A stretch of 64,000 bases of DNA from Amyelois transitella (Eukaryota; Arthropoda; Insecta; Lepidoptera; Pyralidae). The position numbers and the translations under genes are program-made. The stretch lies in NCBI RefSeq assembly GCF_032362555.1, contig NC_083535.1, forward strand, positions 10,044,001 through 10,108,000, given 5' to 3'. The notes beneath the pieces were generated by a model, which was given only the letters and a program-made list of their open reading frames with translations, was not told the origin of the DNA and searched no databases. Positions 1-64,000 of the stretch are shown here, one piece after another; positions within the stretch are counted from its first letter, which is position 1; the number at the start of each line of letters is the position of its first letter.

Positions 1-150
1 TCAAAGACAGAACCCAGCATATAAGCAAATGATTTGTTTGAAATAGTTACAAAATGAAACTTTAATTTTGTAACTAGTTAAGTATATTTCGTTATTGTAT
101 TGCAGCCACATAAATCCACATAAAATTTAATCTATTATTTGAACACTGAC

Positions 151-362
151 TAGAAAAAAGAATAGGACCACTCCATCTCTTTCCCATGGATGTTGTAAAA
201 GGCCACTACGGGATAGGCTGTTAAATAGGCTAGCAATCAGTCACTATAAGAAATTCAATTCTATCTTAAGCCGAACAACAGCTAAACGTAGTCTATCAGT
301 CTTTTCAAGACTGTTGGCTCTGTCTTCCCCGCAAGTGATACAGACATGATTATGCATGTATT
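151..362 (+). repeat. LINE-derived ~250-bp dispersed repeat, copy a (5'-truncated)
   Basis: Carries the family text from the 'agaataggaccactcc' head through 'gttggctctgtctt' to a degenerate (CATG)-like tail. The full unit runs from GTGTGGTTCCCGGCACC to a GGGATATAGACGTGATTATATG tail and is repeated at least fifteen times in this window. This copy has small internal deletions. Confidence 0.8.
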
Positions 363-655
363 ATTTAAACACCATCATTGTATGTCTCAACAAATACAAT
401 ATGTAAGGAATCGGACAAAATCGTAAACTAGAAGAGAGCTCCCAGAAATAGATATGTTACAAAAAATTGGTATTTGTTATTCTAACGGAAATAGAACTCG
501 TACTTGAGGAAAGCATTCTAGAAACCAATCGCCAGGAATACACAACTGTGTGAAGCTGACAAACGAACTGCTATTCAGGCTCTGTTGCAACAAGCTATGC
601 GTCGTCACATATTTCAAGCTATATATAGCATATCTTGTTGTCTTCAGACACATGG

Positions 656-757
656 TCACGTCTATATCCCTTGAGGAATAGACAGGGCCAACAGTCTTGA
701 AAAGACGGAAAGGCCACGTTCAGCTGTATGGCTTTATGATGGTATTGAGATTCAAAT
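656..757 (-). repeat. LINE-derived dispersed repeat, copy b (tail half)
   Basis: The reverse complement matches the tail half of the family ('gttggccctgtctattcc' region). A second short piece in plus orientation ('ggcgatgggctagcaacctg') lies at about 857-901, so the copy is probably rearranged. Confidence 0.75.
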
Positions 758-1037
758 CCTGTTGTCTAACCTATAAAAATTTGTCACCAAGTTCCTTGTT
801 CATTCATTCCTATATATATGAAATTTCATTAAATATACTTAGGTGATTTCCTCTTAAAGGCGATGGGCTAGCAACCTGTCACTATTTAAATCTCAATTCC
901 TAAGTAGGTGTATTAGATACTATTGATAATTGTTACACGAATGTTGAATACAGATTCATGATTATTTTCCAGCTTAGTGTGGCCGTTCAATTATTTTGGA
1001 ACTGTTGGCTTCTACAGGATGTAACCGGGGGATTGTA

Positions 1038-1113
1038 ACGTCAAAGAGGTCCGAATCAGGTATTTTTCTTTGTATCCAAAGCAGAAAAATACCTAATTCG
1101 GACGTTTGACGTT
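1038..1113. repeat. Imperfect 30-bp hairpin
   Basis: The segment from 1049 (gtccgaatcaggtattttt) is mirrored by its near-perfect reverse complement ending at 1103, and the flanking 'aacgtcaaa' at 1038 pairs with 'tttgacgtt' at 1105. It could be a very short foldback element; no coding or RNA function can be assigned. Confidence 0.55.
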
Positions 1114-2298
1114 GACAAGACAACAAATGGCTAAATCTTTTGTGATGAACTTTTAGTGCCTCAGAAAGTGGCCAATTACACAATATTTTTAAAAATTTTC
1201 ATTACATACAAAAATATTTTTCAAACCTAGCCTTAATTTATATATATTTCTCATAAAAATATGCATTCAGTAAAGCTATTAAATATTACTATCATGCGAA
1301 TCTAGGACAAAAATATTAACGAACGAAAATTATTATGCTCTTTGCGTCAAACGTCAAACGCATTTCTGCGCAAAATCTTTTGAAACAAGGCTCCGTTGAC
1401 ACTCGATTTTATTATGGCACGTTTTCTGTCGCCGAAAATAAATTTAGCAATGACAAAAATATATACACTTTACAAAACAAAGAAGCAATTGTTTTAGGTA
1501 ATACAATCTCAGATTTGTTACACCATTTTAATTATTTCAAAGTATAAGTTGTCGTTTAGTGTACACTAAGAAAATGGACAAGCAGTCTAGTCTAGACTGA
1601 AATAGTGCTTTTCGAACTGCCAATGTCGCTTTACCGCACTACTACCGAGTGAGAGTAGGCACGATTATAACAACCTTATTAAAAACCAAAGTCTGCACCC
1701 TCATATTATCTTTATTATATAGAAGATAAAATTGCATTGCGGACACGAATTTATTGTTTCCTAGAATCTACAGCTTTTAGTACCGGTTGTGCTTTTTCTG
1801 AGTGGAAAGGTCTTCGCAATGCACTTTAACTGCAACCATGCACAAATGATAAGACACTTTAACCAGCGTGGGCTGGAGATATTTCCCAATTGTTGCCAGG
1901 GGCAGTTTAAAGGGTCTAAAAGTTATCCCTAAGAGCTTACCTCGTAGTTACACATTAACGATATATTACAAATTTCGACATAATACGTTTGTTGCCTTCT
2001 TATACAGAACTCGCATTGCAATAGAAAACCATGAGAATAATAATTTTATTATTTCAGTGCTTAACCCCTAAAATAGTTCTATTGCGGTTGCAGTGGTTTA
2101 GTAGTTGCGATTTCCATTGTTTGAACTTCGTCGAAATAAACTTTGATGTGGCAGAGAGGAAGTTTGTCAGCCTTGCGCCCGCTATTGATAGTCACATTAA
2201 ATTATTTTAGATATTAGGTAAATATAACACAATACAAATATTTAGGTTTGGTTGGAAAAGATACTACAAACTGCTTTTAACATTGTCATATTATTATG

Positions 2299-2473
2299 TG
2301 CCGTGTGGTTCCTGGCACCAATAAAAAAAAGAATAGGACCGCTCCATCTCGTTCCCATGGATGTCGTAAGAGGCGACTAAAGGATAGGCTTATAAACTTG
2401 GGATTCTTCTTTTCGGCGATGGGCTACCCAGCAAGGGATTAAGACGTGATTAAATGTATGTATGTTTGTATGC
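2299..2473 (+). repeat. LINE-derived dispersed repeat, copy c (internal deletion)
   Basis: Starts with the intact head (tgccgtgtggttcctggcac) and ends with the (ATGT)n tail, but about 90 bp of the middle, from 'gctagcaacc' to 'gtctacc', is missing. Confidence 0.85.
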
Positions 2474-2526
2474 ATATTATTATAACATATGATGAAATGA
2501 TATTGGGACTTTTATTTTAAAAGAAG

Positions 2527-2566
2527 AACAATTTTTAGACACAATGCCTTGTGTCTAAAAATTGTT
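2527..2566. repeat. Perfect 18-bp stem, 4-nt loop hairpin
   Basis: Arms at 2527-2544 and 2549-2566 are exact reverse complements around the loop tgcc. It has the shape of a stem-loop, but there is no T-run following it and no gene next to it, so no terminator or RNA function is claimed. Confidence 0.7.
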
Positions 2567-3518
2567 GTTTTTTGTCAGAGTAGAATAGGACCCCTTCCTT
2601 TTTCGATCCTTTTTCAGTGTTCTATCTGTAGAGACTACTAAGAAAAGAAAGCTCCAACAAGTACAAAGTTTAACAGTTGACCGTACCTTAGTGGTAAATA
2701 CTATGCTGAAATGTTTACCATGTTTTTCACTGCTATTTAATAAATCAATGTTTCAATTTAAAAACAAATTTGTACTAAATGGAGGATAAACAACTTCAAA
2801 ATGAAAGTTACAGCAAATAACACCTCAATATAAAAAAAAATCGCAAACAAACAATTTTGTGTTTATTCTAACTGGAAGTTTTCACATTAATTGGTGCAAC
2901 ATGACGCAAACACGTAGGCGTAGCGAATAATATTTATTGGAGAAATATTAGCAAACAGAATCTACAAGAATAGGCACGGTAACTTATTTTTGTTGTGTCT
3001 GTGTAGATCAAAACCATTTGTGTAAAATGAAAAATGCTGTATATATTAAAAAGTATTTGCACTTCTTGAATGCTACAAAGCGTTCCACTTTGGGTGGGTA
3101 TTATCCTTTTTATCAAGAAATCGCATGTTTGTCTGATTTCTTACAGTAAAAGTTTTTATCCTAGATCAAAACCTCATATCGTTGGAAATCTGCCCGTAAG
3201 GTTGGCATTTGTTCAAAATGTTTTGCGTTGTACTAAGGTGGTCTTCAAAAATGTGATATATTCTAGGAGTGATAATATAGGAATCTGAAGGATCGCTAGC
3301 TGTACTGAGCTTTTTGATAACGCTCTTACCAAATATACATTTTGTTAATTAACATGTAATTACCATCCATATCAATACTTCTTACTAAAAATAAATAAAA
3401 ATAGATTTGTGTTTCCAAACAAAACCTCAAAAAAAAACTAAATCAATTTACATTATATTTGGCATAGACGAAGGCCAAACTTTTTTTTCAAAAAATGTAC
3501 AATTTTACTTCTGAAAGT

Positions 3519-3567
3519 TAGTCGTCTTAGGATATATAGAGCAAAAGCTAGTCGTCTTAGGATATAT
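3519..3567. repeat. 19-bp direct repeat, two copies
   Basis: agtcgtcttaggatatata occurs at about 3519 and again at about 3549, separated by 11 bp. No function is evident. Confidence 0.6.
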
Positions 3568-3878
3568 AATCCGACTGGATTCTAATATTTCATTATTGCC
3601 AGGAATGCCAGGATGCAGAAATTCATATTTCTTAGCGAAAATTTCAATATGATGAAATACGAAATGGAAATTCACGTATGATTTGCCAGGCGCGCTCAAA
3701 TCAGCCAATTTAGAACTTATACGAGAATGAAGGTGTAGAGGACGCAGTGAACCGAGGTAAGTATCAATCTGGTAGGATTTGCTGAGAGTATTTTATTAGA
3801 GATACTAACCTACGACAATATTTATAGGAAAATAAATAATCATCTTAGACCTGTTTACATTTTTATTTTATTGAAAGA

Positions 3879-4150
3879 ACTAGCTGTGCCCGCGACTTCG
3901 TCCGCGTGGAATAGTTATTTTGGTCATCATTGAAGCCCTCAAGGATGAATAATTTTCTCAGTTTATTTTCACATATTCCATTATTTCTTCGCTCCTTATA
4001 GTTGCAGCGTGATGTCATGTAGCCTAAAGCCTTCCTCGATATATGTTCTATTCAACGCAAAAAGATTTTTTCAATACGAACCAGTGGTTCCTGAGTTTAA
4101 CGCATTCAAACAAACAAACAAACACTTCAGCTTTATAATATTAGTATAGA
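3879..4150 (+). repeat. Dispersed 'CGACTTCGTCCGC' repeat, long copy
   Basis: Begins ctagctgtgcccgcgacttc and ends 'agctttataatattagtatag' after a (CAAA)n stretch. This is a typical moth/butterfly interspersed repeat format. Two identical shorter relatives occur at 55523-55722 and 56847-57046, and degenerate stubs near 15943-15978, 27876-27910 and 59066-59100. I cannot say whether it is SINE, LINE tail or Helitron-like. Confidence 0.7.
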
Positions 4151-4500
4151 TGTTATTAGGTATAATGCTATCGTACAATGATAAATGACTTTGAATTTTA
4201 AATTTCTTGAGTTCATTCAAACGACGATAACTTTTTTTAGTGAACCGATTTTGATGAAGCAAACTTTAAATATTTTTCTGAGTTTAAACAAAGCAATTGG
4301 TAAAAGTTTTAAGTAAATCGGTTTAGTACTTTCGGAGATAAGCGTGAAGAATCATACATCATACATAAAGAAAGTGAGACAAAAAATAAAAAAAAAATTG
4401 CTTTCTTTTATTCATTCTAAGTGTCCCTCTATCCATTTCAGTCAAAAATACTAAATGTACAGATAAAATATTTTTAACTGTTTTATTATACGTAAAGATT

Positions 4501-4787
4501 ATAAACGTGATAATTGGGGCGTACATTGAATTCGGAATTATGTAACACTAGAAGGGGTAAGTGATAACCGATGATAATCACCACCGTCAGTCACCATAAC
4601 GTATCCATCTTATTTTACAGCTTTATAGCTAGCTTTATATCTATATACACAGGCAGATGAACTACGTAAGTACGTTGCGAGACGGCGGCTCATCATTCCC
4701 ATTGTGTCAAGTAAACATGACATTTCTTAGGTATAAATTGTCCTATATTATTCCGAATTCAATGTACGCCCCAATTATCACGTTTAT
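4501..4787. mobile_element. MITE with perfect 37-bp terminal inverted repeats
   Basis: Positions 4501-4537 and 4751-4787 are exact reverse complements (outer text ataaacgtgataattgggg). The 287-bp element has no coding capacity. The perfect arms suggest recent activity of an unidentified DNA transposon. A target duplication could not be fixed; flanks read 'aaagatt' and 'tatctat'. Confidence 0.8.
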
Positions 4788-5171
4788 TATCTATACATAT
4801 AATAAAACATTCTTTAAATAGGTACTTATTTTTTTTTTATATATAAAAACACGAAAAAACGAACCAAAAAGATATGTTTTTTATTACATTTTAATTGCTG
4901 ATTTCGTTAATATTTGACCAACTTTCTGGATGCACGTTACATACAGCGGCAGTCCAGAAATACAGGAATACTTGCAATAAGTTACGGCTTCTAATGTGAA
5001 GTCTGGAGGCGCCGCAGAACTGTGAAATAAATTTCCTCACTTGACGAGCTCCGGGTTAAATTGTAATTGCGCATAAATTTTCCTGGACAAACTCACAATA
5101 GTGCTTTTAACAAGAATAGTTGACAGGTTAGTACGAGTAACTAAGTAAGTGAACAACTCTACATACAGATA

Positions 5172-5325
5172 TAAAATCACGTCTTTATCCCTTGCGGGGT
5201 AGACAGAGCCAACTGCCTTGAAAAGACTTATAGGCCACGTTCAGCTGTTTGGCTTCATGATAGAATTGAGATTCAAATAGTGACAGGCTGCTAGCCCATC
5301 GCCTAAAAGAATAATCGTAAGTTTA
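5172..5325 (-). repeat. LINE-derived dispersed repeat, copy d (tail half)
   Basis: The reverse complement covers the family from 'ggcgatgggctagcagcc' to the tail; the GTGTGGTTCCC head is missing. Confidence 0.8.
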
Positions 5326-5406
5326 TATGAGCGTATTTATACGAGTATATCTGCTGTTACCTTCTTTCATAACTAAGAATCCGATTGTAATAATGAATTA
5401 TACTTT

Positions 5407-5650
5407 TGCCTCTGTGGCGCAGCGGTAGTGCACTTGTCTGTGACACCGGAGGTCCCGGGTTCGAATCCCGGCCAGGGCATGATGAGAAACGAACTTTCTC
5501 TGATTGTCCTGGGTCTTGGATCTTTATCTATATAAGTGTTTATTATAAATATAGTATCGTTGACTTAGTATCTCGTAACACAAGTTTCGAACTTACTTCG
5601 AGGCTAATTCAATCTGTGTAATTTGTCCCGTATATATTTATTTATTATTT
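5407..5650 (+). mobile_element. tRNA-derived SINE, full copy S1
   Basis: The 5' region has a pol III A-box-like TGGCGCAGCGGTAGTGC and a perfect B box inside GGTTCGAATCCCGGCC, followed by a conserved body ('tgattgtcctgggtcttgga', 'cgaacttacttcgaggcta') and an AT-rich end. The same order of blocks is seen in three other copies (20569-20841, 38378-38585, 52681-52868). It is a SINE rather than a tRNA gene because the head is fused to the same body in each copy. Confidence 0.85.
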
Positions 5651-6488
5651 ATTTTATTTATTTGCCATCCTGGCGTTGGACAAGCTTCTCTGGGGATGAG
5701 CCTGAGATCCGTCTTTATTACCGATCAGTAATTAAGTAAGGTATACATAAGGCGCTGCCATCTGACCTTTGCAAGTCTCAATATAACTTAGGATATTGGA
5801 TTATGAAACTTCAGTTGAAACGTATAGATTTCCTACCGTTTTCTTTTTCACCATAACGGTATCGGTTAGAAATGGAATTAATGTAAATAACTCAGAAATG
5901 GAGTCACTGGTACCATACATTGCCGCGGTAGCGGTTGACCCTGTGTATGATACAAAGCGTGATGCTTCTTTATATTTGGAACAAATGAAGATTTTTTTCG
6001 TTTATTTGTTAGGATTAGGATTCGCGTGAATCAGTGCTAAAATTGGACGAGGCGGTACGTTAAGTCAGGCCCACTCGCGCAAAGCTAATTTTAGGTTCCG
6101 CTGTAACTTGAGAATTATGTGTTTACTGGTTTTTCAATGATAAATTTTCTGAAATTGTATTTTATTAAGTAATTAAACAATAATTACGTTCACACTTTTA
6201 AGTTACCTTTGTACGTATCTACTTACTTATTGTGCCTGTTCGATCGTATGGTTATTTTTTGGTTTAAAAGGTAGATATCCCTTCGACATCCACGGAAAAG
6301 CGGTCCTAATCGAAAGTGCCAGGCACTACATTACATATTCATATGAAGATTATCTCTTACGGGATGGATAGGGTCAGTTCACAAAACTTAAAGGACACGT
6401 TTAACTGAACAGCTTAAACTTAATGGAAACTACATACTTAGTACATCGATAAGATTGGAAATATAATGCCCTGAAAGAATTTAAACAA

Positions 6489-6748
6489 CATACATACATA
6501 TAATCACGACTATATCCCTTTCGGGGTAGACAGAGCCAACAATCTTTAAAAGACTGATAGGCTACGTTCAGCTGGTTTGGTTCAATGATAGAAGAGGTTC
6601 AAACAGTGACAGGTTGCTAACCCATCGCCTATGAGAAGAATCCCAAGTTTACAAGTCTATGCCTTAGTCGCTTTTTACGACATCCATGGGTAAGAAATGG
6701 AGTGGTCCCATTCTTTTTTTTATTTGTGACGGGAACCACACGGCACAA
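6489..6748 (-). repeat. LINE-derived dispersed repeat, copy e (full length)
   Basis: Complete in reverse orientation: (CATA)n end, 'cggggtagacagagccaac', 'tgacaggttgctaacccatc', 'acgacatccatgggtaag' and the 'gggaaccacacggca' head. It is a useful reference copy for the family. Confidence 0.9.
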
Positions 6749-9700
6749 TTATAACAAAAATGTTTATTTTATGATATAAACAAAAATTGATCTCTGTATG
6801 CAGATAATCCCAATGAATAACTTTAAAACTGGTTTCTTTAAAATCATTTAAGTATTAATTTATGGTAAAGAATCAAAATTTGTAGATCACAAAGAAATAC
6901 AAAGCGATAGGTTGCTTTGATAGGGATTTCAAAAGAAGAGTTTTAGAAAAAGAAAAGCGGAAAAGAAAACCATGTCTTTATCTGTGAAGGTAAGGGATGA
7001 TGTAATGAGAGATAGCAATTCTCTCAAAAAGTTTGATTGTAGTCAATTATTGATTTATTCCTCCCCTAAGAAGACCGTCACCAAACTCCTGCATCTCAAA
7101 TTAAAACTCCCTGCGAAGAATGCATGATCTCTTAAACCATAAAATTTATTATCTTAGAATACTAAATGTTTATGTGTGGTAAGTAAGGAAAAGGGCATTA
7201 TAGGGCACATATCACGCAGGCAGAGCCACGGTAGGAAGATAGTTCTAAATATATTTACAAATTATAAAAAAGCGTAGAGCGGTAGCCTATGTTGAAGTAC
7301 CTAACCTACATTCATACACACAAATCATTATGATGAATCTCGAAGTCATATTACAATAACGTATATTTTTAAACACTGACGTAACATAAAGATTGGAACT
7401 GCTATGACTCTAAACAATTGTAGTAAACATAAAATTTTCTTTTGCTATTAATATTTTTAGAGAAATTAAGTAGTGAATCGTTATCCTGTACCATGCTTAC
7501 AATTATTTCCTCTCTCATTTTGCCGTATTTTTGTTTGGTTCCACACTCCTCTGCAATATTTTGGCTCCGACGGCATAAACCCGATCCTTTTATTAATTTC
7601 ATACTAAAGAAACATATTATTCCCTTCAGTAGGTACTAATTTATTTTGTCGTTAAGACGTAACGTGACTTTTTAAGGCAAATGTTAAATTTCTTTCTTTT
7701 TCGTACTCACATAATATTATCTTAACAAAACCCCCGCTCGCAATCATATTCGGTTAGTCCGCAGCATACTGATTTTAAACAAATTGTAAAAGAAAACTCT
7801 CGCATCACAGCACTGGTGTTGCGTTGTTGCATTCTTCAGGGCCAGGTCAATAATTATGCCCGTAGATTTTGAAGCAAAGTCCTGGTTGGTCCTTGATCCT
7901 CATGGTCCAACTACATGTTTTCATCCAAGTGGATATACGGAAAACTTAGCATGCGTTGTGGCAGAATAATAATAAAAAGCACACATGTTGTCATAACACT
8001 TTTGAGCACAGATTAAACCAAACCGAAGAAATCAGTGGTCAGTGTTAATGATTTTTGGGAAAATTGTTTAAAAAACTATTGTTATCTTAGTCTTTAAAAC
8101 AAAGTGTTGAGGGTTGAAAATAGCGTGGGCGTCGCTAAGTCGAGTTTATGCGCAATGTCACCTTGAGCAAGCGGTATAGTTTGGTATTTGGGCGCTGGCA
8201 CTCGTCCAGCGGGATTTAGGTCGGCTGCGCGAGAGCATCGCACGAGATCGACAAAAAGCATAAAGTTGTATTTTTGTTGAATTTATTATTCGCTCACTTC
8301 AACAGTGTCATACATTTGAAAAATGTGTCCTCTACCTTAAAACAACAAAACTACCTTAGTGCCATTGTAAATAACTATTTATACTATACTATATGAATAT
8401 TCATTACAAAACACAATTTGCACTATGACTGTCTTTTTTATATTTAGCGAACTCCAAATTATTTTTAATTACACTGGCCTACTAGAAGCATTGGTGTTGT
8501 CATGTTAAGGAGCCTTCCTTCAGATAACACACTTCATACGAAACATCTATATATAAATCCTTAAAACAACTTTTGTAGAAGCAATAAATTAAGAAGACTA
8601 GAATGTTCTCCAAACAATGATGTCCTCGGGCGTTGTTGTGATTGTAGAGCGCGATAAATATCCACGACGTTAAAACGGTTATAACTTTGGGATCCGCCAT
8701 TATAACGTTGTTTATACGCCGGTCAGAAACACAACTAATATACCACGCAAACATAAATAATTATCTCCCTCATCGTGTCTTATTCCTGGTGCATCTTCTC
8801 TCAGCTTTTTGTTACAAAGCCCAAAGTGTAAAAATTTTAGATAGTTTAAGGAGCGTTTGGTTGAACAGTTAAGATGCCTGAATAAAAAAGCGTAATATAC
8901 ATCTTCAAATCTTACGGCGGCCATGTACAAAGATACATCCGAATCACTGCCAAATCCAAAAAGTTTACACGTTCTGTCGTTATGTATTAATATCATTAAT
9001 ACATATAATAATACAATAAATAAGTATTAAGCAATATATAATAATAATAAATAAGTATTTTTCAAAAAAACTGACAATGGTCGATTAAGGAATTATAACC
9101 GAAACCAAAAAAGAATCGTATTTTTGTCTGTTTGTAGGTCTGTCTTGCTGTCGTTATAACTTCGAAATCACTCAACGGATTTGTATGCGGTTTGCACGAG
9201 TGAATAACATATAATTTGAAGCGTTGTCAAAATTTTATTTAGTCAAAATCGGTTAAGGTAAGAAGTTATGACCAATCGGATTTTCTTTAAGCACTGCTTC
9301 AAAACTTAAACAAATATGAATGCTACATAAAACTATTTAACTAAGATTAAATTATAATTTCTACAATGATCGAAATAAAAAAAAGCAAAAAACACTACAG
9401 CCTCTATTAAATTTTAATAAATTAACATTGACCCTGGACGTTTAATTTACTTACATAAATCTCAATTGATCCTAAGCATGTTTGTAACCTCTTAATGCTT
9501 TTTACACTCAACCAATATTTATCCTTTGCATGTAGTTAATAAGGATTTTTTCTAAACGCGTAACTTTTCAGGAATCCGTTAATACCGCAAAAATTCAATA
9601 CATAACGCATACTTGGGACTGCAAAGTTATTTACTATTGCCGAGGGTAATTTTCGCGAAAGAACTCGCGGATAAATTTTATTCCAATAATTTTTACTTAT

Positions 9701-10027
9701 AAGAAATAAATTTTTCCTTATCAAATGAAAAATATGTCCCTTTGAAAAACAACGCAAGAGGTTTACAGTAAAATGTAAATAACCCAAAAAAAGAGTCATT
9801 GGTAGGTTAGGTACTCATAGCCGGTGTAGGATTTGAACTTGTGCCTACACATGCACTGTTCGCATACCTACTCAAATAAAAGTCCCTTTCCAGCGCATCG
9901 TTTAATTATAGCGCGCAGCGCAGCGCATTATTTAAGATATTATGTTAATTCGATGTACAATGTTGACGACGCTTAAAATATATACTGCTCGGCTTAGATT
10001 ATGCGGATGGAAAAGTATGTAAGATGT

Positions 10028-12034
10028 TTACAGACATAATTTTTTTCGGAAATTTAGGTTTTCACACCTGTTTCCCCTAGGTGAAGGCAGACAAAAGAAA
10101 AAGTAATGAAGACAGATGGCCCCACGTTGATCAGTACATCCCATTCCCTTTCGAAATCCCGCTTGAGCATCCCATATTTTGTCATCAGTTTCATTCCTGA
10201 CTCTATTAATCAATACCTTAGCATACAATTTGCCGACGACGCTAAGCAGGCTTATACCACGATAATTTTTGCAGTCCAGCTGTGACCCTTTTCCTTTGTA
10301 AAGTGGCACGATAACAGCCTTACACCAATCTTTTGGTACTCGGCCGCTTCCCCAACACAAATTGAAAAGGCAGTACAACTGACTAGCTACTACGCCTTTT
10401 CCTGCTTTAAGCATCTCGACCGACACTCTATCACACCCAGCAGCCTTTCCCGCTTTCATACTCTTAAGTGCTTCCACAATTTCGAACATTTCAATTTCGC
10501 CTTCCATCTCATTCTCTTTTTCTTCGCTATAGCAGAAATCTTTCTTATTTCCTTCCTTTTTTTCAAATAAACTTTCAAAATAGTCCTTCCATATCTTTAG
10601 TACACATTCTTCTCCTTTCACAACGCTACCATCCTGGCATCTGATCCTAGTCAGCTCTCTGGTTATAGTATTTCCTCGGGCTGACCTTACGGATTTCCAG
10701 AATACTTTCAGATTTGACTGAAAGTCTTCTGATAGCCTTTTATCAAAATCCTCTTTATACTCTTCTTTCTTTCTAATCACAGCTTTCTTAACCAAATCTT
10801 TCATTTTCTTATATTCCTTACGTGCTTCATTCACATCTTCATCTATAACCTCTTGCATTCTTAAGTTAGCTTTTGCTGCTAACAAATCCAGCCATGCTTT
10901 CTTCTTTAATCGCACAAGTTCTTGCACATCTTTACTCATCCACGCATTTTTGTGATTTTTTCCTTTCCTTCTTCTACTTACACCACACACTTCAACAGCT
11001 ACTTTCACAATTCTTTCTTTAAATTCCTTCCATCCATCTTCAATATCGCTCATTTCCTCTAAATCTTCAAATTCATCCTTCAGTCTATTAATATACTTCT
11101 TACCTACATCCATATCTTGCAAATTTTCTACTTTTACTCTTTCCAAAGCGCTGGTTTGCTCCCTTACCCTGTGCCGCCAGCGATTGAAGATACCCCTTAT
11201 CCGGGATATCACCAGTAAATGGTCCGAGTCAATGCCAGCACCGCGATATGCACGGGTATCCAGCACTTTGTTCTTCAATCTTTCATCTACAATCACAAAG
11301 TCTATCATACTTTTTAAAATACCTTCCACTCTTGTGTAGGTGTGGATCTCTTTATGTTGAAACATTGAGTTCGACACAAAAAGATCCCACTCTAGACAAA
11401 TTTCTAATACACTTCTTCCATTATCATTCACCTTTTCGTCACCAAACGCACCAAGCACCTTTTCATATCCATCACGCTTTACACCCACCCATCCATTAAA
11501 ATCACCTAACATAATAATCTTCTCATTTGGCTTGGTAACTTTCAATACTTCTCTTACACTATTCCAGAACTCCTCGTTTTCGCTTTTTGCTGATGTTGTA
11601 CCCCTCGAACCCACATCCCAAGGTGCATAAACACCTAGAACGAAGATCCGAGTGATTCCAACTTTCAGCCTAATCCATAGCAGACGAGGGCTGACACACT
11701 CATACTCATTCACGCACTCAGCCATTCGTGCAGAAAGAATTAGACCGACCCCTTGACAGCCTCGGCTGGTACTGGAAATTCCAGACCAATACGCCGTGTA
11801 AGGGCCGTGCTGCGTCGCGTCGCATCCTTTCCGCTTCGTTTCATTCACGCACAACACATCCAAACGTCTTTCATCCATCATCTGGCATACTTCCTCAATC
11901 TTATCCTTCATTCCTCCTCTTACATTCATCGTCGCAAAGCGGCTTTCAGCAGACCGCATACCGCTCCCGCCGGGAACGAGACGTGATGGGGTGCGGACAC
12001 CATCGCCGCCATTTATATGCTTTTTAAGGTTCAT
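10028..12034 (-). pseudogene. LINE endonuclease/reverse transcriptase ORF, C-terminally truncated
   Basis: The 668-codon frame opens at an ATG ending at 12034. The N-terminal half is an apurinic-type endonuclease: NETK (metal-binding Glu), LGDFNG (Asp-Asn) and DSDHLL (catalytic Asp-His) occur in order. The second half begins a reverse transcriptase (NYRGISLL and AGFRKGMGC blocks). Homology stops at about 10128, well before the catalytic YxDD palm motif, and about 30 unrelated residues follow before the stop. The copy therefore cannot encode a working polymerase. In insect annotations this RTE-like family is often labelled 'craniofacial development protein 2-like'. No stop or frameshift interrupts the remaining 1.9 kb, suggesting a fairly recent insertion that lost its 3' part. 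Confidence 0.9.
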
Positions 12035-12336
12035 AATGCGATTCCCACGAGACGCTAGGGAAAAATTTTGTCCGCCCCAGCAGAGCCCCGCATGCCAGGG
12101 TAAGGCTAGCCATTACCTGGGGGTCGCCCAACCCCATGGCGGAAGTGGCACGCTCGAGACTAGGCTCGCCCCTAGCCATGCATCCATCGGCGCGGCAGAC
12201 CTTAGATTGGCAGGGATTTACATTAAAGAGGAATCCCAAGTCTATCCCTTAGTCGGCTCTTACGACATCCGTGGGAAAGAGATGGAGAGGTCCTATTCTT
12301 TTGTAATGGTGCCGGGAACCACACGGAACCACACTA
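10128..12336 (-). mobile_element. RTE-like LINE, 3' truncated, with 5' leader
   Basis: The element includes the ORF above and a roughly 300-bp leader at 12035-12336. The outermost leader, read on the minus strand (12225-12336), has the same GTGTGGTTCCCGGCACC ... GAATAGGACC ... CATCTCTTTCCCA text that heads the 250-bp dispersed repeat, with 'acggatgtcgtaagagccga' following. The 3' border is taken where reverse-transcriptase homology ends. Confidence 0.8.
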
Positions 12337-12340
12337 AGCG

Positions 12341-13447
12341 TTAAAAATTTATAAAAACCCATGATGCAGTGATAATGTCATCGTACCAGTAGTACGAACT
12401 AAATTAAATGTTCCTACAGCAAAAATATTAACATGTCGGTCACATTTTCTTTCTTCTACATTTTATTATTTTCGCCACCTGTCGTGATTCTCACGTGAAA
12501 TTTAAAGAAAAGTTAATCACGAATCTCTTAAACTAATAGAAGTTCCGCCTAGTTTGTAAGTCCACAGCACTAGGAAGTTACCGCGATACCTCGAGCAAGT
12601 CTTAATCTAGTTATAAGTTAGCGACTTGTTTTGCTATTTCTTCTAAACAACTAACTTTGCTACCGTAGGAAGTTTCACTTGATAACACAAGATAACTTGA
12701 CTTCTCAGTAAACTTTCTTAACTTGGGGTCTAGACTAGTTCATCGTAATTAAATTAAAATTGAAAGACGAAGTCGAGATTGTGTAGAGTTTTACTGTGCA
12801 CCAAACCTTAAACCAGTCTTTCGGACTTCCCTCTCCATCTCCAGTATTACTCCTAATACAACAAGTACACATTTACTTTCATATTGCACCTACTAGCGCC
12901 ATCTACCAAAAACTCATAACACTACAAACTTAATGCCAGTTAACACCATCTATTGAGAAAACTAAAATAAACGGATTTGTACTCAGATTCAAACCCAATA
13001 CTTTTTCACTGCTGCTTTACCTCTATTGTTGCAGTTAGGAAACAAATATAACATATTCCTTTCTCTTGGCGAAAAATGACCTAATGACGTAAAAGTTGGA
13101 CTGGAGACTAATACTCGTATCCACGAGAAAGTTAAGCCAATATTTTACGTAATTATACACAATCATTGAAAATCACATGAAACAGGAGATTAATTTGGCA
13201 ATAATGTTTGTTTATTTGTGCATTATTGATGGTTTTTAATAGCCAAAGGTTGGGAGGAATCGGCGGTCATTAATGAAATCAATCGATCACACGGATCAAG
13301 ATCACATCCGGGCGAAGTGCGTCTGCGCGGTGGCGGCGGTGCGGTGGTGCGCAGAGTTATTCCCAGAGCGTTCGGCGCGGCGGGCGTGCGGGCGGGGCGG
13401 GGTGCGCGGGAGCAGCGCTCAGTGTGTCGGCGCGCGCCGCCGCCGCC
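12341..13447. promoter_or_regulatory. Upstream region and GC-rich promoter of the FN3/Ig gene
   Basis: Between the LINE leader and the first coding exon. The first 900 bp are AT-rich with no recognised feature. From about 13305 to 13450 the sequence turns strongly GC- and CpG-rich (for example gcgcggtggcggcggtgcgg), in marked contrast to its surroundings, and runs into a very favourable start context (gccgccgccATGG). A CpG-rich promoter/5' UTR is the simplest reading. No TATA box was seen. Confidence 0.55.
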
Positions 13448-16400
13448 ATGGGCAATCAACACTCCGCCGCACACATTGCTAAGCCCAGGAAGAACGTGCA
13501 CTGGAAGTCCGCAGGTAAACACCCTCTGACCTTTAGCCTTGCCGCGAATCCGGTACGACCGCCACTAAATATCACACCGCATTCGACACGAACCGAGGCC
13601 CCTGACTACGTTGCTATTTTTAAAAAGACTGCGCGCTGCGATTCCTAAAGCGTGGCACAACAAAACAAATCGTAAGAAAGACTGTTCGCTTTCATGTAAC
13701 GACTATCGGGCGTATAATTTTGTTAAGAGATTTATGCCAAATGTCTTTATGTCTGCAGCCGGGTGCTTAACTATAATCAAAAGTATACCTTATTCATTGA
13801 TGTTTTCTATAATTTCAGGGCGACCAGCACCGCCTGGAAAACCGGATATCATTCCTATACTTACTGACGATGAGCCGAATGCCATTACTCTACGGTGGGC
13901 GCCCGCAGCGCACGATGGAGGCGCGCCGCTGCAGGGGTACCAGGTGGAGTGCAATCGCCTGGGCTCGCCCGACTGGATCCGCACTGCACCGCCGATTGTT
14001 CTTCGACCTGAGCTCGTGCTTACGGGGCTGGAGCCTCCACATCGCTACCAGTTCCGTGTGGCAGCCCTGAACGCTGTCGGCCGTTCAGAATACAGCGAAC
14101 TCTCCGACGTACTTACGGTTAGCTTCGAACGAGGCGCTCAGGAAGCGCCCGTCTTCCTCCAACATCTCGACGATATTACTGCCCTTGAAAATGATAAAAC
14201 TGAATTCCGCGTGTCATTTACCGGCGCGCCTACTCCTACTATAGCCTGGTTTAAAGATGACTATGAAATATTCAGCAGCCGACGAACAGCTATTACGACC
14301 GATGAGTCTTCTAGCGTTTTGGTCTTTCACCAAACTCTGGCTAGTGACGAGGGTGAAATCAAATGCACGGCCACTAATCGCGCTGGACACGCTGTTACCA
14401 AAGCGCGGCTGGCCCTCGAAGCCGCACCTAAACTACGCTATCCGCGACAGTACGAAGACGGATTACTCTACGAAATAAACGAAACGGTTTTCTTAAAAAC
14501 TACAATCGTAGGAAAGCCAACGCCGATAGTCGAATGGCGACATGATGGTCAACCGATAATAGTAGACGACCGCGTAGAAATTACGAATACACCTAAATAT
14601 TCTGTGCTAAAGATTCACTCGGCGCGCAGAAGTGACCGAGGAGAATATCAAGTGCATGCAAAGAATAATATAGGCGAAGACACAGCCGCCTTCTTGGTAA
14701 CGATAACGGCGCCACCAGACCCACCTAAGCGCGTGTCGGTAACACGACAAGTAGACAAATCTGTCACACTGGACTGGGAACCACCGGAAGACGACGGTGG
14801 TTGCCGCATAGGAAATTATGTAGTCGAGTACTACCGCACGGGATGGAACGTATGGTTAAAAGCGACGACTAGTCGAAAGACAAACGTGACGCTCTTCGAT
14901 TTAATCGAAGGGAGCGAGTACCGTTTTCGTGTGAAAGCCGAGAGTCCTTATGGTATGAGTGCACCGAGTGTAGAGTCGGCGGCTGTCAAAATACCCGGAC
15001 GCGCTGTGGACGTAGAATTCCTGGCGATAGAGTCACGGATTATCAATGAAGTATTAACGAAAGAGGAAGGCGAGGTGCCTCGGGTGTCGCCGGTGCCGCG
15101 CCGTAAACGTGCAAACACCGCACCGGAGGCGGCCCCGCCGTCCAGGATGCCTCGTACTGATTCCAAAGACCCAGCCGGTAGCAACGAATTTATGCTCGTA
15201 TTGTATCCAGACAAGGACGATAAAGCGGGTAACTATCCAATTTTATTAATTTTACTTAATAGCACCTAAAGCTAACTGACAGGCTCTCTCATCGTGTTTT
15301 ATGCCTGTAATCTATGTTGGGTTAAGTTCGCCTGGGTCACGCAAAGTAGACGGAACTCAATTCCTGATATAACTTACAGGAGATCGTGGTCATAGGCGGA
15401 TAAGACAATAGGTGGACACCAGACTCCTTTCCAGGATGCAACCAAGACAAACATCAGGGCATCAGACAATAGGCGGTTGCTTTGTTTTTCTGTCGAAAGA
15501 CCAGACTTTTCTCAATTCACTTTGTTTACCGTAATTTCTGATAATAGCTAACAGATTCAGGCGATTGTTTGTTTTACGTTTTCTATGAATAAAACTTGCC
15601 AAGCGAATCTAGACTGCATAAAATTGAGTAAACAAGCCTTGTTTTGTCTTTATTTTTGCTAGTAGATTTACATGCTAAGCGAAATGTGCATATCTTATGT
15701 ATAACAGACTGATTTATTCGTATCAATAAAAAAGGGTTTTATTCGCCACACACATCTCAAGCAAAATGACCACTGAAATAAGTATTTAGGGATCGTGACA
15801 TGTTCTGGCAGACTTTGCCAGTTTGCCCACTCGAGTGTCTTTTTACCACTATGTATGGTAAAACGACACTGCTTTGTGAAGATTTCTGAGGAATCAAAAT
15901 CCTTTAAATTCTCAAAGATTTGGTTATGTTTATATTCTTCTAGACTACGCCCGTGGCTCCGCCCGCGTATTATGAAAAGAACCTACATGACTAGAATTTT
16001 AAATCTCTATAAGCGGTTTGGGATGTGCGTCATAATGTCAATCATATAGTCAGCATTTCCCTTTATGAAAAATGAACTTTGTCACAATTAATATTGTTGC
16101 ACTGGCTTCCACTAAGTTTCCTTTATTATATTTTATAGGAAACATATTATATTTATTTTTTTGGCTTTATAATTATAAAAATTTCTTTAAGTCCTTAAAT
16201 TTATTATAATTTTATTGTATGAATTCTGAACTTTGTAACTCTGCGTCGAGTTGACTTTAATTTTGCATGACATAAATTGTCCGTGGCTTTATGGATAGAA
16301 CCCGGGTCGTGGCGTGCGCATATTTAAACTATAAATACGCGGCGTCGCTCTAACTACCCGGAGGTTACGGAACTTTGTGCCGTATTGTTGATCGTTTGCA

Positions 16401-18494
16401 GCGACTAACATTTTTACTGATACTTAAATGGTCGTTTATTTGACTAGACTTATAGAAAATGAAATTACCTTATTAGATTCATTACTCTGCATTAATTTCT
16501 TTCAAACATCGATACAAAATGCCTAGAAATAAATGGTAATAGGACTAATATGAAATAAAAATTTAAATCTGATTATTGTGTTATAAATTATCAAATCAAA
16601 TCATGTTAAATAAGCTTTACAGCTTCTACTTAATCAATCTTATTATACGCAAAACTGATGATGTAGAATACAAATCCCTTCAATTGACATGAAGCCAAAT
16701 AAACGACTGCAATTACGACATGATGAGTAATTAATTTAGGTATAAGGCGAATTGTGTACATTTATTTTGGCAGCTAATAGCTCATTGGATTATTTGAACA
16801 TGCAAAAGCGAATGATATTATTTGAACTCTATTACGAGTGAAAATTAAATATAAAACAATTATTGTTTTCAGAAAAAAGGAAATCCTTTCAACTGGACCT
16901 GGAAGACGCGCTGTCTCCGCCGCCGATATCACTGTCAGCCCCGGAATTGAGCTCTCGCTGCATAATGCCATTCAAGGCGCTCCGAAATGCCGTCAGCTCT
17001 ACGGAACTCCTCCACGAACGAGCAATGGCCCGCTTCTACAAAGCTGTGCAAATGAAGGAGGAACAAACAAAACAAAAAGATGACAAACCCTCCAAAATCG
17101 ATATCAACACTGACATTCCGTATACTAGCCACGCGAAGACCTACGACGTTCCAGAAACGAAAAAACTCATAGCAATACAATCGATACCAAAAACACCAGA
17201 GATTTTTATCAAGACAGATTCAATCGAAGATAGACACTACAAATACAACTCGAGACAAGCTTCTCACGATTCCGAAACTTCGGAAAACAGATGGCAGCAA
17301 AATATGTCATTTGATGAAGATTACACGGCCAGCACTGTTTCGACAGATGGAGAGTATTCAGATGAGGAGGGAAGTTACAATGGAGAGCTTGATAGAAGAA
17401 GTCAATATTCAAATGAAGAAGATACCTATAATCCAAGAAATAAAATGGCACGCCATTCACCTTCTTGCGTAGCAGAAGAAGTTGAAGAAGAAGAATCCGA
17501 AAAAGAGATTTTGAAACCCTTACCTCTCCCTGATCCTAATTTTGTTCCTAAACCAATATTAAAAAGAAGAGAATTAGATTTACCACCACAGACTAAACAG
17601 ATGCAACCAAAAATTGATAAAGGGATGTCAAATTCAATAGATGAAAAATTTAAACCTGTATTGAAACCCAAGAAAGATGAAAAAATGTCTATGTTTAAGA
17701 AATTTACAAAAATGCCCGTACAGAAACCTTTTCAGTTTCCAAAGATACTTTCTAAAAAGGAACCTGAAAAGCAAAAAGAGGAAGAATCTCTTCCAAATAA
17801 CACAAATAAAATGCCTAATAAAACAGAGAATATTCGAGATAAAGTAAGTGATGAAGGTAGAACTGTTATAGACTATTACACTAATATAGTCAAGGAATAT
17901 GGAAGTCAAAAGAAACCTACTACAACCCTTTACACTACAACTGAGGACCTTAAAACTGTAGCGGAAATACAGGAAAAAACAGAAGTAGGAACAAAGGATC
18001 CCATGCCTGGCGGAAAGAAGGTAGTTAAACAGAAAAAAGCAAACAGTAAAAAAATAACAAAATCTAAGCAATTAAATTCAATCGATAAAACAAATTCGAA
18101 GCAGATTTCTGGTAGTGAAAGACCTAAAGTCGTAAAAAAATTAAACTCTACGCCACACGCGCAAGAAAAGCCAGTCAGTTTACAAGACCGTAACAAGAAG
18201 TGTACCCAACAAATAGTTCTTAAGAAAACCGAAAGAGCAACGATCGTAATACCAATAGATTACCAAGAGCTAGAACAAAAAGCTAAAGTAACTGTAAGAT
18301 CCGCCATCGACTACACAGTGGACATGTGTCTGTTACTCTTGGCGTTCTGGGTTTACTTTTTCAAAGATGAACGGCTCGCTATCCCCTTCCTCATTCTCAT
18401 TATCTACCGACAACTGCAAGAAACCTTCCTGATGAACATCCCCGACTGGGTCAGGCGCCACACTCCCAGCTGGATCAAGAAAAAGATTTCTTGA
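13448..18494 (+). CDS. FN3-Ig-Ig-FN3 protein with myristoylation signal and C-terminal membrane segment
   Basis: Three exons: 13448-13514, 13819-15228, 16873-18494. All junctions are GT-AG and in phase, giving 1032 residues. Exon 1 encodes MGNQHS, a consensus N-myristoylation start (Gly2, Ser6), then a basic stretch. Exon 2 carries FN3 (about 25-123), Ig (about 131-224), Ig (about 226-319) and FN3 (about 320-417), the module style of muscle giant and myosin-binding proteins. Exon 3 encodes a long charged, low-complexity Lys/Glu-rich region and ends in a hydrophobic segment at about 975-1012 followed by a short amphipathic tail. I infer a cytoplasmic, membrane-tethered scaffold, possibly of muscle. 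The nearest family I can suggest is the insect myosin-binding-protein-H-like group (Drosophila CG14964 type), which I could not check. A signal peptide is absent, so a cell-surface receptor is unlikely. Confidence 0.85.
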
Positions 18495-18625
18495 CCGATT
18501 CCAAAAGACATATCGTGCGATAATCTGATTGAATTGTGAACATTGTATGTTGAGTGAGATGTGATTTACTTACTTTAATATTTAATATAAACTTCTTTGT
18601 GTTTACGAATTCCTACTTTAATTAA

Positions 18626-18631
18626 AATAAA
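18626..18631 (+). terminator. Candidate poly(A) signal of the FN3/Ig gene
   Basis: AATAAA lies 132 bp after the stop codon and 76 bp before the next start codon, so the two genes are packed tightly on the same strand. Assigned by position only. Confidence 0.5.
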
Positions 18632-18706
18632 AAATTATCTAAAACAAGTCGGTCATGAAGTCATAAATAAGCCAATTTCTTGAAAATCTGTTTGTTACAA
18701 ATCACA

Positions 18707-20320
18707 ATGTTAGAATCCCGTTTGTTTACATATTTTTTTCCTAAATTAGCACGTTCAATATCAGAATTTAGAATTCCATGTACCGACTGTTTACTAAATG
18801 GGCCGAAGCGCAAAGTTGTTGACCCTAAGTTATGTCATATTCGAGATAAAGGACTAGTTCTTGGTGTGTATTATAATGAAAATATTTCAGTCGGTGAACG
18901 TGCAATCCTTACTGCTAGTGCCCAAAAATATGACCAGAAAGTAGGTGGCAAATTATGGAAAGTGCTTAAACTAGCCCCCATACCGAGACTTGGTGAACAC
19001 AGGGTATTTTTCGACCTTGACTCAGATTATGCTTTCGTAGCTGTGGCCGGTCTAGGCTCCGAATGTCTAGCATTCAACGAGACGGAGCAGTTAGATGAAA
19101 GCAAGGAGGCCATACGAATAGCTGCCGGCATAGGCGCCAAGGCGTTGCAACAGATGCACCCGAGGCATATTGACGTCGAATCATTCGGCAACGCTGAAGC
19201 CGCCGCTGAAGGCGCCTCTCTGGCCACATGGCAATTCCGCGAGTATCGAGCTCCAGACCACGCACGCAAAATACCTATAACAAGACTACATCTTTATGAC
19301 GACTGCGACTTCGTGGGTTGGAAAATGGGCCAAGTGAAAGCTGAAGCACAAAATCTAGCTCGTTTTTTACAGGAGATGCCTGCAAATTTACTTAACCCCA
19401 CAAGTTTTGCGAAAATAGCAGTCGATTTACTATGTGAATTGGATATTAACGTGGAGGTCAAGACACAAGGATGGGCGGCGAGTCGAGAGATGGGTGGATT
19501 TGTCGGTATCGGTAAATCATCAGTGCAACCTCCACTTTTTGTAGAAATAGGTTATTTCGGTGGAGGACCATGTTCCCGGCCCATAGTGTTAATAGGTAAA
19601 GGTGTAACTTTCGACAGTGGAAGTCTAGATTTAAAATCGGCAAAAGATTTAAAGTACATGAGAGGTGACATGGCGGGGGCCGCTTGTGTGTTAGCGATCA
19701 CGAGAGCTGCCGCTAGATTGAAGTTGCCGGTGAACATAAGAGGTATATTACCGCTTTGCGAAATCATGCCCAGCGGGCGCAGCCCGAAGTTTGGCGATGT
19801 GTTTTCTAGCGCCAATGGCAAATCCATTCACCTTAGATTACCTTCCAAGGAAGGGCGTCTAGTCATAGCTGACAGTTTGGTATACGCCAGAAAATACTGG
19901 CCACGATTCATCGTTGATATTGGAACAATGTCAAAAGAACTGCTAGATACATTAGGCGGTGCCGCATGCGGATTCTATACGAATTCGGAGGAGCTCATGT
20001 GCTACACTCAGTCTGCTAGTAGCCAAACGGGCGACCGGATCTGGCGGATGCCGCTGTGGAAATACTACGAGCAGCGTGTTCTTCATTGCAGTACCGGTGA
20101 CGTGGAGAACACAGCCGCACACAAGTTCGGGGATTCTCCCAATTGTGCCGCTTTTCTCAAGCAGTTCATCTGCGACAGCAACTGGATGCATTTCGACACT
20201 TACAACATCATGTACAGCAAGGGCCACGACTTCGCGTACCTCGGCCGCGGCATGACCGGACGCCCCACCCGCACCGTCATTGAGCTTATGTGTCAAATGG
20301 TGGCCGATTCTAAATTGTAA
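18707..20320 (+). CDS. M17 leucyl-aminopeptidase-like protein, probably catalytically impaired
   Basis: A single exon encoding 537 residues from the first ATG in frame. The C-terminal M17 domain is clear: GKGVTFDSG supplies Lys298 and Asp303, the following DLK supplies Lys310, and MRGDMAGAA supplies Asp321. By colinear alignment to the bovine enzyme (constant offset of 48), Glu334 and Arg336 correspond to Glu382 and Arg384, but metal ligand Asp332 is Ser380: the usual NTDAEGR block reads LPSKEGR. Loss of this ligand should weaken or abolish the two-metal centre. Insect sperm leucyl aminopeptidases (S-Laps, loopin) are a known group in which many members have lost active-site residues, and I infer this belongs with them. 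The N terminus (Arg/Lys with Phe/Leu) could be a mitochondrial presequence. The absence of introns would fit a retrogene. Confidence 0.88.
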   Translation: MLESRLFTYFFPKLARSISEFRIPCTDCLLNGPKRKVVDPKLCHIRDKGLVLGVYYNENISVGERAILTASAQKYDQKVGGKLWKVLKLAPIPRLGEHRVFFDLDSDYAFVAVAGLGSECLAFNETEQLDESKEAIRIAAGIGAKALQQMHPRHIDVESFGNAEAAAEGASLATWQFREYRAPDHARKIPITRLHLYDDCDFVGWKMGQVKAEAQNLARFLQEMPANLLNPTSFAKIAVDLLCELDINVEVKTQGWAASREMGGFVGIGKSSVQPPLFVEIGYFGGGPCSRPIVLIGKGVTFDSGSLDLKSAKDLKYMRGDMAGAACVLAITRAAARLKLPVNIRGILPLCEIMPSGRSPKFGDVFSSANGKSIHLRLPSKEGRLVIADSLVYARKYWPRFIVDIGTMSKELLDTLGGAACGFYTNSEELMCYTQSASSQTGDRIWRMPLWKYYEQRVLHCSTGDVENTAAHKFGDSPNCAAFLKQFICDSNWMHFDTYNIMYSKGHDFAYLGRGMTGRPTRTVIELMCQMVADSKL

Positions 20321-20395
20321 GGTGAACTGTTGTAAAACTATTCGTCTACTTTGTAAGAAACAAATTTTCGAAAATTGTCTTATATAGAAGTTGTT

Positions 20396-20401
20396 ATTAA
20401 A
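20396..20401 (+). terminator. Candidate poly(A) signal of the aminopeptidase-like gene
   Basis: ATTAAA, a common variant hexamer, lies 76 bp past the stop codon. Assigned by position only. Confidence 0.4.
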
Positions 20402-20568
20402 CTATAAACCATTATTAATTTATCTTATTTCTCCCGTTTCCCAGCGTACTAATCATAGGAACACCTACTCAAAATTTGACCACTTTAATGGATTTTAAAA
20501 TAATTATCTGACATTATTTCCTAATTCGCCACAAAGATGCATTGCTTTCATAAAAAAATATTGTAATC

Positions 20569-20841
20569 TTTTTTTTTTTTTTTTTTTTTTTATAAATAAA
20601 TATATAAATATATACGGGACAAATTACACAGATTGAGTTAGCCTCGAAGTAAGTTCGAGACTTGTGTTACGAGATACTAACTCAACGATACTTTATTTTA
20701 TAATAAATACTTATATAGATAAACATCCAAGACCCAGGCCGATCAGAGAAAGTTCTTTTCTCATCACGCCCTGGCCGGGATTCGAACCCGGGACCTCCGG
20801 TGTCACAGACAAGCGTACTACCGCTGCGCCACTGAGGCCGT
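20569..20841 (-). mobile_element. tRNA-derived SINE, full copy S2
   Basis: The mirror image of the copy at 5407. The minus strand opens with a tRNA-like head (TGGCGCAGCGGTAGTACGC ... GGTTCGAATCCCGGCC), runs through the conserved body and ends in a long A-run, seen here as about 23 T at 20569-20591. It sits in the gap between two convergent genes. The long, pure A-tail suggests a young insertion. Confidence 0.88.
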
Positions 20842-21091
20842 CAATCTTATAAATTATAATTACTCAAAATATTAATAAATACGGTGTCCAGGGATATTAT
20901 TTATTAAAATTATTTCAATATAAGAAACGTATATAAAATATGAAGCAGCATTATTAAAATCTGTTTGATTATTTCTTAACATATTGGTAATTTTGCGGCG
21001 AAAATGTTTGAATTCCCTTATATTGGGAAATCAGTTGCACTTTTTGGTTGAATATTCTGATTCGATCACATCAATTGGTTATGCATAACTC

Positions 21092-21436
21092 TTATCCTTG
21101 GGCATGTAATCGCTTTCTGGTGTGCGTGCGCGCACATGCCGACAATCTGTCTACTGCCCGACGACAACACAACGTTTCCCCTGCATTACATGCGTAGCAC
21201 TGTTCTACAGCGCGTCGCAACTCTTCGCAAGGATTACTGAACTTAGGAATTTTCTCAATAACAATATCAGCTAAAGCATCTAAAGATGCAGCCGTATGCC
21301 GCAGCTCATTATAGAAACATTTCAGTTTCAAAGCGTTCTTACGAACAAGCGCGAGCTCACAATTTTTACTATTAAGAGTGCCGTCGATTTCGCCCATCGT
21401 ATTGAAAAACTTGTGAAACTCTTCGCAGTCACACAT
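21092..21436 (-). CDS. CHCH (twin CX9C) protein, Mic19/CHCHD3 C-terminal-domain-like
   Basis: An intronless frame of 114 residues from the first ATG. The C-terminal third has two CX9C motifs: CEELRRAVEQC and CRRAVDRLSAC, joined by YACNAGETLC. Spacing and flanking text (preceding PC, CY after the first motif) match the CHCH domain at the end of MICOS subunit Mic19/Mic25, which is imported to the intermembrane space by the Mia40 disulfide relay. Unlike full-length Mic19 there is no long N-terminal coiled-coil domain; the first 65 residues are unrelated and contain extra cysteines, including a CDC at the start. It could be a small independent twin-CX9C protein or a truncated retrocopy. It is convergent with the aminopeptidase-like gene. 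Confidence 0.65.
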   Translation of the reverse strand: MCDCEEFHKFFNTMGEIDGTLNSKNCELALVRKNALKLKCFYNELRHTAASLDALADIVIEKIPKFSNPCEELRRAVEQCYACNAGETLCCRRAVDRLSACARTHTRKRLHAQG

Positions 21437-23018
21437 CACTAGAATTTTGGGAGTTTTGTACTATTATAATAATAAATTTTAATATTACGAAATGTCAGTA
21501 TTGAATTGTCGAAATCATAGTGGCAATGAAAGACATTTAGGCTTCACTGATCCAGACTATATTTATTTAAGTAGCAATTATAATTAGAAAAATATATTTG
21601 ACAAGATTTTTATGGCACATAGTGATTCGCTTAGTCGTTTCTAAAACAAGAACTTATACTACATTTGTTATAAATATGTTATTATTAGGTCAAATGATAA
21701 AAATAATATGTTTATATTATATACAGAATATACGACATACAATCAAACATATAATCAATTTGATAACAAAAAATCCATATAAATCTGAATAATATTACAG
21801 ATTTTAAAACATTCAGATTCCTATGGTTACGACGCCTCGCAATAGATTTGTTCATTGTTTTATTAAAAAGATCATCTATATGTCATATGCCACATATGCA
21901 TTAATGACTATATTTGAGCAGTGACTATCTTGATATAATTATTCTTACCATATTTATTACTTTGTAAAATTAATTAAAAATAAAGTATAGGAATGAGTCA
22001 ATGTTCCGCTGCAGTTATCTTACTAAGCTTAAAAGATTCGTCAAAACCACGTATTCTTTACCTATGGTTAAAATTTACTAAAATAGTAACAAACATATAT
22101 TTTTTATCAGTCATGTGAGTATTTTAGGGCAACGAATACCGTGAATAATAAAAAATACGAGCAGACACCGCAACCACATCTGCAGACTTCAACCAAATTT
22201 GCAACAAATGCGTCACAAAGTCCACTACATATTTCGAAATTCTAATATCATAATCTGATTCAACCAATATGAAATATATTAAAAATATATTAACTTTATA
22301 AAAGGTGTAACAAAATATAAAAATATATTAAATGCATCATATAGTTAGTTTTATTAGGAACTATATTCTCAACACTCTTTCTCTGTGCTATCGCCGTCTA
22401 TATAAATATATTAGACAGTAATTACTGCACAACGACTTGTTAATTCGTCGTTAAAACATCTAACTACGGATACGGTTATATAATATAACAATTTCATACC
22501 CCTTCATCTTTTTCTAATTGGCCTGATTTGAAAGATTGTATGGCAACAATTGTATGGCACAATTATTTCTCGACTGGTATAAAAGTCATACAAAATCTTT
22601 CTAACAGATTAAAAATCATTATTTAAAGTTGACATATAGCTGTTGCACTGTATTAGTCCAAACATTTGTTTGACACACAATTTTGTAAATGTCGTATAAA
22701 AGTAAAAATTTTCAAGTAAACTAACAACTGGTACTAACAGCTCACAAGTAAATTAAAATCTAACTACTAGTATAGTCAACAACTTAATAAAGTGCATTGG
22801 TTATGGTGTATGAATATATCATTATTTTACCATATCAAACGACGAATAATATACATAAAAGCGAATTCTTAAAACATATTAGCAAAAGCCATCATTTTAT
22901 TATTTTTCAACAGAAATATAGTTTAATAAATATGCGAAAAAATTTTAAATCGTGTTTTTAGTTTATGTTGTTGACTGTACTAAAGTGAAACTAAAATCTA
23001 ACTACCAGTACTAACAGC
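21437..23018. other. AT-rich intergenic/3' region
   Basis: No gene seen. Includes the presumed 3' UTR of the galactosyltransferase on the minus strand (AATAAA at 22901-22896 on that strand). A stretch around 22730-22770 repeats, in rearranged order, text found at the end of that gene near 22990-23025 ('agtactaacagctcaca', 'aaaatctaactac'). Confidence 0.5.
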
Positions 23019-26000
23019 TCACAGCTCGTTGTGTAAGTCTTCAGGCAGTTGTACTATATCCGAATTCTCTGTGTCGCTGATGTAACCTTCCTCTCCGGTG
23101 TAATACGTAGGATAGACTAGAAGGGGAGCCGCTGACAGTGCTATGAGGTCGCGCTTCGGAAAATGAGACTTCCAAGTGTCACTGTGGAATGGTAAATCAA
23201 TGTATTTATTTTTTACATAGAACATACATATAATCAAATCTAAGTCCCTTACGGGGTAAACAAAACCAACAGTCTTAAAAAGACTGTAAGACCACATTCA
23301 ACTCTTGTGACTTTGTGATGGAATTGAGATTCAAATATTGACAGACAGTCTAGTGCTAGCCCATCATCTAAAATTATTTATTTCTATGCACAAAATACAA
23401 CCTACCTATCCATTAGGAGGACTTAATACAGTAAGTATTACGTACAGTCAACCACATATACAGTTACCCTATACAACCCTATGACGCGGAAACAAAGGCG
23501 AGTATGCAATCAATTTGGGAAGATTAATATACAAAATTCTAAAATATTATTTATTATATTTAATTGTTGTTGACTATATCAGTGAACATTGGATAAAATA
23601 TAAAAGTGTTATGTATAGCTGCGAAATTATATGCCGAGAATCATGTTAATTAAGTTGTTAATATCATATTCCGCCATGAGGATGACTATGATTTAATCCA
23701 GCCAATAAGACCGACTATAGTTCACAGCTTTAATGTTGCTAGTTAAAAAATTCTGTTATCCTTTTCCTGCAAACTAGATTAGGTACAAACATTCCTAAAA
23801 TTAGTTCGAAGAAACTCACTTGGGATGCTGATCGAACATGATAGGCAGAAACTCGTCGACGGGCAGCATATTCTCTTTGGGACCGGCAGCCATCAGTTTC
23901 TTGGCACCGCGTTCAGTCACTATATAGCCTAGAGTCCAGTACGAGTAGAGCGGCCGAGTGGTATGCTCCGTTATGTATTCTTCGTCTCCACCAAGCATTA
24001 CTTTCCGGCCTAGATATCTGTAAAAACAATTGTTCAAATTACATATAACAGCTGTCATTTTGTGTTTTTTTTTATACTATGGCCCAGAAACTGAATGCGA
24101 ACAGCTATAGACCGAGTTACATGAATATACATACATGAAGTCATATTACCTTAAAATGGTAAAATAACAGTGCACCAGAGGTGAAGACAAGGAGTTATGT
24201 TAGGAAATATAAAAGACACGGCAGTCTATATATATTATAAATAGTGTTGTTAATTCTTTTACGTAGTGTATGAAATTCACTCATTAAATTCATAAATATC
24301 TTCTTCTTTATCTTGGGGTTAATCTCGGTTACATCCTTACCCCTCAGGAGAGGCCTGGGGTTCGCCTTTACACCACGAATATACCCATATGCATGAAAAT
24401 TTGTACACTGCATATAAATATAGCCTTTGTGAACGTAGCTGGAGTGAGTTTCTCGAGACTCAAGTCACAATAGGAAACACCTTCAGCCAATTGGAAAACC
24501 ATTGCTAAAAGCGTGTTCCGTTTTAGCCTACTATTATGCCGTAGAGAGTTTATTAGACGTCGCCACAACTGCTTTGCGTGATGACGAAGTGTACGAAGTA
24601 TTTATCAGATATTACTTACAGAAGGTCCCAGTCGATATCCTTGACCTCGTCCATGAGCCCGAGGAGCCGGTGCCGGAAGTACGGCACGAAATGTACGTCA
24701 TCTTCAAGCACTAAGGTTTTCGCGTACTTATTCTTTATTATCTGAAAAATCAGTGTGATGAGTTATTATATTATTAAGTATACAATATTTCTAGGACGTT
24801 AAGTCATAAAGAATAGGTACTTATATTAAAAATAAATATTACCTCTTCCCAAATGTAATAATGGCTCAGGAAGCAGCCAACCTCGCCAGCCTTCATCGGT
24901 CTGGAAATATGGTTAATGAATTAAGAAATTGTAAAACAAGAAAGTAATAAATCCCTTTTAACTTATATTGTTGTCAACTTGTTCTGTATATGGAATCATC
25001 AATGAATAGATAATAATTTATGTTAACATACTAAAAAAATACTCCATTAAGTATTAATTTTACGATAATTTATTTAACATTTTTTCATACCTTTTGTGAT
25101 AGGGATCTTCGTAATTAGGCATCAGAGTAACAGAGTATTCTCTTAGATCATTCAAGTCCAATTTTCTGAAACATAAAGTTAAATCTGAAACATAAAGTTT
25201 ATAAAATTGTTGCGAAAAATCAGTCTTAATGTCAAGACTATTTGTAACTTCCATCATGTCCAATATCCCGAATCCTCAATATCTCCGTAAAAAAATACAC
25301 TATAAATCAACTAGAACTTTAAAAATTCCCATTGCATGTCAATATTAAGCAGTACCTGCTGAAAACTTATTCTTTTTTTTCCAACATGTAAGACACAAAA
25401 GCTTATCTGTATTTAAGAAATGCTTTGACAGTTCCTTGTAAAAATACAGATTTAAATATAAGAGTGAAGTAAGGAGTTAAAATTAAAATAATATATACCT
25501 TCCGTCAACAGCTTGAAACAGCTTAACGTCCATGCCGAGTTCTTTGAAACTAAGCTCCATCAGCTGTCTTCTCTCCGGTCTTCTTTCCAGGTTGATCATA
25601 TAAATCTCATCTAACCCAAACTTCCACTTCTCCGGATATTTCACATAATTCTGCAAGGGCGGGTCCACGGTCAGCGGTATACTGCGACCAATAGCTTCCA
25701 GCTTAATGTTGAGGAGCTGTTCATTGTCTTTTGTAAGGTCGTCTGTTTCCTCGAGGGGAACCAGGACAAACCCGTAGAGATGGTCGTTGCATATGTTTAG
25801 GGTGACTCCTGTCGAAAATACAAGTTTACATGAATGAATCATGATTAATGGCTATTTATGGCACTTAAGAATAGGACCACTCCATCTCTTTTCCATGGAT
25901 GTGGTAAAAGACTAAGGACCTATCCCTAATAAACTTGGAATTCTTCTAGTACCTATGCAATGGACAAGCAACCTGTCACTATTTGAATCTCAATTCCAAT

Positions 26001-29000
26001 ATAAAGACATACAGCTGAATGTGACCTATCAAAGCCTTTCTTTCAGCCAATGTGGTCTTTAAAAAAAATAACTTCTACCTCTACTTGTTGAATCATATGC
26101 AATAAATATACATATACGCCCAAATCAGCTTTAAATTGAGCTTTAAACGTATGTAGGCTAGGCTACCAAAGTGTAAAAACATGGTGATTAAAATCTGCAA
26201 ATAATAAATAGTATTTACCACTATTCCTAGCACTTATTGCGAATGCTATGATGTCATCCTGCGGTCCGTCGTACTTTTCTATTTTATTAGGGTCGTAGGT
26301 CAGTTTATCCGCAACGTTATGCCGCAGTGATATCAATACCGCCGTGTTAACCATTGGCACCTCGTGACATGACTGGTTCTCTCGCCGCAAGATAGGCTGG
26401 TAGTCGTCTGTTCTTTGGTAATAGTAATTCGCGGTCATGCCACACCTGAAAACAGTTAGTTAGTTGCTAGTATTTTCTAGGATTTAAGGCCAAAGTCCTT
26501 CCCAGCCCAAAGTGACAACTTTCTGTACAACAAATAATCAATAGGTAGTAGTAACTTGTGTTGAAGAAGGTTGGCTTACAAAGGTTGGGGAAGTTCAACG
26601 GAAAACCGGGTCGTATAGGGCTCCTTTCCAGATAATTCAGTACGCAAATGGGACGAATGTCCGGAGGGTGAATAATTAGAAAGCCCATACCATCGTCGCT
26701 AAACGATAGAATTGGGAACATGTTGTTGAGAAGAAATAGAAAATTTATGTCTTCCTATCCCTCTTTTCACTTAATTTGGCTTCATACATAGAAATATACA
26801 TGTACCCTTAAAAAATGTGCAGAATGTGCTCAGCAAAAAAATTAAAACATTGAAATGAGTATGACATATCCCTTGTTGTGTAAACAGAGTTAACAGTCTT
26901 GTAATCTCTAATCACAACTAGCATCATGTCATAAATATATGTATAAATAAATATATATAGATAATACCAAATGCAACTCGCTCATGCAAGTGAAATATAT
27001 TATGCAAAAAAAATTCTGTTCAATTGTGCTAACTAGCCATTTGGTTTTAATATCACCACTAGTCTTGTTGCTAAATGGCAGTGTTCAATCTAATGGCTTA
27101 ATGCAAATTAACAGCTATTTTAAACACTTGTATGCAACAAACGTAAATCTGTTACGATCAATATAGTTATTTCGTGCAATTCCAGTGGCCGTGCTCCAAG
27201 CCAATAAAACGGTCATGTTTATGAACATACAATAACATTTGGTGTACATAAGTACATTATAATCAATTCCATATCACCTGCTGAGTAGACAGAGCCAACA
27301 GTCTAACAGTCAAAGGCTGAAGGGATATGTTCAGCAGTATGTCTTTATGATTGAATTAAGATACAAATAGTGATACGGATTACTAGCTAAAAGAGAAAAA
27401 AAAATAATAAAAAAAATCTTAAACTTGGATTTTTTGTTAAGCTTTTCTCTTAGACGCCTTTTAGGACATCAAAGAGAAAGATATGGAGTCCTCCTATTAT
27501 AAACTGAGAGGAATCACACGGCAAAATGTTCTACATACAAATAATTGTCATAAGAGCAATTGAGAACAACTGCAAATAAATTGATAAGTGAAATGAAATG
27601 ATCAACAAATGGTGTAAAATAAAAAAAGATCAAATAACAAAAGCACCTTTTGCTACAGCATGCTCAAGCATTACATAGACAGTGCATGCATGCGGTGCTA
27701 ACCAAAAGTTGGAGTAGAGTCCGTCAGACAACAGCATCGGAGATATTATAGTCATGTTCTTTCTCACTAGCCTCTTCAGTGCGTGGATATCCGTCAAAAA
27801 CACGTCTGCATCAATCATCTGAAAGAGGATTAAAAATGGTACCGGAATATGCAAGATTTGCAATTTATGACCAACTAGCTGTTGCCCGCACCTTCATCTG
27901 CCATTGGTCTTTATACTTTTGTAGTACATTGTACATACATGTAATCAGTTCTATAGCCCTTACAGGAGAGACAAATCACAGTCTAGGAAAGATTTGATAG
28001 GCCACATGCAGCTGTTTGGCTCAATGAGAGAATTGAGATTCAAAAAGTGTCAGGTTGCTAACCCATCGCCTAAAAGTAGAATTCCAAGTTAATATGCCTA
28101 CACCTAAGTCGCCTTTTATGACTTCCATGGAAAAGAGAGTGGTAATATTTCTTTTCTCTTTGGTGACGGGAACGACACAGCACTTTTTTTGTACACTAGC
28201 TAGAATTTCAAAAGAAGCATAGCATTTACTTTTTTTTCTAGAAATTCCCACAAGAGCAAAATGCCAGGTTATGTCTTGTATTTTATAAAATCCTAACTAA
28301 AATGCATGAGTTCAATAGATTTCTAATTTTTTTATAGCTCTTATCAACTTTGTCTGCAGGAAAATGAATCATACAAAGGCATGGTGAGTTTCGTATGTCA
28401 CAGGTTATTGAACTCATAAATTCAGACAGTTGACCCTTACAGATTTTATCAGTAAACTAGATGCTTTTGTTATTACAAGTATATTGGATGAAAAGAAAGA
28501 AATGTAATATGTATGTTATGTATGAATAAAAAAAATTGCTGTATATACAATTACTATATAATTAAAAAAACTAATAATTAGGTAATTTATTTCTGTCAGT
28601 TACGTCAGTAATTGAAGTTTTGTATATAGATTGTTATGTCACACTCATAAAGCATAATGGCCTTAGCGGCATGCTGTCGACTTCGTCTGTCCTAGGTCTG
28701 ACTGTCTTGGGACAAATTGGATTAAATGTGTATAATAAAATGGCACAGAGCAGCGTGCCACCAGTCATGTTATAATTATTTATAATTAAACAGCTGGACA
28801 ATACTGTACATATGCTACAATCAATGGTAAAATAGGTCATAATTCAGTAATTTTATTACTTTTTTAAAGAAATTTATAAATACATACATTACATACATAC
28901 ATATGGTCATGTCAATATCCCTTGCGGGGTAGACAGAGCCAACAGTCTTGAAAAGACTGAATGGCCACGTTCAGCTATTTATAAATGTTGCTATTTTATC

Positions 29001-29949
29001 TAAACTATTTATCATATAACATTGTTGACCAGTTGGTTGCCCAGGAAATGGTGTTTCATTATTTTATTTTCTTATTACATGCTCTATCAAATTGAAAGCT
29101 ATTTTGCCACTTTGATATTGGTATCAGTAAAAGAATAAAGAGATTGACTAGACCTTCCGAAATCAAGCAATTTATTTTATACAGTAAACATAGCAGGACA
29201 TTGTTTTTAGCAGAGATATTGTATACTTACAAATAAATAGTCAGCCCACATTCTTTTGGCAAACTCAAGTGCTTTTTCCCTGAGTGCAATAATGTGACGG
29301 AATCGTGCTTTGCTCCAGTGAGTTGGAGATTTCTCCTCATAGTGCAGTCTCGCACTTGTAGAATTTTTGGTAATATACACACCATTGTATTCACTTGCAT
29401 AGTTCTCTGCCCACGTCTCTAGTATTTCAATGCTGTTATCTTCATTATAATCACTGTACATCCTGTGGAAATACATAGTGAATTACTGAAACAGATGTTG
29501 ATAAAATAACAAGTGCAATGGCCATTAGATGCAAAGCAATTGCAAGAAAAGTTAGTATAGTAGTAGATACTTATATTAAAATAATCTTTATGTAATAACT
29601 AGTACTTTAATATATAGATTTTCTACGAAACAGGAAGTAAAACCGCCAAATAGGTCACCTCTGGAATCCAGTTGCCTACTTTTCGTAGTATAAAAACCAT
29701 TTATTACACCAAGGTCTGAAACTTTTTCAGCATTAAAAATAGAAGATCAACTTACCAAATGTATACTCGATCCTTGGGATAGTCTAGATTGCGTAAACAA
29801 GTTAAAAAATAAGGTAAGGTGTGAGCTTTGTTTCTTACAAGAACAGAAATGCCTATTGTAGGCCATTTATAACCAGAATCATGGTCAAAACACTCATAAT
29901 AGTTTATTGAATAAATTCCTAACAGAGCAATAATAGCATATATACGCAT
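23019..29949 (-). CDS. Colgalt1: Procollagen galactosyltransferase (GT25 family)
   Basis: Ten exons read on the minus strand: 29949-29756, 29462-29231, 27818-27703, 26445-26219, 25808-25499, 25165-25091, 24900-24843, 24741-24620, 24017-23820, 23181-23019. All phases agree and give 564 residues. The family adds galactose to hydroxylysine in collagens inside the ER. Visible marks: a signal peptide (about 1-22), the [16 protein letters not shown] start of the first glycosyltransferase half, a DAD motif at 145-147, SNFWCGMT across exons 3-4, the second half with [10 protein letters not shown], a LEDDV motif at about 416-420, LPVDEFLP, and [13 protein letters not shown] near the end. The last four residues are HNEL, an ER-retention-type signal. 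Introns contain several dispersed repeats. The ATG at 29949 is chosen because it starts the signal peptide. Vertebrates have COLGALT1, COLGALT2 and CERCAM; which one is closest cannot be decided here. Confidence 0.93.
23223..23371 (-). repeat. LINE-derived dispersed repeat, copy g (tail half)
   Basis: Lies in the last intron of the galactosyltransferase, in the same orientation as the gene. (CATA)-type end and 'gactgtaagaccacattcaac' block are recognisable but diverged. Confidence 0.75.
25868..26052 (+). repeat. LINE-derived dispersed repeat, copy h (diverged)
   Basis: In intron 4 of the galactosyltransferase, opposite to the gene. It starts at 'agaataggaccactccatct' and fades before the tail. 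Confidence 0.75.
27257..27523 (-). repeat. LINE-derived dispersed repeat, copy i (full length, old)
   Basis: Spans the whole unit, from the 'ataatcaattccatatcacc' end to the 'gaatcacacggca' head, with many substitutions. It lies in intron 3 of the galactosyltransferase. Confidence 0.7.
27933..28183 (-). repeat. LINE-derived dispersed repeat, copy j (full length)
   Basis: In intron 2 of the galactosyltransferase. All blocks are present in reverse order, ending with 'gacgggaacgacacagcac'. Confidence 0.8.
28882..28979 (-). repeat. LINE-derived dispersed repeat, copy k (tail only)
   Basis: A well-conserved tail fragment with (CATA)n followed by 'gcggggtagacagagccaac'; it stops at 'cacgttcagct'. 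Confidence 0.8.
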
Positions 29950-30635
29950 TCTGGTCTGCACGATTTATTAAATAACAAAACACTACTAAAATTAAATTTC
30001 TTGAAGTCCCGTCCGGTCGGCAAACAATAAATCTTGTGGTCTTGGACTGTCATCTCGTTCTAATTATCAACAACAACCGCGAATATTTAAATCGACCAAC
30101 CAAAGAGAAGCACCAACTCTCAAATAAGTAGTGACAGCTAACAGTTACAGTTTAAATGTAGACGATTCTTGAATTAAATAAATTCAGGCCGCGATATGAA
30201 GCATTTGCAGCCAGATTATTTTCAAATTTACAACAGGTTTTAAGTGCATTAAGAATACCTGCGAAACCTGACACCTATATTTTTGGTGCGACAGAATGCA
30301 AAGACCGTAGGTGGCAAGTGGCAAAAATATTTTAATTAATGGTGTAGCCTACCCTATTTTACGAGAAAGGTAAAATTTTATAAATATGTAAGCTACAAAT
30401 ATTTTTAAAATCTGTGACATATTTAATACAACAACATATTTAAAAACATTATTCAACATACTTATGTACACACACAACATATTATGTATTTTATTTATTA
30501 CAGTACAAAGACAACAAAAAATCCCGAAAGGTAATCCTTGGGTTCCACTTTTACCTGTAGATCCCACCCATGAAGTCAACTAAACTTTATAAAGATTATT
30601 TGGCGGAAACCCTAACTGCATATTGTTTTGTTGAC
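29950..30635. promoter_or_regulatory. Intergenic part of a divergent gene pair, left side of the DIRS insertion
   Basis: Upstream of the galactosyltransferase start. Without the DIRS element this would be about 690 bp of a roughly 1.07-kb shared upstream region between the galactosyltransferase and the sushi/Ig gene (the rest is 35367-35747). No core promoter motif could be assigned. Confidence 0.4.
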
Positions 30636-30699
30636 TAATAGCGACATTTTACCTGAAAATAAAATGTTTATTAAACATACTTACCTTATTCGAAGCTTA
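30636..30699 (+). repeat. DIRS 3' extreme, 64-bp arm pairing with 30897-30960
   Basis: An exact reverse complement of 30897-30960. It forms the outermost part of the element's 3' end and overlaps the first bases of the 177-bp inverted repeat. Confidence 0.9.
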
Positions 30700-30862
30700 T
30701 TATATGAGAGAGGGGCAGCTATTTCCGGTCCTAGTACTAGTCTTGACTTCCGGTTTAGGTCCACGCATCCCTCCTTCCGTCTCCTACCACGCCTCCCCCC
30801 ACCAAGCGACACTAGCGCCACCACAGGCAGTTGGATTTTGAAGTCCAATATTTTCCTCATTG
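30686..30862 (+). repeat. DIRS terminal inverted repeat, 3' copy (177 bp)
   Basis: Identical, in inverse orientation, to 35170-35346. It includes the 'tattatatgagagaggggc' block and a GC-rich middle. Confidence 0.92.
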
Positions 30863-30896
30863 AGTAGTTTTTATAACACCAGGTAGATGTATAAAC

Positions 30897-31001
30897 TAAG
30901 CTTCGAATAAGGTAAGTATGTTTAATAAACATTTTATTTTCAGGTAAAATGTCGCTATTAAACAGTACTGTACCGTTATTCGAAGCTTATTATATGAGAG
31001 A
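30897..31001 (+). repeat. DIRS internal complementary region
   Basis: 30897-30960 is complementary to the element's 3' extreme (30636-30699) and 30956-31001 is complementary to its 5' extreme (35321-35366). The two halves overlap by the five bases TATTA at 30956-30960, matching the TAATA found at both outer borders. This is the arrangement expected of a template for the circle junction in the DIRS replication model. Confidence 0.9.
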
Positions 31002-31261
31002 TTTGTCTATTATCGCCTGGTGGTCGCTAGGGAACGTCAATGTGATCAAAAAGACTTTAAAGTCATCGAATCTATATTTTTATTAAAATATAGGTAGATG
31101 GTATAGGTGCCAGCAGTGACGAGGCATAGGTGATTATTAATGTTTTATTGTAAATCAACACATTGTTACTATATGTAGACAAATATATAAATTATAACAA
31201 ACAAAATTATGAAAAGAAAATATGAAATCTGAGCATATGATTTTCTAATTTTGTGTATTAA

Positions 31262-33274
31262 TCAATCATCTGTAGGAGTAAACAAAGCGGAAATAGAGTG
31301 AGCATGTGCTGAGGAGGGTGTTAACTCTCTCCGATAAAATCTAAAGAACGTATTAGCAGATTTCCAGTTTCCCCTGGAAAGTATGTCTTCCAGTTGGAAA
31401 TTTTCTATCCAACTCTTAGATGCAACAGCTGATCTCAGACTTCCTGGAGTGGCTTCTATTCCCGCGTCATTAAGTAGTTTCTTCACCCAGCCTCCGATAA
31501 TTGTACGCGAAGCGGGTTTAGGGGTTCCTGTTATGGTTACAAAAAGACAATCACTTTTAGCCCGGGATCTTCGTTCTTGCGTAAGGGCAATTAGATGTTT
31601 TACCCAGTATACTGGACAGAGTAGGTTATTCTCCTCATTCGGCATCAATTTCCAATTGGATTGTCGTCTTTTATCGGTATCGGTTTTAGAGCCGAAGGCA
31701 GGTGTGAAAATTATTGCATCTTCTGACACTGAGTAGTATTCAGGTGAAATTCTTAGTAATGTGAGGTCATGCACTCGTCTTCCTGAACAGAGTAGAAGAA
31801 TGGTTGCTGTTCTTTTTGCTGCCTCTAATATCTCAGATTGACCGGTCGCCTTTATGCTCAAAAAGCGAATGAGGATATCCGTATCCCAAATGGGTGGTTT
31901 ACTAGGTCTAGGGGTCGCTAAAGCAACGGCTTTTAGCACTTGCTTTACCAGGCTATTAGAGCTTAACTTCTCTTGGCCTTCTGGGTTGACAAATGTAGAA
32001 ATAGCAGATTTATGGACAAGAATAGTGCTAAGTGAGAGCTTTTCTTTTTGGTGTAAGTCGGCTACGAAACGCGCAAAATCAGATCCCGATGGATTATACA
32101 TATCAATACCTTGTTCCTTTGCCCACTTTATCCACCTCTTCAATGCGGGCCGATAAGTGTTAAGCGTGGACCTACGCCAACTTGATGACAGCAATTCACG
32201 TTGTTCTGTTGACCAATTGGTTAAGTGTTGACTCCACCCCCACATTTCCATATCTCCTAAGTCATTTCTAATGCTTTGGATGGAGGTAGTCCTGTCGATA
32301 AGTCTATCAGAACTTAGCGTAGATTTATTACGATGAAGGGGACAGTCAGATAATTCGCTGATGCGTTGTTCAGATGTGATGGAGGAAACACCCATGCTAG
32401 GTGGTAAGTCCATGTTTTGTTGAATGCATCGTGAACTTGCGCTCTGTCGAGCAATGTGTAGGGAACTACGTGAGCCCGACGTGATGTGAGTAGATCGATT
32501 ACCAGATAGCCCCACTTTTTGAACACCTTCAGAGTCATAGCAGATTGAAGGTGAAGCCATACTGGGGAGGGTGCACCCCGTGACAGACAGTCTGCTTTGC
32601 AGTTGAAACTTCCTGAGATGTGGTAAATATTCAGGTGAATATAGTTGAGTAGTTGAATTGCTGTTAAGCAAGTAAGTTTTATCAGGGCTGTGGATTTCGT
32701 TCCCCCTTCCTTGCGGAGGTAGGAAACTGTTTCGTTGTTTCATTTCATGGCCAAGGTCGTAGAGTTCAGGTGCCGACCGTGATCTTTTAATGCATTGATA
32801 ATAGCGAGCATTTCCTTCGAATTGTAGTGGAGATGCTGCGGGTTCGGTAACCATGTACCTTTGAGCAAGTCCAGTGCGAATGTTGTCTGGTTGCGTAATA
32901 ATGCTCGATCCTGATTTACTAAAAGGAAGTCGTTTAGATACACTAGTACTAGAGTTCCTTCGTTTTTCAGTTGTTGTGCGATCCAATTCGTCATTGTTGC
33001 AAACACTTTTGGAGCAGAACTGATCCCGAAGGGCAAGCAGACCATTTGTAGGAGCTATTTGCAAAAAATCAGCCTTAGGAACCGTCTGTGACTCCTGGCG
33101 ATAGGTAAGTGGAAGTAGGCGTGATGAAAATCGATATTCATCATCCAGTTGCCCGATTGAATGAAATTTGGTACCTTTTGAATGTTTATAAGTCTGAACT
33201 TTCCCGGACAAACAAATTTGTTCGGGTTTTTTAGGTTGAATATGGGCCTTGACGTGCCGTCGCCTTTGGGGCAT
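31262..33274 (-). CDS. DIRS tyrosine recombinase ORF
   Basis: An open frame of 670 codons. The recombinase itself occupies about residues 368-660: a SAM-like N-terminal part (STLNTYRPALKRWIKW), then CSGRRVHDL with the first catalytic Arg, SLRSAVASKSW with the second, and FFRFYRRE with the candidate nucleophilic Tyr. The upstream 300 or so residues overlap the reverse transcriptase region in another frame and may not be translated as drawn; a more downstream Met is possible. The element uses this enzyme to integrate a circular DNA instead of a DDE integrase. No stop breaks the domain. Confidence 0.85.
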   Translation of the reverse strand: MPQRRRHVKAHIQPKKPEQICLSGKVQTYKHSKGTKFHSIGQLDDEYRFSSRLLPLTYRQESQTVPKADFLQIAPTNGLLALRDQFCSKSVCNNDELDRTTTEKRRNSSTSVSKRLPFSKSGSSIITQPDNIRTGLAQRYMVTEPAASPLQFEGNARYYQCIKRSRSAPELYDLGHEMKQRNSFLPPQGRGNEIHSPDKTYLLNSNSTTQLYSPEYLPHLRKFQLQSRLSVTGCTLPSMASPSICYDSEGVQKVGLSGNRSTHITSGSRSSLHIARQSASSRCIQQNMDLPPSMGVSSITSEQRISELSDCPLHRNKSTLSSDRLIDRTTSIQSIRNDLGDMEMWGWSQHLTNWSTEQRELLSSSWRRSTLNTYRPALKRWIKWAKEQGIDMYNPSGSDFARFVADLHQKEKLSLSTILVHKSAISTFVNPEGQEKLSSNSLVKQVLKAVALATPRPSKPPIWDTDILIRFLSIKATGQSEILEAAKRTATILLLCSGRRVHDLTLLRISPEYYSVSEDAIIFTPAFGSKTDTDKRRQSNWKLMPNEENNLLCPVYWVKHLIALTQERRSRAKSDCLFVTITGTPKPASRTIIGGWVKKLLNDAGIEATPGSLRSAVASKSWIENFQLEDILSRGNWKSANTFFRFYRRELTPSSAHAHSISALFTPTDD

Positions 33275-33852
33275 GGAAATATTGTCGACACAAAGCTGGG
33301 TGTAGACTTTACCGTTTCCAATACTTTGTTTTGCTCTAAAAGCTTTTTTATAATGGCAGCAGCTTCGCCTATGTTTCGAGTTTGACGTCGGAAACTTGGC
33401 ATTCTCGGTGTAGGCCTTGATCGAAGTGGTATTCGATAGCCTTTTAACATGTTGAGGATGTGAGGCGGCGCCCCTCGATCCTGCCAGTGACGAGGAAACA
33501 GACTGAGCTGACCGGCACGGAAGGCCTGAGAAGAGTCAGTATCTTTTATTTGAGTCTCTCCTATCCCGGCGGGATGAGGGAGAGAAGGATCTGTTACTCC
33601 TGGGTTTGTCCTTGGGTCCTTGTCCTGGGTTTCCTCTTTGACTCTTATTTTTTTCCTGAAAGGAATACTCTTTTGTCTTCTTTGACTGTGTACCTTTTTG
33701 CTGGCTGAATTGAGGCTTTTTCTGGGTTGTGCCATGCGCTGATGTCCCGGGACCGTTCTGCGGAGCAGAGTTGCGATCCCTGGTTTTCTGCCAGAAGACT
33801 TTCCTGATGCCGCCAGCTTTTTCCAAAGCGGAGCTAAATCTTTCAGTTTCAA
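32314..33852 (-). pseudogene. DIRS reverse transcriptase/RNase H, broken
   Basis: One frame (33852 to 33055, 33045 to 32740 and 32538 to 32314) carries the pieces. The first holds the RT fingers/palm (FIFNLKN-like and NIDFHHAYFHLPI blocks), the second CLPFGISSAPKVFA and the catalytic motif, the third the conserved segment after RNase H (DAFNKTW, LAWVFPP). There are three lesions. An in-frame TAG at 33055-33057 falls just before the LPFG block. The YxDD box reads YLND (codon AAC), losing the first catalytic Asp. The second piece jumps from the palm straight to an RNase H-like NSKEMLAI, implying an internal deletion. Further stops separate 32740 from 32538. Confidence 0.85.
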
Positions 33853-34744
33853 ATAAGTTCGAACTTGATGGAGGTATTTTCCGTAGACAGCTTTTATGAA
33901 GCGGATCCTTCACCAAAGAGAGGATATTTTCTCTGCGTTGCTGAATAATCTCCGCTCTATGCCCACAAGCTAATTGCATGGTCTCGTTTGCTGCTTTACT
34001 GTAACCACTTTCTAAAAACATGCTGTTTAATTTTTCGTGAATTTCGGTGTATGATAGTGAACCATTTTGACTTGCTAGTAAAAGGAGATTTTGCATCTCT
34101 ATTTGTAAGGCCTTACCTTGTTGTAACAAAGCAAATGTGATGCCTGCAAATGCCTTCTCCATGTTGACATATGATCTGGAATTGTCGTATTGCTTTACCT
34201 CATCATTCGCTTCTAAGCTGGTAAAACCCGGAGAGTGCAAGCAGGTTCTCTGTACGTCAGCATAACGCACACTGTTCCAGTCAGAGCTGTTAAACCGCTG
34301 TAGTTTCATTAATTGTTGAAGCATATGATCAGGGGTGTTAGGGATAGAAGGTTCTTTGATTTTAGTGCTCAAGGTAAAATTGAGCTTTGCTTGGTTAGAA
34401 TCTGGACAAGAACCATGATGTGATTGATTGTCTGACTCATATAATTCCCCACTGACATAAGGGTCAATTCTATCATTACAGGATGGAGTATTGTGTATGT
34501 TAGTTGTAGAGGCTACGTGGCTCTTAAGTTCATTTACCTCCCTGATCAGCTTTTTAAACATGCGGTTACTCACGTTAAGCCTCTGTCTTTTCCTCTTTTT
34601 GCGTCCATGATCATTTGATGAGCTAGATGAGGATGAACTGGAGTCTGAACTCGATGATTCAGAGTGCTTCCTTTTATTTTTCGCTTTCGGGCGATCGTTT
34701 CCAATTTCACCAACAGTACGCTCTGTTGGGGTTTCTTCATTCAT
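33536..34744 (-). CDS. DIRS gag-like ORF1
   Basis: 402 codons from a genuine ATG. It starts with a highly charged region containing a poly-Ser/Asp-Ser tract and a basic nuclear-localisation-like cluster (RKKRKRQR), then a predicted helical middle, and ends in a basic Gln/Ser/Arg-rich tail that overlaps the start of the reverse transcriptase frame by about 300 bp. This is the position and style of the putative gag of DIRS elements; the exact function is not established. Confidence 0.75.
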   Translation of the reverse strand: MNEETPTERTVGEIGNDRPKAKNKRKHSESSSSDSSSSSSSSSNDHGRKKRKRQRLNVSNRMFKKLIREVNELKSHVASTTNIHNTPSCNDRIDPYVSGELYESDNQSHHGSCPDSNQAKLNFTLSTKIKEPSIPNTPDHMLQQLMKLQRFNSSDWNSVRYADVQRTCLHSPGFTSLEANDEVKQYDNSRSYVNMEKAFAGITFALLQQGKALQIEMQNLLLLASQNGSLSYTEIHEKLNSMFLESGYSKAANETMQLACGHRAEIIQQRRENILSLVKDPLHKSCLRKIPPSSSNLFETERFSSALEKAGGIRKVFWQKTRDRNSAPQNGPGTSAHGTTQKKPQFSQQKGTQSKKTKEYSFQEKNKSQRGNPGQGPKDKPRSNRSFSPSSRRDRRDSNKRY

Positions 34745-35169
34745 ACTGAAAGAAACTCTGAAAGAAACCTTAACGAATTACGGGCTTTGAACCCGTCCGT
34801 GGACGTTAGATATGACAAAGGAAATAAGTTAAAAACAATTTACGAACAAAGCGTTTGGAAAAATAACCAAATGAACTGACAAAAATATTGAAGGTAGTTT
34901 TATATTTTATTAGATAGGTAAACCAAAACACTATCTATGAACTGTATCACAGTTAGAATATCTGTTGTTTCGAACAGATACGGAAGTTTTAAGGAGAAAT
35001 TAATAATTTAAAAGTACTCACAGTTTTTTCGATATGAAATACCTTTTACAATTTCTCAAATATTTTTCCTTTTACAATTTCTCCTAGAATATTTGACTAG
35101 TACCGATTATGCGGTCACAAATATGCGTAATGCGTATTGTAGAACCGTCTCGGACGGAAATAAAAACGC

Positions 35170-35346
35170 CAATGAGGAAAATATTGGACTTCAAAATCCA
35201 ACTGCCTGTGGTGGCGCTAGTGTCGCTTGGTGGGGGGAGGCGTGGTAGGAGACGGAAGGAGGGATGCGTGGACCTAAACCGGAAGTCAAGACTAGTACTA
35301 GGACCGGAAATAGCTGCCCCTCTCTCATATAATAAGCTTCGAATAA
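35170..35346 (-). repeat. DIRS terminal inverted repeat, 5' copy (177 bp)
   Basis: The exact inverse of 30686-30862, followed outward by the unique 5' extreme 35347-35366 (cggtacagtactgtttaata). Confidence 0.92.
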
Positions 35347-35747
35347 CGGTACAGTACTGTTTAATAATTATAAGCGCGGATTGTTGATTATTGTGTTTAT
35401 GTATGTATGGACAAGTGAGTTTTGGAGAGTGCTACATTATTGGATATAATGACTTCTGATATTGTCTGCAGTTCTGCACCCACAGCTAATACTAAAATAA
35501 AATTTGTCTAAACATGACACTGGTAGAAATAACCTTATGAAGAATTTTGATTGACAAAGGCAAAATCAAAAAAAAAGGAACATGAGATTGACACTAATGA
35601 CAAGACAACATAATTTACTTTTTGACTTCACTTCCAATTCAAAACAATTACCTATATAGATTTTAAAATGTTGTAACTATGATAAAAACCAGCAGCAAAA
35701 TAGTAAAGTTATGAATTTGACATAAAAAAATAGTAATTTGGGCCAAA

Positions 35748-38700
35748 ATGTATTCAATAATTTTGTTTCTGCTTTGTTCTACATCTGTTTTTTGTGACTA
35801 CGATGAAAATACTACATTTCCATTAGGTATATTACTTGTACTTACTGTTCATCACATTTTATACATTATTTAGAAAAAGTTGTACCTGGTATGAAGGAGT
35901 AGGTAGAGTCTGATAATTCATAAAACAGAACAGCAGCAGTATGCCCTTATGATGTTAACAGTGCCCCATTGAGTGCCATTTGTTGTCCTCTGACACAGGC
36001 CAAAACAAGAAAAGCATTAACCTTTGGACTCTTTCAGTATTCTTCTCCAAAAGGCGCAAAGTTATAAATATTTGTGCTGTTCATAGTTTTGTGCTGCGGC
36101 CTTTGGACAATTTATTATTATATTATTAAATATTTTGTTTGTAGAGGACTTCAAATGCTCTTTGCCTGATGTCACAAGTGTAGATTTAAATTTGGATATC
36201 ACTAGATTCAGATCGGATTTCTCCAAGATATCTGAAGTGAGTTCATTGTTTTCCTACCTGGCAGTCTTTATCAGCTTTGAAAACTTTTTGTGTTGTTCAA
36301 TCTGAACATTACTATTTCTCATTTCTTTTACTTTTTATATATTGCAGCCTTTTATATTATTCAGGATGTAGCCCTCTACTCTTACCCTGTACTCTTATTC
36401 AATCTCTTCCTTGCCTTTTTCATCCATCTTATTGGGATAAGTATTTTGAGTAAGATTTTCAATTAAGATTTTTTATTCATCAATTTAAAATAACTGACTT
36501 TAATATAACTATGTACTAAATATAATCACATAGCATTGACATCATTTTTAGTTTGGTATTGCAGTCTGCAGGCACAAAAGCAGACATTATTTTTGCTTGG
36601 CAAATTGTTTTCAGTATATACCTACCTTGTAGTGCCTGTCTAGCATTTATTATTATTTGTTGTTCCCTTCTACATGATCAAGAGCATGAGAGGCTTCTTG
36701 TTTCATGAAATCTTGCCAGGATATAAATACTTCTTCCACAAAAAAGATATTAAATTATTTGTTTGCTCTTGTTGTATTTAATAAGAAATATGTGAAATAA
36801 ATGCAAGAAATAAAAGTTCACTTTCTTAATGTTATTTGTTGTTCTATTAGTTTTATGCATATCTAGCATGCAATTTCAGTAAATATTATATTGCAATTTA
36901 GAAAAACCAATCATTCATTGAGTCTGACTGAGAAAATAATGAATAATAAATAATTATTGAAAATTGAGGATCACAGTTTATTTCAGGTTAAATTCCCGGG
37001 ATTAATTGGCCCTCTGAATGAGCGGCTGATATGTAAAATCAAATGTATTGATGGAAATTGGGTTGGACCTTTGTGTTCTACATCTCCAGGTGAGTGAAAC
37101 TGTTCCTACAAGCTGAATAAAAAATTGACGAGATAATATTTCCAACGAATAATATAAAGCTATAGGGCTTCTCACAATCTTTTCCAGACCGGGCTTTTCC
37201 ACCTATATATATGGAGATGCAAACTTGTATCACCAGACTGTTTACCCTGAAAAAATGATATTAAAGGCATACATAATATTTATATGAAGTTAAAGATATA
37301 ATGATTATATATTTCAGATGGCCGATTTCAACCAATTTTGCGAGAATGCCTTTACCGTAATGATCATCCTCTTTTGGCTATCTCCTTCAAGAATTCTTCA
37401 ATTGATGTAAGTTCATTCAAAAATTATGTATACTTTGTTAAATTAGTAAGAATAATTAATTAGTTAGAATTGGAATTTAATAAGTATTTAAGTTTATCTA
37501 TTAAGCACATAGAGTCACATTTTTCAAATCACAACATCTTTGCAGAAAGATACACATTTCCCGCATGGCTCTGTGATAGTAGCCCGCTGCAGGCATTATG
37601 GACTGTACAAATTGAAAGGAGATAACTTGTTGCGCTGCGAGAACGGGGAATGGATGCCGAAACTTCCAGAATGTGTGCCCACGACCCTAGTGACAAATTT
37701 TACTGGTAATTTCTTTTGTTGAGCTGTCTTCTTGTCGCCTACTCTATAAATTTGATTAATTATTTCGAAATTGGCGTTTTCTTGATGTTACCGTCTAAGC
37801 ATGGTATCTGCTGAAGGATGTATTTACAGCTTAAAAGTATTTGACAAAACATTTCACTGTATAACCAATTAATATAAAAACATTTTTTTTTTTTAAATAA
37901 TTATTAACATCACAAAACACTCCTTAAACTTCACATAAACTTTGTTCTGTTTTTAAACATAAATGTATGAATTTAGGTGACGCGCCCCCAACAATCCAGT
38001 ACACAGTGGTGAGTGGATCAGCAGTGGTGGAGCCGTCTGGGGAACTGTTCGTGTACCCGGACAGCACAATCAGACTCGACTGTATGGCCCCTAGGGCCCT
38101 GGGCGAGCCAGACTGGAGTTGGACGCAGGCTTTGGGCAAACACAATGCTGGTAAACATACTTTATACTAAATGACGTTGTAAAGAGATTATTTTTTAATG
38201 TTTCTAGGCTAATTAGGAATTGTTGAAAAGTTACTTTACTTTCCTTAAATGCTGTGAAATGATTTGGTTGGTTTCGCCGATGGCTGCTTCTCTAGTGTCC
38301 AGCTGTAACAACTTGTTCTTCCTGGCTATAGTTTCGGTTGCATCCTCACCACGCCTGGATTGGATGAGTCAGGCTCAGTCGGGTTTGAATCCCGGCCAGG
38401 GCATGATGAGAGACGAACTTTGACTGATTGGTCCAGACCAATCTTGAATTGAAGACCCAGGTCTTGAATGTTTATCTATATAAGTATCTATTTATTATAG
38501 AGTCGTTGGTTTAGTATGTCGTACCACAAGTCTCGAACTTACTTCGAGGTTAAGTCAATCTGTGTAATCTGTTTAATACATATTTTAATACATTTTCTGC
38601 TTTATATCCGCAGCGTGGTCACCTGACGAGGGCGAAAAAGAGACCCACTACAGGCTGACCCTAAGCAAGATGTCGGCGAGACACAGCGACCAGTACACGT

Positions 38701-41530
38701 GCACGTCAGCGGGCGGGCACACTAACACTGTACTCGTTAAAGTTGTTAGTGAGTCCTATACTGTTTGCATTATAACATCAATAGACAATAACAGCACAGT
38801 GTTCCCATGGAATTTTGCATTTCCCCAAGAGGTTGGGATTGTTCTTTATAGGGAAGGGCTACCAAACTGTCAATATTTGAATCTTAAAATTGTCATGTGT
38901 GTGTGTGGTTCCCGGCACAAATAGAAAAAAGAATAGGACCTCTCCATCTCTCTCCCATGGATGTCGTAAGAGGCGACTAAGGGGTATGCTTATAAACTTG
39001 GGATTCTTCTTTTAGGCGATGGGCTAGCAACCTGTCACTATTTGAATCTCAATTCTATCTTAAAGCCAAATAGCTGAACGTGGCCTATCAGTCTTTACAA
39101 GACTGTAGGCTCTGTCTACCCCGCAAGGGATATAGACGTGATTATATGTATGTATGTATGTAAAATTATCATTAAGCTAACCTACATCGTGGCTTTTTAG
39201 TTTTTAAGAGACAGTGGCTCTGTCGACCTCGTAAGGGATAAGGCCGCGATCCCCGCACCTCTGTTTCCCGATACATACAACTTGGGGATTTTCAAGGCAA
39301 GAGTGAATAGGCGTTGTTTGAGTTTGCTTGCAACACCTTAGGCCTTATCTTGCTTTCCATCAGGCTGATTGAGGTCAAACGCACTCAAATTATTAAATAA
39401 ATAAATACGTGTAGGTATATGTAGTTTCGTATCCGCGATATATAAGTTGAATCAAAATGGCGGCAGTTTAAGCAGATGCTATTCGTCGAACACCATACTC
39501 TCATACATACATACATAAAATCACGCCTCTTTCCCGGAGGGGTAGGCAGAGACTACCTTCCACTCGCCACGATCTCTGCATATTTCCTTCGCTTCATCCA
39601 CATTCATAACTCTCTTCATGCAAGCTCGGCGGTTTCGGGTACCCTAATAACTGAAGATAAGATTCCTTTGCCAAGCAGTTTCGGCTGTGCGTTGTTGGGA
39701 TTGAGAAAACGATTGTTGCAATGTGTACCACTGCTATACAACGGGATTTTTTTTTCCCATTGAGTAACAGTGTTACAGATCGGGGTGTGACTGAATGGGA
39801 ACAAACCACAGTTTCATAGTTAGTTTTATCTTGTTTATCTTGTCTCAACATTCAATAAAACATGCTATTTTCAGATGTAGTGTGCCCTCCGGCCAACATT
39901 TCCTCAGCCCACGTGCGTCAGTTCGCACAAGGCAACAAATTGGGACATTCAGTGCACTTCAGCTGCCAACCGGGGTACCACCTCAACGGTTCTGCTATAC
40001 TCACCTGCATGGGCGATGGTGAGATTATTTCTTTTTTTTTTTCATTAGAGTCTAATTTCATATCTTGGATAACCCGTCTGTTTTCTTGTTCTACGAATCA
40101 TTACTACCCATTTAGTAAAATAGAAATCAATTATTATGTATTCTTTCCCTCTGTTCCTCACGTTAAATGTCTCATAGTTTTTTGAGAGATAAATATAAAT
40201 AAATATCGTTATCCCTCTGACATTTATCCAGATTGCATCATTCTTGGTTAACGAATGCGCCTCTGGCAATGATTATCATTCAATAACGTTTACCATTCTT
40301 CCTGGTAAAACATTTATAAATTTCAATTTTCCTTTTGAACGAGAACGTATACGTTTACGTGTGCAAAAGTCGTGTGGTTCCCAGTACCAAATAGAAAAAA
40401 GATTAGGACCACTCCATGTGGGTGGCTGTGGTGATAACTGGGCATGCCATATAGATTATAACTAAATTAAAATTATCTAAATAATCTCTTTTTACTTAAT
40501 TGGTCAAACCGTGTAAAAATAAATTTTCTAAATAATCTCTTATAATGTCATTGGTCAGCCTTATCTCCTACTTGCGAGGAAACATTCCGTCTCGCTGTAA
40601 CCTTCTTTGGCCCATAACTAAGAATGGTTTAGTTAATCCTTGTTTGGTTCCATACTGATTAAAGTTGTCTAAACAATCGCTTATAGGTCATTCGAAATAA
40701 TTTTTATAAACAAACAATCTCCTCCAGGTCATTGGTCAGCCTTGCCCCCTACTTGCGAGGAAACATTCTGTCCCGCTCTAACCTCCTTAGGGCCACAACT
40801 AAGCGTGGTGGAATACAACTCTTCATTCGGGGGGCGCGCAGTGTTCCAATGTTCCTGGGGCTACCGCTTGCTGGGAGCCCCAGGCCTGGAATGTGAACTG
40901 GATGGAAGGTGGTCTGGTGGAACACCGGTTTGCATACGTGAGTGTATTGATTTTCTTTATTATTTAATTATAGTACAGATATTCAAACGAATATCTATGG
41001 TTTTTGACGACCGATGTTACAAGTTTTTTTAAATAACTTCCAATTAATTTCAATCTCAATTCTATTACACGATAATATGGCCCGGCTTCGCACTGCTGGG
41101 ATTTATAGATATAAGCCTTCTTCAGAAAACCCTCTTTACAATTTTCAAACTGGAACAAAATTTGTTTACCTTCCGAAATTAGCACATACGTACAGACAGA
41201 ATAAAAAATAGGGAGACTTTATAATATGTAGTGTAGTAGTAACGAAATCTGACAATTTTCTCCACAGCTATATATTGCCCCGACCCTATAGTCCCCGAGA
41301 AGGGTATACTCCTAACGGAACCATCTACCAAGCACGGAAAATATGTGGTCGGTGACCTCATGATCTACTCCTGCGAGGAAGGATACGAAGTGGTGGGGGA
41401 ATCGTCTATTGTCTGCACAGAAAACGGCTTCTGGTCCCATCCACCCCCCTTCTGTCTACCACCATCGGAAATATCCAAGTCTGATACCATATACATTGAA
41501 AACACTACTCTTGTACACTTTGAAGATTAG
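35748..41530 (+). CDS. hig: Secreted sushi (CCP)/Ig protein, hikaru genki-like
   Basis: Ten exons: 35748-35826, 36145-36236, 36987-37089, 37318-37406, 37546-37705, 37977-38150, 38614-38748, 39875-40018, 40728-40937, 41268-41530. Phases match throughout and give 482 residues. A signal peptide (MYSIILFLLCSTSVFC) is followed by two sushi-like modules (about 29-90 and 95-168), one Ig domain (about 178-277; Cys210, Trp221, YTC ending at Cys262) and three sushi modules (about 279-334, 339-394, 396-460) with the usual four cysteines and terminal W. There is no transmembrane segment. Sushi plus a single Ig domain is the composition of insect Hikaru genki, a secreted synaptic-cleft matrix protein needed for locomotion in Drosophila; that identity is an inference from architecture and the VVEPSGELFVYP-type Ig text. 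The Drosophila protein is longer at its N terminus. It is divergent from the galactosyltransferase. Confidence 0.85.
38378..38585 (+). mobile_element. tRNA-derived SINE, 5'-truncated copy S3
   Basis: In intron 6 of the sushi/Ig gene. It starts near the B box (GGTTTGAATCCCGGCC), lacks the A box, and keeps the body to 'gtcaatctgtgtaat'. It ends about 30 bp before the acceptor of exon 7. Confidence 0.8.
38903..39163 (+). repeat. LINE-derived dispersed repeat, copy l (full length)
   Basis: A near-consensus copy in intron 7 of the sushi/Ig gene, from gtgtggttcccggcac to a (ATGT)4-like tail. Confidence 0.9.
39235..39405 (+). mobile_element. Non-LTR retrotransposon 3' end fragment
   Basis: Contains 'ctctgtttcccgatacatac' and encodes a YNLGIFKARVNRR-type string followed by text ending in AATAAATAAATA. 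This resembles the C terminus and 3' end of jockey-like LINEs common in Lepidoptera. In intron 7 of the sushi/Ig gene. Confidence 0.6.
39502..39650 (-). mobile_element. RTE-like LINE 3' end fragment
   Basis: Minus strand reads through a MNVDEAKEICRD-type coding end to 'ctacccctccgggaaagagg' and a (TATG)n tail. Related fragments occur at about 49081-49172 (same orientation) and 61570-61645 (opposite). The tail (cgtgatt...tatgtatg) resembles the end of the 250-bp dispersed repeat. Confidence 0.65.
40369..40420 (+). repeat. LINE-derived dispersed repeat, copy m (head stub)
   Basis: Only the first ~50 bp of the unit (gtgtggttcccagtacca to 'aggaccactccat'); in intron 8 of the sushi/Ig gene. Confidence 0.75.
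40547..40640 (+). pseudogene. Decayed duplicate of the 5' part of sushi exon 9
   Basis: About 90 bp closely match the start of exon 9 (40728 onward): gtcattggtcagcctt ... acttgcgaggaaacattc ... cataactaag. The copy is dead: the acceptor AG has become AT, the first sushi Cys codon TGT is CGT, and a TAA appears after 24 codons. Short repeats of the splice-site text (taaataatctct, taaacaatcgct) recur before and after it. Confidence 0.8.
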
Positions 41531-42237
41531 TTTTATCATTCCAAATTTATTGTATTGATATTAATATAAAAAGTTGAATTATATATAAGTATATTGATAA
41601 AACCTTTACTCACTGTTAAATTATAAGTTAGGTTCTTACAGTATTGCAGAACGCAATAATAGAATGTGTTAAGTGTGAAAAATGATGGATTCTGAAATAT
41701 GTAGATCTCCTTATTATGTTACATGTAATAATTATCGATCATGTGTGTAGAGTGATAAGCGTTAAGGAAACGAGTGATTAGTAATGATCACAGCAAGTGA
41801 AAATCTAGTATCTGCCTACCCCAATGGCAAACAAACATGATAAAAAGTATTGAATGCTAAGTGGACAGTGTCGCAACTGCAATAAGTTATTTTTTGAAAA
41901 ATAAAAATTACTGTGTGTTTCTTACCTTTAAATCGAGGAAAACGTGATATGAACCACCTCACATGGCATCTTATGCCATTCCAAAAATATTGTGCGATTC
42001 AAAAGTTTAATACCTCGTAAGACAAGAGAATTAATTTCTGTTATTAAAATTCTCTTGCGACTTGTTTGACTACCAACTAAAATAAGCGTTCAAATGTTTT
42101 ATTTCATTTTCTATGTGGTATGTTAAACAAATGAATAACCAAAAGTTGTTAGGTATAATATCTAATTAATTGTAGGTAAAAATGTATTCAATAGTCTGTG
42201 TTATAAGTATTTGAAGTTTATATTTGTTATTTAGTGT

Positions 42238-42243
42238 AATAAA
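42238..42243 (+). terminator. Candidate poly(A) signal of the sushi/Ig gene
   Basis: AATAAA followed by T/GT-rich sequence, about 710 bp after the stop codon. Earlier variant hexamers exist, so the real site is uncertain. Confidence 0.35.
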
Positions 42244-45200
42244 TTTGTTTATCTTATTATTTTCTTTGATTTTCTCATTTTTTCTACATCTATTTTATGA
42301 ATCTTTCTAATATCAAACTTTTTCATTTACGTTATCAGCAAAGATTAAAAGGTTTTGTGTTAAACAGCAGAGCATTAAATGCTTTAAGCATCTACAGTAT
42401 GTGCGATAATAAAACAAAATACATAAGTTAAATATTTGTCTTTAATTCGTTAACGGACAACAATCGGATGTAATTGTTCATTCAAAATATTAACAGTATG
42501 ACAAACAAGGAAAGAAAGAACGAGTTAATCTCACATACATTTAAATTGGGCAATAGCTCCGGCCCATTTAACATCCTGGGTGTGCTATACTACATGTGCT
42601 GCGGCGGAACTTAAATCTAGTACATCTATCATATATTTCTATGCTCTTTCGGTACTTATTTTGATTCGAATATTGAGATCGATTTAAATGAACAAACTTT
42701 AATTATGAAAGCGAAAGACAATGATGATTTATTTATTATACACCTTACCAAATAATAAGTACCTACTTATAAAGTGACATGATTTTCTCCTTATATTTTC
42801 TGTTATACGAGCTTAAAGTTGGGTCTTAGATTTAGAGTCGTATGTTAGTCATTTTATATATAGCGAAATATATATAAAAATATTTAAACCTTATACAATT
42901 AAATTATAAGAATAATGTAAGGCTGTCGATATCGTGCGCGATTTTTATGTTAAGTAGGTAGAATTATGTATTACCCACAAAATCGATATGACATTTTATT
43001 AATACAAATACATCCAAAAATAAATGAGCACGATTCTCTGAAATTTTTTTCACTAATTTCACGTAATCGTCATCCACCAGACTGGCATTTGCCGTGAACA
43101 GTTAGCGCACGAAATTGACAGCCCATATCAAACTAGTAGACAGTTACTGATTAAAAAAAAAATAGAACAGAGATTGTGCTTTTGCGTTCATTTTTGTCGA
43201 TCCAAAAGGTTAAAGCAGAAAATTTTAAAGTTCGATTAGTTATTAACTTTAAAGTTTGTTATACTTACAACGTTATATCTTATTGTTGCACATGTACCTA
43301 CGTTGCACAAACAATAGTAAATATTATGCTTATACAAAACATTCATTTTTATAATATTTTATGCATATCAAGAAATATAAATTTATAGTGAGGCAAAATA
43401 TTCATAAGTAGTTTTTAGGCACTCGTAAAAATAAATATCGGTATTATGTTACACTAATCAGTCTTACGATAGGCACCGCATTATTCACAACAATATTATT
43501 GGAAAAGGACTAAGTGTTATACAAATTGTTACTAAACAGACTTACTGTCATTACTAGTTCCCAAAGCATTTGTTTCTTACGCAATGTAAATAAATAAAAA
43601 AACTACTTACAGCACAGATTACTTTCGATGAACTTATTATTAATAGTAATATTATTTATTCAGCTTGTATTCCGCACTTGAAGACATTTTTCTTAAAGTT
43701 TTGACTAACATTTTGTTCTTATAAACGGTATAATTGTTTGGCCTAAACAATTTATGCGCATAATATAGTAATTATATATGTAAGTTTAAACCTTTTTTAT
43801 AAATATATTGTCATTATTTTTATGTATGCTTATATATAAAAATAATGACTAAGTATTAAACAGTTTTCTTTAATAGATCATCCTAAAAGCTAAACACAAA
43901 AAATAGTATGACTTTTTTCAAATTATTTGAATAGGTACCAAGAACTGAGGCCCATTTATCTGAAATACAGCGGATTAAAGCACAAACAAAGCAATATTTA
44001 TAATACGAGTATAAAGTTTACATGTAAAAAATTTATACAACAATTATCCAAAAAAAAATTTATACATTAACAACATAAATGATTGATTAATAATAAATTT
44101 TATTGCTTATTTAGCGGATAATTCCGTCTGACCTCTATTGCATTTGTTTATAAAGTCACGAGGTTAGGTATATATTGCCCCGACTGTACAATTCAACGTC
44201 ATACAAGAAAATATAACATGTAATACACTTGGCGGCGTAGACTGAGTGTGCCTGGTACATAACGATAATTAGTTTAACACATTGATAATCATGAAATAAT
44301 CATATTATCTGCTTCTACACTAATACTTTAAACAGGAAACATTTGTTTCTTATCTCGTTTAGTCCTGGTTTCGACCTCGCCAGAGAGGAGTCCAGTTCGC
44401 CTCAGACCGTGATTCTGGATGGGGTAAGTCATCCTATTACACGGAACGAGGCCGACTGGCCTCTGCGACCCTGAATAGGGATCTAACTTCAATCATGGTT
44501 ACAGATCTAGTTGCCTGGTTACAGAGCCAGTACAGGTATCTGTACCTTCCATCGCCATAAGAGAATAGGTTAGCATTCAAACTAATATACGCTATATTAT
44601 TGAAAACCTCATTCAAAGATTGTAATTATGTAGAAAAAAAATTATGGAATACCTATTAAAATTAAGACAAACTCATAAAATTTACTGTTATACTCGTATT
44701 TTCTATAAAATCTTGAGTTAATGCAAGTTTGTAAATAATATCTTGTTACATAAAGATAGCATAGTCTTATCACAAATACTTGTTCAATGCTGAATGAGAT
44801 TTTACCTTGACTGTATAACAAGTTTAAATTGTCCAGACTTATCTGTACCATGTGGACTTAATAGCATTAAAGTCCACCTAAGTATTCTTATTTTCAGATC
44901 TATGATTAATTCAGTTGGTTGGACATTCACTTCTCAATTAATTTATACAGCAAATGCAAAACTACAGAGCACATAAATATTATCTACGACAGAAAGTTTC
45001 TGCTCTATTCTTTAAATATTGTATTTTTTATATTTAAAAATTAAAAAAAAATACAATATTTTTAAAAATATTTTTTTTTCCTCTAACGACATACATATTG
45101 AAAAAATATTTCAGCTAATTATTAAGTCAAGAAATTATGTTTTTCAGTTTGGTTTAACTATATGGACCATTTTTTGTATTATGAGAAACTTTATAACATT

Positions 45201-45651
45201 TATTAAGTACTTACTTATTTTACAGAGAAAAAAGGTTATTTGTTTAAATTATTGGTTTGCTTTGCTGGTTTCATTTCAATACTAAAAAGTGAATGTCTTG
45301 GTCTATCTGATGTGATCGCGATAAAATGACTGACGACATTATGCAAATACAAAATTTAAAATTATATCCAAATTAAGTATTAGACCAGTTACACCAGTTA
45401 AATAAAGTAATAAACCTCAATTTTTTTTACAGTAAATGTGATTTCTCAAAACATACTTAAGTTATAATTACTTATTTAATAATTATATTAAAGCAACTTA
45501 TTTAGAAAAACAGCACTCTTTATGTATTTCGGCAAATGCTTATATATATTGTATAGAAATTCTATTCAATATTTTAATAACTATATCGTCTTTTTATTAT
45601 AATTTAGCACCTAAATATAGTCTAAGATATCAATAAGTTATTTTGTCTGCA

Positions 45652-45747
45652 GGGCTAGCATGGCGGGCGCGTCCCGTTTCACGTCATAAAAAACAGCGAT
45701 TAGTTTACCGCGCGACAAAAACGTAGTCGCGCGTGCCATGCTAGCCC
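45652..45747. mobile_element. 96-bp foldback element
   Basis: The ends gggctagcatggcgggcgcg and its near inverse at 45728-45747 (cgcgcgtgccatgctagccc) form long GC-rich arms in very AT-rich surroundings, with a second GCGCG pairing inside. The size and structure suggest a minimal MITE. Confidence 0.65.
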
Positions 45748-46645
45748 CACTGCACAGAAAACATCTTATAAATTCATGTAAGTAGGTACCTATTGTCTTA
45801 TTTTCTATGCTGTTGTTTACTGGGTTCCTAAGTTATTTTAGAAGCAAAATCCAAGATAAAGAGAATTACATGTTCAAATTTTATACAAAATTGGCCACAA
45901 TATATTTAAGTACCTAAATAAAGCTACTTTCTATATCTGTTAAAAATATAATCTATCATCTGTATAAAACGGCTGTATATTCTAGAAAACCTCAGACTGA
46001 GTTTACAACTGGTTTTAAACGTTACCACACAAAACACATACAATATATATGCAACAGACAAATGACAGCTTATAAAATATCACAACTACGCACTGAAAGG
46101 CACTATTATTGCAAATAGGCTGCATAAATGTCCCAAATACTGATTTAGCTTTTTATACATATTGGGACTATAAAATCTATATAGCAATAACTTTAAAACA
46201 TCAAAAATGTGCCTGTTCTACTGCAAACTTTACAAATATAATCAGACAGAACAATGGAGATTGCATGGTTCCATAAATTGTATTGTCATTTAAATAACAT
46301 CCCATTTACAGAGAAGTGAAACCACTGAGTAGGCTACATTCAACTTGGCTGACTTGTGTTACTAAATTGCAACATAAGTACAACCAAATAAAGCAATATG
46401 TCTAAACATGTACAGTGAACAGTACACTTCATTTAATTCTACTTTTCAATAGGTACAACATTTTAGTTTTCTACTTAAGGTGATTCAAAAATTTAGGGTT
46501 ATATTTAGGTTTAGTATGAAAGGTTATTTTGATTGAACATGTTTAAAATTTAGTTATTAAAAATACAAATGCTTTTTTCACAGGAATGTCTCAGGTCTGC
46601 TGAATTCAAAAGAAGACATATGCTATATAAAAACAGTCAGTTACA

Positions 46646-48181
46646 TCACTTACAAGCTTTAATTGAAGTGTTGTAGATTATCCAAAAACCAATAGAATAT
46701 GGTGGCATTGATATATGATTGCCGTAACGAATAATATTTGGAGGGATGTCTAGATTTGGTGACTCATAGTAGAGAGGCCAGCCATTCAACATAACTCTAG
46801 TTGACTTTCTATTATTGGACGGGGCACTGATGATGTACTCATCTATCCTTAAATTATCTCCATGTATAGCAGTGCCATTCAGAAGGAATTTTGCTTTAGC
46901 CATTTCTAAATTGACAGCATAAACTGTTATGGCAGATGTATCATTTGTATATTTTCTGTTGGCACAATGAGCATACATCCTTTGATAGCGTGTACAATGG
47001 CAGTCTACATGCAAAACTTTGTTTCCAACTAATCTCTTATATAACACACTCACCCACCAATCTGGAAGTGGCTCTAAATTCTTATCAATGAGACTATAGT
47101 TCCCTCCAAAAAAGCTTTGACGGATTACTGTAGTGATGTTGTTTAGTGCAGCAAGACCCAACTTGTCAACCCACAGTGGGGTTGCGGCATACGAGTTTGA
47201 CAATCCTGGAGCCCCACCTCCATAAGAACTACTTGTTTCACTCAGCCACATAGGAATGTGGGAATATTTTTCAGTATGGCTCCTCATGGTATGTATTTGT
47301 TTGGCCAATAAATCAAATGTCTCTGGATTCCAAAAGTCTTCCAGTTTTGCTGTTCTACTATTTAGATAGTACTGATGCCAAGAAGTTACATTAATGTAGT
47401 GAGAAGCATTATGCAAAAACTGCACCATGTACTCAAGGCACTCTGGGCGATTTGGCTGTGGTCTTGTTGTATCAGGGCCCACCAGCAATGAATGTTTATA
47501 ACCAGAGTGGTTTAAAAGTTTGCGTAATTTTTTGAAGTCTTGGGCTAGCATGGCAGGTGTTATAGTTGTATTGAAGACATGTTGGTAAGAGTTAGGTTCA
47601 TTACCTAGCTGCCAATCGATGTGGTAATTTTTCTTCTTAGAGTATTGTAGTAGCTCTTTAGCATTGATATCATTCCATCCATGATTTGATTCTCGTATTA
47701 AAGCATTAAATGTAAACAAAAGCTTTATATTTACAGCTTCACAAAATTCGTTTATTTCAGTCCATTTCTCACCTGTCATAAGAAAGAATGGTAAAAATTT
47801 GTGTTTACATAACCTTTTAACAGCTGGACACACAGACTTTGCTCCTTTTGGGCAGTGGTCACAGGAGGCCACAATGTCATCAGGGCTGAAAATGAGACGC
47901 TCTGACATGGTGCCGCCAAGTCGAAGACGCGCTGGCGACAACGCCGCTGCCATCTCGCGAAATCTAGGATTCGTAAACTCCACTTGGTTTTCTTGAATTT
48001 CGGAAGCATCTATGCCGATACTCACAAAATCTTCGGGCAAATGTGCTATCACTTTTTGATTTTCATCAATATTAACGTAGCACTTCTCACCAGAATTATA
48101 TTTTACAAATAAAACCATCAGAGTAACATTGCAACAAAATGCAACTGCACACACAGCCACTAAATATCTTTCAGACATCAT
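46646..48181 (-). CDS. Hpse: Heparanase, GH79 endo-beta-glucuronidase
   Basis: An intronless frame of 511 residues. GH79 heparanases cleave heparan sulfate chains in the matrix or lysosome. Both catalytic acids are in canonical contexts: Glu195 in WQLGNEPNSY (acid/base) and Glu315 in WLSETSSSYGGGAP (nucleophile). A hydrophobic segment at about 8-26 is a signal peptide or signal anchor. The segment that in mammals holds the excised ~6-kDa linker (here about residues 100-135) is short and cysteine-rich (CDHCPKGAKSVC), so two-chain processing as in mammals is doubtful. Many NxS/T sites fit a secretory protein. The first of two adjacent Met codons is used; the second would change nothing important. 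The upstream region has a cluster of TATCGATA motifs. Confidence 0.93.
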   Translation of the reverse strand: MMSERYLVAVCAVAFCCNVTLMVLFVKYNSGEKCYVNIDENQKVIAHLPEDFVSIGIDASEIQENQVEFTNPRFREMAAALSPARLRLGGTMSERLIFSPDDIVASCDHCPKGAKSVCPAVKRLCKHKFLPFFLMTGEKWTEINEFCEAVNIKLLFTFNALIRESNHGWNDINAKELLQYSKKKNYHIDWQLGNEPNSYQHVFNTTITPAMLAQDFKKLRKLLNHSGYKHSLLVGPDTTRPQPNRPECLEYMVQFLHNASHYINVTSWHQYYLNSRTAKLEDFWNPETFDLLAKQIHTMRSHTEKYSHIPMWLSETSSSYGGGAPGLSNSYAATPLWVDKLGLAALNNITTVIRQSFFGGNYSLIDKNLEPLPDWWVSVLYKRLVGNKVLHVDCHCTRYQRMYAHCANRKYTNDTSAITVYAVNLEMAKAKFLLNGTAIHGDNLRIDEYIISAPSNNRKSTRVMLNGWPLYYESPNLDIPPNIIRYGNHISMPPYSIGFWIIYNTSIKACK

Positions 48182-50670
48182 TTTTGTAAAATTTTGGTTT
48201 ATAGAAAATTATTTAAGGTGCTAGTGACTGCCTAGCCTTGTCTTCACATAATAAAAATGCTTTTGAGATCAAGTTCGCTGTTTGCAATCTGAAATGAGAT
48301 TATCAAGCAAACGAACGCGAAACACGAACAAACGACAACATCACACACACACAACAACTGACACAACTAGTGTTACCACGCCTATCGATAATTGAGTAAA
48401 AGCAATTGTATCGATACTATTGATAGCTCAGTTACCGTCATTTCCATTGACACCAAACAATACTATCTAGTACTGAATTAAAGCTTAATTTTGAAAGAAT
48501 TATCAATAGTATTGATAGTATTGTTGCTAATAATTGCAATAACTATCGATATTGTAAATTGTCAGAGATACTCTGATGATGTTTAAAAAACCAAGTGGAC
48601 TGTTTAAAAATTATATTGGACAATGATAATGTACAAAGTAGCTGCGTTACTTTTTGTATCCCAAAGGCTAGGTCATCGGTCGGCCATATATCCACTCAAC
48701 TTCCGTCAGCGCGTATGTAGTGATAGCTGACCAATCAATGCACTCCCGTGCGTCTTGGTTATTTGTCGCCTGGGTGGAGCGTTCGAGAAGGCCGCGAAGA
48801 TCAATGAATTCCGAGGTCAACTATCGATAATGAAACAATCAATAGTTTTGCAACGATAAACTTGACACAACACTGACTGAATTGTCAGCTTGACTTGACA
48901 GTTTGAATTGAACTGAACTGGCAGGTTTTGACTTTGGCAGCTAACCAACCCTTTTCCTGTTGATGTTTGTTTCCGAAAACGGACTAAATTTTCAACCTTG
49001 ACATTGGCAAAATCATCGCTTTGTTGAACAATGGAGCCCAAAAAATGAATATTACAATGTGAAGTGAATTAAAAAATATGTATATGTATAATCATACCTC
49101 CTTCCCGCAGGGGTAGGAAGAAACTACATCTTTCACCTTGCCGCAATCCCTACATACTTCTTTCGCTTTGTCTCAATAAAATATCTTTAACCTTTATGTA
49201 GAATTGTTTCTTTTTTATCTAGAGCTATTAAGTTTCTAAGTTGGGTAAGAAAATAAATAAAAAAATTCAGGTATGTGACGGTTTAATCTGATTTATTGAT
49301 TGCAGAATGAACTTTGATTGAAACCACATCTAAATGTAGATATTTTTTTCACCAGTTATACACTTAGATATTGTAAGTACATTGGCTAAATTCACAAAAT
49401 ACATATTGGTTAAGTAATATATAATTATCCTAATGAATCATACAATTTCAAAAGTACATAAAATATATGAGAGAAGAAACTTGAACTTTGTGGGTATGTG
49501 ACTGCATGCTGTTTTTACTTTTATTTAATTTAAATATTTTCGTACACACTGATAAAAATGTTTTATACAAATGGAAGTACTTACTAAAAATGTGTATGAC
49601 TCTTTAGTAGGAAATACATAATTGTAAATACATCAAACATAGGTATATCCAAAGGTATGGTCCAATTTTGAAACAAACAGTAGGTTAAAATTAACGAGGA
49701 TTCAACCAGCAAATTAACATGGCGCACAAAAAAAATAAAAATCAATATAAAAAATATGTAAAAAAATGCTCAGAAGAAGTTTGGGCACTACATGCATAAA
49801 TATAGACGTAGCTTGATAATAAATTCGTGAAGTCACTTAATGATTTCCATTTGAGCCCTTGTATCACATGTTGTCTGTAGGTTTAATTATCATCTTACTC
49901 TACACAATTTGAATCTGGACAACAGACGCCTATTATTTTGGCTTTATAGTTATCATACGAAATGAAAATAGGTATCTACTTAATGTTGGTAATAACGAAG
50001 TCGTCAATTCTCCGAAATTAACTAAAACATCGAAATTATTAAGCTACATATATTATGAAAACAAAACCGTTTAAACTTCAACATCCTCCTAAATAATATC
50101 TATTATGCCGAAAAGTCTTAACTAGCAGTGCCTTTGTCAAAAGGGAATGGTTAAGTAGTGGACACATAAGTTGTTAAAAACATTAAATAACAATTATCGA
50201 AGAAATTTAATCTCAAGGAACCTTCAGGTTTAATATAACTAAAGACATAGGTTGTTTAAAGATAATTTGTAAAATCCGATAGGTAAAGGTTTTACTTAAA
50301 ATTAAATTTAAAATTATTTGTAATGCTTTATATATGTGTCAACTATAGCCCCCATATTTAAAGTCTAAAATCAATGACAGATACACCAACAACATAGTAA
50401 ACTAAGTACAAAAGACTCAACAAAATTCGTTACAATGACTCTCATGTAACCTTAAAAATATGTAGTAAAACATTTACCGAATATTAAAATTCATAAAATT
50501 TTACTGATAATTGAAAGGTAATTTTGACAGGGGTCCAAAAATGAATTTGGTACAATTTGGTATCCCACAACAAGCCAGCTGTAAGAATATCTCAATTAAT
50601 ATGATAGCTTAATTATTATAATGGTACATTCCCTAGTTTCTACATTGGTCTGGATGACCAACGCTGCGAT
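48182..50670. other. Region upstream of heparanase and 3' of the FKBP gene
   Basis: No coding feature supported. The first 650 bp hold the TATCGATA cluster. 48640-48800 is GC-richer. A LINE 3' fragment lies at about 49081-49172. The remainder is AT-rich and includes the FKBP 3' UTR. Confidence 0.5.
48383..48829. promoter_or_regulatory. Cluster of four TATCGATA (DRE-like) sites
   Basis: Exact 8-bp palindromes at 48383-48390, 48409-48416, 48544-48551 and 48822-48829, i.e. 200-650 bp upstream of the heparanase start codon. In Drosophila this word is the DRE bound by DREF/BEAF at housekeeping promoters; its function here is inferred. Several near-matches (attgata) lie between them. Confidence 0.55.
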
Positions 50671-53600
50671 TTAGAGTTCATCGTGTTTGGGGCCTGAGAA
50701 TTCCTCGTGGCTGATGAAGCCGTTCTTATCCTTGTCTTCGTGTTGAAAGATCTCCTCGACGAGTTTATCGTGGGACTCGAGCATTTGCTTGATATCGTCG
50801 CTCATTTCAGCGCCATCGGGGGGAACCATCTGCTTCTTCAAGTACTCGCTGACCTGTGAACAAGTACACACACCGATTTGATAAAATTAATCGGGATAAA
50901 AATTTTTAATTTTACCTACCATTATGCAAGATTTATCATATATGATATTCCCTGAATTTCTGATAATAATTTTTGATTTAAAAAGAAATTCTGTATACAT
51001 GGTATGTACTACATAACTTTTGTAAAGAAAATCGCCTCCAATTGATATCCTTATTTTTTAGTTGGTTAAAAACATGAAATCGCTGAACTCCGTAGTAATC
51101 AGTTGCAAAAATAATTGGTTCATAGATTTTGATTTTGGTTCATAGTTTTTGATTGGTCTGTATATTTTCGTGATCATTATAATAAAGCGTTTTGTCTAAG
51201 AAGGTGCTCTAACATAATGTAGATACTCGTACATAAATATTAGTGCAAAAGATTTATAAATCGGTGGAAATAAGGGGAGCGAGAATAAGTGTGTCATTGT
51301 CGGTCAAAGGTACTAATATAAACGTGACGGCTGATCACGGCGGCTCGCGTCTGTTTGCTTACGGTAATACTAACGGCATCTTCTATTGGCAAAGTGGGAC
51401 AGACTGTACTTCAAATTTGTAATGTCATACAGTGTCTTTCGGCGTTATTAGACGAGTTTTTAACACGATTTATTACAATATCAATTATGGTAAGATGTAG
51501 GGATAGTTACAGTGGGGCAGGCCAAGAACATTTTATAGCCTGGGCCAGTGTCTTGTGGATACGAAATAAGAAACATAAATATTTCGATTGGCAGGTTGGC
51601 ATATCGCTCGCTAATTATAAAGACTTTATGCGTATAATGTACATACTACATGTCCTTTTACAAATTTATTATTTTGTAATAAGTAAAAGTGTTACTGTTT
51701 ATAGAAAAATAAATTAATACCAAAAAGGGAAAACCAATCCCTGTATTTACGTTCAGCTCATTTGTTTTTTTTTTTTAAATTTAAAACCTTTTTTTTCTTC
51801 TCATAAATACCAACTCTCTGCTTCAACTACCTACGTGCGGTCCAAATTTCGTAAGAGAGTAGCTCCTGGTTAGAAACTTCTCATCATTTTAAGGAAATAT
51901 TGTTGACCCTTCACCAGTGTCAGAATTGTACCTACTTACAAAGTCTATACGTTATTTTAGAGAGCCTGGCAAACTTTTAAACCTAAGTTCATCAAAAATA
52001 AATAGTTATTTACATGTAGTAAACAACTGAAATCATAAGCCAATGTTAGTAATCATTTTGAAAGCAAAGCCTGCTGTGAACCGAATGACTCAGAAAGAAG
52101 GAGTACAAACGCAAAGGCCCATTCCTCGCCACGCCAGTCATGCTCCTTGTCGTTGCCCTGCACCAATGACTGACCTCCTCTCTCGAAAGTTCTTTATCCC
52201 CATCTGTGTCCATGGCTTGGAACGCTAACTCGATACTCACTTCTTCGCGAGAAAGCATGTTGTCTTTGTCGGCATCAATCTCTTTGAACACATTGGTGGT
52301 GGGGGGAGAGTCACCGATGTTGATCAGCTCCACTTCAAAGTGGAGGGTCGCGTGGGGAGGGATGACGTTCCCGGCTCCTCGCTCGCCGTAGCCCTTACTA
52401 GACGGAATGGTCAATTTTCGCTTCTCACCTGAAAACAGTTATGTTTTGTTAGTTTTGTAGGAGAAGAGCATTTCAATTTTTGAATCCCAATATTCGACGT
52501 TCGATACCTTGGAAGTGGAAGGATTTAGTAAGAGATGGATGGACAGCGTAAAGGTAAGTAAGAGTAATATAAGAGTGGCTAGTGAGATGGCAAATGAGAG
52601 AAGAAATTTCAATAACTAACATACTGTGCGACTTCACGATAAAGAAGATGTGCCTACGATGGCCTGTATGTTCCTAACTCTGTAACACAGGTCCCCGGTT
52701 TAATTCTCGGTGAGAACATGATGGAGAAACGGCCTTTATCTTATTGGTATATGCCTTGATTATCTAAGTGTTTATTATAAAATATAGTAAACATTTTGTT
52801 CGTATCTCATAAAACAAGCCTCGAACTTACTTTGGAGCTTGCTCAAATCTGTGTGATGTTTCCGGTGTATGTTACTAAAATATATTTAAATTCTCTTTTT
52901 TTTTTGTTGATAAATAACCAAGAATTCTTTTATATACTTACAATACGATGATTACCCTACAGTACGGAGATAAGCGCTAATTTGACATGGATTTTTTTGT
53001 TTGAAGAAAACCCATTGATATCTCATGAGGATTTCGTAGGTATGTCATAAATCCAGGATGTAATAAAAAAAGAAAATTTGTTATATATTTGTTTATCCTT
53101 TAAATGTAAATTGTATTTATCTATATCTATGGACTTCGAACTTTCGGATTCTAGCTTGGCATGAATTTTTCTACATATGGTGTAGGTACTTAGTCGATTT
53201 ATTTAGGTAGGTAAGGTATGTACCTATATGTAGGTATGTACTGAAGTACTGAAATATAGGTAAACAGTCTTGAAATCTTAATACTTAGGTAAGTACTTCT
53301 TTTTTTGGGAAATTTACATATATTCATACATACATATGATCACGTTTTTATCCCTTACGGGTTAGACAGAGCCAACAGTCTCGCAGACTGAAAGGCAACG
53401 TTCCGACGTTGGATGGCTTAATATTATGGAACTGAGATTCAATAGAATAATAAATCGCTTAAATGCAGAATCCTAAGTTTATTGTCCTATCCCTTAATCG
53501 CCTTTTACGACATCCATGGGCAAGAGGGTGAGTGGTTCTATTCTAAAGTGCCGAAATCCACACGGCACAATTTGAGTTCGTTTGGAAATAATGACGTTGA

Positions 53601-53724
53601 ATGGCTACTAAAAATTAGATTTTGGTTACACTTACCAACACACATGTTCAAAAGTCCCTCATCCCAGCCCTTGATGACTTGCCCCACGCCAATCTGGAAG
53701 GTGAACGGCTGATCGCGATCATAA
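50671..53724 (-). CDS. Fkbp14: ER FKBP-type prolyl isomerase with EF-hands, 3' exons only
   Basis: Three exons on the minus strand: 53724-53636, 52428-52241, 50853-50671, all in phase, giving the last ~153 residues. The FKBP domain is entered at [20 protein letters not shown], continues through [15 protein letters not shown] and ends at [13 protein letters not shown]-hand 1 loop is [12 protein letters not shown] and EF-hand 2 is [12 protein letters not shown]. The chain ends HDEL, so the protein stays in the ER lumen, where this family assists folding of collagen-type clients. The signal peptide and first half of the FKBP fold must come from upstream exon(s) that I did not find between 53725 and 64000; they may lie outside the window. 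A second in-frame donor at 52175 would insert 22 residues containing a further EF-hand-like loop. Confidence 0.9.
52175..52240 (-). other. Optional 66-nt exon extension encoding an extra EF-hand-like segment
   Basis: Immediately after the normal donor (gtgagt) the frame stays open for exactly 22 codons, encoding [10 protein letters not shown] then the loop [12 protein letters not shown], and then meets another donor (gtcagt). The text duplicates the end of the normal exon (LSREE before the donor). Splicing from it to the last exon keeps the frame. It is weaker than the first donor, so if used it is a minor isoform. Confidence 0.6.
52681..52868 (+). mobile_element. tRNA-derived SINE, old copy S4
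   Basis: In an intron of the FKBP gene. The B-box region reads GGTTTAATTCTCGG and the body ('cgaacttactttggagctt', 'caaatctgtgtgat') is recognisable but strongly diverged. Confidence 0.65.
53325..53570 (-). repeat. LINE-derived dispersed repeat, copy n (full length)
   Basis: Same orientation as the FKBP gene, in its intron about 65 bp from the 53636 donor. It runs from (CATA)n to 'aatccacacggcac'. Confidence 0.8.
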
Positions 53725-55522
53725 CTGCAACAAACAGATTATATTTGTTATATTTATATGTATACACCTAGTCATGAAGTTGAACGGCTGTTTTAACCTC
53801 TTGGCTGCGACAGGGGTCCTTTTAAAAAGTCAACTGAGTTAAAATTTTTTTTGTTATCCTGACTCAAAAGTTGGAAAAAGTTAAATACCTATATATTATA
53901 TTGAAACTATGGGTCAATATATTATTAGGTATAGGTATATTCGAGTACATAGTAAGGGGACATGTTGTTACTTTTATAAATAAAGGTACGCATAGCACGC
54001 TTGGCATAGGTATTTGTAACGGTTAAAAACGATTATTGACGAAAACTATAGAAACAAAACGAATTATAGAAATATTTATCAAAATAGGCATAAATAGACA
54101 AATGTAAATTCATAAAAAATAATAGCGTTCGTGAATGATGTAGGCTTTTTGTTATATATACAAATCCAATCAGTGGTTTATTTTTTTCGTGTAGATATAC
54201 TATAGGTACATAATCATAACTCGGTAAACTATAGCACTGGTTTGATGATCAGTATTTTTTTGTGGTACGAAGTCAACTAATTGTTTGTTAACCATTTGTA
54301 TGTCACGAGAGACAAAACAATAACCAGTACAAAGCTCAGTATTAGTTCACTTCAGTGGGCTATTCACGAAAGGAACTGCTTAACTGCCCTTTCTGTATAT
54401 CGCAGAGGTAAGCCGGAGAAAGAGAGAATATATAATATATCGTAAACATCGTAGTAGAAGATACTCTGAGGTAAAGAAGAAAGTTAGAAAGAGAGAGAAG
54501 ATAAGGTATCTTGCCCACTCCTGTGAATAGACCCACAGGTCGCCGTGCTTCTGTCATATTAATTATGATAACAATATCCTCTATTGAATGTTATAACGCA
54601 CATCTTGAATGCCCTGAAAGGTCTTCTTGTATAACTTAATTGTCTTAACATGTTGAATTACACTGAACATAATTAGTTTAGTTTCAGGAAGTAAAATGAG
54701 GATTAAATTATCCCTTATATCTACTGCCAATAAGCGAAGACGGAGCAAAAGAGGTATGCAGTATATCTTAAAAATTTTGTCTTTGCCTATTATTGCGGGA
54801 AAAATGCATAATATTTTGTTTAAAAAATAACTTACATAAAAAGTTCATAAATGACGTAAAAAATCACCAATTTTTTTGTATATCCACGTAACAGTGTCGA
54901 TTCAAAAACGTTGGGATCACTCTAAAACATCGCTCTAAAAAAGGAATGGAGCGTACACCGCTAATTTAGAGGGAAACTCTGCGTAGAGCGGTTATAACCA
55001 GTAATTGATCGGCTACCAGTTCTACAGGAACAAAGGCCTATATAATAGTTTCTGTTATCAGATTGTCTAGTCACTACACTAGCAATATACGACCGGCGTA
55101 CGTTAAATATCATGAATGCAGCATTGTCTAAGACTGAATTAATAGAGGCTAAGGCCTCTCACCAAATTTAAAAATAGATCTCAACCTACTGGTTAGAATC
55201 GATAAACTAAAGTTAAGTGTTGAGACAAGTTGTGAGAAGCGTTTATGTAGTAATTAGGAAACTATTGTACTCTCATATTTTATTACTTTTATAATTAAAT
55301 TAAGATTAATGGTAGGTACTATAATACAATGGTTATAGAAGTGCGTCGCCTTCTGATATACATAAGTGTATAGAACGTCACCAACAATGGGTAAAGTATA
55401 TATTTTACCACTCTGAAGAAATAAATATTTTTCATTTTCATTAGAGAACACGTTAGTGCTTGTAGGCACATGAAAATGTTAGTTTTAAAATTTAAGTTTT
55501 GCTCGCACATGTAGCAGAGTTA

Positions 55523-55722
55523 ATCCTACTACTATTATAAAGGCGAAAGTTTGTATGGATGTTTGTTACTCTTTCACGCAAAAACTACTGAACCGATTAC
55601 CATGAAATTTGGTATGTAGGTAGCTGAAGACCCAGAATAACACATAGGCTACTTTTTATCCCAGAGTTCCCGCGGGATTGATAGGGTTTCCATGCGGACG
55701 AAGTCGCGGGCGGCCTCTAGTT
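55523..55722 (-). repeat. 200-bp repeat, left arm of a perfect inverted pair
   Basis: An exact reverse complement of 56847-57046. Its inner end carries cgcgacttcgtccgc (on the minus strand) and its outer end ctttataatagtagtaggat. A short relative of the 3879-4150 repeat. Confidence 0.9.
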
Positions 55723-56231
55723 AAAAAATAAAAATCCACCTACATTAATTATCTCATTGAATTATTTAACAAGTAATACGTCCCGGAAATGCTTCGTCTA
55801 AGGCAAAGAAGATTGAAAAAGATGCTGGAAAACATGGATAGGATGTTTATACATGGACAGTAAATGCTTAATGATGGAATTGAGATTCATACAGCTCCAA
55901 TCATTTAATAAATTATCCGCGTTTTATCCTCTTTAGGAAATCTTTCTATGCAGCATTACCAAGTATAGCAGATACGTAAATAACAAATATGTAAATTGTT
56001 ATTGATCAAGCTTATTTTTAAAAGCTTCGTAGATGCCGTAGCGGGATCGTAGTGAACTCGTAGCACTCTGGATACCTCGTAACGTTTTTAACTTTGGATT
56101 TTTACCTGTCAAATTAAAGTCATTGTCAACAAGAAGGTGTTCTCTGTCACCTACTTAGAATTACTAATCATTTGAATTATTCTTTTAATCAGTTATTATT
56201 GTTATCTTGTAATGTCTCTTATAGTCTTAGA

Positions 56232-56345
56232 GGATTCTTCTTTGAAGTAGACTAACTGAATCTCAGCAGCCAGCCAGTTGGAAGTGGCCTTTAAGTCTTT
56301 TCGAGATATTGGCTGAATCTACCCCGTAAGGGAAAAAGACTTACG
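56232..56345 (+). repeat. LINE-derived dispersed repeat, copy o (tail half, old)
   Basis: 'gaatctcagcagccagccag', 'agtggcctttaagtctttt' and 'tctaccccgtaaggg' follow in family order with many changes. Confidence 0.55.
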
Positions 56346-56846
56346 CAATTGCAAATATTACTCACTTATTGAGAAGGCAGTGGACTGGGCGGGGCAAGTC
56401 ATCTGATCCGACCACAGAAATAAATAATAAATATATTCAGATACAATCCATGGATCAGACCGATGTTGCATAATATATTCTGTTGTGTTTATCTTAATGT
56501 TGCAACAAAACGGAACTGAAATTTTCATTTATAAAGGCTTATACTAAGCAGTAACTAGTTAAGAGAAACTGATGACAGATCCAAATTGGGTCTGAGATAA
56601 GTCGTGTCACAGACTATAAATGGCTAAGCTAACACAAGGTTTACGTACGCGCACTAACTAATACCGTTAGAATTATTCCTATATCTAAATCCTACACTAA
56701 TGGTTAGACGCTGTTTACGTCACTATTTTACACAATCCAAACCCTGATAAGGATAATTTTGAATTAATTCTGGTTCCGACTGAAAAGCGACTGTGGAAGA
56801 ACATTTAAAGTATCGTCCTATGCCTCGTAAGCGAAAGGTTATTTAG

Positions 56847-57046
56847 AACTAGAGGCCGCCCGCGACTTCGTCCGCATGGAAACCCTATCAATCCCGCGGG
56901 AACTCTGGGATAAAAAGTAGCCTATGTGTTATTCTGGGTCTTCAGCTACCTACATACCAAATTTCATGGTAATCGGTTCAGTAGTTTTTGCGTGAAAGAG
57001 TAACAAACATCCATACAAACTTTCGCCTTTATAATAGTAGTAGGAT
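56847..57046 (+). repeat. 200-bp repeat, right arm of a perfect inverted pair
   Basis: Identical to the reverse complement of 55523-55722, 1124 bp away. See that entry. Confidence 0.9.
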
Positions 57047-57540
57047 AGGATTAACTGCGTTGTGAATCATTTCTAGGTAGCTTAAACTTATGAAGTGCTT
57101 TATGAAGTTTTCATGGTGGAGGAATAATAAGAAGTAACTGAAGCTAAATCGTCAAGATGATGATGATCAGGGTTTTTTTTATGCGGAAAACAGATAGGTA
57201 TATCATTTTTTTTTCAAATACAGGCGAAATTGCATATTCATTTCATTCATCTTATTAGGATTTTACAGAATTATTTCGTATGCGGTATATTTCTGATTTC
57301 GTTGATTGTTTACTCTTATGAATACAGATAGTTATAACAGGGTTGTATATTATTAAATACCCGGGCACAAGCTAAAATATGAAGCGTTCCATTTAAAATA
57401 ACCCAAAAGCACCATACAATTGCAGTTATTTCGATCAACGCCATTTTGCATACACATCAATAAACTTTGATTGGCATCTGACAGGCGTTATTTTTAATTA
57501 AAATCCGTAATCCGTAAAGTTTTCCCGGGTGTGGATGATT

Positions 57541-57797
57541 GCCGTGTGGTTCCCGGCACCAATAGAAAAAAAAGGACCACTCCATCTCTTTCCCATGGAT
57601 GTCGTAAAAGGCTACTAAGGGTTAAGGCTTATAACCTTGGGATTCTTCTTTTAGGCGATGGGCTAGCAACCTGTCACTATTTGAATCTCAATTCTATCTT
57701 AAAGCCAAACAGCTGAACGTGGCCTATTAGTCTTTACAAGATTGTTGGCTCTGTCTACCCCGCAAGGTATATAGACGTGATTATATGTATGTATGTG
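57541..57797 (+). repeat. LINE-derived dispersed repeat, copy p (full length, near consensus)
   Basis: Complete from gccgtgtggttcccggcacc to the (ATGT)n tail; together with 38903-39163 it defines the consensus. Confidence 0.92.
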
Positions 57798-58230
57798 GAT
57801 GAAAGCGGGTTGCAATCAACATAATTTTGGGCATGTAATAAAATTATGATGGTTTTCCCACTGCTATTTTAAGCGGAACATCGGTTTACAGTGGGCTGCC
57901 CGCCCACCACAAAGTCAGTGTAATCAAATTTTTGCAGAATTCACCGGTGCCTCGCCGCCCGCGCCCTCCCCGCCTGCCGTATCGTTTGAAATATGAAAAT
58001 TGCACGCGTATTGTAACAGTTTCGCCCTAATTTAATATGGTCTGCAGTTCATTTTTAAAATATTTTTCAAACATTTGGAAGCTTTACCTTAACACATGGT
58101 TTTGTCAACTACGTTGTCAATAAGTATCTAAGCACCTGCGTGGTGACGCACAGTCTAGACTGTAGGCCATTTCACTTAGGTGGTTTATCAAGGATATCTA
58201 ACAAATACGGGATCAAAGATTGTTGTAAAT

Positions 58231-58408
58231 ATACATACACACATACGATTACGATTACGTCCTTGCGGGGTAGACAGAGCCAACTGTCGTGAAAGGACTG
58301 ATAGGTCACGTTCAGCTGTTGTTTGGCTCAATGATAGAATTGAGATTCAAATAGTGACCGGTTGCTAGCCCATCGCCTAAAAGAAGAATCCTAAGATTAT
58401 AAGCCTTA
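58231..58408 (-). repeat. LINE-derived dispersed repeat, copy q (head missing)
   Basis: (CATA)n, 'gcggggtagacagagccaac' and 'ggttgctagcccatcgccta' are present; it ends at 'gattataagcctt'. Confidence 0.82.
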
Positions 58409-61400
58409 TAAAAAAATATTTTTATTTTATTATTTTTCACTTGTTTATTTAAATTTATTTTATTACAATTTTATAATATTAATATTTTTTTAAATAAAAA
58501 CATTATAAAAATAATTTAGTTATTATTTTTATTTTTAAGTGTCATATCATCGAAAAAGTATCCAAAAAATATCAAAACCTTTTCGTAAATTCTGTTTCCT
58601 TTACCTAACCTTTAAACTTTGTGTAGGTATAATTATATCCATATTATTAAAAGCCACGTAACTAAATTAAATTAGTTGATGCAATGCAGGGACTGTACAA
58701 TTTATAAATAAAATTTTAGTTTGTAGGTAATCATCTTTTTTCTTTCCTTTTATAAGTAGTTTAATTTTAATTTGAGTTTATTTTAATTAAGTTTTCCATT
58801 TCATAATTCATTTAATTACTGCTCAAAACGAACGACAATATTATGACCAATATTATGTGTTAGTTACAACGGGAAGCATGTTTGAAACAAAAGTGAAATG
58901 CAGAATCAGCCTGCCAGTTGGCGGTACCTAGTGCACTTTCACCCGATGCAGAGTTGGTCACATGCATTGCGTAACAACTGCATACCAAGTGAAAAATAGT
59001 TTGCGCAATACTCCGTGCATACTCATGTAAGTCGCCTTGGTGTGCCCCATGCAGTGTATGTTATAACTAGCTTTCGCTCGCAGCGTCGCATGCGCATAGG
59101 TATTTTTCTCTTTATGTATATGTCTCCTATTCAGTAGGAAGTATGTGTGTGCAAATTTCATGTCTTTTAAGTTTGGTCAAGTATACATAATGCTTGAGGT
59201 TTGACTCTAAGATAAAAGGTTTCCTTAAAATTACCGACAGCGGAAAGTGGTCATGGGGTTCTGAAACTTGGCTGAGGGTACACTAAGAACATGATTAGAC
59301 GAGAGAGAGAAACTTCACCTCTTTACCACCTTATAAATTCTTCGTTTTTTATATTTATCATTTGAAATAAAGATATTTTACAGCTACCCAGGATTAGGGT
59401 CAAAAGACGCTTCCCAGGCTCGGCTCTAAAGAGGTGAAGAAGTTAAATTACAAACACGTGACGTTACAATAACAACATTTCTCAATATGTATAGTAACCA
59501 AGTATGATTTTGCTTTTAAAGCAGGCTATAGGTTAAAGGTGAAATTTCCAATCAACCTGCAGAGCTTTGTAATTCTGTTTGGAACTACTGCCATTTGCTG
59601 TTATATATGAACGATAAGTTTATCATAAAAACCTATGCCTATCTAAATGTACTTTTCAAGATCCTCTGTGGAATTTAACATTGAACTCGTATACAAACAC
59701 TGAGTAGGTACTTCAGGTAAAATTAAGGTCTTACGAACCAATCAAAACAGACTTAGCGACTCGAACTTGGTTGGCGTGTTGCTTATATCATTAATTTTCC
59801 TAGCAGTCTTGATGTCTCCTGCATCAATTACATGTATATTTCTATTATTATTATATTGTATTGTGTGTATTATTAGTATATTTGTATTATATTGTAATTG
59901 TATGTTCGTAAACTTGGTGGTTTAAACACCGTTGATATTTCAGCTTTTCCATTGACCCAAAAGACTTTCAGATTAAGAGAAAAACGCTGTTAGATTTTAA
60001 CATAAAAAGACATCAATGCCCATGAATATTTTTCATTTTTAATAATTTTTCATGTTCTATTAAGAATAATACTGCTTGGAACAAATAAAAAAAGCCCATC
60101 TGGAAGGTGCAGTTTCCATTGAAACTTAAGCTGATGCCCCCAAGGCAACAGGAAAGAACGAGCAAGTGTTTATTCTTACACTTAACAATGGTAATTTATT
60201 TTTTCTTACGGCTAATTTGACAGGAACCGCTTCATCTTCAAGTATCATATAACAACAATAACAAGAAATCCTTGGTCGTAAGGATACTGCGCAGTCTAAC
60301 TGAATGAAAATCGTTGGATTTTGATGTTGATTTTAATGTAAAGTAATTGAAATACCGCGTAACCTTTTCACAAACATTAGAACAAATAAGTATATCATAT
60401 CGAATTACTTTCTTTACCACAGAAGGCCTTTATAACAAATGATCATTTTTTTATAATTGGTTACATGGGTAATAATTTGTTATAGGGAGAGAAGCAGATG
60501 AGGTTCTTCAGCGTTCCCACGGTCTAGGAACGGCAACGAACAATCAAATTGTGAAAGTGTTTGTCTGCAAAAGTGGTGTCCATAGTGATTTCCATTAACC
60601 GCTTTGATGAGTAGGTAGGTTCGATATTCGATACTTTAATGTTTTTCTAGTGGTAGATACCTAATTATTTCTGATTTTTTTTTATAACAAAATAGTTATA
60701 GCGCGTCTTTGGCGCAGTTGTACGAGAAGTATTCCTATAACTGAATTGAGTATAACCCTTTCAACTAGTAACTTAACTTTTATAGTATTTTCTTTGACAG
60801 TCATTTTTATTCAGATTTTAATCATTAGAGTGAATGGAAAAGTACTAATGGATAAGTACTGGATACGTTACTTAATCATCTTTTACAAATATAGAAATGT
60901 GAAATGTAAATAATAAAGAAAAATTGTGAACTCTTTTTTTGAATTGTGAATTGTAAGTCGTACATGATTATGAACAATAAGTAATTATGAAGTAAAATTT
61001 TTTTGTCTATTCTACATAGTGATCTATTTGCTATTGTTTTATACCTTTATTTCAAATTTGATCTGCAAACATGCTTATGGCCATAATTTCATATTTTGAA
61101 GTTGAACTCAATAAAGTTTAAAATAAATAATCAAGTTTTCATGGAATTTCAATAAGATCATTAAGCCGATTCTTGTGAAACGTTAAGTCGAAAAAGCCTT
61201 TATTATCAGACATTTTCTCGTGAACCTTCAATTAAATGAGTGAGTTATTTTTAGGAAAATATAAATTTATAATTCACTATGAGCATAATAATAGATGACA
61301 AGTTTTAAAACTACTTAATGTAAATTATACAAGAGAATCAATGATTCAGAATAGGAATTGATACTCCAGTCAGTACTTCATTACTGAAACGCAGTAAAAA

Positions 61401-61569
61401 TCATTTGTTTAAGAATCGTCTAAGAATTAAAAGCAAATATAACAGTTTGCTGAACAATTTCACTTGTTCTATATTTTTTTAAACAGGGAAATTCTTAGAC
61501 GAATTTACCTTAACCGAATTGGGGGCATCCTAGCGAAATGTCAAGTAAATAGTACCTTAAACTAACGAG

Positions 61570-61645
61570 ATTGCGTGGAGAGAGTCATGAATGTGGATGG
61601 GGCGAATTAAGAAGTAAACTCGTACAAGGACCATTGAAAGAGGTA
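61570..61645 (+). mobile_element. RTE-like LINE 3' end fragment, opposite orientation
   Basis: gagagagtcatgaatgtgga ... 'accattgaaagaggta' is a degenerate version of the coding end seen in reverse at 39502-39650. Confidence 0.5.
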
Positions 61646-64000
61646 GGTGCAATAAAGACTTCGAATCACCCAAAATAGAAGTGTCTTTTGAATTTGTAAT
61701 ATTTAAAGTATAATAATATGCAGGTTTCTGTGGATAGACAATTAGTATCCAATTAGCATCAGGAAACGTGTGAGACAAGAAGACTTGCATCAGTGCTCTA
61801 ATTTGTGGCTGTAGGTATGTCGTAAATTAATTACATTTACACGAGGTTTATAACTTGCACTATGTTTTATACTAATAGGCATATAGATATTCCAAAATTC
61901 ATTTTTCACTTCTGGCCGCTTCGGCAAGTGAACTTCGTCCCAATGGACCCAAGGCGCCCATAGTAAAAAATCTCAAAATGACAACAAATGATGGTGGACG
62001 AATCATTTGAAGCAGATATGTATTAAGATGTATGAAACACTTAAATAACATGCCTGCATGTGTCATTCGCCCATTTGCCCGATTGTCTGCTGATTTGAAG
62101 TAATTTTCCCTTAAAAAAATGGGACCCGGAAAAAAAAAATCTAAAAAGACTAAAATAAATACCCATCAATGGGAACCTACCTAGTTTTAAAACAAACAGA
62201 GCTAAGTACTGCAGGCACTCAAAATCACTCTGTCCTAATCCTTTCATAGGTTTGATGGATGCGTTAGGCACCTACAGATATTCACTTAAAACTAATTTTT
62301 TTTATTGGTTTGTTTCTAGTGGATTACTTCCATTCTCTTCAATCTGAGACAGAGAGAAATGTGAAATACATTTGCTGAAATAAAATCATATTTTTGGATA
62401 CACACGTTAGTACTGCGTAAGTAAGTAGCGTTTCTTGTTAATTTTTAGTAGTATCTTATCAATTATTCCATCCTGGACTGGTAGTGAAGACACAACATAA
62501 TGTGCACCAGCTGCTTCTCTGACTGAGACATAAACTTGGGATTCTTCTTCCGTTTCAATATCATTGTCATTATTGCCCATACAGCTGAATTTCGAGTATT
62601 TTGGATCTGTCTACTTAGGGAAAAATACATCACATATGTATGTATCAATTGGTACCTCAAAGTAAATTATAATCCAAACTTATACTTAGTTTTAGGCTTC
62701 TTTAAGACCCAAAGGCCAGATAATTATATTAAAAAGTGTCACAGTTTTATTATTTTCTTTAATAAAGTCTAATATAAGTCATCTCATGCTCCGTACATAT
62801 AATCCATGAAGTAATCAAATCACGCTCCTTGTGGCATCTAGGCCAGCGGAATTTTCAATCCAACCTTAGTAAAAGGGAATGTTATAAGGATTTAAGCAGA
62901 TAATTATTTTCTGAAGCTATATTAACTATCTCACTATGATTGAATATCGCTAGAAGATATTCTCTTACAGTCGCAGGTAAATTCTTCCAAAGGAGAAGGC
63001 TTCCTATTATACAATATATTTTTTATTATAAACCACTTTCATTGAGTATTACCGTTGCGAATCTAGGCACGCGGGTGAAAGTGTCCGCCAGGAACAGGTT
63101 CGAATCCGACTGTACGACATTCACAGCATAAGGCAACAGCCAAATATCAATCATAACTGTTCGTATTAATTGGTATATTATAATATGGATAAGAGTTAAC
63201 GTAAATCAAAATTATTTCTTAAAAGTACTAACTAAGTAGGAAAAGTACCTAAGAGCTACTTAATAACTATATCAAATGATAATTTATTTCATAGTTTTCG
63301 ATTAAATTATTATATATCTATATATTATTTTCGGCTCTTAACTTGTATACTTATATGTTGACTAGGCCGTAACGTACCCAAGACACTGGTCTTTATAATG
63401 CGTGATGCATTTCTTTCGTTTTCACATTCGGCGGCAGCCGCCAGGCGTCTCTGAATTTTTCACTCCCTCCCACACCGCGGAACTTGGTACTTAATAAAAT
63501 ATAAGACAGACTTCGTCACATCAGAAATAAACTGTATTCTTTGCGATTGTATAGGGAAATCTCTAGTGGTTTAAATTAGTTTGTAACAAATTTTTATTCC
63601 TAACACCTAGTAGTTACGAGACTTGAACTTATTCAGAGACTGATAAGTTGAATCCAAATAAATAATGTTACTTTCTTCATTCAAAATTTAGAGTTCTTAA
63701 CGTGTTAGTCCACAAATAGTATCTGATGTAGGTATTTCAATGGATCAGAATTGAGAGCAGAACATGGTTATTTTTTATCCATTGTCACAGGCGATCAAGG
63801 AAATAGAATCCCTTAAGTAGAACCGATTCTCCCCATGTAATTGGCCTGCTCATTTTTGTATCCTGATATTTTTAAGGAGGACGCGTCCATCACAAATAAA
63901 AAGATGATGAACGCATTCTTATATAAGGAAATTCCCAAGGAAATCTGGTCTAACGACAAATTGATACATCACTCACTAAATTACACTTTTATTCGAGAGC

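Follow-up and report, generated by a model that had tools for sequence, protein, structure and literature searches.

A DIRS1-like retrotransposon of Amyelois transitella with complete ends and a dead polymerase

A first-pass annotation of a 64,000-nucleotide stretch of the Amyelois transitella genome (hereafter the window) placed a structurally complete DIRS-like retrotransposon at 30636..35366. Does the element belong with the DIRS group, is it complete, and how did it multiply? We find that it is a genuine DIRS1-like retrotransposon whose ends are complete and whose polymerase is dead. The description as structurally complete thus holds for the ends and fails for the interior, in which pol contains stops, the motif YLND and a large deletion. 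The annotated DIRS-like identity can be narrowed to DIRS1-like on the basis of the ends, the internal complementary region (ICR), a recombinase whose profile matches Cre, and the ATT borders seen in sister copies.

Ends and layout of the element

The element lies on the minus strand (Table 1), with its gag, reverse transcriptase (RT) and recombinase frames in the DIRS order that had been annotated. Its inverted terminal repeats (ITRs), noted from the outset as identical and 177 bp long, match at 177 of 177 positions, as befits a DIRS1-like element and far beyond what chance could produce. An ICR had also been recognized, and it is present: as a whole it occupies 30891-31001, and its right and left parts overlap by TATTA, which contains the circular junction AAT characteristic of DIRS1-like elements. 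Unique extensions had been proposed at both ends, and only the one at the right withstood analysis. The outermost 20 nucleotides at the left align with the 17 nucleotides outside the right ITR (17 matches and 3 single-base gaps) and hence are a divergent ITR in the sense of Piednoel 2011; a left extension was therefore rejected. The borders had been placed nearly correctly, with sister copies moving each one base inward. Split direct repeats, the hallmark of PAT/Kangaroo and Ngaro elements, were not found in the element, its long repeats being inverted and its families of direct repeats no longer than 26 nucleotides.

Table 1. Features of the element and their positions in the window
Feature	Position	Strand	Remarks
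Whole element, ATT...ATT	30637..35365	-	4729 bp; left end 35365, right end 30637; borders from sister copies
Left divergent ITR	35347..35365	-	Alignment with right terminus
Left conserved ITR	35170..35346	-	177 nt, 100% identical to right ITR
gag ORF, 402 aa	33536..34744	-	Ends UGA then CUC; homologous gag in families B-E
UGA between gag and in-phase recombinase frame	33536..33538	-	Proposed readthrough site
Frame open from gag UGA to end of recombinase, 757 codons	31262..33535	-	First ATG 33274
pol (RT/RNase H/MT) remnant	32260..33909	-	+1 frame
Stop in pol remnant	33057	-	Window copy only, among eight
Asn codon of YLND (for RT catalytic Asp)	32932..32934	-	8/8 copies
Junction of deletion of ~152 residues in RT/RNase H	32860..32868	-	Approximate
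Stops in pol remnant	32742 (UGA) and 32316 (UAA)	-	Common to 8/8 copies
Tyrosine recombinase domain	31262..32260	-	Arg 31777, GSLR 31444-31433, Tyr 31336
Left ICR, 46 nt	30956..31001	-	46/46 complementary to 35321-35366
Right ICR, 70 nt	30891..30960	-	68/70 complementary to 30636-30705
Right conserved ITR	30686..30862	-	177 nt, 100% identical to left ITR
Right divergent ITR	30669..30685	-	Alignment with left outer end
Right extension (rE), ~32 nt	30637..30668	-	AATAAA at 30672..30667 spans its edge
8-bp palindromic stem in rE	30644..30667	-	Covarying across five families; copy in ICR

In its published layout (PMC3266345), BmDIRS1 of Bombyx mori measures 4870 bp, with a divergent ITR of 16, a conserved ITR of 155, an rE of 30 and an ICR of 40-62; the corresponding sizes here are about 17-20, 177, 32 and 46-70 in an element of 4729 bp. 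As far as that layout goes, the two elements share the ATT start, the AAT junction, the absence of a left extension and a long overlap of pol with the recombinase frame, but BmDIRS1 ends in ATA whereas our element ends in ATT. Left extensions are described in the same source for fungi and amoebozoa only (Piednoel 2011, PMC3266345).

Sister copies and the loss of the polymerase

We searched the genome (327 Mb in 33 contigs) for copies of the element, whose family we call A, and for its relatives, which fall into four further families, B, C, D and E. At least about nine family A copies were found, including a broken one on contig C32; no second copy was found within the window. Eight were aligned (the window copy, C6a, C4, C6b, C18, C8, C12 and the 5'-truncated C24), the C32 pieces being left out. 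Pairwise differences were 0.34-0.66% among the seven long copies and 0.65-0.81% for C24.

A comparison with sister copies had been proposed by the first-pass annotation, and these turned out to have the same ATT borders in different surroundings: flanks differed from copy to copy, and the alignments ended at ATT...ATT. All eight left ends started with ATTAAACAG and all nine right ends finished with CGCTATT, so that ATT was present at 8/8 left and 9/9 right ends, as expected for NTT termini. The base 3' of the right ATT was A in five copies, T in three and G in one. The base 5' of the left ATT was T in seven of eight copies (C in C18), and a TATT target is therefore possible. In the flanks compared, the borders showed no repetition past ATT, which may reflect insertion without target duplication. 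The ATT borders agree with the site of insertion that the DIRS model expects. A family of only about nine copies might also have arisen by segmental duplication or consist of old relics, but the differing flanks, the abrupt end of the alignments at ATT...ATT and the divergence of just 0.34-0.81% make such an origin very improbable.

Contig C32 stands apart in that its family A pieces (L031 and L032) come in separate parts and are further diverged (95-98.6%), and in that many of the RT matches on it have stops. Perhaps, as a guess, this contig represents a chromosome with little recombination.

The overall layout was common to all eight aligned copies. Compared with families B-E, the family A pol protein is missing about 152 residues, which extend from the RT thumb/connection to the start of RNase H, and about 28 residues of a putative methyltransferase-like (MT) domain. 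All eight copies read YLND where copies of families B-E have YLDD, and in the alignment with those families a further Asp, in RNase H, is replaced by Asn. The solved RT-RNase H structure 8r0s aligned on either side of the same gap, with an E value (1.4) that is weak when taken alone. DIRS-type RT and RNase H are present as a non-functional remnant (RVT_1 0.0017, below its cut-off), and the MT-like domain is a partial remnant that aligns with families B-E and has no Pfam match. Identity of the family A pol to those of families B-E is 38-46%. An open pol with YLDD was found in one of six B copies (C11), three C copies, two D copies (in addition to one fused and one shortened) and two E copies.

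Because eight copies only 0.34-0.81% apart share these pol defects, we conclude that an element with a dead polymerase multiplied. Perfect ITRs, an ICR and open gag and recombinase frames are what a complete autonomous DIRS element would present, as the first reading had it, but that view can hardly be maintained when pol has YLND and stops in the eight aligned copies and is missing the RT thumb/connection together with the beginning of RNase H.

Rates of evolution pointed in the same direction. We estimated maximum-likelihood branches from gap-free columns (441 for pol, 333 for the recombinase and 208 for gag) with one copy per family; the recombinase and gag of family B were those of its C32 copy, in which gag is shortened by a stop. 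The branch of family A was 0.97 for pol, 0.56 for the recombinase and 0.54 for gag, as compared with 0.42, 0.50 and 0.61 for B, 0.50, 0.57 and 0.53 for C, 0.41, 0.45 and 0.48 for E, and 0.94, 0.84 and 1.00 for D, whose branches are long in all three genes. Substitutions seen in a single family among A, B, C and E were distributed between A and the sum of B, C and E as 45:53 in pol, 14:57 in the recombinase and 16:36 in gag (Fisher test, p=0.0005 for pol against the recombinase and 0.001 for pol against recombinase plus gag). Branch lengths and unique substitutions together indicate that on the family A lineage pol lost constraint and gag and the recombinase did not. Within the set of eight copies, differences in gag and in the recombinase look neutral (17 nonsynonymous and 7 synonymous in the recombinase domain), as is expected after insertion, and the claim of constraint thus derives solely from the comparison between families, which are few and represented by one copy each.

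The recombinase and a frame shared with gag

The annotated recombinase proved to be a tyrosine recombinase. It matched PF02899 at 27.4 bits (cut-off 22.3) and phrog_216 at 1e-05, with PF00589 (0.001) falling below its cut-off, and a family profile built from seven sequences matched Cre (4e-06) and a XerC-like protein (3e-04). The profile was needed, PDB searches with single proteins having given no match for the tyrosine recombinase (YR). Scans of Viral_contigs with the YR domain and an RT piece gave no relative, and an AlphaFold model of YR from a single sequence (mean pLDDT 38.9) was too poor for use. In place of HSTR the protein has GSLR, with the His of the Cre HxxR motif aligning to Gly. 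GSxR is present in the aligned YR copies of all five families; a distant family, L049, used for contrast (RT 31% identical, a short YR in its own frame), has HSTR. That motif is not required, being present in 13 of 28 published elements in the account of Piednoel 2011 (PMC3266345).

In families A-E, gag and YR occupy one frame, separated by a single stop, UGA-C. Counted from its first ATG, the YR ORF runs from 33274 to 31262 on the minus strand, and the RT frame lies between and over gag and YR. The pol frame is +1 relative to that of gag and YR, except in C10, for which gag was measured from an earlier stop. Past the UGA, the frame stays open through the pol overlap to YR in A as well as copies of C, D and E; in the best copy of family B (C11) it is open for 846 codons and then interrupted. 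UGA followed by C was present at the end of gag in each of the 24 copies that we inspected (8 A, 6 B, 4 C, 4 D and 2 E), and 13 of them keep the frame uninterrupted from the UGA as far as the YR tyrosine block (A 6/8, B 0/6, C 3/4, D 2/4 and E 2/2).

How much openness should be expected of a frame that overlaps pol? We compared the window copy and those 10 of 16 B-E loci that have a long YR frame, decayed copies being excluded, with synonymous shuffles of pol. Over the 388-630 codons of overlap, no stop was observed in the YR frame of any of these. The shuffles of family A gave a mean of 17.3 stops in 405 codons (minimum 6 of 5000 shuffles), those of eight B-E copies means of 24-32 in 621-630 codons (minimum 11-18 of 2000), and those of two partial B copies means of 15.5 and 21.1 (minimum 6 and 10).

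These results bear on how YR is made. We propose, from sequence comparison and with the scales tipped slightly toward doubt, that insect DIRS elements of this clade make a Gag-YR protein by programmed readthrough of UGA-C, with pol in the +1 frame over a stop-free linker, and that family A dropped pol and lives on Gag-YR and a borrowed RT. Alternatively, an internal start or splicing of the RNA could give YR, the shared gag frame being an inherited accident, a reading that we consider quite possible if on the whole doubtful. The stretch that separates the UGA from the first YR-frame ATG spans 87 codons in A, 243 in B, 15 in C, 235 in D and 15 in E. The stops expected there are 3.1, 9.1, 0.4, 11.2 and 0.3, respectively, and none was observed. 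Their absence is strong evidence in B and D, where none of 5000 resamplings was stop-free, weak in A (P 0.034) and uninformative in C and E. The ATG only 15 codons past the UGA in C and E speaks for an internal start, the openness of the long spacers of B and D against it, and splicing would leave a spacer with no need to be open.

The stop contexts are mixed: UGA CUC in A and B, UGA CAA CCA in C, UGA CUA in D and UGA CUU in E. According to published work, UGA is the least efficient terminator and a C after the stop promotes readthrough (PMC12233894), UGA CUA is a high-readthrough consensus, matched by D, and UGA CAR YYA, which C fits, is a motif of some viruses and yeast, with a UGA CUU G control giving only 0.27% readthrough (PMC4359377). 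The contexts of A, B and E are thus not the strongest known, a point in favor of an internal start or splicing. Two further results favor that reading: a stable RNA structure 3' of the gag UGA was sought in the five families and not found (z -0.3 to -1.5), and conservation of the linker protein beyond what pol dictates was not detected (one of six pairs with P<0.05). The latter is also compatible with a linker that needs only to be open.

A search for DIRS and readthrough yielded no publication among the matches listed, from a collection that leaves out most subscription papers; in PMC8226300 all search terms were present, and the text matched concerned a topic other than DIRS readthrough. Similarly, in the descriptions of other DIRS1-like elements that we saw, we found no mention of a one-frame gag and YR with one UGA. 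The arrangement resembles, as far as it is described, that of Tca2 of Candida, where gag is parted by one stop codon from an enzyme that follows in phase. In retroviral gag-pol readthrough, too, a single stop lies between gag and an in-frame downstream enzyme. Unlike in both of these systems, the in-phase enzyme here would be the recombinase, with pol in another frame. How the three overlapping frames of DIRS elements are expressed is apparently unsettled in the literature, and gag-UGA-C-YR, kept in five families, offers a directly testable mechanism. We regard this design as the aspect most worth an experiment.

Probable templated copying of the ITRs and probable supply of a polymerase in trans

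If its polymerase is dead, how did family A multiply? The ITRs provide a clue. Left and right ITRs were identical in six of the seven copies that have both, with one difference in C12 (178 columns compared). C6a has a base change of its own in both ITRs; C6b and C12 have a 2-bp gap in their left and right ITRs alike, and this gap recurs in the one ITR visible in each of C24 and C32. Variants present in both ITRs of one copy are as predicted by templated copying, and the membership of C6a, C6b and C12 among the eight pol-dead copies suggests that copying from ITR to ITR worked after the loss of pol. The likeness of the ITRs could also be maintained by gene conversion acting between the inverted repeats.

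The RT of a relative would be the simplest supply. At the right end, family A is alike at 55 of 61 aligned positions with B, 56 of 66 with C, 46 of 54 with E and 38 of 49 with D; the similarity of the right ends despite only 38-46% identity in the pol protein makes shared machinery plausible. Counting against supply in trans, the nearest intact pol is just about 46-48% identical to that of family A. On balance we consider it likely, on the evidence of these sequences, that family A is a DIRS1-like family whose own polymerase has been lost, whose ends, Gag and YR remain, and which obtains RT in trans. RT from autonomous relatives elsewhere in the genome would reverse transcribe its RNA, the two ends would be joined into a circle with the ICR as template, and a YR encoded by family A or by a relative would insert this circle at ATT. 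Less certainly, YR would be made as a Gag-YR fusion through readthrough of the gag UGA, pol being nested in the +1 frame.

A different route would be movement as DNA by YR alone, in which a circle is excised and reinserted without reverse transcription, as in Cryptons. The YR frame is open in six of eight copies (broken in two) while pol is dead, and ATT at both borders would suit any YR element. However, simple cut and paste would not transfer one ITR onto the other, and changes in both ITRs at once, as in C6a, C6b and C12, make this route unlikely. Nor is the element, with its RT remnant, a YR element without RT in the manner of a Crypton.

Retention of the ends, Gag and YR by a family that multiplied after losing pol indicates which parts a DIRS element may need to carry and which it can forgo, and it bears on whether RT and YR act in cis or in trans during circle formation. 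As described, DIRS-1 of Dictyostelium and other DIRS1-like elements share with the present families the ITRs, ICR, rE, the gag, YR and pol genes and the circle model, and differ at the HxxR motif, which is GSxR in families A-E; the dead pol further sets family A apart. SIRE/VIPER likewise involves a non-autonomous derivative of a YR retroelement; in the account given (PMC6681497), SIRE retains the ends and a short inner piece, whereas family A retains open gag and YR.

We also considered a mirror case, a B lineage with a broken YR and an open pol, and dropped it. The B copies C24, C20 and C2 (L033, L034 and L036) have in common a 2-bp insertion that breaks YR, and hence this YR-broken lineage was also copied. 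All three are decayed: pol is shifted in frame soon after its start in the C20 and C2 copies, and that of the C24 copy lacks the YLDD stretch and has an early stop.

The right end has two further features. The stem in rE encloses a middle of 7-9 nucleotides and shows changes on both sides at three of its eight pairs (window, L033, L038, L042 and L044); it was picked after viewing the sequences, of which there are only five, and might serve as a site for the recombinase or form a hairpin at the RNA 3' end. Within 30636-30685 on the minus strand, GGTAAGTATG...TTTTCAGG resemble a splice donor and acceptor about 32 nucleotides apart with AATAAA in between, a pattern largely kept in B and C and less so in D and E.

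Elsewhere in the window lie a LINE-like endonuclease-reverse transcriptase ORF (10028-12034, minus strand), in which only the start of the RT domain is in frame, and two tRNA-His genes 15 kb apart (5407-5480, plus strand, and 20767-20838, minus strand). Host-like genes encode an Ig/FN3 protein (13611-15269), an M17 aminopeptidase (18680-20320), a heparanase-like GH79 protein (46646-48181) and an EF-hand/FKBP protein (52046-52414).
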